A stretch of DNA of 64,000 nt, taken from positions 18,617,231 to 18,681,230 of the forward strand of contig NC_049983.1 of the NCBI RefSeq assembly GCF_000003815.2, read 5' to 3'. Each line of letters begins with the position of its first letter. Position 1 is the first letter of the stretch. The notes under the pieces were generated by a model, which saw only the letters and a program-made list of their open reading frames with translations, searched no databases and was not told the origin of the DNA. The stretch comes from Branchiostoma floridae. Lineage: Eukaryota; Chordata; Leptocardii; Amphioxiformes; Branchiostomatidae. Both the position numbers and the translations under genes were made by a program. Of the stretch, positions 1 through 64,000 are shown one piece after another.

Positions 1-133
1 TAGACCACCTCTTAGAACCTCCAGAGGTAAGGTCTGAACAACTGCTACAACTACAATTATTGTACTGTACTATACTATATATACTACACCACTACCACAC
101 GTAAGCATAGTAAGTCCCAGCGGGGTGCCTCAC

Positions 134-3100
134 CAAGGTTGTTGATCTTACCGGCCAGGCCTCGGCCCCTGCCGGGGAGCGGTCCCAGCGAGCCGGCCGG
201 CCTGAGATTGGGAGGGGGCAGCAGCCCGCCGTAACCCCCCATCCCCATGGGGCCCATGCGGGGCAGCGGCATGCGGGCCCAGTCATTGGTCAGCCCCTCC
301 AGTATGCTCTGTCTCATCCGCTCCACCTTGGCGACCTGGTCCATCTGTAACAATCAGTAAGTATAACATGAGTCTCATCCGCTCCACCTTAGCAACCTGG
401 TCCATCTGTAACACAACATGTATCACATGAGTCTCATCCGCTCCACCTTAGCGACCTGGTCCATCTGTAACACAACATGTATCACATGAGTCTCATCCGC
501 TCCACCTTAGCAACCTGGTCCATCTGTAACACAACATGTATCACATGAGTCTCATCCGCTCCACCTTAGCGACCTGGTCCATCTGTAACACAACATGTAT
601 CACATGAGTCTCATCCGCTCCACCTTAGCAACCTGGTCCATCTGTAACACAACATGTATCACATGAGTCTCATCCGCTCCACCTTAGCAACCTGGTCCAT
701 CTGTAACACAACATGTATCACATGAGTCTCATCCGCTCCACCTTGGCAACCTGGTCCATCTGTAACACAACATGTATCACATGAGTCTCACTCCTAACAA
801 ACAACACCGAACTATGTACCTACCTCTGTAACAAGTAACAAGATCAAGAAGTCACTAGGAGAAGTCACTTATCATGTCAATCCTTCCACGAATGTGGAAC
901 TGTACATGTAAATCTCGATTTGTTAAATTTAACTCAATTCTAGAGACTTAAACGGCCACTATTCTACTACTCAAATTTCGTAATTACAATCATTTGATCA
1001 CTGTGCTAGAGCCAGCTAGAATCCTGTTTTTACTGCTAAGATTGAATGTTGTGAGCTACATTTTCCCCCCTAAACCACTAAAATCATCAAATGCAATATT
1101 AAATAGATCTACAGTGAATATTTATCAAATAAAAAAACTCCCACATCCTCACCTGTCCATCACAAAGTTCCCTGAGTGGCTTGTTGGCGCTGGACTTCAG
1201 CAGTTTGGTGTGGAACAGCTTCCCGTCGAAGAACAGCCACGGGCAGGTCAGCTCCCAGACGATGGGCGCTCCGCACGCCTCGTTGGCAAACATGGCGGTT
1301 TCCACGCCGCGCATGAACAGGGCGGCTATCTGGACACCCCGGGTGGTCACCATGGGAACCTAGGGGCAAAGGTCAGACTGTTACGCATTTGTACCACCAC
1401 ACAAAATACTGATTTCACCACTATAAGAGCAGTCAAATCGTCTTCATGTGATTCAAGTGAAGGTTTAGACGATAAGATAGGAATCCTTCTTGATTTATTT
1501 ATATGAAGATAGCATGAATGAAGGAATGAACAAACGAAGTGTTTTGCACCAGTCCTAGTGTGTCCATATTGTGTGGGCTTGCAAGACCTCAAAAGAAAGT
1601 ACAAATCAAATGATACATATAGCAAGCGGGAAAAGCTAATCTTACTGTGAATGTATCATTCTCTAAATAAATACACAACACAGACCAGAATGTTTGAGTA
1701 CAAAACTTAAAACGATTTGACACATATTTCAGTATCATGACTGCATGTAAGACCTGTCTAACCTGCATGGTCTCCAGGGCCTGAGGGTTGGCCAGTCTGG
1801 GGTCCACACTCTGGGCCAGGAAGGCGTCCAGCTCATGGCGCCGCAACAGGGGACGACCTGGCCACTGTAACATGTACCTGGGGATACAACACACTTAACT
1901 ATTAACAGACAACATAGCAAACTAGTGAATTCTTCCAAATACACCAACACTGAAGTTTGAAATAATGATGCTGATGACTACCCAACTTTACAGTAGCGAG
2001 GAAATAACATTATATCATTGGTCATCAGGATGTGATGCATGACTTTTGGACACTAGAACAAGCTACCAGTGAGCTAGCCCCCAGCTGTAGAGCTTTCACA
2101 ACGATGTGGCCCAAGGGCTATAGCAACGGGCATGGCCCTATACACCAAAAGGCGTGAGAAGAATTTCCATATCAACAGCTTGACCTATGCCTACATGTTA
2201 ATGGATTTAGTATGATTTCAAACAAGAAATCTATCTTTGTTTCTTTTGTTTGACACATCTCTTTTATACTGACCTCATCAATCAAAAGCAGCCAGTAGAT
2301 CAACTTAAGTTTTCATGAATAAAAAAAAGGCTCAAACAAATGAACCCCTGAGGTCCCGGTTCAAAACCGCTGATGTGCCCCAATGTTATGCCCTTGGGAA
2401 AGGGATATAACATGACTTTCCTCACTTCATCAGGTGGAAATGAGTACCTAGCTTCTGTAGGGCTGTTACTCTGATAGGATGTTCAATGGAGGTCCCATGT
2501 TTGTGAGAGCCACACCTCAAGCACATCAAAGAATCTGTGACACTTATCGAAAAGAGTAGGGGTCCTTCCCGGTGTGAGTGGATCATATCTTACAGTCTGG
2601 TCTCTGGGTTGACATCTTGAAAAGGTGATAGTTACCTGTGTTTGGGAGAGCCATATCCAAAAGAGTAGAGGTCCTTCATGGAGTGAGAGGATGGTCACCT
2701 GTTATGTCAATCCTTCCACAAATGAGGTAAATGAAGAAACAAACCAACCTGAGCACACAGCACAGCACCAAGAGGTGGTGGGGGACGTAGAGCGGCTTCA
2801 GCATGGCCGGGGTGTCGGCCAGCATGCAGGACAGGAAGGCACGCAGTCTGCGGTTCTTATCCTCGATCTCCTGTCCGAACCACAGCTGTTTCACCTTGGG
2901 GACCTGGCCGGGAAAAAACGCCCACCAGAACGTTTCATTAATAATTCAGTAAAACTCTTATTCATAATAACACATAATTATACCATAAGGCTTAGAAACT
3001 AATCAATGTCAAGTTTCTGACTATAGTCCTGAAAAACAGTACATGTAGGTAAAGTAGGTACGGGCTGCATTTTTCTTACATTTCCGCTGAAGTGATTCAA

Positions 3101-5716
3101 CAAACAAAGCCCAAGTGCAAAGTCACCATCAAAAACACACCAGCTAGTGCAACACACAGTGGTTAAGGCAAGAAGTGGCTGAATGTTAGAGGCTTACAGA
3201 GTAATAAAATGTTACAATATGATATATCTAGATATAAATGGGAACATTACAATTACAGGGGATTCACTTTGGGAGAAACTTCTTACTTTCCACTTTATCT
3301 TACCAAGATGAATCAAGCCTTCATTAGACATAAGGTAGTTGGGGCTCAGGGGTTGCAATTTAAAGCACAATGCATCAGTATTAACGTTACAAGCAATCAA
3401 CTGTGAAAACCAGCTAGCAGGCTCAGGCCTCAAAATACGGAGCTGACACTGAAATTGCGTGACAATCATTAAACAATTAGTAACATCCCTCAGTATCTAA
3501 GCTTACGTGGTTTTCTTCAAAAAGACTGATCCTGACTGCCTAACATAATTAGCACTTCAACCAATAATGTTTTTTATGGCGATTAGAGGTCCGACCAATG
3601 ACTAAGTGGCTGCAGGTATTTGCATGTGTTATATACATATGTTTTTATTTTGCATTTCTACAGAGGTGGATGGGTCTAAGCCATTGGTCAATTAATTGTC
3701 AAAAGATGACTTTAAAATCAATATATTTGTTGGCACAATCATATCATCAAATGAATGATTTAGATACTCTAAAACTCAAAGTATGCTTAATGGGTCTATT
3801 TACTTTGCGTGTATTTCAAGGCCTGCGCAACAGTGTGGGGGGGAAAGCATCCTTAGCCATAATAATGATATAATAAAAAAAAGGAAGAAAAGCACCCCAG
3901 CACACGTATGAAACTGAAAATGTTTACATCAGTTCGGAAGACGTAGGGTCCTCGGCTGACCTTCCAGTCCAAAGGCAGAGCTTCCACCAGCTCTGGCTTC
4001 TGTATGGAGCGGCCCTTCTGTACACACCACTCTTTCACAATCACCTGTCGTCTGGGAGCTGTGCACAGATGGGAAACAGTTAATCCAGAGTCAAAAACAG
4101 AACAGATGGTGGAAAATGCAGTTCACACAGCTTTGATAGGGGTGGAAAAACTGATCCACCAATGGAAGGAAAAGCCTTTTCTGCATATGGTTGTGTGAAG
4201 TGTTGCCAATTTTCCAGATTTTCCATAAACAAGGACGTTTGCATGCAAGTCCTCATGTATCTATGGGTACATATTGCAATACTGCAGCTTTCTGCTGGGG
4301 AGCACAACGACATGAAGAAACGGTCAACCACATTTTCCAACACTTACATACTCTTTCTAGGTCAGTTCAAATTCTTCATAGTAACATGCTAGCAAGCTTG
4401 AACTAGACAACCTTTTCCTGGTCATTCAAGAAAAAGCATAGCTCCACACTTATCTGTGTGTGTGCTCAAACTTACTATATTCTACAGTGCAGTGAAACAG
4501 GTATGATTGATACAAGTAGACAAGAAAAGTAACCGCAACAAAGTTATCAAAATCATTCTTTCATCCACAATGATACTTAAACATTCATTCAAACAAGCCA
4601 AACACAAAACTGGCTGTTGCAAATCTTTGCAAAGTTGACTCAAACTTTTCTGAATTTATTTCTTTTAACACTTTTTTGTCAGAATGATTTGTTAAAAAAT
4701 AAATGCAATTTGTTAGTGATGAACTTTTGTTTGAAAAACTTGATGTCATGTTGCTGAACGAAGAAAAACGGAATGAAACAACAAGACATCCATGCCAGTC
4801 TGTTTTACCCTGCTCCTTTCCCTTCTTTTTCTTGCCTTGGTGTGCCACGTTGAAGAGGATGCCGTAGGTCAGCTGGCGGGCAGGGCGCCACAGCTCCGCC
4901 GCGGACGGAAGGTCCTTCATGGCGTCATCCTCCAGGGTCAGGTCAATCTTGATCTCTCCCTGTCGGAAGCAAGGGGACTGTAAGGGCGACTCTAAGGTAG
5001 CAAGTAGACTATAAATAGATTTTACAATACTAAAATATTTTACAGACCTCGTACGGTGATATTACTGACAGTGTGCATCCTCCATAGTGATCAATCTTTT
5101 CAAGCACTGATGTATGACATACAATTATTAATCGTGTGCATATCATCAAATAGATTTTATTTTTAAAACCTACTCAAAAACTCTCTTAAGAGCATGAATC
5201 TGAAGTTCTATAGATAACAAAAGTTTTTTCAGTTTTCCTGACACTTAAATATCAACTGATGACAAGAGCCCAATATTATTATTTTTTTCATCTTAAGCAA
5301 ATATCTAGGTGCATCTGGGCATCCAGAATCAAAAAATTAAGTGCACTGCTCCTAGACAATTTTGTGTGCACAAAGGTACACAATCATGCTGCCAGTATGT
5401 CCAGCCCCTCCCTCTGAATTTCACATTCAAGCTCTGAAGAGAGACTATGGTTTTGAGGTGTTCGACATTTTTTCACAGCCCCTCCCACCTGTGTGATGAT
5501 TTGATAGATCCAGGGGTTCATCAGCCCCAGCTTGTGTCTGTACTGTGCTGTCCGCAGCACGCTGGGCGAGATGGTGGGCAGTTTGGGGATGGTGACGTCC
5601 AGGTACTGGCGCACGGGCGTGGACATGAGCGAGGGGATGCCCGCGGTCGGGTCCTTGGCCTCGGGCGTCTGGTTGGCACTGGAGCTGGTGGTGCTGGTGG
5701 TGTCAGAGGTCGACGC
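134..5716 (-). CDS. FAM120A: FAM120 exons 11-17: conserved C-terminal region up to RG-rich segment
   Basis: Exons: E11 5716-5489, E12 4959-4809, E13 4058-3961, E14 2903-2749, E15 1877-1763, E16 1359-1153, E17 344-134; about residues 519-906. Recognisable conserved blocks: PVRQYLDVTIPKLPTISPSV (E11), LWRPARQLTYGILFNVA (E12), IVKEWCVQKGRSIQKPELVE (E13), EDKNRRLRAFLSCM and LLVLCCVLR (E14), YMLQWPG and LRRHELDAFLAQ (E15), CPWLFFDGKLFHTKLLKSS (E16), VAKVERMRQSILEGL then GRGRGLAG (E17). E17 ends at a GTGAGG donor, so at least one more exon follows beyond the left edge. The E13 donor (AAG/GTCAGC) was chosen because it aligns DWK-VPKVKQLWFG to human WTCPNLKRLWLG without a gap. Confidence 0.92.
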
Positions 5717-8700
5717 CTGCAAGACAACAAAACACGGCGTGAACAAACAGATGTACTGTAGGGATTGATCAAAATCGCTGCCAATTGTACAGTTCAATTT
5801 TCCTCTTTAGACTTGATACATCATGACATGCTTCTTCATATGGAGATTACACAGTTTTATGAAACAAACTCCGCTTTTACCTAATTTTTTTATGTTGGAG
5901 CAAAGATTCTGTTTTGGCAACATATATACTCCTACACAAAGTTGCAAAGCCAAGCCATGAAGTATACTGGTGATATACCATTTACATTTACTTCTAATTA
6001 TGATGTCAAAAAATCAAACTTGGAATGCAGACTCCAGTTTTTCTGTTTCTATGCTATGAACATGCTATGGTCAGCATGAATTGCACAATTTCCAAACACA
6101 AGTTCTGTCATTTAAGGTAGAAAAGAAATGGTGGGTTAGAGTTGGTACAAACTTGGTGAAGTTTCACAAACTCATCATCTTTCCGATGTCCAATTGTTAC
6201 TACTACATGAAGTTACACATTGTATCCCCTTTCTACTATAGGTCTTGACCAATAAACGACCAAGGATTTGACATGTCAGTAAATGATTTCATAGATGTGG
6301 AACAATTTTACATTTTTACATTTTGTGCATTTTGTTGTAAGGTCTAACTCATACTCCTTACATTTTGCATTATATTCCAATTATGAAATCAAGTGTACCA
6401 CAAACATTTTGTACAGTCCCTAAGTGATAGTAGAAAGGGGGCTTATTGATAAGTAACTAATTCTGAATGAACAAGAGGGAAAAGTGCATGAGAAGATTAC
6501 TACAAGGTCTGATGGACAGTCATTCCTAGTCGAGTATGGCAAGTCTACTACTACAACTACCTTCATCAACAGTATTGCACACAGGATTGATCCGAACACC
6601 ATGCATGGAGTGACAAACATAAACAATCAAAACACAAGAAATGGCAAACACAACAGCCTCCATATCACCAGCCATTGAAAAAAAAAAGTGGAACTTCAAG
6701 CCTACCCACTTGGAGCAGCATTTCACAGGGCCAGCATAACCATCTCACATATCATTTCTGATGTGCTGTGATTTGACCATATTGCCTTGCAGACTGAATG
6801 AACAGTTGAACACTAAATAAAAGCAATGCACAGCAAGCACCACTATGAGCTGCCACAGCAAGGTCTCACAGCAATCCCAGCAAATTTACCTTCTGATAAT
6901 GATATAGAAACCAACTGTTTAGTTGTTTGGCACCTAGTTCCAGTGGTGGCAGTGAAAGTTCCTTGGATATTGTAGCTTGGCAAGTACAGCCCTGGCCTGA
7001 CATATAAGGTTCCAAATGTGCATACATTGTAGGTGATAGGTCAATGGTGAAGGCCCCTGAGACATTAACAAAACAATGTCTGGATATATATCGCTAAAAG
7101 GCATGGTCTAGAAATAGAACTGTTCACAAGTTAGGGGCCTTCACCTTTGACCTACTACCCACAATGCATCTTGCTGCACATGTGCAGTTGGACCCATGAA
7201 TAGGCTTACTCCACAGAGGTGAGGGGGAGGGGGAGGGGGGTAGCTGAGGGGGTGTCTAACCTGGGAGGCGGGACTGGCCATCCGTGTGACCTGTGGGGGC
7301 CCTCCCTTACTATCGTCAGCGGGGTCCCCTCCCCGCCTCAGGGCCTCCTCGCGTTCACGTTCCTCTTCTTCCCGCGTGATCTTCTCCCAGGCTACTTTGG
7401 GGCTGAAGCGCTCGCTGGGGCTCATGTCGCCAGCAGCCTGCCACAAGACACGAGCAGAGGGGATAAGGCTGGAGCATGCACCACACAGGGCTTGTACACC
7501 ATTGTATAGGGAGGATCTCTTTTTAGATAAACTATAGTCTCGAATGCGTCAATGTAGGTTAGACATCCAGGTAATAAGATAGTTACTCAAAAGTATTTAC
7601 TCAAGCAACTGGATATGGTTTCAGAAACAGTCAGACATTTCAACTTCTATCCAGTAGTTTTTGTCACTGGCACTGACTGACCGTGTCCGAAACCATATCC
7701 AGCTGCAGTTGCTTGAGTAACCACTTTTTGGTATAGTCTCGAATCTTACTTCCTTGTGTCACATGAAAATTTGCCCAATAAACTTATAGAAAATAGAAGC
7801 AAGTCATAACACTTTTTCATTTTTTTTTGTAACTGTCATTTGTTTACAAGAGATCGATAACAAAGGTCTGGCAGAATTTACAAGTTTAAGTATTTACGAA
7901 AATCCCAAGGTGTACAAACCCTGACCATATAGCACAAAGCATCTCATCTTAAGCAATCTGTTGCAGTTGAATGAGTCAACATTCTTCTAAAATCATACCT
8001 GAATACAAGCTGAGACTGTGAAGCAATTTCAGCAAACACTTGGCCATTTTACTAAGTAAACAGACCATGATCTAGACTAACTTCTCTTGAGAATAAAACA
8101 AAGTTCAAACTGCTATAAAGTGACTGTAACCTGGATCTTGGATCAGGCCCAGCTTGGGATAGTAGCAATGTCACACTCATGCAAAATGCAGACTGCTTTA
8201 TCTTCACAAAGCAATCACCTACTCAGTAAAAGTCATGACACAATGCCAGACAGTGCCTACTTTCTAATGGCAACCTTCAGCCATTAAGAATAGCAATGGT
8301 ACTCATCAAGATGTGGCAGTGATGCTAGCATCACATGTGTATATAAACAAACTTGAAAGTGATTACAAATATAGATACAGTTGTTTCATCTTATTTAGGG
8401 ACTGGGACCATATGTCAAGTACAGGAATCTCCTTCACTTCCATGCAATATACACACAATACAAGCTTGTACCTTGGTTTCCTCAGAAGCTGTGGCGATGT
8501 TGGTCAGCTCCTGACTACTGTCCAGGGTAGACGTCTCACTGGAGCTGTCCTCAATCGTCTCTAACGTCATGTTCTGCATCTGGAAACAAACACCAAGGTG
8601 GTCTTATGGCTAGACTTAAAATCTACATGTTCTGGGTTTAAATCTCTAGCAGGCCCAATATAATGCCCTTAGGAAAGGCGATTTTTCATCTATTTCCTGA

Positions 8701-11700
8701 CTTGAGTCCTGGAGAACCTAGCTTTAGTCAGGAAACCCTCACGTACTGAACGTACAGCCACATCCACCATACTTGTTGAACATTAGGGATCCTTCCAGGT
8801 GTGAGTGAATCAAATGTAACAGTCCATTATTACACATTACTGTACAAAACTGTTGTCTTAAGGGGGATATGGTGGTTATGCTCCAGTGGTTGGGCAACTG
8901 ACAAGAAAGAGGCAATCATAAAGTTAACGTCCATGCCATACCTTCCTGTCCAGGTCGTCCTCTAGCTGAGCCTCTATCTCAGACTTGAGAGCGTTCTGCA
9001 GGTCCTCGTTCACCGTGTCCAGCTCTTTGCTGACCACGATCTGCGGGTTGCCCTCCTGTGCACTCTCCTGAGGAAGGAGGAAATCAACATGAAAAGGGAC
9101 AGGTCAGGGATTTTTGCCAAATGGAGGAGTATTTTTGTTTAGCAGTGTTATTTTGTGTTAAGAATTTGACAATAGGATCCAACATCTTTGTCACATCTTC
9201 TCTTTTTCCGATCAAAATTGCAGCATATGTTAAAGAAAATTTATATTCTTGATCAATATGCTGTGCAGGAATGTGATCATTGAATTCAACACCCTCTGGG
9301 CACGAATTAGTTAATTCATCCTTAGTTCTAGAAGTCCTACTTGTAGCATGCACATGAAGAAGTATTAGCCAGTTAAACCTTCTCCCTGCTGCTCAACCCC
9401 TTAACTAATACATATATCTGGTACCAAGTGGCTACCTTAGCAGCCTGTGGGTTACAAGTTAGTGTTTTTCAACCCGACGCAAGACTGTGACATGAAAGTT
9501 AGTGTTCTTTCAGCCCTACAGACAATGACATGAAAAGTGCTTAAGTTTTTTTTTCAAACCTACATACGACTATGACATGAAACGTGCAAAAAGTTAGCAT
9601 TTTCTTCAAACCTACGTAAGACTATGACATAAACGTGTTATGTGTTCTGTGCGGTTAGAGGTAAGTGAGCCGTAGCCTTACCATGACTTCGCTCACCACA
9701 ATCTCAGGCATGGTGGCCTCTTTTACACCGGCACACTCCTGCATGGTGCATGGGAGTGGACAGTGTAGGGGAGACTCACTTGGGTTACAACTAATAAGTG
9801 CTTCAACTAAACATCTGCACTCGACATGATTCATTGACAAGATTAGTACTTATAACAACACGGATCTACAAACAAACAACCAGATTTGTGAGAAGTACGA
9901 GTTCCCAATTTGCAAAAAAATAAAACTACAAAAAAGTAAACAGGTTAGTTTTTAGAGTTAGACCTAAACAATGGGGGCTAGTTTGCCACTTGAGGTTGGT
10001 GGGGAGTTTGGATGATGGTTAGAGGTCTAGCTATGGGATTTAAAATGAGGATTAAGACATAGGGATGGAGGTTAAAGTTAACGGTTGAGAGGCAAGACAA
10101 CAATGGGCCCAAACTGTGAGAGGCCTATAGTTCAATGATGATGTAAGGATGTGATGATGGTTGAGGATGAAAACTTGAGGATGTACTAACCTGTGGTTGC
10201 TGCTGGGGGGGATCATCAGTGCCTGTGTCTGGCTCCTGATTGGTCGAGGGCTGCGGGTCCACAGCTGTGGAGAAGCAACCAGTAATATGTAAGGTCAACA
10301 TTCTACATTAGATTTACTACAATTGTAAGTATCACAAAAAGGTCAGAAGGTCATCATATTTTTACAATCTATTTCATTATACTGTGACCGCGTAGCGCAG
10401 TGGGACCGTGTTCGCCCCGTGACCGAGAGGTTGCGGGTTCGAATCCGCCTGCCGTGTTACCGATCTTGTGCCCTTGGGAAAGGCACTTTACACGGCTTTC
10501 CTCACTATACTCAGGTGAAAATGAGTACCTAGCTTCGGCTCACGGTGATTTACATCATTCACCCGGACGGGAGACCTGGCGCATATGAAAGGGTATGTCA
10601 CCCCGTAAGGGGCGGTATAACCCCGTCGTGTGTAAACATGTGCGAACATGTGCGATCACGTCGACCGATGATGTATGTTCGTCTGTATCTCTGTGGATCT
10701 GCCGCTACCAGCCCAAAGCTGCCTAGGCAGATCCGTGTAATGAGTTGTATCATTGGCAAATAAATAAATAAATAAAAAATAAAATTATCTGGGTACCTTG
10801 TAGTATGGGCCAGTTCCCATCCTTTGTCCCAGCCCTGTAGTACATCACTGACTCCTTAAACTTCTTCATCTTGTCCTCTTTGCGGGTGTCCGAGTGTTGG
10901 AACACATCCTGCGCGACCTTGTCAAGGTCGTCCACGGACGGAAGGTTCTTCACGTAATCTGCAACAGCCTTGATGACCACATCGCATGGCGGCAGCACCA
11001 GTTGGTGGGCCCGCACCTGGGCATGGCAGAACAACAGTATTTAAGTTTACCTCTACAGAATAGAAGTTGGTTAGTCCTTTCCGTACCAAATGGTAAATAG
11101 GACAGCGCCCATCTCCTACACTAGGGTTTAGTCCACAAGTAGTACCATGTGTTCAACTTCAATACAGCTTTTTGGTTTACCAGTCAAGTGTTCTAGCCAG
11201 CCTGAATTTTTTTCTGTCCCCTGGATTTTGAATGGAAACCCTGTTGCAGCCATCCTAAGGGGGTCCGGGAGTATGCTATCTAGGAAAATTTTGAAATCTA
11301 GACCCTCTGAAGTGCTCTTTCCTTTATTTTGAGGCTGGGGCAAACTATGCTGGTAGACTCAGCTTGGTTCAATAAGAATCTTATATTCGTCGACGTAGGC
11401 TAGACATCCAGGTAATAAGATATGCCAAAAATAGTTACTCAAGCAACTGGATATGGTTTTGAAACGTTTCAAAACCATATCCAGTTGCTTGAGTAACTAT
11501 TTTTGGCAGAATCTTATATTATTCTATAAATTTACATCCCGTCACAGGGGACGGTATGGGCAAAACTTTTGTCCATCCTCAGTCTTTTTGGTGACACCTA
11601 AGGGACAGAGATATTTTCCGGTTGCCATGGTTACCTTGAGCCCAGCCAGTGGATGGGTGGGTCCCAGCAGTGCCCAGTGGAATGAAGCCAGGTCCTCATC

Positions 11701-14700
11701 CGGCAAGATGTGGTTCCCTGGGAAACAACAGGAGGAAATAACTTTTACTATCAAGTACCAAATGGCATTATAAATTGAGACTTCCTCTGGAAGTAAAGAA
11801 CAATGGGCCAACTAAAAATTCTTTTCTCTCTACATACTTACAGAGAGTTAAAAGTGGAAATTAATTTTTGTTTACCTAGTGTTCTTTGTTTTAAGTCAAG
11901 CCCAATGTCAATCCAGTTACAAGACTGGCATAACAAAAATTTCATACTATTCCAAGCACTATTGGGGCCTACCATTTTGATACTCAGCACGACAAGAACC
12001 ATATATATTACACCTTTCCCTATAATTACATAAAGTTCTGGTGTAAGGTGCTTTGATTTTAGATACAAAATGATTTAACAGAAATAAATAAGACAACACA
12101 AATGCAAAAAAATAAATGGAAAACAATTTTTGTTAATGAAATTTTGCAGCTCATTGCTTTACGTCTCTAATCTGATTACAATAAATCCTGCACCATCAGT
12201 AGACAACAATTTTGCCTCCGACTCAGCTGCTGAAATGAAATGCGGCCCAACCACCTGGTCACAACACACACTGCATTATTTATACAATCTCAACACCACA
12301 GTATTCATCTGGGCACCTCCAGCTTAACGTGTAATACCGCACTAGGCCCTTTACGAGCGGGGTTATCACGAAAGCACCGCTGCACTTCACCTCCAAAAGA
12401 CCTCTACATCCCTCCCCACATCCATGAGTAACGTACGTCAACATTTCTATTTCCAAACAATCACGAGTGGTTCCACACAGGGAACGGCCTGGCATTCCTT
12501 GTACCAGCCATGGTAACCATGGTTTGACAATAGCTTTAGTCAGATCACTTTCAGATGGAGGCTTTCCCTGTCTGTCGAACAGTCGTGAAACTGGAAATCT
12601 TGAAACGTTTGCGGTGGTTTTGTTTTCATGGATTTTGCAGTGACTTCTCCACCGTGAATTTACAAAATCGCAAATAAGTGTTTTCAACGTATTGACACTA
12701 TTTCACAGAATTATTTCAACTGAAAACTTAAACCATTGTGAGAGCAAATTAATTCATCAATTCTGTTCATGAAAAGAACATATCCAAAGAGGCAATGTCT
12801 ATTCCCAAAATGGACAGAAAAATATCTGTGGAAAATATCTCCACTTTTTTCTACTCTCAAAACACCTTACTGCCTACCAATCAAGCCTATGTATGCTAAG
12901 TCTCAGCCATTGGTAACCAATGGTAACAGACAAATGTTGTTATCAAGTTTAGATTTAAATATTCCAGGAGGCAAAGCATGCCACAAAATATACAGTGAGC
13001 AACCCTTTGTGTTTAGGGCAAGTTGTCTCTAGAATACAATAAACAACATTCTTTGGTAGAGACCTGTTGAGCCACACTGCCTTGTGTAATAATCTATATA
13101 CTTACAACAAGCTTTTCATAGGCCAGACTTGCCGCCGGAGGGTTTGTTATGTTTAAAGACATTAATGGCCTCCAGTAGATTGTCTTGTATTGTCAAAGAC
13201 TTACAGACCACTTTCTATAAGTATAATACATTTTGCCAGGATACCATCACAGAAGCGTCTAGCACTAGTAAGAGATAAAGGTTAATTTGGTTGAGGCAAG
13301 AAGAAAATACTTAAAAAGTTACAAACATTTTCCTATATATATAGTATAACCGCCTACAAGCACTTCTGATCAGTTCTTTAACACATTAATTTTATCTCTA
13401 ATTAATGCCATAATTGAATAATCAACATGGAATCTCTATGGCGCAATATATAAAAAGTGCTTATCTCAAAATTCAGCTTGTTGTGTTGTTACCAAAGAAA
13501 TGTATTACCATTATGTATAATATTATGTAAAATGTCAAGAAACAGAAAAGAATGTCTACATAGGGGGAGGGGGGCAGACCCATGATACAGAGTGTAGAAC
13601 ACTCCAAAATACAGCATTATTCTCACATTCAGTTAGAAAAATATGATTTACACTACGTTAACATTTCTGGATGAAAAGAAAGCAAATATACAAGAGTCCA
13701 TGTTTTAATCAGAGGTCTGAATCTTAGTCTTTAAGTTTTGAGTCTGAATCGGTCAGCCCCTTGGTGAAACATATATAACAGACATACATGTTCATGCATA
13801 TCTTAATACAACTATGGACGTCTCTAGTGGTACAAAATTCTCACTAATAACTTTTGTATGAAAGCAATTCAAGACAATCACATGTTTGGAATACTCAGAT
13901 TTCAAAACAGATTCCACTATTTATCAAGTTACATGTACATGCACAAGAGATGTTAGACTTAGAGAGGAATAGGATTACTGATTGTTATGTCTGTTCTGGA
14001 CATGTGTAGTTCTTTTTCAACAACAAAAAAAGAAAAAGAAAAATGCCTAGATGAGAGAGGGCTTGGTTACCAGCAATCGGTTATCCTCTACACAGAGATC
14101 GATGAAAAACTATTGAACAGCAAAATTACATTAGTGTGATCTTTGGTCTTAAATTATCACTGGAATAAGAAGCACAATGTACAAAGATTATATAAAGGAC
14201 AACAAAACATAAAAACAAGATCTAATCTTTGTCTGTGACATTTAATGAGCAATCTGTTAAATTTTGGTCACTTCACCATCGCAGTCTTTATTGGAAATGG
14301 TGTGTTAAAAACTGGTTATGCTATGATCTGTCAAGAAAAAAGTACCTCCTTGTTTAATCAAAGCCCAACTGTATCCACTCTGCATCATCACTGATTCTGT
14401 ACACGACACTGATCGAATCTGTATGCTAATTCTGTGTATTAGCAATCCTCATCATGAGCAAAACAAACTCAGTGCCTATTGGGATGAACTAATTATGCCA
14501 GCACGGAACATGTAAAACGTACCATTTTCAATGTGCGCTCAACCAAACGACTCACTTGTACCAAAACAACACACAGCTCCGCGCAAGCTAAAAATCCCAT
14601 CTCAAATACTAACATTTATAGAATTGTTTGGAAACTACCTTTATATGATTTAAATACTACTGATTGAATTAGACTATCTATGTTAGTGCAGGTAATGAAG

Positions 14701-17700
14701 CGTGAGTTGACAGTTGGCTAATGAATGCAAAACATAATCTAATCAAAATACTCTGATTATCGTTACACTCTGAGATATTGTATTTCTGGGAACAAAATGG
14801 CTGCAGCAAAACAGAGAAGAACTGGAGTCTAAGGTATACACAAACCAGTAATATTGTCTAAATCATGTCTCAATAAAAGAACACTATTTGGGACTAGACA
14901 GAAAATTACAGTAACTACATCTATAGAGAGTAGACAGTCACTGCTACATTTAATGGAAGAATTACAGTAACTTGTTGCTACATACACAATTAGGTTTCCA
15001 CAGTCTGGAACAACGCTGGCAAATAAAGGCCAATCTCTACTCGAAATTCATTTTTTGGACTGCACCAATTGAAATCTAAAAAAATTTGGGAATACAGAGT
15101 AAAAATAGAGTAAAATGTCAGTAAAAACTAATTACAAATCTTAATGCCTTGCTTCAAAACTTGAATTTCAAATTTCAGGCTTAACTGCAAAATTTAAACA
15201 AAACATAGTTGTAGATAATTTTTCTAACACTTCAATATCAAGAATATGTTGTACACCAGTACCTTTACAGATGTAGCCCTACACAAATAATAGTCAAAAC
15301 TCACTGCACAGATCCAGTTTGGGATAAACAATATGCACTTAGTATTTTGAGCCCCCGCCTAAACTCAGTCTGAGCTCAGCCTTTTCAGATATTTCATAGT
15401 TAAGCTAAGTAGACTTAAACTGATGGCAACTGCTTTTTTTAGAATTGCCAGTAAGCAAAGTCATTTCTTATTTCTTTTCACACACTGTGTAGTAGTACTA
15501 GATTTTAAAGAGAACATCTTTTGTGTTAACACACATCAAATGTTTCAGGTAGCAAGCTCTTAAAAATGGTTAACAGTCCATGAAGTTAAGTGCAAGCACC
15601 AAGTGCTAGAAGAAGTGTTTTGTGGGCACATTCACACATATGCATACAAATATAGACAGTTATGGCCTTGGGGTATTAAGAATACCTCTGTCCAAAAGAT
15701 GCCTAGGTAGGGAATGTCTACAAACTCTATACTCTCTGCAGTAAAACTGTAACTATAGGACATCACATAGATAAAGGAAACTAGGAACACACCCAAGACT
15801 GAGCTGTGAATCATGCCATCTGTTACTTTTCTGCATGGGTTCACTCATCCGATTACATTACTACAGAGGACTGCACAAACCCGCAGGATGCATACAATAC
15901 CAACAACATGTCCATTCAACCAACCACACGGTACCATATACTACTACCCAGACAAAACCCTGCCTCAAAACAATATTTCATACACAAAACCATCAAGGAT
16001 TATGCATTCGAGACACAGATTCTATCTATATATTTAGCTTTTATGAGGGAGGATCTATAAAACATCACCTAAATATGTTATGTGACCTTTTGAATCATGC
16101 AACTCGTGTATCTTGCAGAATACATGCATAGTGTAGTGTCTATTCTAGCTTGTTTTTCTGCCTTCCTGGTCAAAGTTGGAGTAAGGACACAGAAGGAGGA
16201 GTCCACGGTTAGATAAATAATCAGAAAAGATCTCTTAAAAAGGCTATGGACTTAAAATGTCTTGGCAGTTGAATTCTTGTAACCTAAGGAACAGAGATGT
16301 TTGTGTACATAATGAGGTTTTCTTCAGTTATGCTGCTTATGTCCATATGAAGGTAACAGAATCTGGACAGGGGCACACAATCAAATGTAGGCCAAGTGCA
16401 CAGAATATTTTGTCTACAGCAGTCAGCATAACAGTAACTCAAATTCAAGACTGACATGAATTAAACTGAAAGGAGTTTTTTAACTTAAAGGGAAAAAACA
16501 CAGTCACTACAGGACAATTTACATGAACACTGTTAAAGAACTAAACAAACAGGACTGCAAATTCATTTTTAGAACTTAAGTACTAGTGCACTTGACCTAA
16601 AATTTCAGTTCCAAATTTTTGGTGCACAAAAAGTGCATATGCACCAAGTTTTTTTTTTCCTATTGCAAATAACTCTCCAAAATGAAATGTTTTATGGTCT
16701 CTCAGGACTTTGATCATGTAATCTGTATCTTTGTTATCCTTTGTCTGACCCTTACCTCTTCATTACTGACCTGTCAATGAAAAGCAACCAGCAGGTCAAT
16801 TACAGGTTAAATGAAAAGCAACCTGCAGGTCAATTTCAGTTTTTAAAGAATGAATAAATTAAAGGCTCAAAGAAACAGACCTGGTGTAAGTACACAACTC
16901 ACCCAGCAGTGCTGCGAAGACGACTAACTTCTCGGGAGTCAGGCCCAACTCCTTCCCCACCTCATCCATCAGGTACTGCACGGTCGTCAGGCTGCGCCCG
17001 TTACGGCTCAGCTTCAGCTTCTCCGACGAGAAGTAGCGCGGCGGGTCGAAGACGGCATAGTCGGAGTCCCGGGCCACCACGCCGTGGAACTCGTGTTGTC
17101 GGCAAAACGCCATCACCTAGGTTACAAATACAGGCTTGAAATACTGAAAAAATACTTGGCATATTATAGTATATACATATAGGTGGTTGTCAAAAATTTA
17201 CCTGCCATTTGGAGAAACTTTCTGCTAAGTCCCTAACTGCGGCTCCCGCTCTTCATAATATTGCACGTAACATGCGGTGAATATTGAAATTTCCACTGTG
17301 GTGAAAGACCTCTCTAACAATAATTTATGACACTAAAAATTTTCACTATCTAAGGAATTATTTTAACTGCAAATTTAAAACCTGAAAACCTCCTTTTCCC
17401 TTTCAAAATTAGGCCACACCGATTTAATTTCTTGGTTCACGGATTCGCTCGCTCCTATTTTTTGGGAAAAAAAAATAAAAATAAGAATTACCACTCAGCA
17501 AATTTTCACCATTAATGAAACCATTCACCAACTTTCTGGTGTAGCAAATTGGCCTTTATATCATAAGCTCCTTAAAGTGTGGGTACAGGTGCTGTTACTG
17601 TACAAAAATAGTGTTTTTGTACTTTTTTCAAGCTGAAAACTTTTTTTTCTTTAGGTTTTGGATTAGCCGTTACCTTTACCCCAACCATTTTACAATTTTT

Positions 17701-20700
17701 ATTTTTATTTTTATTTCGCCCTTTCGCTCCATATTTTTTATGAAAAAATCCGTGAACCAAGAAATTAAATTGGTGTGGCCTTAGATTAAAAAAAAAATTT
17801 AAAGCAACACAGAAGTAAAAAAAAAAGTTTCAGTTTTTCACCCTGCAAAAGTTTCTGGAGTTATCTACAAACTGCAATTTTCCTGTTGGTTGCATGAGGG
17901 TATCTTAAGCCATGTTGGCCAGGCATGTTTTCTTTTAACTGAAATTTAAAAAATTATTGTCTATCCTACAACTCTCGACATCCTACCTACACGTTTGCCC
18001 CTGGCACTGTTCACTGAAAACACACACTATTTCAAGGCATCTATATGTAACCGGAACTGCCAACTAAAAATGGTCCATCCATGTTTACAAAACTGTGATA
18101 TCAAATCGATGCGCCAGGAGGTACATTTGAAGTGCTTCTAACATCTGTTTGGTGTGATCCTGGTTGCATTTTTTTTGCACTTTTGAGCTGTGCATGAAAC
18201 TGTAGGTACCTTTATGTATCATGGTATTTGTAAGATACATTTGTACGTAGGATATAGCATATTCTTGCCATCCAGAAAAATAATCAAACCTTGAATATAT
18301 TCTAAAAACATATTATTTTCATTAAAAAAATACCTTTTTCTGTGCAACTTAATTTTCATTAAAATGTACCAGTGCTCTTATCCCCCAAAATGTATTTTGA
18401 GCCCTTGAAAGTGTTTCTTTGAAACTGTCTAGTGTGTTTATACACACATCAACAACATCCGTACAAGCAAAGAAGGACTGTATTTCTCTCTGTACCAATA
18501 TTGCGAGTATCTCGTGCAAACCTCACCTCGTGGTGATGGTCTGTCAGAGACTGGTAACAGCGCACCCCGAAGTGGCGCAGCGCGAGCCGGATGCATGACG
18601 CCAAGCTGACGGGAGGAGTGAACCACACCTTGGGAGGGGGGGTGGCCTTGTTGTGGAGGTGGCAGAAGATCTGGTACGCTGTTTGCCTGCATAGACAAAA
18701 TAAAACCAGTGTGTGAGCATCTGAACTGTGAGCAGAGACACCTATCCTGCAGTACAATGTGAACCAGTCAGAATTGCCCTGAAGAAGGTGACAGACATTG
18801 GTGAGAATGAAGCAATGTTTGTGTACAAAGAGTCTCTTTATTCAGTGATGTACCAACCTGATAAAACTATTCACAGAGTATGTAAACAAAAGATTCAAAA
18901 GAACCCCCATCCTATATACCCTTTTCACACGGTGGACATGATAGATAGAAAACATGGCCAATGTGGCAAACAAAAGACTGTCCATCATAATTAGGAGTTC
19001 AACCAATGATAGCATCATCATCGGTCAGCTGCGGAGCTGTTGGTCACAAATGAGAGCATGGCAATTAGCAAATGACCAATTAGAGAATGGATGCATGTCC
19101 ATCAAATATTTGCACCACAAGATGTTTTTATTTTGCATCTCTATGCTACTCTAAATTGCTACATCTTTTCTTTGCATAAAACTATTATTTGATCTTATTA
19201 TTATATATAGTTTGGGAGAAAAATGAATAGGAGCTGATTTTATAAATAGTTTTTTTGCCAATTTTACCTGCACTAACCTACATATGCAGGTGGCATTTTG
19301 AGCCCTGCATATGGACACCTTGAATAGGTCAGCCTCAGAGCAAATGTCACCATCAAAAGTAGGGCAGTAAATCTGGGATGCCCAGACACAGCTAATAAAT
19401 GTAGGTCAGGGGCACAGTACTGTAAATCTTTAAACTTTAACAATAATTTCATTTTTGTGGTGACTCCTCCACCCTCAATTTACAACACCAAGAACATACA
19501 TCTCCAATACATTACTACTGTACTATTTAACTGTTTGAACCGCGAAACTATAATGCAGGGAAAAACCTTCTTTTCCCTCCTTCTGCGAAAGAAAACCATC
19601 CCCAAAGAGCATGCAGTTATGGTAAGGGCCTCCACTGCCAATAACAGTACATTAGGTTGAGTCTCAATAATGAGGCACTTGGAATGTAGGTTGGGCTTTT
19701 AAAAACTCAGTCAACCTGCTGGGAGCCAACTGTAGGTAATCTGTGTGATACCGTATATTCTCGAATAAAGTACGCACTTTTTTAACTTTTCAAAATTGAA
19801 AAGGTGCTACCAGTTGTTGCCAAAGTTGGGGTGCGTACTTTATTCGAGGTTACTGCACAGATAAATGGTAAGAAAAGCCTAAAATAAAGCAAGGTGGAGC
19901 TACACTTCTAGTAATGTTTCAAAACATACACATTGTTGTTGTCTTGAAGTTGTCTAAACATGAAACAAAGAAATTGTCTTAACATGATTTACATATTAAC
20001 AGTGGCATTTGCATACAATCCTTTTGAGTTAGTGACTTTGACTTGTACAACTGGTTTTGCCTGATTTCTTCTACCAGTTCTCCGTGATTTTTATAATTTG
20101 CAGCAGGCAATTTATAAAGACAATGACAGTGTAAACCCAGGTTACTTTATGCAAAATGACCTGGGGAAAACATCATAAATTCGAATTTATTTAGTTAAAG
20201 GTCTGTTCAAAACTGGAGGAGAAGGGGTGCGTACTTTATTTGAGTTTTTCCATTTTACCTTTCAGTCCCAAAGATTTGTCTAAGACTTGTCCAAAATCAG
20301 GGGTGCGTACTTTAATTGGGGTGCGTACTTTATTCGAGAATATACGGTAGTTTTTATTTGCTAACCTCAAACAGTTTGCCCTCAGTCAGACAGTTTCAAA
20401 TCTTATTAAAACCTCATGCCTGTCCAAGAATGGCGGTAAATAATGGCCACGTAAAGGCAAGGGATTAGGACTAAGATGGAAATGTGCGGTACATATATAT
20501 GTCAGCATTTGGAGACTATATCTCACACTTGAAAAACGAGGGTTACCAATGTGACTGTATTGTCACTTAACAAAACCATGTACAATGCTAGAAGCCCCCT
20601 AAATGTTTATTGAAGAACTGGTAAAGACCCTGCTGTTATCTCCTTTTTGATTTTTATGTATGCAAAAACATGACTTTGTTGACACATCCTAGTTTCTGTA

Positions 20701-22597
20701 GAAGAGCTGTTTTCATTTATCTCATTTTGTCGTATGACCTACAAAGCCTTGTCGAAAGTAAGTAACAACCATGGGAATAAATTGGTTCGCCCTTTTCAAA
20801 AGAGGATGACTTTTAAAAATCTGTCATCCCATGGGTTGTTTACTCCCACAGCATTCTGAAGGTTAAAAACTGTGCTGCAGTGTGGTATATCATCAAACTT
20901 AGATCAACATGTCAGATTATTTCCTCATTAACCTCCTCTATTCAGTCTTTAACCAACACAAACATGGTGCCACATAGCTACCTTACCTGGCTAAAGGTAA
21001 TTATGAAATAAAGAACATTCTTAATATCGTTATATTACGTTTTAGGCCTGACTATAGGGAAATATTTACAATAGTTGCACAAGAGCAAAATTCTAGACTT
21101 ATTGTGCAAGCAAGCATTGTATACCCACATCCTCTACCTGTCATGCACACATGCTGCATCAGTGATATTGTTTGGGTACAGGTCCAGACAGGAAATTCAA
21201 GTGTACCTGTGTGTATATGAAGGAACTAACTAACTAGCAGGCACCATCTTTTAGACAAAAAATATGTAATTCCTGTCCAACTGACAAGTTTGACCATCTT
21301 GCACTTGGGAATCAAGAAATGTGGGTAAAATGTTTTTTTTTTTCACCTTCACCACTCTAAGTTTGCAGCTCATAGTTTGTACTGTATTCGGTCTGTAGGC
21401 AATTTATTCCCTATCATTAATATGCTTCTTGGCAAATTAGTTTTTTCACTAAGCAACAGGTTGCAAATAGAATTTATAATGTTATGTCATCCTCCCCACT
21501 GAATGCAGAGTTGGCAACAGGCTTGTTAAAAATTTCTGCTTTTGTCACCATTTCTATTGTAATAGCTTTTCAAATCTGCCATTTGGGTACCGTTTAGGTT
21601 TACCTTTCATCTGTTTGAATCACAAATTGTGTCATTCATTTCTCCGTAGAAGGTACTAATTATTATGTGAGCTATCTGTCAGACCTGATTCCCATCAACA
21701 GGAAGTCGGACAAGGTGAAGAACAGAAAACTGTTTGTGGGTGACCTATATTCGTGGAACTGTCTTCCAACATCCACGCAGACCAATCAACTATTAAGCGT
21801 GTGTGAGACACTTCCTTGCCTTTGAATGACAGACATTTGTGAATGAAATGATGACATTTTCCTGGCTTCGCGATGATCCCCCTGTGCACCCGCCCCATCA
21901 AATGTGATCAGTAACGTTCAATCCCATCAAACCATGCATTCTGGGAATCTATGTAAATGACACAGCGCGACCAGCCGTCCTATCACCGTCCCCGTCACGT
22001 TTAGACATGGAATTTAATCATGATGGCAGATTATATAGGTGTGTCACTCTGCGGTCTGGATGAGTAATACCAACATCTGCAAATTTCTCTCAGTTTTTCT
22101 CCACAATTCTCGCTTCACCACGTCACACAACATCACTGACAACCGCAAAAAATTATCTCATACTACATAAGTGCAACATCTAAGCTACACGTGTTGCGTT
22201 TCAGCAGGACAAATAGATACACAGAGCGGTGTGTCAAAATAAGAATGGGGTTGATAAATGACCTGTTATTGTTTTGGCGCTTTATCCACTCGGGCAGGCG
22301 TGGTTTTTCCACGGCGCCATTGAAGCACACGACCAGCTCGATGTTGGCAGCGTGACAGGCTCTGGTCAGGGCTCCGACGAACGCCAACATCTCGTTCCAC
22401 TGGCCCCCGCACACCCAGTCGCGGAAACTGCCTCCATACAGCCGGTGCAGGCAGTTCTCGGCGTCCACCACGAGACAGAGAGGCGCGTTGGGCGGGCGCT
22501 TCCCGACCCTCCCCCGAGCGATCCGCTGCAGCTCTACGCTGACACAGGCGCGTTGGCAGTGGGCTTCGATATAATCCTGCAGGCCTTGGACACCCAT
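134..22597 (-). CDS. FAM120A: FAM120A/C-like gene (constitutive coactivator of PPAR-gamma-like), 17 exons, 3' end outside window
   Basis: Family role (known): FAM120A/C proteins are RNA-associated scaffolds with an inactive XPG/FEN1-type nuclease fold at the N-terminus; FAM120A acts in Src/PI3K survival signalling and RNA binding. Seen: seventeen exons on the minus strand, each with AG/GT borders and consistent phase, give about 906 codons. The start is ATG at 22597 (MGVQGLQDYIEAHC, the conserved family N-terminus). Exon coordinates are given in the four block entries below. The order of motifs matches vertebrate FAM120A: DAENCLHRLYGG, PPPKVWF, LSRNGRSLTT, GNHILPDEDLASFHW, PPCDVVIKAVADYV, EDKNRRLRAFLSCM, CCPW-like CPWLFFDGKLF, and an RG-rich stretch at the left edge. 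Human FAM120A is about 1118 aa, so roughly 200 residues probably lie beyond position 1. Not distinguishable: whether this is nearer A or C; one pre-duplication orthologue is likely. Confidence 0.95.
311..790. repeat. 59-nt minisatellite made from the FAM120 intron 16/exon 17 splice acceptor
   Basis: The anchor GTCTCATCCGCTCCACCTT recurs at 311 (inside exon 17), 372, 431, 490, 549, 608, 667 and 726, with a partial copy at 785. The period is 59 nt, and 61 nt between the exon copy and the first intronic copy. On the gene strand each intronic unit carries TTACAG/ATGGACCAGG, i.e. a complete acceptor plus the first ~34 nt of exon 17. Reading on from a decoy acceptor in the exon 17 frame meets TGA about 14 codons in. 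Copies differ at one or two positions (agcaac, agcgac or ggcaac). Confidence 0.95.
2336..2610 (+). mobile_element. tRNA-derived SINE, degraded copy 1
   Basis: This lies in intron 14 of FAM120, antisense to it. A B-box-like GGTTCAAAACC is followed by the body motif GCCCTTGGGAAAGG, then TTTCCTCACTT, GAAATGAGTACCTAGCTTC and a 3' portion GAGAGCCACACCTCAAGC...GTGTGAGTGGATCA. The same order occurs at 8600-8860 and 27482-27825, which shows a dispersed family. The name and exact ends are unknown. Confidence 0.75.
7149..7208 (+). repeat. Short dispersed repeat with ZNF143/STAF-like motif (copy 1 of 2)
   Basis: CTACTACCCACAATGCATC followed by TGCACATGTGCAGTTGG and ATAGGCTTA recurs with few changes at 30366-30427, in an intron of the neighbouring gene. 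ACTACCCACAATGCA resembles the ZNF143/STAF binding consensus; this is a motif match only. Confidence 0.5.
7261..9738 (-). CDS. FAM120A: FAM120 exons 7-10: low-complexity central linker
   Basis: Exons: E7 9738-9682, E8 9067-8942, E9 8579-8472, E10 7437-7261; about residues 363-518. All four are multiples of three (57, 126, 108 and 177 nt), so each could be skipped without a frameshift. The encoded sequence is acidic, Ser/Thr-rich and charged: VNEDLQNALKSEIEAQLEDD in E8, LETIEDSSSETSTLDSSQ in E9, and a charged helix REEEEREREEALRRG in E10. This is expected to be disordered or coiled coil. Vertebrate FAM120A also has a variable linker here. Exon calls rest on splice sites and phase rather than on conserved protein, hence the slightly lower confidence. 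Confidence 0.82.
7533..7744 (+). mobile_element. Foldback element, copy A, with 13-bp flanking direct repeats
   Basis: The direct repeat TATAGTCTCGAAT lies at 7533-7545 and 7732-7744. Between them is a unique head (GTAGGTTAGACATCCAGG, then TAATAAGATA) followed by an inverted repeat whose arms carry CTCAAGCAACTGGATATGG and its complement, separated by a ~60-nt loop. It is closely related to the element at 11374-11520 and to a relic at 54300-54375. Confidence 0.85.
8600..8860 (+). mobile_element. tRNA-derived SINE, degraded copy 2
   Basis: This is in FAM120 intron 8. It has a B-box-like GGGTTTAAATCTC, a CAGGCCCAATATAATGCCC body segment and the shared 3' part GGGATCCTTCCAGGTGTGAG...TGTACAAAACTG. 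It is the same family as 2336-2610 and 27482-27825 and is strongly decayed in the middle. Confidence 0.65.
10191..11016 (-). CDS. FAM120A: FAM120 exons 5-6: end of conserved N-terminal region and start of acidic/Gln-rich linker
   Basis: Exons: E5 11016-10797, E6 10264-10191; about residues 265-362. E5 encodes VRAHQLVLPPCDVVIKAVAD and DVFQHSDTRKEDKMKKFKES, which match the vertebrate protein closely, and ends with donor CAAG/GTACCC. E6 encodes a Pro/Gln/Asp-rich segment (DPQPSTNQEPDTGTDDPPQQ) with no domain. A tRNA-derived SINE (10385-10786) sits in the intron almost touching the E5 donor. Confidence 0.88.
10385..10786 (+). mobile_element. Well-preserved tRNA-derived SINE beside a FAM120 splice donor
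   Basis: The A box TAGCGCAGTGG is at 10393-10403 and the B box GGTTCGAATCC at 10436-10446, the spacing of a tRNA-type pol III promoter. They are followed by GCCCTTGGGAAAGGCACTTT, GAAAATGAGTACCTAGCTTC, a distinct 3' body and an (AAAT)n tail. It is antisense to FAM120, and its tail ends about ten bases from the exon 5 donor (exon end 10797). It shares the 5' half with the other SINEs here but has a different 3' half, so it belongs to another subfamily. Confidence 0.9.
11374..11520 (+). mobile_element. Foldback element, copy B: perfect 43-bp palindrome with 13-bp direct repeats
   Basis: The arms at 11423-11465 and 11466-11508 are exact reverse complements with no spacer. Upstream is the family head GTAGGCTAGACATCCAGG. 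The direct repeat AGAATCTTATATT lies at 11374-11386 and 11508-11520. Absence of any mismatch in the arms suggests a recent insertion or recent arm copying. It is in FAM120 intron 4, near exon 4. Confidence 0.9.
11635..22597 (-). CDS. FAM120A: FAM120 exons 1-4: N-terminal XPG/FEN1-like pseudo-nuclease domain
   Basis: Exons (minus strand, high to low): E1 22597-22263, E2 18686-18527, E3 17116-16903, E4 11717-11635; they encode about residues 1-264. Seen: the N-terminal strand MGVQGLQDYI, then VDAENCLHRLYGG where FEN1 has its first catalytic aspartate, VVCFNGAVEK where FEN1 has a VFDG-type motif (Asp replaced by Asn, as in human FAM120A), and RDSDYAVFD where FEN1 has its DxD pair. The catalytic set is therefore incomplete, which agrees with the family being non-nuclease. 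Every junction agrees with conserved reading across it, for example KRQNNNR|QTAYQI and FAALLG|NHILPDEDL. Introns 1 and 3 are long (3.6 and 5.2 kb). Confidence 0.93.
11718..16902 (-). other. FAM120 intron 3, no gene seen
   Basis: This 5.2-kb AT-rich intron lies between exons 3 and 4. Only short unrelated open frames occur, none with recognisable protein. At 16755-16870 a short tandem duplication (AATGAAAAGCAACC twice) is followed by TAAAGGCTCAAA, a combination also present at 2280-2340, so a small dispersed repeat is shared by two introns. I see no RNA gene. Confidence 0.7.
17412..17780. mobile_element. PIF/Harbinger-like MITE with TTA target duplication
   Basis: Terminal inverted repeats of about 34 bp begin GGCCACACC and differ at one base (GATTTAATTTC versus AATTTAATTTC on the same strand sense). 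TTA flanks both ends (17409-17411 and 17781-17783). The interior is AT-rich with no ORF. A TTA duplication and G-starting TIRs fit PIF/Harbinger non-autonomous elements (inference). It lies in FAM120 intron 2. Confidence 0.8.
18687..22262 (-). other. FAM120 intron 1
   Basis: This is a 3.6-kb intron. Apart from the transposon at 19749-20349, I see one feature near its 5' end: CATGCATTCTGGGAATC at about 21933, whose complement contains TTCCCAGAATGC, a ZNF143/STAF-type core. No coding sequence or RNA gene is supported. The last ~600 bp before exon 1 are less AT-rich than the rest and may carry promoter-proximal regulatory sites (inference). Confidence 0.5.
19749..20349. mobile_element. 601-bp non-autonomous DNA transposon with 29-bp perfect TIRs
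   Basis: The ends are exact inverted repeats of 29 nt starting TACCGTATATTCTCGAATAA. The subterminal motif GGGTGCGTACTTTA recurs at about 19839, 20227, 20302 and 20319. There is no transposase frame. A TA duplication would be consistent if the outer TA is excluded from the TIR. It lies in FAM120 intron 1. The superfamily is not assigned. Confidence 0.85.
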
Positions 22598-23030
22598 GGT
22601 TGCCGGACAGGGTAGCCTGGAGTCCGAAATTTACAAAAACACCCAAATTTCTAGCAAAAATCGTCAAGATGTGCGGCTTTGTTTTTACACAAACCCCCCG
22701 TCCGCCATGTGCTGCACGTTGAGCTACTTCTGTACCGATTGTTGCAGCACACCGCGCCACTATTGGCCGAAAGGCCAACATCTTATGCAAAAATCATTAG
22801 AAATCTGCACGTGGATTGGCTGTAAGTGTCCCAAGTCAAAAATACCATTGGTTCGTTTCCAGCCATGCAAAATACCTCACCTAGTGTTGCATCCTGGGAT
22901 CAAGGTCAAAGTTCAACAATAGTTGATGGTTTCACATCAACTGTTTTTGCCACATTTTCACCAATTTTACACCGTTTCTGGCTAGTGATGATAACGACAA
23001 GCACCGTCCTTGGACGATTTCGCCACAGAC
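22598..23030. promoter_or_regulatory. Putative bidirectional promoter between FAM120 and the RCC1-propeller gene
   Basis: The two start codons face away from each other across 433 bp. Inverted or direct CCAAT boxes are visible as ATTGG at about 22763, 22814 and 22848, and no TATA box is obvious. Divergent gene pairs with short spacing and CCAAT boxes are typical of shared promoters. The transcription starts themselves cannot be read from sequence. Confidence 0.65.
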
Positions 23031-26000
23031 ATGAAGACCCCGCTTTTTGAAGTGGTTAGCCTGCTGAGAACTCGCCCATCGGCACCCAAGAGGGGCGCGT
23101 CCGGATCCAGCGGACCTTCCATCAACCTCTGTAACTGGTGGCAGGAGGGGAAGAGGGCCCTTCTTGTGTTGCTGTGTGATAATGGTAGAAATATAACATC
23201 TTAGCTGCGATTTTGTGAATAGTTGAGATTTGTGCACACTCCTGTCTTTGCTTCTTTGCATTGGCTTGCAGTTATTGCTTTAACTTTGATACAAATATGG
23301 TAATACATTTACTAGTATGATCAATGATGTTATATCGGTTTGATTGATTGATTGATACTTGATTGATGTGGTGATTTAATCCAGACAAAAGCCATGCTTT
23401 TGATTTTATATTGTGCATGGTATTATTACATTGCATAACGTCAGCAATCTGTGGCATCCGATTTCATTGCAACTGGAATTATAACATTATAGGTAGCGTT
23501 ATAACGTTACTGCCTGACGGGGTCAATCATTAACTTTTACACCCAGAAGGCATAACTTTATGTTACTAGTGGCAGTGCCCAGCTATTTGATGTAATTTTG
23601 ATTCTGATATACTCAAATATATCATATTACACACATCTTAAGAAGAAAATGGATCAACAATATCGCAACAAATTGAAACTGCTATCATGGGAAAGATGAA
23701 TCTGTTTCAATTAGAGAATTTTCTCATCTCATGACTCACATGATTTCATCTACTTTCTTATTTTGAGCTAGAACATATCAGCGAGTAAGTCAAGACAACA
23801 TGTAGACACGTACAGATAGTCAAAACTGCCCCAAAAGACCTCCCTGGGGACCAGTGAGATCTGGTTTATATGTACAGGTAGTGATTTTAGATTCTTAATG
23901 TTTGTGACAATGGGAAAATTTTTTGAAGGACAACCAAATAATGGATCATCTGCGTCTGCATATAGCTACCCCCAGCTAACCCCACCTGGGGAAAAGTAGG
24001 GGGAAGTTGAGGTCCTGGGCTAGGGTGAGCAAACCTCCTACCTGGCACAGACAGACTCAGCTATTGGAGCCATCACCACCATGCAAGGCAGGGCATATAT
24101 GAAATTTAAAGGTGGCAAACTATAAGTGTGGCCAGGTAGACCTTGTATAATATGGACAGTAAGGCTTAGGCCACAGCAACTAAATTTTATGGATGACATC
24201 AGCGCGCGCATTAATTTTGGCCTGATATCAGAAAAAAAAAAAAATTTTTTCTTCTGCAGGGATGGTCAACATGACGATAAAGTACCAAAATGAGCAAATA
24301 TGTTGTGTTGTAGCCTAATAATTGTATTTGTAAAAGTGACACTTGCGAGGTACCCAGGACTGTAGTTGTAGAAAAGTAACTTACTGGATAGTTGTAAAAG
24401 TGACCCCATTATGGAAGCCATGAGTGTGGTTACCAACTTTGTTGGTGATGCCAGTCTACCACACTAGTGTCACTTTTACCACACCAGTGCATGTCTTGAA
24501 TACAGGAATGAATGCCTTGTTGGTTCTTATACCATGTTTTGTCCCTTTAATTCTTGTTACAACATGCATCACAACTTTATGGTGCCTATTCTTTAAAATG
24601 TACCCATCTTGTTTTTTTTTTCACCCGTCTTGTTTTTTTGTCGCCCTATCGCACTATTTTTGCAGTCTGCAGAGGATGTCTTCCATAAAATTAACTTGCT
24701 GTGGCCTTATTACATAGTCTATTTTCAAATCTGATTGTTGGCTTCTGTTTGTCTCCATGAAGGATTCCTGTTACTCCAGCACATAGTTGAGGGGAGGAAA
24801 GTGAACACCCGACAGCTACCATGGTTTCAGCACCCAGGCAAGGCTATCCGCGCCATGGCGCTGGACCCGCGGGGGGCGTGGCTGATGTGTGCAGGTGTGA
24901 GAGGATACCTGTACATCGTCCCAGCACTGCTTCTCCTGGTGGGTACCGTGTTGTGATGCTTTCTGTTATATGCAAGTGTGGTTTGTTAGGATATTAGGAT
25001 GGGGAAGGATGAAGATGCCAGACTGACAAACTGGCCTATCTCATTGCTTCAATAACATATAAAGCAGGGCTGCCTCCAGGACCCGTCTCTCTGCCTCTGG
25101 ACGGAAATTTTCTGGATGGGATGTAAAAGAATATTACCCCATCTGTTACATTCTTTAGCCTGAACTCTATACTCTTAACATGCAACTAGTGATACGTATG
25201 GGTTTTTTTTTTGCTATGTTGTGGACAAGTGTATCTTTTTGATAGAATTGAAACAGGGACAATAAGGTTCAATAATGAAAACTGCTTGTTTTACAAAGAT
25301 GTAAAATGTGATGACTTTTCTTCTGTAGGATCCATCAGCAGCTGTCAAAGTCCTGTGGAACAAGGATGATGTCACAGAGGTCAAACCAACCATCAGACAT
25401 GGTAACACCAAAATTAGTCCACTTGATCATGTCTGTATTTGATCAGGCCATACCGCGTACTACTCATAGCTTTATCTGCCATATATAGCAATGAGAACCC
25501 AAACCTGATGCGAGATTGAAAATTGTTGTGGCGAAGTCATTAGATTGGAAAATTGATCATTCTTTGTTGCTGCAGCTCCTCCAACCTGCATTGAATGGTG
25601 GTACACCTTTGATGACAAACAGATAGCTATCATTGGTACTGAGGTAAGGATACTAAGAATAAGATACAGAGTTGTTTAGATAAACACATGTTGATTGTGA
25701 CTTTGGAGGCATTTTGTAAATACACCTTAGTAGAGTAGATTACTATTAGCTACTACACTCCTTAGTACAGTGCATTTCGCTAAAAAGACTGTACTGTGCA
25801 TCCTGTCCACAAAGCAGTGTTTTTGTAGTCAATAATGCCTACTTATCGTTGCTTTGTATTTTTCTTGTTCTTAACTTGATATTGTCCCACTCCCAGATAG
25901 GAGAACTGGTGTTTGTAGACCTGATACTGGGAAGAGAGGTGGGCAATACACAGGTCAGGGAATATGTGGCAACAATGGACCTCATCAGGGATGACAACCA

Positions 26001-28238
26001 CTCCACAGTACATCTGCTGGTAGGTAACCATGACAACCATTCTACAGTACACCTGCTGGTAGGTAACCATGACAACCACTCCACAGTACACCTGCTGGTA
26101 GGTAACCATGACAACCACTTCACAGTACACCTGCTGGTAGGTAACCATGACTACCACTCCACAGTACACCTGCTGGTAGGTAACCATGACAACTCATAGA
26201 TAAACATAACAACTATCTATGACTTCCATTCATAAATGTACAGTGAACATGACTGGTGTATGAAAAACATACAACTGCAAAAACTGCAATTCTGACGTTT
26301 GCAGTGACTTCCTGGTCACTTCCTGCCACTCTACAGATCTTCAACAGACACACAAGAACATACATGTAGCAAACAGACACACTAAAAACAAATCCTCCAT
26401 TCACTGAAGCAACAATTGTCACCCAGTAGACAATGAAACAGCCTAACCAACAGGAACCATATATTCCTGCCCCAGGTGCAGACCCAGTCAGGTATCCAGT
26501 GGAGACTCCTCCTGGAGCAGCGCTCCTCCATCCTGCCGGAGTCTCCAGGGACGGCCTCTGGTCTGGGGTTTGAGATGGTGGATGCTATAGACAGGTACTG
26601 TACCTGCTCTTAATGCTTTGATGCTTTGATGCTTTATTTGTCCATTAACTGACAAACAAACAAAATTGTACTCAGCTAGTCTTCCTGGATATATGACAAC
26701 TCTCATCATCTGTAGAAATCTAGTCTTAGTGGATTTGTGCAGTGTAATATTCTTGCCGCCCGCCTCAGCAAATACTGACATGCGAGAATGATGATGATGA
26801 ATATTCTTGCACTTATACTTTTGATCATGCTGATCTAAAAGAGACTGAAGTTTTCTTAAATTTAGATCAGCATAACTGTAGATAGAGAACAAGGTTTATT
26901 ACCTATGTATATAGGCTTTTGTGCATGAAAGTAGAAAATAGTATAGCATCAAGTCAGTTGCCTAGTTACTAGTATGTAGTTATAGAGTTTGTCAAAGGTT
27001 GATATGTCAGGTGATATTTCCCATTCTTAAAGATATAGCTCGAGATGAAACATAACTTACATTCAGACCCTTGCGACTTAGCCCCGCCTATTGTAAGCTC
27101 CTCGCAATTCAGCCCTTGGCTGCGAAGAGAGAGTAGTCGGCCCATACAATACAATACAATCATTACCCTCCCCCAGCTTCCTCCACACAGACGAGCTGCG
27201 GCCAGAGTTTACACCTGAGGTGCTGAACCAGTTCACTGATGATGTCAGACTGTCTACCCAGCAGGCTAAGGGCTGTAGTCTGCTGATGGCACAGGACAGG
27301 GGCAGGGCTGTGTGTAAGGTCAGTGTGATGGCACAGGACAGGGGCAGGGCTGTGTGTAAGGTCAGTGGGCTTTTGTGTAAATCTAAGCTAGTATCAAACC
27401 TAACAACCTCACTCAACTGTAACTACATGCATGTACGTGTACCAGTATCTACCAGAGATTTGGCCAAATTAAGCAAAAGGTGGCTTTAGTGGTTAGGACA
27501 GTCTGGACTGTTGACATTTAAACTAAGGTTCTGGGTGCAAATCCCCAGCAGGCCCCAATGTTTTGCCATTGAGAAAGGTACTTCACACCGATTTCCGTGC
27601 TTGACTCGGGTGAAAATGAGTGCCTAGCTTCAGTTAGATACATCCTCTTTAATGGAGAATTAAGCTATAGACCCTGTTTTACACTTTGAGAGCCACACCT
27701 TGAGCATGTTAATGATCCCACCACACTTATAAATAAAGAGTAGGGATCCATCAACCCTCAGTGTGAGTGGATCAAACCTTGCAGTCTGATCTTACACAGC
27801 TTATACTTACTGTACAAAACTGGTGTGTCATACCTAAAGGCAATTATGATGCAGTTATGTGCAAAACAAACAAAGAATGTGGAGCTGCAGGCATCAAACC
27901 TCTGCATGTAAAAAAATCATTGTAAAGAAAACTTCTTGAGAACACATACTGTATCATACAAATATGTTTATTGCTTGCTCTAAGACTTGTACAATAGTTT
28001 CCATGTCTTAAATTTCTATCTTAAACAAAGAAGTTGTTACTCTGTTTGCCCAGCTGTATGACAGTGGGCTGCAGAGGTTCTATCATAAACAGATAATTTT
28101 GTTATTCTGAATCCCCAGGTGTATGACAGTGGGCTGCAGAGGTCTGCCCTGTATGTGTACAGACTGCCTCACGACTCCTCACACATCCTGCTCACAGACA
28201 GACTCATGTTTGTCACCACAGCTGACAGGGACACACAG
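23031..28238 (+). CDS. RCC1-propeller gene, exons 1-8: N-terminal WD-like region
   Basis: Exons: 1 23031-23184, 2 24763-24938, 3 25329-25401, 4 25576-25643, 5 25897-26019, 6 26476-26594, 7 27177-27318, 8 28119-28238; residues 1-325. WD-like strands are visible as [20 protein letters not shown] followed by GYLYIV, and [20 protein letters not shown] followed by GELVFVD. The exon 1 start is ATG 23031; an upstream in-frame TTG exists but no earlier ATG. Exons 5, 7 and 8 have splice borders that are duplicated in tandem next to them (see repeats). Exon 5 is taken to end at its first donor (26019), the choice that needs no repeat to be translated; other donors keep the frame. Confidence 0.88.
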
Positions 28239-31200
28239 GTACATGGCCTGTCCTAGGTTACCGTTGTATATCTACAGGCTTAAGTAAAAATGTTTTGTAG
28301 TTGATTTTGTAGTTGTTCAGATTCAAAGAAATCCCTTGAAGTCTTTTGAGTCACTCTTAAACATAGTAGGTTGGGTATAAAGTTAACTTTGTCTTGCTAT
28401 CAAATTCTGTGTAGTCCACTACACTGTGACAGTTAGTGCTCCACCTTTGGTAGGGATGGACTATGATTAGCTATAGATGTTCAAAAAGGAGGTTTAACTT
28501 ATACAATATATATACAATGTATTTCATAAACCAATGATATCGAAAACATATACGTGTATGCCAAATTTTCTTTATCTATGGCAAATATACCGGCATCCTG
28601 TGTTAACTGAAAATATGATTTCTTATCAAGATTATATTTACTATAACAATATATGCCGTCTTCTTCAGGTGAAGTTGAATATAGTGTCTAACCAGATGTC
28701 TGAGACCTCGGCTGAGGAGGCACAGACGGAGGAAACCAACCTGCACTCAGTCATCCAGAGTTTCACCCTCCCACCCCAGGAGCAGGTCATCGCCCTGTAC
28801 AGGAAGACATTTCCTCCTGATCTCCTCAAGAAACTGGAAAGTCTTCACAGCCAATCACAGGGCAGGACTCCCAGCAACCAATCAGAAGAAAAGGTGGATC
28901 TAGCAAGCCAATCACAGGACATGGTTCATGGCAACCAATCAGAAGACAAGGGTGTTCTAGCCAGCCAATCAGCTAAGGCTTCTCCATCCATGAATGTTGA
29001 CCAATCAGAGGCAGACTTGACCAAGATAGACTTTACTCAAGGAACCCTTCTTGAGGGTTGTGTGGTGGTGACTTCAGCAGGAGTGTATGAGTGTAGACCC
29101 AGGTATAGTGACTTATTTTTCTCCATTTTCATCATTACCTTGGTCATAGACAAGAACATGACATTGAATTTTATGCTACTCTGGCTCCATTTTTTTGCTT
29201 TTGTCCATGCAGAACAGTCCCAGAGCAGCTGTTCCTTGATCTGGCTGTAACGGCAGGAGACACTGTAGCAGCTGAGAGACTGGGCATCACTCTAGGGCTG
29301 GACATGAACATGTTATATGAGGTAAGGAATGTGGACATTTTAGAGAAATCCCAAGGAAAATGCATGCAATGGACCTTATATGATATGAGTCCAGTGAAAA
29401 AGCTATTTGAGATTGGAAGATATATGTACATGTATATATATTCCTTGAAAAGGAAAATATATATTATGTACATGTACAATAAAATAAAGAAAATGATGAA
29501 TGACAATACCAGGTGATGTTGCAACAACTGTTGGGCTGAGTATCAAAGCTTTCTACAGCAAATGGTTTTAGTGTGATTCTATAAGTGAAACAAGTTTACC
29601 AGGTGCAATAGTGTTGAATCTGATGACCTTGTCAGCCAAGTCTCGTGCTATCGGCAGGGTCATCCCTACAATGGCGCTCTTGGACGCTGAGTATGCCACC
29701 TGTCCCTGCTGCCCCTCAAAGGCTGTGTTAATGATCACCCCCTTCTCTCCATCCTCGTTTGGTTCGTTCTGAGCCATCTCTGCCACAGACAGTTGATCTA
29801 CGTTAAATGTTCCAACTGTGTTCACCTGAGGAATGAACAACTCTATGTAAGAATTGCAACAACACAGGGCCTAACATTAACAATACCACAAAACTTGACC
29901 CGTGACAACTATTATTATGTGTTAACATGTGCGCGGCCTGCAGCATGTGCGCGGCATGCAGCATGTGCACGGCATGCAGCATGTGCGCGGCCTGCAGCAT
30001 GTTCATGAAAGCTCATATGTGTTGTCCAGGTGTCAGCTGACTGTATGCTGTCCCGGGGAGAGGTTGCACAGGCTGTGAAGCTGTACCAGCTGTCCAAGGC
30101 CCCGCACAACAAACGCATAAAAAAGTTGGCCCAGTATGGTCACATGACTGAGGTCATGACACACCTGAAGCAGGTTGGTCATGGTCACGCAGGATTGGAC
30201 ATTTGTCAGGCACTACTGTAAATTCATTTCCATTTGCAGTAGGAGGTTTTATTTTGCAGTAGGAGGAATATGCAGCTTTTCACAGTGTTTTAAGATTCAT
30301 GGTCAGGTTGACACAATCCTGTTCTTGGGAATTAATGCATGTCCAGACATGTTTTGTTTATGTTTGACATATTACCCACAATGCATCTCATTGCACATGC
30401 ACAGTTGGAACTATGAACAGGCTTATTATTGCAACCTTTCGTCCGCAGGTACTTAGTAAACCAGGGGAGCTGCCAGCTAAGGAAGAGAAGCAGCTGTGCG
30501 ACTGTGCCCTGCACTGTTACACCCAGCAGATCCTGCAGCACCCGGACAGACCCGCCATCATGGAGGGTTTCAGGGAGTTCCTCATGGATAACTTCCACTA
30601 CGATGAACAGGCAGCACTGCAGCTGCTGGCCTCACAGGGCCTGCAGGAGCTGCTGTTTGAGGTGGCTAAGGTGAAAATACTACTCACTGTGTATTTGTTA
30701 TGATGCCACACCTTCAAAAAATTCCTAGGTTTTGCCTTGAGTACTAGACAGAAGTGCCAACTAGTAATAGATGATTGTGCTGCAGTCTTATAACTGTCTT
30801 GACCAGGTACAAAATGTCCACCTTAAGGTGTCAGAATACTAAGATGGTGGTGCCCATCAATGCATCTACTACTGGTGAAAAACAGGCTTGCTATATCAGG
30901 AACCTGTAAGAAACAATTTCAGCACATGGTGACATATATATTAATCTCACTTTGCCCAGGCCCGTGCCCTGGTGCCTACAGCCCTAGTGCTGCTTTCTAT
31001 AACAGGTTTGCTATGATATCTTGTTATAAGATATAATTTCAGCACATGCGGTGACACAGTATTACTTCCCATTCTGCCCAGGCCCGTGCCCTGGTGCCTA
31101 CAGCCCTGGAGCTGTTGGCCCAACAGGGCACCCTGCACCTGCGCGGGCCCATCCTGTCCGACCTGCTCAGTAGAGGCTACAGCCAGGCCATCTGTACAGC

Positions 31201-34200
31201 TGCTGCAGGTGCCTTCCTCAAGGCCCTGTCGTCGGGGGAGACAGTCAGGGTACTGCTGACCCAGCCTGACCTGGCACTGGCTCACACAGGTGGGGCTTTC
31301 TTTTCTATTCATCTATCTTCTTCTTCTTGTTCCTTTTCATCCTGACGGACGTTCAATTCTGGTGGGCTCTGCAGTGTGCAACTAGTCCGGCTCTGCTCCT
31401 ACACTGTTTGCCACAAGTTGAGCATACAAAGAAAGTTGTATATATCTATCTATTGATATTTATAACATCATGGAATGACACAACAGGTGACTATCGACTT
31501 TTCAAGATGACAACTTGGCAACTATAAGGTTTGCTCACTCACACATTTACAGGGATGGACTCCTCCCCTTTTTTAATAAGTGCAGTGGGATCTCTAATGT
31601 TCTCAAGGTTGGGCTGTACATGTTCTCAAACCCAAGGCCTCCAGGCTTTAAGCCCCATCAGAAAGGATTAGTCCCTACCCAAATTGCCATTATAGGTAAC
31701 TCATTTTAACCATTGTTGAGTTAGAAAATAGGTGTGAAGTGCCTTTCCTCTACATTGGGGCCTGCTCAGAATTTGAATCTAGATCTTCATATTCTAAGTC
31801 TTGAACCCTAACCACAGGACCATGACCTTGCCCCCATGTCCCCCCCCCCCCCCCCCCCCCCAGGCATGCTGTACTCCTGTGTGCCCCAGCTGGATGACAG
31901 TACACTGCTGAGCCTAGCCAGGGTGTTTGACCCCTCCCGACCTCAGGTCTCCAGGGCTCTTCACATGGCCAGGGCCAGACACAGGTCTGTGGACCATTCA
32001 ATTACGGAAATAAAGATTCATGCATGTTGTTTTAATGACTATTTCAGGCAATTGTCAAATTCACAAGTAACTCTTCATGTTTGCCATTTCCAGATTTCAC
32101 CATTGTAAGTCTCATAATGTTTATGGTGGCTTACTTTTGATGGTTTTCAAGGTGACCTCTTAATGCAAAATCATAATATACATGTGTGTATGTTTTGTAT
32201 TTCAGTATTGTACGAGAGAGTTGTTTTGACTGCAAATTTGAAATACTGGGAAAACCTCCTTTTCCCTCCTGAAATTAAATCACTGTAAAAGACAAATGCA
32301 TTTACAATATTTCAGGCATGCTTTCTGTAATCCAGCGTAAATGTGCTTTAGTATATTCTAAAGACAAATGTGATTTATAAGTAATAAGCTATAATTTCCA
32401 AAAGAAAAATTGGACTTAGAGTCCATTCCAAGACACCATGCGGATGTTTGTGGCCATTGTTTAGAATTGATTTGAATGTTTTGTAATTATATGTCTAGGA
32501 CATTTGATACTTCAGAAATATTTGTAACACTGTTTCAACTTTATAAATATTTCCCTGGTCCTGTAAAACTTTGGAAATATTCATCGTGTGGAATTGGATA
32601 CTTCTAATGGTTTCTAAATAATGATAACAACATTCTACCATTATTTACCATTTTCTACCATTTTTTGTAAATGGTTGAGTGGGCTGGGAAGATAGCAATT
32701 CACACATCCTTGCAAAGTATGGCTGGGTGCCATGCAACAATGGCCCACCACAAAGGATCCACCAGTACCCAGCAGTAAAATCTAAAAATATACAGATGCA
32801 ACAATAGGGCTTAGTTTTATGGGGGCAATAAACTAATTTAACCATTTGGCCAGGTTTACCATTTTTTGTAAATATTTGTAAATGTGAAATAATCACACAG
32901 AGGTTTCACAATTATTCTAAATAAAGATATTTTTGTACAGTTACTTTCAAAATGTTTCTAAAATATTCAAAGGAATTCAAATATATGAGTATTTTCTCAG
33001 TCAATTTTTTTAAAATAATCTAATTATTGTGGCTCAGATATTCTTTTATTCAAAATAATTCAGACTAATTATAAATATCGCCTAAAAACCCTCATGGTGT
33101 CTTGGAATGGACTCTACCCAAATAATGTGATTTCCTTTGTTTGTTTTCCCCAGAACCACCTCCTCCTCAAGCATCCTGTCCATCAGCAGTCTGGACAGTG
33201 ACCAGTCCCACCCAGACCCAGGCAGCCGGGCAGCCACAGCCCGCGAGCTGGTGCAGTTCTTCCTCTATGTGCTCATTGTGATCAACTACAGGTAGGTGAA
33301 GTGGCATATAAATGAACAAACTAGACAGTGAACACGCATTCTTGTTAGCAGTATGGACAGTGACCAGTCCCATCCAGACCCAGGCAGTCAGGCAGCCACC
33401 GCCCACTGCCCAGTTCTTCCTCTATGTGCTCATTGTGCTCAACTACAGGTAAAGTGGCTTATTTGTGCAATGTCATATGACTGCGCAAGAAATGAACACT
33501 TACATACTTGTTAGCAATTGAAGGGAAGTGAAACTTGAAATTGAAATGCCTAATGCCCCCCGCTGACCCTTCCTTCCCTCCTCTTCCCACAATCCCATCA
33601 CAAATTATCAGCAGCTGATTTTCTATATCTTTAACATCTCCGTCCTTCAATTGATGGCATTTCAGCACCATGGAAGTCAGCAAGGTTGTTGGGAAGGAGT
33701 GAGGAGCTGGGAGAGATAGGGGAGGAACAGGAAAAGGAGAATGAAGACCTTTATTGTACATGTATATCCCATTGGTCGATTTATTCTATATCAGAACTAA
33801 CTTACCAGTAGAATTGGTTACTCTGCTAGATTGCAATCTCTATGCATAAAGTTCTGTGGAGTTTGTTCAATTGTCATCATTGACATATATTATTATTTTT
33901 TATACTTGTTGTTTTTTGCATGTAGGAGAGACCACCATTGTGAACACGGTGGCCCAGAGACAGCTGGTGAGGTGCCTGTAAAAAGGAAACCTCCACTTTC
34001 ACAGGCAGCTGTGGTGTCCTGTGGACAACAGCATGTGGCACTTTTAACAGGTCAGTTTTCATCAAACCCTAGATGTGTCTGGGTTTGATAGCAAAAATTG
34101 GGTCCTTGTCTCTGGTTGTCTGTTAACTGATAGCTTTTGCTTCTATTGACTTCTTTACTGAGTGCAGTAGAGCATGCACATTTTGTGGAACTGGAACTAC

Positions 34201-37200
34201 TTAATTCTTCCTATTTGAAAGTCTGCAAATGAAATGCAGTTTGTGGAACTGGAACTACGTAATTCTTCCTATTTGAAAGTCTGCAAATGAAATGCAGTTC
34301 TGAAAAAGCTGCGAGAAAGCCCAAGCTTATGTCACTTCTTCCTGAGCTCAAGAGCTGTCTCCCACAAAAAATGGTAATCATAGCTTGTTGAGGACCCATA
34401 CTAGCAAAACTGGAAGTTCTGTTGTTGTACCAAGAAAAAACACCATGGGCCCAAAATCTAATAATTTCTTCAATTGGTCAAGTCCTATCCAAATTTCATA
34501 ATCAATAGATTTTATGGAGTTATAGTTGCATGGAGTAATGCTGCAAAACAGTTAACACCACTCCACACAAACTTCATTACACTGTTACCAAACAATACCA
34601 AGATTATAACCTCCTTGGTGAAGGTAATGAGTTTCTCATTACCTGTATATCAGTCTGTGTAACACAAACTCTGCTGTCCGGGGTTGTAACTTGCCCCTCC
34701 CCACAGCCAGCAGATGTTGGTGGGCTGCTATAACTTATAGTATAAGCGAGATTTAATCAGCCTACTTTTATACTTCCTATTTTCCAGAGGAGGGAGTTTA
34801 CACCTGGGGGAAGCCCCACCAGGGCCGGCTGGGACACGGTCAGCTGCTGGGGGACAGTGGGTATGTGCCGCCCATGCGGGTGGAGACCCTGTCCATACAG
34901 CGGGTACAGGTCATGGCTGTGTCATGTGGGCAGGACCATACACTGGCACTGTGTGACAATGGGGTAGGTTGGGCTTAATTTTGTTGAAATCTGAAAAACT
35001 AGATTTAAGGGTGAATGGAATGGAGAATCTCTCGTAATGTTAATGCTAAGTTGTTTTTTACTCTAATTGTGTGTGGAGATTCTTTGTTTTCAGTGTGGGC
35101 TGGTGTGTGTCCATAGTTATTTGAATACACTGTGAGTAGAGTGTCAGGAAGTGAGTGGAATGATGATGCACAAAGGTCAGACTTGCCACAGTACAATGAG
35201 TTGTCAATCAGTCATGGAAATCCAGGCCATGGGGTCAATGAAAGAGGCTTTGATCTAAATGCATGGGCAGGTATTGGTTTTGTCTGTTGTTGTTGTTTTG
35301 CAGATTTTTTTTCGAACTCTTGTTGTTTCTTGTACCCAGTTGTTTATGGGTTTTATTCCATCTTACTTGTAGCAGGTCTATGCGTGGGGTTCTTCAACCT
35401 ACGGTCAGCTGGGTTTGGGAGACTGGGACAGACAGACCCACCCGACCCTGGTCACCCAGCTGAAGGATGTGTTTTGTGTTGCTGTGGCAACAGGACAGTA
35501 CCATTCTACAGCCCTGGATGGGGAGGGAAGGTTAGTGTTCTGTGGACTATGTTGGTGAACTGTGTATTGACTGATGTGTGTTTTATGCATGTTTCAGGCC
35601 TTCAACCTTAACATGTGTACAATGTAGTTAAAACTGTGAACCGATTTATTCAAATACTGCTATGAGTATGATTAGTAGACATGATAATTTTTATACTTTT
35701 TCCACCAGGGTGTGGACCTGGGGCTGGGGTGTACATGGGCAGCTGGGTCAGGGGAACGCAGAGAACCTGAACAAACCTCACCTGGTGGCAGCAGTACAGA
35801 ACGCTGTCCAGGTGTCTACTGGGTATGCACACACTGCAGTGCTGACCAGGTCCGTATCTGGGGCTCAAAATTCTATGGATGTTTGAGTGGGAAAAATACG
35901 GGGAGGATTGAATGAGCCTATGAAGAACAAAAGAAATCATAGAATAAACGGAATGGACTTTTCAAATGAGCATGGTCAAAATGCAATGTTGCAATATGTT
36001 AAGTACATGTAGCATCCAAGTAGAGACATGCCTGGAAACATATGCTCGACAAGAATCATTCCTTTTTACTCAAAGACCTGTAAGATAAGGGTTTTTCATA
36101 GCTTCAGGACAATTATGTCCAATTTGAATTTTTGTACATGTTTAACTGTGTATATTTTAGTGAGTATGTACAGATATTCTATTCTGAAGTCTGTGTAAAA
36201 GCAATGAAACTGATCCTCTGAGTTGTATTTATATGTGCAGGAGTGGAGAGGTCTTTACATTTGGATGTGGTCTCCATGGCCAGCTGGGACACGGTGCTAC
36301 CGACAAAGTCAGCATCCCCCAGAGAGTGCAGGGGATTATGGGTAAAGTCGCTCAAGTTGCCTGTGGACTCTTTCACACGGTAAGCTCTGCAATAAGTTAT
36401 CAACACCTCCATAAATTCTATTCAATTTTTGTTTAGTTTACAGAAGAGCTGGGTCTAAATCAGGCACATTCTACAGTGAAATAGTTTTAGATATTTGTCG
36501 CGGCTCAACACTCAACTCCTGTGTTCTACACAACAATACACTGCAGAACAACACTGATCCTACTAGGCACGATGCTCTTACAACCAACACAGAAATATTG
36601 GCATTTAACTCTATTTTTGCTTTTAAAAAATCTTCTCGACCTTATAAGTTGACTGATGGACAAAGCTTTTAACCTGTAGTAATGTGAAGCTGAACAAATC
36701 ATATGGCATTGGGTAGAGCTACATTAGCTTTGGAGCACCAGAGTCATCTTGACCCTAGCCTTTTTTAAACACAGATAGCTGCTATACTAATATTGTCTGA
36801 GACCAAGACAAGTATAATATTTCTATCCGACACATTCAGGTTGTCGTCACATGTAGTCAGCAAGTGTACACCTTTGGTCGCCATCCCCAAGTCTGGAAGC
36901 AGTACCTACAGAACAACTTCTAAGATTATTATTTGTCTGAGACCAAGACATTTCTAATAGTAATATTTCCATCCAACACATTCAGGTGCTGGTAACATCC
37001 AGTCAGCAGGTTTACACCTTTGGTCGTCACCCCCAAGTGTGGAAGCAGTACCTACAGAACAGTTTCTAAAATTATTTGTCTGAGACAAAGACGTGTAACA
37101 TGTCACTCTTAATATTTTCATCCAACACATTCAGGTGGTGGTCACATCCAGTCAGCAGGTGTACACCTTTGGTCGCCACCCCCAAGTGTGGAAGCAGTAC

Positions 37201-40200
37201 CTACAGAACAGCCGCCGACAGGCCCGTGCCAGCACCTCCTACACACAGAGCCCCGCCAAACACGCCATGGGGCTGTCAGGGGAGCTCTTCAAGCCCCTGT
37301 GGGTACAGTGCAGGGTGGAGGGGAGGATCAGGCAGGTGGTCGCTGGTGCTGTACACAATATGCTGTTAACCTCCTCGGGTAAGGTGGACAGATATTTATT
37401 TATTGGTGGACAGATAGATTGTGTTTGATCATGATATATTGATCGTTTACGAGTGAACGTTGTTTGTACATATCTATTAAACTTTTACCAAAAGCAGTTG
37501 GTTGAGTTTCATCCATATTAGCTCTAGAGAGAGGGTGGTCAAAATTATAGTCCATCGGAAGGATTTTGGAATTGATAATCGGGGTGTCATCTGTGACATA
37601 ATCAGTTATGATAACTTATTGCATTGTTTTCACTGTACAAGTTGATTGTAAATCTCGGATCAATTCAGTTTTTACTACAAGGCCGATTTCATACATGTTT
37701 TATCAATGAATAAACCAATTACTACTACATCCTACATAATGGTGAGGTCTTGAATTTGTACATGTATGTAATAACTATGTGTGTTAGAATCATTAACTAC
37801 AAGAATTTGAAGATGTCATGCCTCTGTGAAATATTTACAGTTTTATTAGCTTCTTTTGAACTAATAGGCTCTTTCATAGACCCTATGACCTGGAATATCT
37901 GTCAGCAGTCTGCAGAAAGTTGATAAATTACTTATCCTGTCACTCTGGCAACTCGATTACTGTCACTTATTGAATGTGACTATTATATAGAAAGTACGTA
38001 ATGTAGAAACATAGACAGACAGGTACACTCGTTTGTAATGAAATCTGGTCTAAACACCTCATATATTGTCCAACTTTTGTCCTGAAACTTCACCTGCTTC
38101 TCTCTGTATGTGTGCTGTTCAGGTGAGGTGTTCTCCTGGGGCATGAACAACTGTGGACAGCTGGGACATGGTGGAAGGTCAGAGGTCACCATTCCTAAGG
38201 TAGTGCATGTGCTGTCAGGGAAATCGGTGGTCGCCATAGCAGCGGGAGAGGACTTCTCTGTAGCTGTGGACAGGTAAGAGACTATCCAATGTAACTGATT
38301 GTGTACATGTACATTTACAGTGATCATAAATTTCCCCCTTGTAGATGTTCATTCTTCTCTCCTGCACCTTCAGATTTGGTAATAAACTTCATAAATAGGT
38401 TAGAAAGTATCCCAATAAAACAATCCAAATGTAATTGGTTTTGTACATTGGTTACTTGTCTATGGCTAACACCATGCTGTTATTAGAATGATTAACGTTA
38501 CATTTGCAGTCATCAGTAGTTTCCCCCTTGTAGATCTTCATTCTGCTCTTGTGCACCTACACATGAGTCAAGGTTTGGTAAGAAACTGTCCCACTAAAAC
38601 TATCCAAATGTAATTGGCTTTGTACATGGCTTAGTTGTCTATTCTGCTCATTCTATTCATTCTGCTCTCCTGCACCTCAGATCAGGCAAGGTTTGGGTGT
38701 GGGGCAGGAACAGCCATGGTCAGCTGGGGATAGACATGAAGCAGAGCTCCTCCTCCTCTTCTTCATCCTCATCACTGGGGATCTCCTCTTTCATTGGTCG
38801 AGATGTCCTCACACCCCTGCAGCTCCAGGGCATCCCTGGTGCCATCGTGCTGAGAGAAGAGGAGGATCATGATGTCAGTGGTGAAGATGAAGAGGTATTC
38901 AATTCAATTCAATCGATTTTTTCAATCTTTATTGCACAACAACTATAACAGATACAATGTATGGCAAGCTCTAGGGCAGTACATACATAAGAAACTTGAG
39001 TCAATATCTTTACTTCTAATGCTTAAGTCTCACTTCATTTGAAGATGTAGCTGTTAATGAAGGTGTCTTTATCTGTGCTAGCCTGTATGCTAGCCTGCCT
39101 TTTTAGCTTTTGTACACTATCTTGGCTGCTTCCCTGCTGAGTAACCCAGGGAGCATACTAAAGCTAAAAATGGGCTACCTTACAGGCTTTATCTTTGCCC
39201 CAAACAAAGTTGTAATTCACAAACAGTTTTCAGCTAACAGTAGAGAATTTTGCTTGTATCTACTTTCTGTAAAATGAAGATTTACTTCAGCAGTTATGAA
39301 AAAACTTGTTCTGGTTTGCATGAGCTATCTATAAGTTATGTGTTTTCTCTACAAGTTAGCATGTCGGCTATAGCTTGTTATATCTGTGATTATTTGTAGA
39401 AATGGTATTTTTAGGAGGTTCATGTGCTGATATATCAAACAGCTTTCTGCATCTGTCAGTTTAGAGGATAACAATTGACAGTTCAGCACCAAGGACAGGA
39501 TAACATTAGCCTTAGCATAGCATTTACTGCTTTGTTTTGTTTTAGTACAATGTAGAAAATTTGACACCAGAGTGAGTGAGTGAGTGAGTGAGTAAGTGAG
39601 TGAGTGAGTGAGTGAGTAGATTTGAAAACATACAGTAGTGTACACTCCTATGCTGTAGTCAACATCAAGCTAATGTACGAAAGAAGAACGGTAATAATAA
39701 TTGTTATGTCTAGTTTATTGTTTGAATGTTTGAATTATCAGAGCCTGGAGGACCCAGAGGATGATGCCGGTCTGCCTGATCTGTCTACAGTAGACAAGGG
39801 TGGTCCCGCCTACGGCAGACAGGCTCTGAGAGCTGCCATCAAACACTTAGGGACATTCTACCAGCCACATGATGTCGTCAGGTATGAGATAGACGCTCTC
39901 AATTCTGTTCATTGTTACATTCATGTCATACTGGCAATCATATGGAATGTGGTAAAGTTTTGTCTAGATCAAGTTTGGTCTTGTTATCATCAGTCTGCTT
40001 CCAACAGTAGCTACAGACCACTGCTGGAAGCAGACTAAAGCTGACAATACCAAACTCCAGGCTAGGTAATATTACCATTTAAGTTATCCCAAACATGTAA
40101 ATGAGAAACATCTACATCTGAAATGTCATGTCCATTGCTGTTTTCCTGCCTTTGTGTCAATTTTCTGTCCCTCTTAAATTCCTAATCCTTTTTCAAGCAT

Positions 40201-43200
40201 GCAACATCTGTTATCAATGATAAAGTCATGAGTTGTGATGGATCTTTGTTTCCCTGCCCCCCTCCCCCAGGCTGTGTCAGGACTATGAGGACTGGGCCAG
40301 TGCTGCAGACATCTATGATGAGCTCAGCCTTTTCCCACAGGTAAAGCTCTCTTCAGCACTATAGTATTGGAACGTGCTCTGCAAAGATACACTACTCTTG
40401 TAGTACAGTGTTTACTTTGATTGATACATCAGCCCATAAACATGTGGAGTTTAAACCTTCTAATCATGCTTTAGAATATTAGGTACACAGAAGTCATTAT
40501 GTAAAAAGTTAGAAAAGCTGTACTGATAATGTGTGTAGACTGAGTCAACAAGAATCAACTACACATAATACAGTGACAAGGTGATAGACCTAGAGGACAA
40601 CAGATGCACTGTTGGATCAGAAAATCTACTCCATGAATTGTTACAAGGAAGGGGATACAAACTAAGCGTCACATTTGGGACTGCATTCTGCTCACTGCAA
40701 TGTTAGCAATGCCACCTTGCTGCTGTGTTAAGTAGAACTAGTCATTATTATACTGAGGAAGGTAAATTAAAGAACTTTGTTATTTAATGGCCAGTATTGT
40801 TTCATCTAGGCTTTGGTATACAGACTGAAGGCACTCAAAAGAGCTGATTCAGAGATCTCGTCTGATGAAGCTGTCAATCACGTGTCTTCTTACATCACCA
40901 TGGTGATAGAGGACAGTACTGGAGGGTTGGATTCCAGTCAAAGACACCAGCAGCTTTTAGAAGGAGTAAGTGGCAGTACTTTGTCAAGTCCAGGAAAGAC
41001 GGATTGTGATTCGTAGTAATGTAAAAGCTTTGCGACATCAGTTTTTTTAAGAGACAGTACTTTAGAAAGATACTTCAAATAAAATAGTATAGGAGTGGAA
41101 AGTAAATTAGTTAAAGATACATTTTTAGACATTGGTATTTAGAAGTGTGGAGTGAAAAGCAGTTTTTTTACTGTGTTTTAAATTCACAGTAGAAACAATA
41201 CTGCAATACAGTAGTCATACAAAGAATTCATTACTGTCCAGGCAGAGGTTGGTGGGCAAGATTGTGACCTTTTTCTCAGTCTTCTCTGTCTGCACTTCTC
41301 ACCAAAGGCAGAGGTTGGTGGGAAGTGCGGACAGAAAACAGGAGACCTGAGTAAAAGGTCACAATCTTCCCTACCAACCTCTGCCTGGAGAGTAATAAAG
41401 TCTTGGTGAAGAGGTTACCACCAGAACTGAAAAAACTGCAAAAGTTTCAAGGTTTACAGTAATTTTTGTATTGTTTTGTTTGTGCGCAGGTGGTTGAGTT
41501 CTGGCAGGAGGCAGGTCTGGAGACGGCTGGGCTGGAGCCTGTGTTAGAAACACACCTGCCTACACTGGCCTGTCCACTCTTCATGGTGCTGCACAGGTGG
41601 GGCATCTGGGCTGCTTTCTTTACTCATCACTTCTATGACAGATACATATAGTATCTCTTGTTCTTGGGGAGACGTGACATATTCAGGAACTACAGAGGTA
41701 TTTCAGTTGCAGACTTTGAAACAGTATACTTGAGCAGTGTACATGACCATGTTGTCTATTCTATAGGAAGAGGGAGACACAGACTGCTGGGGAGGCTACA
41801 TCTACAAAGTCTGTCAGTTTCTCCACAACCTTCCATCTGAAGCTGACCTCAGCTGTCACTCAGCAGATCATGCAGGGAAAGGTAACCACAACCTCGTCTC
41901 AGACTCATTTTTAGCTATATAAAACTGTATTAAAGATGCTTGTAATAGACAAAAACTTGCGGCACTTGGCTATCTGACACTAAGAGTGCGAAAGAGGCAA
42001 AGATGTCAAATGTTTCTCACAGGAACAAAGGTATGCGCAATCATTACTGGGGGGAAAGTTTAGGAGCCCCTGAAAACTAACAAAGATAATCCCCAGTGCA
42101 GTGGCGGCGGCACCGGGGGGGCAGGGGGGGCGGCTGCCCCCCCTGAAAATATGTTGGGGGGGCGTCGCCCCCCCCAAAAAATCAAGCTAAAACCTTGTGT
42201 ATTTTTATGATGATGGAAATTTCATAAAATCAAGCTAGTCTAACAGCAAAATTTATCCCTGAAAATGCAAGAAATGGCGTTTCAGAGAGTCCCGATTTCA
42301 AAATTTCGCCAGACCTCCCTTGTGACGGCTGCGTCTTCGGCGCAGGACAATATGTTGCGGGAGCGTTGCTCTGAAAAATCTTTAAACCAATATAAATTGT
42401 ACTATCGTACTTAGCTTAGTTTACAAGCAGAATGTGCCACTGAAATGCAGGAAATGACGTTTCAGACGGTCAAGACTTTAAAATTTTCTCCGGACCTGCC
42501 TAGCGATGACTTCCGCCTCCGTCGCTCACAACGACATGGTGAAAATTTGTGCGTGGTAGCTTAGGTCATCGCCCTCAAACATCTTTTTCTTTGACAAAAA
42601 TGACATAAGATTTAGTATAGTCTGCAAGCAAAATTTGTCCCTCAAAATACAGAAAATGTCGTTTCAGAGGGTGCAGATTTCGAAATTTTCCAAGACCAAC
42701 CTTGCGACAGCTCGCATCTTCGACACTCGAAATCGTGAAATATTTTGGGGGCATTGCCCTCGCTAAAACCATGTGTCTTTCTAACAGAATTGCCATCAAA
42801 CTTAGCTTAGTCTGGCAGCAAAATTTGCCCGTCAAAACGCAGGAAATGCCGTTTTAGAGGGTCTAGATTTCAAATTTCCCCGGGGGAGCATGCCCCCGGA
42901 CCCCCCTAGGGTGGTCGCGCCGGAGGCGCGACTTGTAGCGCCTTCGGCGCTACGTAAGCGTGTGCCGCAAAATTCTGTCATTAAAAAGTTCGCCCCCCCA
43001 GACGAAAATTCGTGCCGCCGCCTCTGCAGTGTATAAAAATCAGGGATGGTGCCCAGGGTTGTGTTGGTGACAAAAGCAAAGTATAGCAAGATAAACAACA
43101 GAATAATTAACAATAAGTTCTACACTTAGGTTCCTCTGGAGCAAGAAGAGGCCTTACAAGAAGCAATACTTGGATCCAACCACAGCAGCCTGCTCCCGTT

Positions 43201-43874
43201 GCCTAGCAACTCGGACAACCTAGTTCCGGAGGACAAGCTGTGGCAGGAGATCATGCATAACCTCCAGAAGGATGCTGGGAAGAGGGGGTGCATCCAGCTG
43301 TCCCAGAGCGAGGCTGAGGCCGTGTTCGGTGACCGGAGGCCGAAGGAGGAGTCGCGGATCCCGCAGAAGGCTGTGTTCTTCACCTGTGGACATTCGTATC
43401 GCGAGGAGGATTATCGGGAGGAGGTGTACAGGTTTGTTTGAAAATCTATGAATATGTATATGTTTTGTTTCAACCATTCTCGGCCAGGTGCACAGACATT
43501 GGGATCTGTACTGCCACATTGAACCAGTCTGAACCAGGAATTGATACCTTTCATTATACCTTTTGTTGATACATGCCCAGTTGTATCTACTGTTGTTTGT
43601 ATGTATAGTTTTCTTGCTCTATTGTAGTGCATCTAATTAGAACTTCTCAAATATCCTATGTAAATCACTGCGATTCAAACTTTCTATAAGGCTCTTATGT
43701 GAAAAATCTTCACTGTGCCTTGTTTTCCTTTCCTCCAGGTTTGAGAGTCGCATGAAGGCCCACAGCGCCCCCCTCCCCCTCACCACCAGACTGCTGTGTG
43801 ACCATTTCAACACAAACACACAGATCCCCATGGCCTGTCCCAAATGTGTCATCAACACTGTTCTCAGTGACTGA
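23031..43874 (+). CDS. 30-exon gene: beta-propeller-like + helical solenoid + seven RCC1 repeats + C-terminal Cys/His module (1573 aa)
   Basis: Thirty exons with GT-AG borders and unbroken phase sum to 4722 nt, ending at TGA 43872-43874. Start: ATG 23031 ([15 protein letters not shown]). Domains in order: WD-like strands (residues ~30-325), a polar repetitive linker (~326-469), helical solenoid (~470-780), RCC1 propeller (~810-1190), a second helical part (~1235-1430), and a C-terminal segment with TCGHSY, CDHF and ACPKC spacing like a zinc-binding module (~1505-1570). Propeller-solenoid-zinc order recalls vesicle tethering proteins of the VPS/HPS kind (inference). RCC1-type propellers commonly act as GTPase exchange factors or protein-binding platforms. 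I do not recognise an orthologue; Drosophila Claret, an RCC1-like factor for lysosome-related organelles, is a candidate to compare but is a guess. Exons are listed in the block entries. Confidence 0.92.
24169..24705. mobile_element. Second PIF/Harbinger-like MITE with TTA target duplication
   Basis: The ends GGCCACAGCAACTAAATTTT and its near-complement (about 22 of 25 bp) are flanked by TTA at 24166-24168 and 24706-24708. It resembles the 17412-17780 element in TIR start and target site, but the interior differs. It lies in intron 1 of the RCC1 gene. No transposase frame is present. Confidence 0.75.
25992..26190. repeat. 39-nt in-frame minisatellite carrying the exon 5 splice donor
   Basis: The donor CTGCTG/GTAGGT recurs with GT at 26020, 26059, 26098, 26137 and 26176, exactly 39 nt apart. 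Each unit is 13 codons ([13 protein letters not shown]) with no stop until 26197. The first unit is the genuine end of exon 5. Use of a later donor would add 13, 26, 39 or 52 residues without changing frame. Confidence 0.95.
27286..27369. repeat. 42-nt in-frame duplication across the exon 7 donor
   Basis: The unit encoding [14 protein letters not shown] is duplicated head to tail (27286-27327 and 27328-27369), giving equal donors AAG/GTCAGT at 27319 and 27361. The second donor would add 14 residues in frame. Confidence 0.93.
27482..27825 (+). mobile_element. tRNA-derived SINE, nearly full-length copy 3
   Basis: This is in intron 7 of the RCC1 gene. A-box-like TAGTGGTTAGGAC and B-box-like GGTGCAAATCCCC are followed by GAAAATGAGTGCCTAGCTTC, GAGAGCCACACCTTGAGC and GTGTGAGTGGATCAAAC. 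It is the best reference for the family seen at 2336-2610 and 8600-8860, about 340 bp long. Confidence 0.8.
28046..28143. repeat. Duplicated acceptor and 5' end of exon 8 (65-nt period)
   Basis: CCCAG(C/G)TGTATGACAGTG...GCAGAGGT occurs at about 28049 and again at the genuine exon 8 border (28119). The upstream copy has a C in place of the first exon G and then diverges, giving a decoy acceptor 65 nt upstream. Confidence 0.9.
28669..29102 (+). CDS. RCC1-propeller gene, exon 9: polar linker with 19-residue coding repeat
   Basis: This 434-nt exon covers residues 326-469. It contains three imperfect 57-nt units from 28851, each with SQS and NQSE motifs ([19 protein letters not shown] is the first unit). 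The heptamer CCAATCA occurs at 28851, 28878, 28908, 28935, 28965 and 29001, spaced 27-36 nt and always in the same frame as (S/N)QS. The segment before the repeat ([20 protein letters not shown]) looks ordered. The repeat is probably disordered and may vary in copy number. Confidence 0.88.
29213..33291 (+). CDS. RCC1-propeller gene, exons 10-15: alpha-helical solenoid
   Basis: Exons: 10 29213-29321, 11 30030-30173, 12 30449-30670, 13 31082-31289, 14 31864-31984, 15 33154-33291; residues 470-783. Helical repeat character is visible in [54 protein letters not shown] and [13 protein letters not shown], similar in style to clathrin-heavy-chain-type repeats of VPS proteins (inference, not a family match). 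Exon 15 starts with a Ser-rich stretch and ends with a hydrophobic helix ([12 protein letters not shown]). Exon 14 has an unusual 22-nt poly-C acceptor tract. Confidence 0.88.
29422..29477. repeat. AT-rich hairpin
   Basis: The near-perfect inverted repeat TATGTACATGTATATATATT / AATATATATTATGTACAT with CCTTGAAAAGG at its centre lies in intron 10. It could extrude as a cruciform; no function is implied. Confidence 0.6.
29600..29825 (-). pseudogene. HSD17B10: Isolated HSD17B10-like exon, antisense in intron 10 of the RCC1 gene, catalytic Ser segment missing
   Basis: Seen: a 75-codon open stretch flanked by a good acceptor (CATTCCTCAG/GTG) and donor (CCTG/GTAAAC) on the minus strand. It encodes [29 protein letters not shown], then [16 protein letters not shown] and FNTIAPG. 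This is the short-chain dehydrogenase HSD17B10 (mitochondrial 3-hydroxyacyl-CoA dehydrogenase type 2) from mid-protein to the TIAPG turn. Known family sequence has SVAA between INTA and FEG, where S is the catalytic serine of the Ser-Tyr-Lys triad; here those four codons are absent while YSASK (Tyr and Lys) remains. No GxxxGxG cofactor exon or other exons are seen nearby. Retained splice sites argue for a DNA-level exon duplication rather than a processed copy. Confidence 0.85.
29926..29997. repeat. 18-nt GC-rich minisatellite, four units
   Basis: CATGTGCGCGGCCTGCAG repeats at 29926, 29944, 29962 and 29980 with a few C/A changes, ending 32 nt before the acceptor of exon 11. The unit is alternating purine-pyrimidine in its core (TGTGCGCG), so Z-DNA formation is possible. 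Confidence 0.9.
30366..30427 (+). repeat. Short dispersed repeat with ZNF143/STAF-like motif (copy 2 of 2)
   Basis: ATTACCCACAATGCATC, GCACATGCACAGTTGG and ACAGGCTTA match the copy at 7149-7208 in order and spacing. It ends about 20 nt upstream of the exon 12 acceptor, so part of it may serve as the branch point region. Confidence 0.5.
30900..31115. repeat. Duplicated acceptor and 5' end of exon 13 (122-nt period)
   Basis: CCCAGGCCCGTGCCCTGGTG occurs at 30956 and again at the genuine border 31077. The duplication includes about 70 nt of upstream intron (AATTTCAGCACATG in both) and about 31 nt of exon, after which the upstream copy diverges. Confidence 0.93.
31733..31822 (-). mobile_element. 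Truncated tRNA-derived SINE head
   Basis: On the minus strand this reads GTGGTTAGGGTTCAAGAC, then TTCAAATTCTGAGCAGGCC and GGAAAGGCACTTCACACC, matching the 5' part of the SINE at 27482. It lies just upstream of the poly-C acceptor tract of exon 14. Confidence 0.65.
31840..31861 (+). repeat. 22-nt poly-C tract forming the exon 14 acceptor
   Basis: An uninterrupted C run leads directly into AG/GC at 31863/31864, so the polypyrimidine tract of this acceptor is a homopolymer. It is expected to be length-unstable and poorly resolved by sequencing. Confidence 0.95.
33349..33448 (+). pseudogene. Decayed duplicate of exon 15 with intact donor
   Basis: This repeats exon 15 from CAGTATGGACAGTGACCAG to CAACTACAG/GTAAAG, 162 nt downstream of the same point in exon 15 (33187). 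Relative to exon 15 it lost about 5 nt near CGCGAGCTGG, which shifts the frame, and has several substitutions. The start of exon 15 and its acceptor are not included. It would be a poison pseudo-exon if spliced. Confidence 0.9.
33926..38894 (+). CDS. RCC1-propeller gene, exons 16-23: seven-repeat RCC1 domain
   Basis: Exons: 16 33926-34050, 17 34788-34963, 18 35376-35530, 19 35709-35849, 20 36241-36379, 21 37135-37378, 22 38123-38273, 23 38681-38894; residues 784-1232. Seven RCC1 repeats are visible: [71 protein letters not shown] (degenerate, lacks GQLG), [15 protein letters not shown] and [15 protein letters not shown]. Each is preceded by a (V/I)xCG or AxG-type HT/HS strand such as [10 protein letters not shown]. 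Most introns fall at a similar place within the repeats, consistent with repeat expansion by exon duplication. Exon 23 then encodes ten consecutive Ser and an acidic tail. Confidence 0.95.
34183..34298. repeat. 58-nt intronic tandem duplication
   Basis: TTGTGGAACTGGAACTAC...AAATGAAATGCAG appears twice, at 34183 and 34241, in intron 16. No splice site is involved, unlike the other duplications here. Confidence 0.92.
36785..37069 (+). repeat. Two upstream copies of the 5' part of exon 21, each with acceptor and in-frame stop
   Basis: CACATTCAG/GT acceptors at 36839/36840 and 36985/36986 precede the genuine one at 37134/37135 (periods 146 and 149 nt). Each copy keeps an open frame over 25 codons ([19 protein letters not shown]) and then reads QNNF-stop or QNSF-stop. 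Against exon 21, copy 1 differs in six codons (five synonymous) and copy 2 in four (three synonymous). There is no donor right after the stop. Confidence 0.92.
38300..38680 (+). repeat. Imperfect tandem repeats through intron 22 up to the exon 23 acceptor
   Basis: The block CCCCCTTGTAGAT(G/C)TTCATTCT with CTGCACCT and later CCAAATGTAATTGG recurs at about 38333, 38523 and in part at 38660. The last part is the genuine CTGCACCTCAG acceptor. The copy at about 38570 retains AAGGTTTGG, the first exon 23 bases after the border. This looks like an older junction-spanning duplication. Confidence 0.7.
39571..39619. repeat. (GAGT)n microsatellite
   Basis: About twelve tetranucleotide units with one AAGT interruption, in intron 23. 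Confidence 0.95.
39742..43874 (+). CDS. RCC1-propeller gene, exons 24-30: C-terminal helical region and Cys/His module
   Basis: Exons: 24 39742-39881, 25 40271-40340, 26 40810-40965, 27 41490-41596, 28 41767-41881, 29 43130-43431, 30 43739-43874; residues 1233-1573. Helical segments include [38 protein letters not shown] and [18 protein letters not shown]. The last two exons encode [20 protein letters not shown], then LLCDHFNTN and [14 protein letters not shown]-stop. The Cys and His spacing suggests a treble-clef or RING-like zinc site (inference). Intron 28 carries the 42094-43031 element and intron 26 a MITE. A possible poly(A) signal ATTAAA lies at about 43949. Confidence 0.9.
41231..41405. 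mobile_element. MITE with ~49-bp TIRs (family CAGGCAGAGGTTGG), copy 1
   Basis: TTACTGTCCAGGCAGAGGTT at the left and the complement of TTACTCTCCAGGCAGAGGTT at the right continue as matched arms for about 49 nt. A second inner inverted repeat (CTGTCTGCACTTCTCACC) lies at the centre, so most of the element can fold back on itself. It is in intron 26 of the RCC1 gene. Confidence 0.85.
42094..43031. mobile_element. ~940-bp non-autonomous element with four internal ~190-bp repeats
   Basis: The ends form an imperfect inverted repeat (GGCGGCGGCAC and its complement). The interior has the anchor GCAAAATTT...CAGGAAATG-CGTTT(C/T)AGA at about 42247, 42425, 42627 and 42818, i.e. four degenerate direct repeats. 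Poly-C/poly-G blocks lie just inside both ends. The minus-strand frame at 42832-43113 ([20 protein letters not shown]) is a by-product of the repeat, not a gene. It is in intron 28. Confidence 0.8.
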
Positions 43875-44651
43875 GTCAAAGGCCAATAAGTAGCACTATC
43901 AAGTAGCTTTTAAGTTTGCAGTAAGACAAAGGTCAAGATTTTGCAGTATTAAAGACACAACCAGAAACTACACCAAATGTAAGTTTGCAGCTTTCACCAC
44001 AAAAACCATAAACATGAAACCACTGCCAATTTTTCACAATTTACAGTATACTGTAAGTATCATCAACATCATTCCATTATATAGGTAACAAAATTTGTTT
44101 TCTTCGTTACAAATCACAAATCAAGTGTAATCAGACAGAAATATACTATATAGTAACCAGACAGACACAATAGTTGTAAGCATTGCAGAAGACATTACAT
44201 AATTACCAACCATTAATGTTGGTTACATAGGTCAAGCTAGATGAATAAGTAGACATTTCAAAGACTCATCTTGTACTAAGTACAGTACAGCTCAAAGTAG
44301 TTACCAGCTAGATATCAGGATATCAGTCCTGCAATAAGTTTTCAGCAAAGCAATGATGACATTCTGGAAAAGTACACTAGAGAATATGTTTGTTTTTTAT
44401 TTGATTTTGTTACTTGCGAGGTCAAGTAGTAGAAACACATGACAGTTTATATTTTCTACTTTGTTCGTTCGTTTTAAGTTGTCATTCCTTTGTATTGTGA
44501 TAGGAGAAGCAGTTGTACCATGGCCTTTACATTATTATGTACATAAATCCCGTGCCATACTTTTTCTGCAAGCGATGATATGGCAGGCCATATTGTGAGT
44601 GAACAATTACTTAAAAGCAGGAATGCAGAGGAATCAACTTCAGCATATATA
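43875..44651. other. 3' flank of the RCC1-propeller gene, no gene seen
   Basis: AT-rich sequence after the stop codon, presumably including the 3' UTR. A possible ATTAAA signal lies at about 43949. No open frame of note. Confidence 0.6.
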
Positions 44652-45897
44652 CACTCAGCACAAAAAGTTTGGAATATCAACTTCGGTTGATCATATTTCT
44701 GTTGTTTCTGCATCAATTTCAATATATTATATATCTATAGAAAGGTTGCATGATTTTCTTTCCAATGGTATGAAACTCATTATCATTGTTAACACATGGA
44801 ACATACATTAGGCCTGCTAACGTGAGTGGGTCACGACAAAAAAGTGCCCAAATTCCCACGTTTTTGTTCAAAACTGTATCGTCTGGTTATGGCCGCGGGT
44901 GACAATGATTCAATCAATCCGTTTTTCACCTAACGTTTGGTATACAGAACATCCAAGTTTCTTTTTAGCATATCTGAGTATTTTATGAGTGTAAATTCAT
45001 GGAACGAGCACCAGGCCTGCTTACGTACAGGGCGTCCTAAAGATAAAGTGACAAAATTACCCTACTAAAGTCAATCACTCCATTCTGCTCATTTTCTTCC
45101 GTCAGTATTGACTTGTGAATGAAGGTAAGTTGACTAAACAGGACATGTCAATCAAATCTGCTGTTACTCTTTATTCAAGCAAAAAAATCTGAACCATGGC
45201 AAGAGGTGATCAATCGAGTGCTAGCCATAAGCCGTAGGAAGGCTATTCCACCATAAGACTGTACTACAGCGTCCAATGGTCCTTGCTCTGTGTGGACTGG
45301 TGTTGTAATCTTGCAGAATGGCATTTGGTCCCATATTGAAGAGGTAGGATATTGTGACTGGATGGAGGATGGTGTCCCTATATCTTACCACATTGAAGTT
45401 GCCTGGAATGATGACGAGTCTTGTTTTTCCAATGGCGGTTATACCGCCCCACACCATGGCGCTGCCTCCACCACCAAATGCCGAAAGTTACTCTTGTCGT
45501 GTCAGCGTGCGGTTCTCCTTGCTGCATCCGCGCTTTGATTCTGCCATCCAACTATTGAAAGGGCAGAATCACACAAGTGTGCTAAAACCTTGTATGTTCC
45601 GTATACCAAATGTGAGGTGAAAAGAGGATTGATTGAACCAGTGACACACGCGCCAATATCAACAGGACAATACAGTGTTGAACAGAAGTAGGGGAATTTG
45701 GGCACTTTTTTTTTGTGACCCACTCATGTAAGCAGGCCTTGTGCTCGTTCCATGTGTTTACAATCATGATAAGTTTGACACCATATGAAAGAAAATCACA
45801 CAAGCTTTCTATTGATATATGATACATTGAAATTGATGCATAAATAACGGAAATATGATATACCAAAGTTGATATTCCAAAGTTTTTGTGCCGAGTG
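44652..45897 (-). mobile_element. Decayed Tc1/mariner transposon with long (~205-bp) inverted repeats
   Basis: TA flanks both ends (44650-44651 and 45898-45899). The left end CACTCAGCACAAAAAGTTTG is matched by the complement of the right end. The inverted repeats continue, imperfectly, for about 205 bp (to about 44862 and from about 45690). The interior holds a transposase remnant on the minus strand. Confidence 0.88.
45221..45457 (-). pseudogene. Tc1/mariner transposase remnant
   Basis: MVWGGITAIGKTRLVIIPGN, then VVRYRDTILHPV and GPNAILQDYNTSPHRARTI, correspond to the Tc1-family block from VMVWGGI to the second catalytic-Asp region (family DNARPHTAR; here DYNTSPHRAR, so the Asp remains). 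The N-terminal DNA-binding half is absent and the frame stops early. A complete transposase is about 340 aa; this is about 79. Upstream fragments in another frame (45500-45567) continue the similarity, indicating frameshifts. It is inactive. Confidence 0.85.
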
Positions 45898-46508
45898 TAT
45901 ATAGTAGTTATGACTTAATGTATTTGTGTCTGTCAACTACTGAGCTAATATACATGTAGTCCAGTCATGTCAGGCTGTGTATTAATCCTTTATATGATTG
46001 ATAAAGGTTTTCCACTGTGGAAATAAATCACTGAACTGAAGGTTTGATGTGTTGATATCAAGTATACATAATTATGCATTTTATAGTACCATGAGCCAGG
46101 TAATATTTTTCATATCAAATGAAATAAAAAAATATCAAATTTGGCATCTAATAGGAAGTTTTCAACACAGACCAGAAAAAGCAAAGATATTTTAACTCAT
46201 TTTTACTTGTTTTCTGTTCACCCAAAAAAAGATTTTTTAATTTAGAAACTTTCAAAATTTTTCAGCGAAAACGACATTAACAATATGTAAGTCTTTTCAA
46301 TATTTTAATACAAACATCAGAAAGGTATACGTAGACATCCACAATTCAAAAGTTGCCCAAGCAGCTATATGATTTTTTGTAAACGGTCTGACTTCAGGTA
46401 GTTTTACCTGGAAGTCTAACCTTCATCGGAAAAGTTTTCCGGTTCGAAAGTTTTAAAATGCAACAAATCAGGCGACAAATACAGATAAATTCGATCTCGT
46501 GCTTTTGG

Positions 46509-46764
46509 CTCAGTCGAACTGTGGAAAATGCCACCGACAGGGTCGTTTATTTCCACCACGCCTTCCGCTCCGGAGACTTGTCTTTCAAGAAACGAAATGA
46601 GGAAATGTGCAGGGCGGCTACCGCCACCACATCACACCCCCGTCTCAGTCGAACTGTGGAGAACGCCACCGACAGGGTCGCCTACATGCTTATGCCTATT
46701 CCCAGCACGGCTTCCGCTCCGGAGACTTGTCTTTCACAAAACGAAAATAGGAAATGCGCAGGGG
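46509..46764. repeat. 135-bp-period tandem duplication, GC-rich
   Basis: CAGTCGAACTGTGGA(A/G)AA(T/C)GCC...GGAGACTTGTCTTTCA occurs at 46509 and 46644. It produces a spurious open frame with repeated LSRTVENATDRV. No gene is supported. Confidence 0.85.
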
Positions 46765-46878
46765 CTCCCACCGGTCGGCCCTCGCGCGCGCGGCTCTCGC
46801 GTCAGCAACTGTCGCGGGGAAGCCGGGACGACAGCGAGTGACGCACGAAGCCACACAGGTGGTCCGGACAGTCAACTC

Positions 46879-47292
46879 AATGTGAGGGAGGAAAGAAACG
46901 AATGACTGACGATCAGAACTTGTGATTCTGAAGCATGGTGGGCTGTCGAACGCTTTGATAGCCCAAGGGCAACCCATTACAAGCGGCGTCATCTTTTTAA
47001 TCTAAAGCATGTTTTAAAGTAAAGGATATTTATATAATTAATGAAGTAGTGAGGGGCCCAAAAGGGAGCCCTGTGGAACACAATGTGAGGAATGAAAGAA
47101 ACGAATGACTGACGATCAGAACTTGTGATTCTGAAGCGTGGTGGGCTGTCGAACTCTTTGATAGCCCAATTAGCAAGGGCAACCCATCACTTGCGGTGTC
47201 CTCTTGTTAATCTAAAACAGGTTTTTAAAGTAAACGATATTTATATGATTAATAAAAGAGTAAGGAGCCCAAAAGGGAGCCCTGTGGAACAC
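46879..47292. repeat. ~205-bp tandem duplication
   Basis: Two units, 46879-47081 and 47082-47292, share AACGAATGACTGACGATCAG, TGATAGCCCAA and AGGGAGCCCTGTGGAACAC, with small indels (an ATTAG insertion in the second unit). Confidence 0.92.
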
Positions 47293-47929
47293 TCTCGTTT
47301 AGAGAAGTTTGCGTTACTGGAGAAGTTCTGTAGGTTAAAGTTGTTTTGATGATAGTCCTAGCTGCACAGGAAACGGAAAGGGATTTTATAGAACTACCAC
47401 AATGATAGAGAAGGGGTTAGGTCGAAAAAATCACAGAAAAGGAATGGCAGAAAATAACTGCGATGAAATGAAGATAGCCGTATGTACTAGTATGTGTTAT
47501 GTATGTTCGTATCTTTACATTATGTCCAGGAAGATTAGTTGACTACAATTGTAAAGCTTGTCAACTGTAATGTGAGCTAATAAAGCATTCAAAGTAGAAA
47601 ATACTGTACAAGGTAGTAGTACACATCCTTGACATTTTAACGCCACAAACAAGTATTGAAGATTGAACCCTAGGCCTGGATCCCCGTCATCTCTTGTATC
47701 TTTTACACAGTTAAGATCAGTTAACATCAAAAACCTATGTTGAAAATCCTTCTACCAGAATATCAAGACGTAAACAATCATATTAGTTTTAAGCGCGTCG
47801 CGGCAGATGTCGTTATCCTAACAAGATGGTTTTCTCTTTTCAACATCCCCCCGTTTCCAGTAATGACCATAATGTGGTTGGGTCTATTCGGTAGTTACAG
47901 CGATTCGATTTTCTCCCTAACAGATCGGG

Positions 47930-48260
47930 TGTTTGTTGGCGCGGATGGTGCGGACTGTGTGTAAGTGAATCAGGCCCGGCCCGGCTGGGACTTCATCAGG
48001 ATGCTCTTTGCGCGGGTAATTGTATCTGGCTGATTCCTCTGAAGTGAACGGCAGGGCCGAAAATTGGCCAAGCGGAGGTGAAGATGAGGAGAAGTGTATT
48101 CCGGGCGGCACAAAGCCGCTTATTTGTCGCCTGAATGAAATTCTCCGATTAAGAGGCGCGGGAGAGAGGATCAGGAGTGCTAATTGACAGGCTGACTTGA
48201 AAGGGGAGGGCACGAAAATTGGACGAGACAAGACGGTGACTTGATATCGTTAATTTCACT
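47930..48260. promoter_or_regulatory. Candidate cis-regulatory element (compositionally distinct)
   Basis: This stretch of moderate GC content has no open frame or repeat and contains homeodomain-type cores (GCTAATTGACAGG, which also reads as a TALE-type TGACAG, and GATTAAGAG). Texture of this kind in a gene-poor region next to a developmental regulator (Fezf) suggests an enhancer. This is inference from sequence texture only. Confidence 0.25.
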
Positions 48261-48645
48261 GTCCGGTCTCTCTTCTTTTTTCCCTGTTTTCCGTTTCCGC
48301 CCACTTTAGTACGTGCAAGTACGATAGAGTCATCCTCCAAATATAGGATTATTGTCTATCGAGAGGGAAAAAGCCACACAAAGGTGACAAGCGGAAGATA
48401 TGGGCTCTTGATGTTCGCGGGTTTGGAAAAAATGGTGACTCGTGGGTGCTCGAACGTCCGCTTGCATTGTCCCTGTTTCCTCTGCCATCTGAGGTGATCT
48501 CGTGGGTTGGTAATAAACCATTTGTAAGAATTATTGCGCAAATGTGTTGGTGAACAAAGGCTTACAGAAGACAGCCGTGTAGGTCTCCATAACGTTATGA
48601 ACGGGATTAGCTGTTGAGACTTTGGTACACCCGTTAGTCACATTT

Positions 48646-48833
48646 GCTTTTACCCACCAAGCAGAGGTTTGCGGGGGAAAATCACGACATTTTCCTTATA
48701 CATGTTGTATGCCGTCTTTTTTGTCAGCTTCCCCACCAACATCTGCTCCCCAACAGGGTACCTGATCGAAAAAGACGGCATATAAGGAAAAGGTCACGAT
48801 TTTTCCCACCAAACTCTGCTTGGAGTGTAACAT
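48646..48833. mobile_element. MITE family CAAGCAGAGG, copy 2
   Basis: The left arm ACCCACCAAGCAGAGGTTTG and right arm CAAACTCTGCTTGGAGTG are complementary, and an inner pair AAAAAGACGGCATATAAGG / TATGCCGTCTTTTTT extends the fold. The TIR core CAAGCAGAG(G/T)TTGG is shared with 41231-41405. A more decayed relative, CTCCAAGCAGACC...CTAACCTCTGTTTGGAGTG, lies at 49203-49337. Confidence 0.8.
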
Positions 48834-49202
48834 TTTTCTATAATTCGTTTTACCCAAATAGAGATGTAAAGATCTTTTTTTTTTCGTCCGAATCACTCGG
48901 TATTAGGACAGTTCTGACTTTCGTTACTTTTCCTGTGTTACTATCTCAATGCCAATATAGTCTTATCTGGCTTATTTGGTTGGATTTTCGATCATAAATC
49001 ATTTTGAGCATATTAACATGCGCATAACGAGCGCCTGAAATGAACAAAAATATTAAAAATTTGACATGATCTTAGAGATGACGACAACTATCCTGAAAAC
49101 GCTTTGATTAGTACTGTCCGAGCAAACAAAGCACATTGTAATACAGCAGAACTAAACATCACAGTACCGCACAAAACAACACTGCACAGCAGATACATGT
49201 AC

Positions 49203-49337
49203 CCTCCAAGCAGACCAGGAATCGGTAGCCTCTATTACCAGCCTTTTTGGGGCACCGCTGTTTATTTTTTGGACTAAGAGATCGGGGCAGTCAAAAAAGT
49301 AACAATCGTCCTCATCTAACCTCTGTTTGGAGTGGAC
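49203..49337. mobile_element. MITE family CAAGCAGAGG, degraded copy 3
   Basis: CCTCCAAGCAGACC at the left and AACCTCTGTTTGGAG at the right define the ends; the inner arms are largely lost. Confidence 0.6.
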
Positions 49338-52300
49338 TTTGGGAACACAAGTATAGCACTAGATGGCACAATTATACTGCAACGTTGAAAACAAACACAT
49401 TCAAGTACAGTTCACAAGCAATGATGAGTTTCCTGTCAATTTCATACAAAACGGACGCAAGTACATGTACGTGCAAATGTATTACTAGTACCATTGCGCA
49501 TAGCTGTGCTACTGTTCACTCATTTGTCTCTACAGACTCAAACATGTACATGCGTCATGAAAAGGTAAGTTGAAGTTCCGAACTCGCTAAACAGGAAACA
49601 TGGATTGCATTTGAGTCCCCATCTGCTGATAGACTGACGTCACAAGTTGAATTGAAAATGAGCAAATATTGGTACAAATTCTTACTTACTAACTTCAAGT
49701 ACTGCACTTCATCATTTCCGGCCTACTTTTCCGCGAACTTGATTTGTCCTTGGCTACCGAAATGCCACAGTTACATTGAATTTCACCATTTTGACAAGTA
49801 CTTGTATTTTCATTTAAGTAGAATATTACTGTGTCTTGCCCCTAATACGGTAATACGACCTTACCGGTAAAATACGGTGCAATTGATCTTGGGAATGAGT
49901 TGAGAACATCTTACAGTTGGAGATTCCTGAAAGTGAGCATCCTCTCCGATCCATTCGGGTAGACAAAAAGAGAAAAACAAGATTGTTCACGTGTTACGTA
50001 CGCTGTACATGTAGAACAGATTCAACAGGTAGTACTCCGACAGAAGGTGTTGGCGGAATCAGCGATATTTTGTTGCAGTTTAATTTCATTTTTCTTTCTT
50101 TTTTAATCCAACGTTATCCTCTGTTCCCTGCAGCTGTCAACAAAAAGGCTGGCGTGATTAAGCTACAGCAGAAGCAATATGAGAGGAAAATGGTAGGAAA
50201 AGCTGTTGGGACCTTTTCAGCCCAATCTGGGTGAGTCGCCTTATTAACGAGCACGTTAATTGGGTGGGAGGGGCCAGCCGTCCCGAGAGACACCGGCTTT
50301 TCTTCCCGCTACTGTACTGCTGTGTGCCCGCATGCTGAAATTCAGCGGATTTGGTTAAGAACGGACAGTATGGGTCGGGGGTTGATGGGGAGAGAGGCAG
50401 GTTTTCACAGGAAACACGGTGCTGAGGTGACGGGAGCTGGGAGGGGCGCATGTGGGAACAGGTGGCCGTACACACACACACAGGGTAAGTAAGTGGTACA
50501 CTGGTGGGGTTTCACCATGAACTGTTGTTGCCAGGTTACGTCTGTCCACTTGTGCGACTGGATCCGAGCAAATATCAGCAAGTCCTTCAGCCGTGAGGGA
50601 AATATGTCTGCCATTGTTATCGTTAATAGGGTGGTGGTGTCGTTACTGTTGTAGGAATAATTGTATCCATTGTGTGTCTCACTACGCAGTGTGTATGGGC
50701 AAGGGTGGCTTTGGACTCCCGTGAAGCGTAATATCCTCTCCTTCATATTTTTTATGAACGTTACTCATTGAAATGAGATATGGCAATCAATTTTGTAATA
50801 ACAAACCCTGCAAAGAATATAAGAATCATTTTATGTTGACTAACATATTACAAAAATTGAAATCTGCACGTTTTGATTACCAAATATCAAAGAATGTATC
50901 AAACGAAACTTCTACCTATATAGCACAATTGTGAAGTACATTTTAATTATAAACGCCCTTATCATGAGACTGAAGGAGGAGGAAAGACTTTTAGGAGCAA
51001 TTAAAACAATCTCTCTGGGCTTTCATCATCACAATTCTACTAAAACCACAAAAACGTGGGACCACTCATCACCCACTCCCTCCATAGAAGAAGCCAACTT
51101 CCCATAATACCGTCTTTCCACTAGGGTCTGGCTTCTTCTTTTGAGGCAGTGTAAGATGAATTTGCCCACTTCTTCTATAATATGTAGGTTCTTTGATTTT
51201 AATAATGATTCTAATTTGTTTAGATATCTATTGGCATGCTTCCTCAGCGAAGTAGGGCATTTGAAATAGTACAACACATACACGAAATAAGAATTAAAAC
51301 ATCCTTAATTTAAACAGTAAGGTAAAAGCAACAAACGAAATTATGTACGGATTCTGCACTTAAGAGTGTTTCGACTCTTTTGACACCAGTTTCAAAATTT
51401 TTATTGATAGTATCATTTATTTGCTAGTCTGATTCCCTTTTTGTACATCTTAGTAGGACAAGATGCTAATAACTTGGCCTCCTTAAGATACGGCTATAAA
51501 AGACAGACAAAAAACTTTATATAACGTTCTTGGCTGAACTGATCGTGATTAATTTGGAATATGGATATACAGAGGGAAGCACAATTTGGGGCCTGTTTCA
51601 GTTCCGCTGATTACATAAGACTCGGCGGTCTGGGGTTTCCCTCGAAGCAAACGGAAATCGAGCTAAAACTTTTAAAAAAAGTAATGAATGTTTGTTACGT
51701 AATTGTTACGTATTTCGTTAAAAACCAATTCTAACGATGGGGCTTACTGTGAAGCACACCTGCACAACCACGTACTACAAATTAACTTCATTTCTTGTGC
51801 ACTCCGCCATTCATTCGGTTCTCCAACACAATGCGCTGGAAAACGGAAATAGATTGGAGTTAATCAACTAGGATTAAACCCTACAATGCAATCATCAATA
51901 GGATGATTACTAAGGCTTGTTTAACTGTCACTTTCTGTCTGTTGAAAAATCTACAAAACTGCCGGATGGCCGAATAGTAATAGGGCCAAGTTAGCGATAA
52001 AAGTCTAGTAGGAGTTAATTGGCCTAGGAGTGAACTGTTCGTCCGCTAGTTGGATAGACTGCAAAAGACTGACTGAAACCCCATAGTAACTTGCTTGTCC
52101 CTATTTGCCACATTCTTCTCTTTTTTAGTGCTGCTGACACGTCTGCATGGAGACTAGAATATATAAAAAATCTTTATTACGTCTGTGAACGTGGCTACTT
52201 TTCCAGTGACGTAATGTTCCAACCCCGCACTTTTCTGGTGCAGCTAGCGTGATAATGCACTTCAGACGTTCTGTTGACAAGGAACTAAGGACGCGGAATT

Positions 52301-53919
52301 TATGTCACTTTCCCTCACCCCGGTAGCGGCCGAAAATCCACTAGTCCGGCGGATTAGCCTTAATTAAGATAAGAAGGCGTGAAGAAGACCTCCCCCTCTC
52401 CCTTCATGCCCGCATTTGTTCCGCTCCTCCCAGCGAACAGAAACAGTTTTATAATTCCTTGTACAAATTATGGAGAATCCCACCCCGAAGTTGTACCCAC
52501 TACTGCGGACAATGGCGGCCGCACAATGGGCCCCGTACGGATGGGGCGCGCTTAATAGGAGATTTGTCAAATCGGGTTTTAGAGGGAGATCAGCTTCCGA
52601 CTCAGCGCGCCCTGAAAATGACATCTTTATCCGGGGCCCCGTCAGCCATCACCAGTTCAAATAGTCCGTGCCAAATCGGGCAAATTTGCTTCCCGGGCGC
52701 ACCGTCACGACAAGGCGGGCTGATGAGCCGCCAACCCGCCAGCGCTCATCTGTGTGGGGCGGCCGCTAGCGCGCGGGTTACACCAAGCATAGTAGGAACA
52801 TCTTCTCTGGATGGTTTCAAAGAACAATTGCAGAAAGATGTGCAAAAGTTAGGTATGACAGGTCGTTCAGTGTAATATAACCAGCTGCTGCCGCGCCACG
52901 TGCCTGTGAAGCTGGTGTGTTACACTGAAGGGCGGTTATACCGGCTATATAGGTACAGATACAGATACAGATACACCAGGGCTACGTTTTTTAACAAGAT
53001 TATATTCATTTTTGTATCCCTGAAACGACTTCATGATAATACTGTACAACATAGTGAGAATATGGTCTACTCTCTAATGCTTAGTTCTCATTTCCAAACC
53101 GGGACCCGGCCGGGCTCTTTTATGAGACGAAAAATAAAAATGTATACCTAGAAATATACACACATATGCATCATACTCATGACTTTTCTTTTTACGTTCT
53201 ATGTATTTTGGTGTCTTTTATATAATCATTTTCGTTCCAGAGAGCTGTCCGGCTTGGCCCGGTTTGGAAATATGACCTTAGAATAGTCGTATCATGGCGC
53301 TAAAATGAACAAGGCTACATCCGTACCATGTGCGCCGTACCATCAATGATAACGAACTATTTTTGTGGCATTATGGTGAAATCCAGAATGAAGTTGAAAA
53401 TTTACTTTGATTTTCTTATTCTAGTTTTGTTTATCTTCTAGTTTTCTCACCTGTCAGAAATATTTTTAAAAAGATGCCTTAAACTTTTGTCACATATTAC
53501 AAATCGCAGTTTTACCTATGCCATTATATACAGTAGCTTTGACGGTTCTTTTTACGTTCCCTGTTGTGTAGAGTAGACGGAAACCATTGTTCAGATTGTT
53601 CGTACAATATCATAGAATATCATACATCATACAATATCATAGAAGAATGTGACGATGACGTGACTCAGGCAGTACGAGCTAAACAAGATTCGTCTTGTGA
53701 GTAAGAAATGGAGTTAGCTCTCTAGTGATGTGATTTTTACTGTCTTCTATCTTATTTATCTGTTTCGATTCCCACATCTTCATTATATCGTGTAAGTGTA
53801 CTGTAATACTGGTTGCACTTCATGACATTGTCTCCTGCATCTTTTGTGGGCAAGCGGCAGAGTCCTTAGATTTTTTATGTACATGTACCATGCCCAGTCA
53901 GTGGCCAATGATCCCACCT
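49338..53919. other. Intergenic region, no gene supported
   Basis: Mixed composition. A GC-rich, CpG-containing stretch at about 52480-52800 carries an open frame (52459-52875) without recognisable protein. A hexamer run (ACAGAT)n lies at about 52957. GTTAATTGGG and CTTAATTAAG homeodomain-type sites occur near 50250 and 52355. Possible distal regulatory DNA of the downstream Fezf gene; no RNA gene seen. Confidence 0.4.
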
Positions 53920-54115
53920 CTCAGACTCTGGACCATGAGGTTGGGAGTTTGAATCCTGGCAGTGTCGCTCACCTGACCTGCGTGCTACTGGAAAGGGTTA
54001 CAATCCTTAAGACGGGACGTTAAGCTGTGGTCCACTGTTCATCGTGCTTGTCGGAAAGAGCTAGGAGAAGTTCCCCGGCACAACGAACCTGGCATACTGT
54101 ACTTAGCATCTGTCG
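53920..54115 (+). mobile_element. tRNA-derived SINE of a different family
   Basis: B-box-like GGGAGTTTGAATCC is followed by GACGGGACGTTAAGC, GTGGTCCACTGTTCATCG and CGGCACAACGAACCTGGC. The 3' body is unlike that of the other SINEs in this window. Confidence 0.65.
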
Positions 54116-54299
54116 TCACTGTTACAACCAGTGGAATAGCAAACTGTTAGCTTGACTTTGTCCTACCTTGTTTCCTATTGGACATCCAAAACTGTCTTTA
54201 GCTCTTTTGCATTCGTAGTTAGGATATAAAAGACCAATTTCTCCCAGATCACTTCAGTGTCACCAACGAAAGACAGTGGATGTTATCTGAAATCTCTGA

Positions 54300-54375
54300 C
54301 CATTTTCCAAAATCATATACAGTTGCTTCAGTAACTGCTTTTTGCCCTATTTTATTACCTGGATCGACATGTTCA
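54300..54375 (-). mobile_element. Relic of the foldback family (half element)
   Basis: The minus strand reads ATCCAGGTAATAAAATAG, CAAAAAGCAGTTACTGAAG and CAACTGTATATGATTTTGG, matching the head and left arm of the element at 11387-11465. The right arm is absent. Confidence 0.75.
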
Positions 54376-57300
54376 TGAATTTCATTTGCACTTAAACTGA
54401 TCCAAGATTACGTTCACTTTCATAATACACGAAAAAAACAGTTAACTGTTCTTCCCGACAGTCGGGTCTGAGTGACGTGAGAAGTCTTGACGAGAGAGAC
54501 CTTCCCCTGTGGTGACAGGTTCTCCATGTGCACATGTCCCGCACACCCTGACACGGGCCTGCCCCTGTCACTCACAACACGTAACCTTTACATAACCCTG
54601 CCGACCTCGGCTCACAGACTCGGGCATGTTAAACACATGTTCAAATGTCCGACAGGCAGGGGCGGCCTTATAGCGTGCGAGGATGTTCACATAGTCATAA
54701 CCTTCTACAGAATAAACAGTATACGTGTCAAGACGCTACAACTAGACGCTAACAACTCTGATATTATAGCACAGACACAGCAAAACAATAGTGAGACAAT
54801 AGCTCAATATCAACCACTTTTTCTTGTTGCAACCTCTCTCGATGGAGCTCACAATCTTGTTTGCAATTAATTTTAAGCGAAAGTTATATTGACAAAGACG
54901 TTTTGCTGAAAAAAATGCTGCACGAATCTTGCGGTTGGACGCGTCGACCTGGAACAAAATGTACCGTACTCTTCACTGAATCAACCAGGACATTTCAACT
55001 CTTCAGTCCATGCTGGCTATTTCACCAGCTAACGGTACATTTCACTATATAAACGTCACTATAGAATTTCACACAACAAACTGTTTATGAGATATAGACT
55101 TGCATCATCTATGAATTCTGTAGTTTGGGCTTTACTTTTAAGTACAGAAAACCGAATCTTCCCACTCGCAGCGAAAGTATGATCATGCCAACTGATGTAC
55201 TTAATCTTGGCTGTCACATTTATACATATCTTCAACTGATGATGCGATAATAACTGCCTAAAACGTCGTGTTGTCATGCTTTATTTTCCAATTTTACAGA
55301 CATTTTACTACGTCTAGTCTGAGGAAGTGGATTGCAATATACTGGAATTGAACTCATGCCAGCATATTTGTATAATTATTCAATGAAAGCAAATTTCCTG
55401 ACTAAATTTTGTTCAACAAAAACGAAAACTTTCTCGTACACGTAACATAAAGTTTGTAAATTTGTTTGAGCACATTGTAAACCCAACCCCTACCATTCTC
55501 TATATCTTTCTCCTATTTTCTCATTTAAGGGCGGATGTGTTGAAAACGTTGTCGGACAAACCAGGAAGTCTAGTATGGCGTACGTTGCGTGGTACGTGTT
55601 GTCTCTCAGTTGTGAAATAGTTCCTGCATTTTCTTAATTCTTAATCAATGATTGATTGAATCGTGTGGGAGGGGAGGGGAAGTGTTGAACACAGATGGGG
55701 CTGTGGATGGTGTGGGTGTGGTGGGAGGAATGTGAAGTGTAGGTTTTTTTATTCAAAGAAGAAATGACATTGCTTGTTCGTCTTTTTCCTGTTTTGAAAT
55801 TAAGCCTTGATAATTGCAATAAACATCATAATGTTAACGGCACCACTGGAGAGAAAACAGTTCGAGTATAACACAAACCTAACAAAGTCAACCGTGTAGA
55901 CATGGGAATGATATTAAGGTGAATACATGTACGAGGACATCCTATAGTGCGTGGTTTATACTGTAGTGTGTATCCTACTTTAAATCTATCAACAAGACGA
56001 CTTTCCTGTGAGTAACACATAAACATGTCTTTGCAGTAGATGTGGATATTACTAAAATATTACCATAGACTACAGACATGGGGGGAAAATTATCTCAAAA
56101 ACTATGAAATTGAAAAAAATTCGGACATTTGCTCTGTTGAATCAAATATTTCCACGATCTAGAAACACCTCACAATTTAAGATAAGACCAGAGATGGTAG
56201 TCTGTAGAACTATTTGACGATCCCAATCTCTCCCCTTAATCAATAAGTGACGTGTCTACTTATCCATCTCCTTTATTCATATTGGTGTCCGTACATAAGT
56301 AGTTATAATGATACCGGTAATGATTTCTATCGCAATATTCTTCTTCTACCTTGCGTCGTGTAATCAACTGAACATCATTTTAATAATTGCTGTACGAATT
56401 ACAACGACATTTTCCTTTCTCCCTCTCTGAGTGAGGCTGAAAGTGTGCACCATATGTTCTCACGATGTTGTTCGTCCGGACAACACAAAAATGTAGGAAA
56501 CTTTAAAAGGCAAACACGAAATCTGGGATCTGACCCCTCGGCTTGGAAAGGCAAATACAACCGCAGTGATACTTTTAGCACCTCCTCGCGGGGCTTGTCT
56601 TTACTACTAGCCGGGTCACACCACTTCTTCTGCGCGTAAATCAGGGAGCGGAGACCAAACTACGGGAAGGTACGGTTCAGAACACCACCGTACGCGCTGC
56701 CGTACTACAGCGGGTCCTCTCGTCAGTTCCCCGTCCAGGGTATCCCACCGACGCCCCGCTACTCAGCTCATCACTTTGCGATAAGCCGGTACGTACGGGC
56801 TTTGTGTAAGAGCTAATTTCCGTTCTGCTGGTAATATGTCGTTAGTACGACTCTGAGAGTGGACGTGAGAAGGGTTGGGTTTTACACGAGGTTAGTTGGC
56901 GCCGTCCGTGCGCAAACACCGCTGTCACGGAAACAGATCGGCGATGAGATGTCGGAGATAGTTGGCAAATGTCGAACTTCCGTCACGAAGCCACCATCTT
57001 CAGAAACAACGGCGTATTTCCTCTTTTTTCAAATATGATTGCTTATAATAGTTTATTGCAAAGTCTTGCCCGATGGCTAATTGCAGGTAACATGAAAGGA
57101 AACAGACAAATAGTGTAGAACAGTATAGAATACGTCTAATGTATTAAATCCATTTATCCTATGACAATTTCCTACTGTTCTACTGTTTTTACACGATTGT
57201 ATTTAAGTATATGATTGAACTGCTGTTGCATCCGTGTTGTTGATGATGGCGTGTTATGTTATAGTCCCGTGTCAAAGGGAGAATGATGAATGCAGTTAAA

Positions 57301-57594
57301 TTAAAATCAAACTTGATTAGTAAAGAATTGGAAACCTATAGCTAAAAGATTCTTAAGACTTGCGCCATGTCAAAAGGTATATGACAGGGAAAGAGCACCT
57401 TTTTTTTCTCTTATGAATAATCATTGAAATGAAATCGGCCTCCTAAATCCACCCGCCCCTCGCAGCTCTTCAATATGTAATTGCTCCGTGCTCTGCATTC
57501 TGTGGAGTTAAACAGTTCCCTGACGTACACTTGTGCTGCTGGCAAGCTCGTCCGGAAATAGGGGACATATAGTAACATTATTGAGTCTCATTGA
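54376..57594. other. Intergenic region, no gene supported
   Basis: Only short open frames without recognisable protein. A CpG-rich patch at about 56580-56990 has no convincing exon structure. Confidence 0.4.
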
Positions 57595-58153
57595 NNNNNN
57601 NNNNNNNNNNNNNNNNNNNNNNNNNNNNNNNNNNNNNNNNNNNNNNNNNNNNNNNNNNNNNNNNNNNNNNNNNNNNNNNNNNNNNNNNNNNNNNNNNNNN
57701 NNNNNNNNNNNNNNNNNNNNNNNNNNNNNNNNNNNNNNNNNNNNNNNNNNNNNNNNNNNNNNNNNNNNNNNNNNNNNNNNNNNNNNNNNNNNNNNNNNNN
57801 NNNNNNNNNNNNNNNNNNNNNNNNNNNNNNNNNNNNNNNNNNNNNNNNNNNNNNNNNNNNNNNNNNNNNNNNNNNNNNNNNNNNNNNNNNNNNNNNNNNN
57901 NNNNNNNNNNNNNNNNNNNNNNNNNNNNNNNNNNNNNNNNNNNNNNNNNNNNNNNNNNNNNNNNNNNNNNNNNNNNNNNNNNNNNNNNNNNNNNNNNNNN
58001 NNNNNNNNNNNNNNNNNNNNNNNNNNNNNNNNNNNNNNNNNNNNNNNNNNNNNNNNNNNNNNNNNNNNNNNNNNNNNNNNNNNNNNNNNNNNNNNNNNNN
58101 NNNNNNNNNNNNNNNNNNNNNNNNNNNNNNNNNNNNNNNNNNNNNNNNNNNNN
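57595..58153. other. Assembly gap (559 N)
   Basis: A continuous run of N. The true content and size are unknown, and open frames spanning it are meaningless. Confidence 1.
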
Positions 58154-60359
58154 CATTTCATCGTGAAGTATTTTGTCGTGAACCAACGTAATCCTTTCCA
58201 TGTTGGATGTAAGAAAGGGTGGTCCGTTCTCTTTACCCTAACTGGCGAGATACTTTTCCTGCGATGTTGTAAAATACTAATATTCACCTGTCTAGCTGTA
58301 CAAGAGTAGCCTGGGTACCATCCTGGTAGTAGTTCACTCCTATGTTTGCTTTTAACGTTACTACCACCCAATAGACTTCTACTTCTGAAATAGCAGAGAA
58401 GCGATTATATATAGTGTATTATAAAAGTCGGAGGGAGAAGCGACTGTATGTAGTGTACAATAAATGTCGGAGCAAACTACTATCCGGATGGTACCGAGGC
58501 TAGTACAAGAGGGGATCTAGATTCTGACGAACATACTACTTACCGTGCGAAACCTCTAGTAGATACCGTAGTTTGAGGAACCTTAATTTATATCTGATGT
58601 CAGAGGACGAAGATCCACGGACGCGTAAGCTTTGCAAATCGTCAGTAAAAGCATGCAAATTCTTTCCATGAAACGACACGTGTGAATTAACTCCGATTCA
58701 TTTTATTTGAAGTAATTATTTTCTTATTTTCTTTACACGTGCAATTCACAATGCCCTTCCCCCGCTGTGGCATTTTAACGACAATGGTCCGTTCTTACAG
58801 GTGTGCGAAACAGCGCCCTCCAACGGAGTTGACTGTATTGCACATCATTGTGACCATGTAAGATACTGTTTACGACACGCTGATAATAAAACAAACAAAA
58901 AAGCTAGAAGTAATGCAATAATTCAGTAGTTATTCAACATCGTCAGGCATAGTCTATGTTCTTAACTCTTCAATTGTCATTTTCAAACCTCTCATTCATG
59001 TAAACAATCCTATTCATGTCGTTCTCAGAGCTTGGCAAACAGCATATATCCTTTAGCTGTCGTTGAATGCCTATGAATGGCACTTAAAGGTTTGTATCGC
59101 CAAGGCGTTACTGGAAACTCGCGTTCTGCATTTGCTAGGAATTTACAACTGTTACTGTGGAATAGACAGTTTGAAGTTATTCGTGACCGCAGATGAAATG
59201 CCTTTCTAATTCCATTGTTAACGAATCTATGATGTTTGTTTGTATCTAATGGTCACACCAATGGCATTACAAAAATATCTGTGGTCTGACATTGTGAACA
59301 ATAAGACGTTGACCATTCCTTTTGGCGGGTTTGACGTCACATCCGCCTTTCCGGGAACTTTGTATTATCATGACATTTAGGTGATGTTTATCTGCAAGGT
59401 GTTTATCAGTCACTTCGCGTTATTTCACGTTCCTGAGATTGCAACCATAATTTCTATCATCTCTTTGGTCAGTAGGTAAAATTTCGGAACGGTTCCTGCT
59501 TGTAAGAATTTTTTTCATATGGAACATACTTTCAAGAAACAGCAAAATGTATGCAATACATGTAGATGTCACTACTTGATAAATTTATCATAAAGTCAGA
59601 ACTGGGCCCTATCCGAAGATAGGATATGCGAGTATTCACAATGAAAATGCCACCGTTGTTTGTCTATGCTAAGGTTTGTATCAGAATATGTCCAGGGTCT
59701 AAAGGAGAGCGCCTCGTTAATAACAACCCCGTGGTTAGGCTGCCCGGCGGGTGCTTTACCTGGATTTGTACGGGCGACTGCGCATTGTTCACCGCCCACC
59801 CACCTAACTACCATCCCCTGGTCACACGGCTCTGTCGTGCGAGGGCCACTTTTTTCACCCCGTTTTCTTTTCTCTCCCCTCTGGTGATGTGCCCTCCCTG
59901 TTTTTGTGTCCGTAATCCTCGTCGTATTTGTAGTTCTGGCAGCTTAGAGTTGAAACAAAACGTGGCCCGTCCCACCCATGGTGGCGATAAACTGTCGAAC
60001 AGCGCGCGACCTGCCCCGTGAATGGACGCACTTTATTGCATGAGAAAACAACATAATCCAAGGTGCTAATGGTAGGTGGGCAAATTGTTCCTTTTTTTGT
60101 TTTTTAATCCCAGCGTCAATACACAAATAGGTTTCCTTCTACCTGTGCGTGATTTGTACTGACAACAGCCCCGGGACACAAGATACATCCATATAACACA
60201 GACATCACAGAAATACAACCCAAAATGATCAACTGATTTTTACAATTTGTTCTAAATTGATTATTTTAGATTGAATCTATTACGATCTTTCCGTTAACTT
60301 TTACTACAAGCGACGTCGATCCAAGGTTCTTCCAACCGGGGAGGTTTCGTCAACATGGG
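58154..60359. other. Intergenic region after the gap, no gene supported
   Basis: A short duplication (AGAAGCGA-TAT-TAGTGTA...AAA-GTCGGAG) lies at about 58395-58475. No exon or RNA gene is supported. Confidence 0.4.
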
Positions 60360-61320
60360 GTTCACGCAAAATTACCTGTCCTTTCAGCGGCGGGCGAAGT
60401 AGGGGGCGGGCCTACGGACTTTACAATTGTGGACTGTAATTTGTTTCGCGCCAAGTAACCATGTCCATGTTAGGCTTGTTCTGCTCGTCCCTCAGTCAGT
60501 ACCTCTTCCACTGGCAGCGACGTCTCTACGTTCAGAGGAGCAAATAGGTGATATATTTTTATGACTGCAAATGTCGCACTTGATCTGTATGACCCGGTAT
60601 GTCTGTGAGGATGTATGTAGACATTGTCCACCTGATTGCTTCATTTTCCTGTTAATCATGTGTCTGACTCCCGCCACGAGTAGGCCACAATTTACCGAAG
60701 TGCCCATTACAATTGCGTAATATATTCTACCCCACTGCCTATAGGGTCTGTGGCTGTTGACCAATGGGCAGCAGCGAGAAGCCTAGCAGCAAAACTTGTC
60801 GCTGCGATTTGTTTTTCGCGACGAGGAGTGATTGGTCTTTTGGGGATACCGCCCTCCCATTCGCCCGTGCTCGCGCAGAGTGGTGCGTTCATTCGCGCTT
60901 TGTTTGCAGGGCAGTTGTTTTTTATCATCGGGGCTGTGAGTGACGTACCCATCTAATAGAAGGGGTGAGTCGGGAATCGCTGCTAAATTCTTGGCGTGCA
61001 CATCTCTGGTATTGTCGTGGTCACATTGGCCTTTTGAATGTTAGGTTACAGTCGACAGACCACAGCCAGCAACCGAGCGCGAAGGAACGTGCCAGGCGCC
61101 CGCCCCAGCACAACTCTCTTCTCTCTACCTGAGCCCAGGTTATTCTTGATTTCTTCCTTCTGTCATAGAGAACTTTTGGGACAACTAGTTGTGTTTTTTA
61201 AGCCTTCTTTTTGATGATTTTGTGCAATTATTTTGTGGTATCGTTTTACTGACGTTTGCTTGGGAGGAGGTATCGCTGCTGCCTGTACCACCCATTCGGC
61301 GGGTTTAGGGAGAGGTCGCA
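60360..61320 (+). promoter_or_regulatory. Putative Fezf promoter and 5' UTR, CpG-rich
   Basis: Sp1-type GC boxes (GTAGGGGGCGGGCC) lie at about 60400. CCAAT boxes appear as GACCAATGGG at about 60758 and GTGATTGGTC at about 60827. CpG density rises towards the start codon. An in-frame TAG at 61306-61308 precedes ATG 61321. The transcription start is not determinable. Confidence 0.5.
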
Positions 61321-61411
61321 ATGCCAAAGTCATTTCTGGTGAAGACGGTGAAGGGAAAGGACTCTGCGGACGCTCGGCATAGAGTGAGCGAGACCCCGCA
61401 CACTTACTCAG
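61321..61411 (+). CDS. Fezf: SNAG-motif exon, probable first coding exon of Fezf
   Basis: The 91-nt exon has ATG with purine at -3, an in-frame stop 12 nt upstream, and the sequence [12 protein letters not shown] domains (MPRSFLVK in Snail, Scratch, GFI1) sit exactly at the N-terminus and recruit LSD1/CoREST. The frame ends at TAA shortly after the donor if unspliced, so it needs splicing to make a long protein. Phase 1 at the donor fits the two leading bases at the Fezf acceptor 223 nt downstream. The donor GTTTGG is not strong. It could instead be a short upstream ORF. Confidence 0.6.
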
Positions 61412-63106
61412 GTTTGGGGACCCCTTACCGGCACAGCCGAGTCCGAAGCACTTGGTAAAAGACTAAGCTGCACTGGGTGGTAGGTTGACACAATGACTTT
61501 AGGAAGGCTGCGCACTTTGCCTACATATCGACTATTGGTCACATCTGGCTAAGGTGTCCACTTCTCCGTCAGCGCGACTTATCGCAAAGCTTGTGTGCTC
61601 ATTTTTTCCCTTCTTCCCTTGTTTGCCTCTACAGAGCCCTGGAGCTACACAGAGGAAGGACTCGTCGATAACGCTTTCTCAGGACACCAGAGTGACAACG
61701 GAATGAACATGGCAATGTTCGGAACCCTGGCTACACGCGCCGAGCTCGGCGGAGGCACCAAGACCACCGGCCCGCAGCCAGGCGACAGGGACAGTGGTTG
61801 CTCACTCGCTGCCCGAGTCGAGCCCCGCTCGTCCGACAAGAAAGAACTGGCTTTCTCCATAGCACGAATTATGGAGCCGTCGCCGAACAAACCCACCCCG
61901 AGGCTGTCCGCGGGCACCGCCGTGGACTCCACCGCTGACTTCCGACGCGGCGTCCCGTCCCTGGGCCAGCCCTGTTTCCCCCTCTCTGTACTGGACCTGA
62001 GCGGTGCCGCGGACTTACGGAAGGGACTCCTGACAGAACACGCCGTCAAGTCGTTCCGTCCGGCACAGCTAACCGCCGAAATGTCAGAGGCGAGCCGTCG
62101 GAAATTCTTCCACACGGACTTTCGACTCCCGACACTCCGCACGGACTTGATCAAGCCCTACCCGATCTACTACAGCAGAGAACAGGTCCTGCGCGCGCCG
62201 ACGGCTCCCTTCGCCTTCTACGAGAACATGAACGCCGTGAGATTTGTGGACTTCTACTCTAAAGAGACTATCGCCAACTTTCCCCTGTCACTGGACGGAG
62301 GCAAGGTGCTGAGCGGTAAGTCCGTGCTGACGGCCCGAGGCGCCGGGACAGACAATAAGGGCATTCAGTACGGGACCAGCCCGGCCGGCATCCAGATCAG
62401 CCCCACCGCAGGATTGCCGCTAGCGAAGGGCGGGACTGGAGCAGAAAAGGCTCGGGGCGGGCGTGGGAAACGTGCCGCCAACAAACAGAAGACCTTCCCG
62501 TGCGAAGTCTGCGGGAAGATCTTCAACGCGCACTACAATCTCACCCGCCACATGCCCGTGCACACGGGAGCCAGGCCCTTCATCTGCAAGGTGTGCGGCA
62601 AAGGTTTCCGCCAGGCCTCCACGCTGTGCCGACACAAGATCATCCACACACAGGAGAAGCCTCACAAGTGCCAGACCTGCGGCAAGGCCTTCAACCGGAG
62701 CTCCACGCTCAACACACACATGCGGATCCACGCCGGATACAAACCCTTCGTCTGCGAGTTCTGCGGTAAGGGCTTCCACCAAAAGGGCAACTACAAAAAC
62801 CACCGGCTGACGCACTCCGGCGAGAAGGCTTACAAGTGTCACATCTGCAACAAGGCCTTTCACCAGGTGTACAACCTGACCTTCCACATGCACACGCACA
62901 ACGACAAGAAACCCTTCACCTGCGACATCTGCGGCAAGGGCTTCTGCAGAAACTTCGACCTGAAGAAGCACATACGTAAGCTACACGACGGCGGGAACGC
63001 CGGTACGGTGCCGGGTACGGCCTCGTCCAGCCCCTGCGTCAGCCCTACACCTAACGTACCGGACAAACAACAACAACAAGAAACAACACTTCCAGCCGCA
63101 GAGTAA
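61321..63106 (+). CDS. Fezf: Fezf zinc-finger transcription factor, with a putative SNAG-bearing first exon
   Basis: Known role: Fezf proteins are repressors patterning the forebrain and olfactory system; Drosophila Earmuff is the homologue. Exon 2 (61635-63106) encodes an EH1 Groucho-binding motif LAFSIARIM (61847-61873) and six C2H2 fingers at 62495-62989, from [21 protein letters not shown] to [20 protein letters not shown]. These are near-identical to vertebrate FEZF1/2, so the assignment is firm. Exon 1 (61321-61411) reads [20 protein letters not shown], a SNAG-type start. Its donor CAG/GTTTGG joins in phase with the acceptor CTCTACAG/AGCCC, giving about 520 aa. Alternative start: ATG 61703 ([10 protein letters not shown]) in exon 2, closer to vertebrate FEZF N-termini. 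All six fingers lie in one exon, whereas vertebrate FEZF genes have introns there. The stop TAA overlaps a consensus donor. Confidence 0.93.
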
Positions 63107-64000
63107 GTCACGGGCAGTTTGTGAACAATACTGTTTGTCGTGTCTAATTATCCCTGAGAACTGTGTAAGAACGAACTGAATACCTTCTCAATTCAGGACT
63201 TTATAGATTCTACTTCTTGGATTGTCAATAGATTGAGGAAACTCTTGTTTAGAGTCGCTTGTTGCTACAAGTGCAGTACAAGTATCAATTGGAAATGACA
63301 TTGTGACGTAAGTACCATTGCGTACTTCAGGCTCCGGAATGTATTTGTGCTCGGGTGAATTTTTGTAGAGAGAGAGATACAGTAGTCGCACAGACACAGA
63401 CATGTCGTCGGTCCGTTCGTGTGGTCTTGTCGTGGGTCGTCCTGTGCTGTGGGAACTCCATGTGATCTCGCTTGTAACAGTGTATTAGCGCATTTATCAT
63501 TATCGTTAGCTATATCTTTATGAGACTTCACCGGTAACTGATTCTTCTACCAGCGATAAATGGTTTCACGAACGAAAATTGACCCAAATTCGGATTGACA
63601 TGAACATTTGGCGTCTAAGAATATAGTTCGGCAAGTTTCCATTTTGGTGTTACTTCAGTTTGTGTTGTAACGCTCCAATTATTGGCAACTTTTGAATTCA
63701 CGCCACGTTGCGTAGTCTGTTTGTGTGTGTGCATGTCACATGAAGGCAGCTCTCACATAGATCAGCGGGGCACGGTGCGATGTGCTCGGCCTCGCCGCTG
63801 ACTGTCGCCATTGTTCGGCACCGGTTCGGGGGGTTCCGTGGCGCCCCGGGCCACGTCGCTCCGTATCATATCCGGCGGAGGTGGCCCCCCGACCCACGCG
63901 CGCCTAAACGCCTGTCAATCATGCGTGTGTTCCTCTTCTCCCTCCCCGACACCTTTTCTTGACTCGTCCTGACGACCCCACTGATCGGCACTTATCAGTC
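63107..64000 (+). other. Fezf 3' flank
   Basis: Begins with the remainder of the consensus donor (GTAAGT at 63103-63108). It continues AT-rich, then CpG-rich after about 63760. No exon is supported, and no poly(A) signal is obvious within the first few hundred bases. Confidence 0.4.

Follow-up and report, generated by a model that had tools for sequence, protein, structure and literature searches.

A putative SNAG domain in the Fezf protein of amphioxus was predicted in silico by Irimia et al. (2010; PMC2942887), whose available text considers this domain ancestral to the Fezf family, reports it in non-bilaterian Fezf and describes it as lost in every bilaterian studied other than amphioxus, a loss that sets the other bilaterians apart from amphioxus Fezf. 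According to the same text, Fezf-like genes of cnidarians and sea urchin have the SNAG domain without the Fezf box, which is proposed to be a co-repressor motif that replaced SNAG; the box is placed near the C-terminus in a legend and at the N-terminus in the main text. RT-PCR by these authors, with developmental cDNA libraries as templates (so stated for Branchiostoma lanceolatum), found the SNAG domain to be absent from the developmental Fezf transcripts of both Branchiostoma floridae and B. lanceolatum (Irimia et al. 2010). Other SNAG factors, namely those of the Snail/Scratch, Gfi, Ovo and Insm types, likewise carry MP[KR]xFLVK at their N-terminus and differ in their finger arrays. Fly Earmuff has an EH1. 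Six fingers and an EH1 are common to Earmuff, vertebrate FEZF1 and FEZF2 and the amphioxus gene considered here, the EH1 having been demonstrated for FEZF2: in the available parts of the respective papers, Xenopus Fezf2 requires its EH1 for TLE binding (PMC4299278) and mouse FEZF2, which carries an EH1, binds TLE4 (PMC8327856). Elsewhere, as far as the available texts go, SNAG is mentioned for GFI (PMC2889900), the lncRNA FEZF1-AS is mentioned in two papers (PMC6468368 and PMC8018836) and OVOL2 is dealt with in another (PMC10682436); our search of the open-access literature retrieved no paper combining SNAG domain, eh1 and Groucho.

We have analyzed a window of 64,000 nucleotides of the B. floridae genome (contig NC_049983.1, positions 18,617,231 to 18,681,230 of the forward strand), in which the Fezf locus has the following features, assigned by reading the sequence unless another basis is given in brackets:

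61306..61308, + strand, in-frame TAG stop 5' of the SNAG ATG
61321..61411, + strand, putative SNAG exon of 30 aa plus 1 nt with a weak phase-1 donor, CAG/GTTTGG (reading, donor scoring and primer identity)
61412..61634, + strand, predicted intron of 223 nt ending in a CAG acceptor preceded by a strong pyrimidine tract
61635..63106, + strand, main Fezf exon, coding through TAA
61703..61711, + strand, two ATGs within the main exon and in frame with it, 61703 and 61709 (also, the published whole-CDS primer begins at 61709)
61844..61873, + strand, EH1-like motif of 10 aa
62492..62989, + strand, six C2H2 fingers in an intronless array (Pfam; position from genome comparison)

We take the gene to be Fezf partly on the basis of vertebrate sequence. 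Pfam recognizes six PF00096 stretches in its frame, the number of fingers typical of the Fezf family, and the EH1-like motif lies in the N-terminal position of the EH1 or Fezf box. When the fingers were compared with the genome, a single match was 100% identical and the other nine of the best ten were 44-50% identical (150 of 3443 candidates scored). The identification of the gene rests further on the published amphioxus Fezf primers (PMC2942887): Fezf_R corresponds exactly to 63087-63106, Fezf_L matches 61709-61730 with one mismatch and the coding reverse primer matches 61864-61883, again with one mismatch. The SNAG primer of the same study is identical to 61321-61341 at 21 of 21 bases, so that exon and gene are the same as those of Irimia et al. 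(2010), the sole difference found in the available text being the one mismatch in each of the two other primers. The SNAG exon of amphioxus Fezf has thus been in print since 2010, and the novelty that the initial annotation attached to it is lost. Further, the Fezf box of that paper presumably corresponds to the EH1-like motif at 61844..61873, EH1 being a term that its available text never uses. The presence of this motif distinguishes the amphioxus gene from the Fezf-like genes reported without Fezf box. The SNAG domain and the Fezf-type fingers, in turn, are shared with non-bilaterian Fezf and with the Fezf-like NveFezf3/12/30 and SpuFezli, known here by the descriptions in PMC2942887. Vertebrate FEZF genes differ in having introns inside the fingers. 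An origin of the amphioxus gene as a retrocopy was rejected, intronless fingers being usual outside vertebrates and Ciona according to the available text of PMC2942887.

The ATG at 61321 opens the frame MPKSFLVK, with the TAG lying in frame 15 nt upstream, and the MP(R/K)xFLVK start of SNAG-domain repressors is found at the extreme N-terminus of the predicted frame; a short exon 5' of amphioxus Fezf hence encodes a putative SNAG repressor motif, as the initial annotation had read. Its claim of matching splice phases also holds, since the exon is 91 nt long and of phase 1, its donor lies directly after 61411 and the acceptor 223 nt downstream, TTGCCTCTACAG/AGCCC at 61634/61635, is of phase 1 as well. 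Joining 61321..61411 to 61635..63106 gives an uninterrupted frame of 520 aa without internal stops, in which the junction translates as TYS-E-PWSY and the TAA ends at 63106. No Pfam match to a SNAG family was obtained on the joined protein, and in the PDB no chain of at least 20 residues matched the 30-aa exon, a query so short that this result says little. Neither the protein nor the DNA search of the genome detected a second copy of the exon, within the sensitivity of these searches, which leaves its capture from a recent duplicate unsupported.

The splice sites were then evaluated, donors being scored in bits with a donor matrix and acceptors being rated by a simple count of pyrimidines. 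The donor after 61411 scores 4.9 bits, a value equalled or exceeded by 9.5% of the 3921 GTs in the window; three further GTs within the open frame of exon 1 lie above it, with 5.1-5.3 bits, and a GT near 61480, in the predicted intron past the stop of the frame, reaches 7.0. Such a weak donor agrees with the SNAG exon being skipped. The acceptor at 61634 is strong, given that just 0.4% of the AGs in the window have an equal or better pyrimidine count, and it may thus serve to join exon 2 to some exon lying further upstream.

The reading that we favour, with a probability of about 0.68, is that an ancestral 5' SNAG exon persists as open sequence outside the usual developmental mRNA, while Fezf acts via its EH1. 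The exon would descend from the ancestral Fezf gene and from related zinc-finger genes with SNAG; it is still open and spliceable on paper, but would not be part of the usual developmental Fezf mRNA, in which exon 2 is most likely joined to another 5' exon or itself lies near the transcription start. Translation most likely begins inside exon 2, at ATG 61703 or 61709, and normal amphioxus Fezf most likely represses via EH1 and Groucho/TLE. An isoform with both SNAG and EH1, also docking LSD1/CoREST, would then occur at most rarely or in restricted tissues. Hence, the SNAG exon probably represents an ancestral exon that is left over or seldom used, and would at present lack a function. The ancestral origin that the initial annotation had considered agrees with the SNAG domain reported in non-bilaterian Fezf (PMC2942887). 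As published, the situation fits the presence of SNAG at the origin of Fezf, amphioxus being the sole studied bilaterian whose canonical Fezf retains the coding exon. What counts against a relic is that ATG, SNAG core and frame are intact, the phases match and the acceptor is strong, a state that exceeds the needs of a long-dead exon; moreover, the RT-PCR described in the available text of PMC2942887 covers development only.

These same properties speak for a second reading, in which the exon is still functional and serves as an alternative first exon in adult animals or in restricted cells, producing an isoform that recruits both LSD1/CoREST through SNAG and Groucho/TLE through EH1. The candidate phase-1 donors present in the other SNAG genes with a split structure (see below) point in the same direction, but the donor of Fezf is weak with its 4.9 bits and, in the available text of PMC2942887, SNAG is absent from the developmental transcripts of two species; we regard this possibility as unlikely. 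Likewise unlikely is the proposal that amphioxus retains a cell-type-restricted or adult isoform combining ancestral SNAG with bilaterian EH1, which would represent a surviving intermediate stage between the two co-repressors, one replacing the other. Expression of the exon, if it occurs, would show Fezf in the course of changing from SNAG-LSD1 to EH1-Groucho repression. The suggestion of the initial annotation that SNAG and EH1 are combined in one protein stands insofar as the two can be joined in one frame, but is contradicted for development by the transcripts described in PMC2942887. The RT-PCR that it proposed has a published equivalent in the same paper, negative in the development of two Branchiostoma species.

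Alternatively, RNA containing the SNAG exon could remain unspliced or be spliced at a donor located at +63 (AGA/GTGAGC), and would code only for a SNAG peptide of 44-45 aa, acting as an upstream ORF or as a peptide occupying LSD1. The two frames required are present, and with 5.2 bits the +63 donor lies above that after 61411 (4.9 bits), but we consider this explanation very improbable. Of note, the frame from the +63 donor stops at a TGA (61704-61706) that overlaps the first internal Fezf ATG (61703) in the tetranucleotide ATGA at 61703-61706, an overlap that can be due to chance.

To evaluate coincidence, the SNAG start was searched for in the window and across the genome (513 Mb in 431 contigs). 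A degenerate SNAG pattern has one match in the window and none in 100 dinucleotide shuffles of it; genome-wide, this loose pattern gives 21 matches versus 17 for the reversed control and so lies near background. Strict MP[KR]xFLVK is retained by seven of these 21 matches, numbered L009, L014 (Fezf), L016, L017, L018, L021 and L026, and six of the seven, all except L016, are followed on the same strand by C2H2 finger sequence. The fingers of L009 are in the SNAG frame, inside its 3-kb locus, and those of L017, L018, L021 and L026 were found within 20 kb of the SNAG start. Judging by the finger sequences, we assume the types to be Insm for L009, snail/scratch for L017, Scratch for L018, Gfi for L021 and Ovo for L026. 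In comparisons with the PDB, Gfi-1 (2kmk) ranks fifth for the fingers of L021 and SNAI1 (3w5k) fifth for those of L018, in both cases below multi-finger arrays, while no Ovo entry is present among the 60 matches listed for L026. The remaining strict match, L016 (G000:C6:5668773-5668795, minus strand), starts with MPKCFLVK and has only chance matches to the finger expression within 20 kb, so its SNAG-like start is probably due to chance. Six of the 14 non-strict matches served as a control for fingers: L024 shows only a chance finger match over 20 kb, and five plus-strand matches (L011, L013, L015, L019 and L028) have no fingers in their 3-kb loci, a range that is too short because L017, L021 and L026 show no fingers in it either.

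A chance origin of the SNAG start of Fezf is unlikely, because none of the 100 shuffles matches and six of the seven strict starts sit upstream of C2H2 genes. The near-background yield of the loose pattern speaks for a SNAG-like frame that is coincidental and unrelated to Fezf, but these two results argue against it, as does the SNAG domain of non-bilaterian Fezf genes reported in PMC2942887, and we find such a coincidence scarcely credible. Another observation concerns the Gfi-type gene, in which, at ~6.4-7.0 kb of L044, three or more occurrences of the same 26-aa finger sequence are packed into a few hundred bases, reflecting either local repetition of an exon or an artefact of the assembly.

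The favoured reading of an inherited exon can also be confronted with the exon structure of the split SNAG genes, namely Fezf, L017, L018, L021 and L026 (L009 was omitted, its fingers being in the SNAG frame). In all five, a candidate phase-1 donor follows the ATG at a distance of 85-148 nt, so that the four genes to which we assign SNAG-factor names resemble Fezf in this respect. With the same matrix, these donors score 10.1 bits in L017, 12.1 in L026, 7.3 in L018 and 6.5 in L021 versus 4.9 in Fezf. Among the candidates of each gene, the phase-1 donor ranks first in three (L017, L018 and L026), but only second in L021 and fourth in Fezf. Of the acceptors that come next, the one with the highest score takes phase 1 in three genes (Fezf, L018 and L021), while the best found for L017 and L026 is of phase 0, considering the direct next acceptor only. 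The candidate phase-1 donors after SNAG mildly favour the view that the Fezf exon goes back to a first exon with SNAG that these genes had in common; the phase argument for inheritance is a soft one, adding a small piece of support for one ancestral SNAG exon. Together with the strength of the splice sites, this comparison with other SNAG genes is what we add to the published account.

Regarding the rest of the window, ten of the 37 stop-to-stop ORFs of at least 120 aa were scanned for neighbour genes and none of these ten matched Pfam; tRNA and Rfam searches gave no match in the window. A stretch of 559 N at 57595-58153, which is an assembly gap or a withheld stretch, creates spurious open frames on both strands. 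Two tandem arrays are also present, one at 311-790 with 8.1 copies of a 59-bp unit and the other at 25991-26193 with 5.2 copies of a 39-bp unit.
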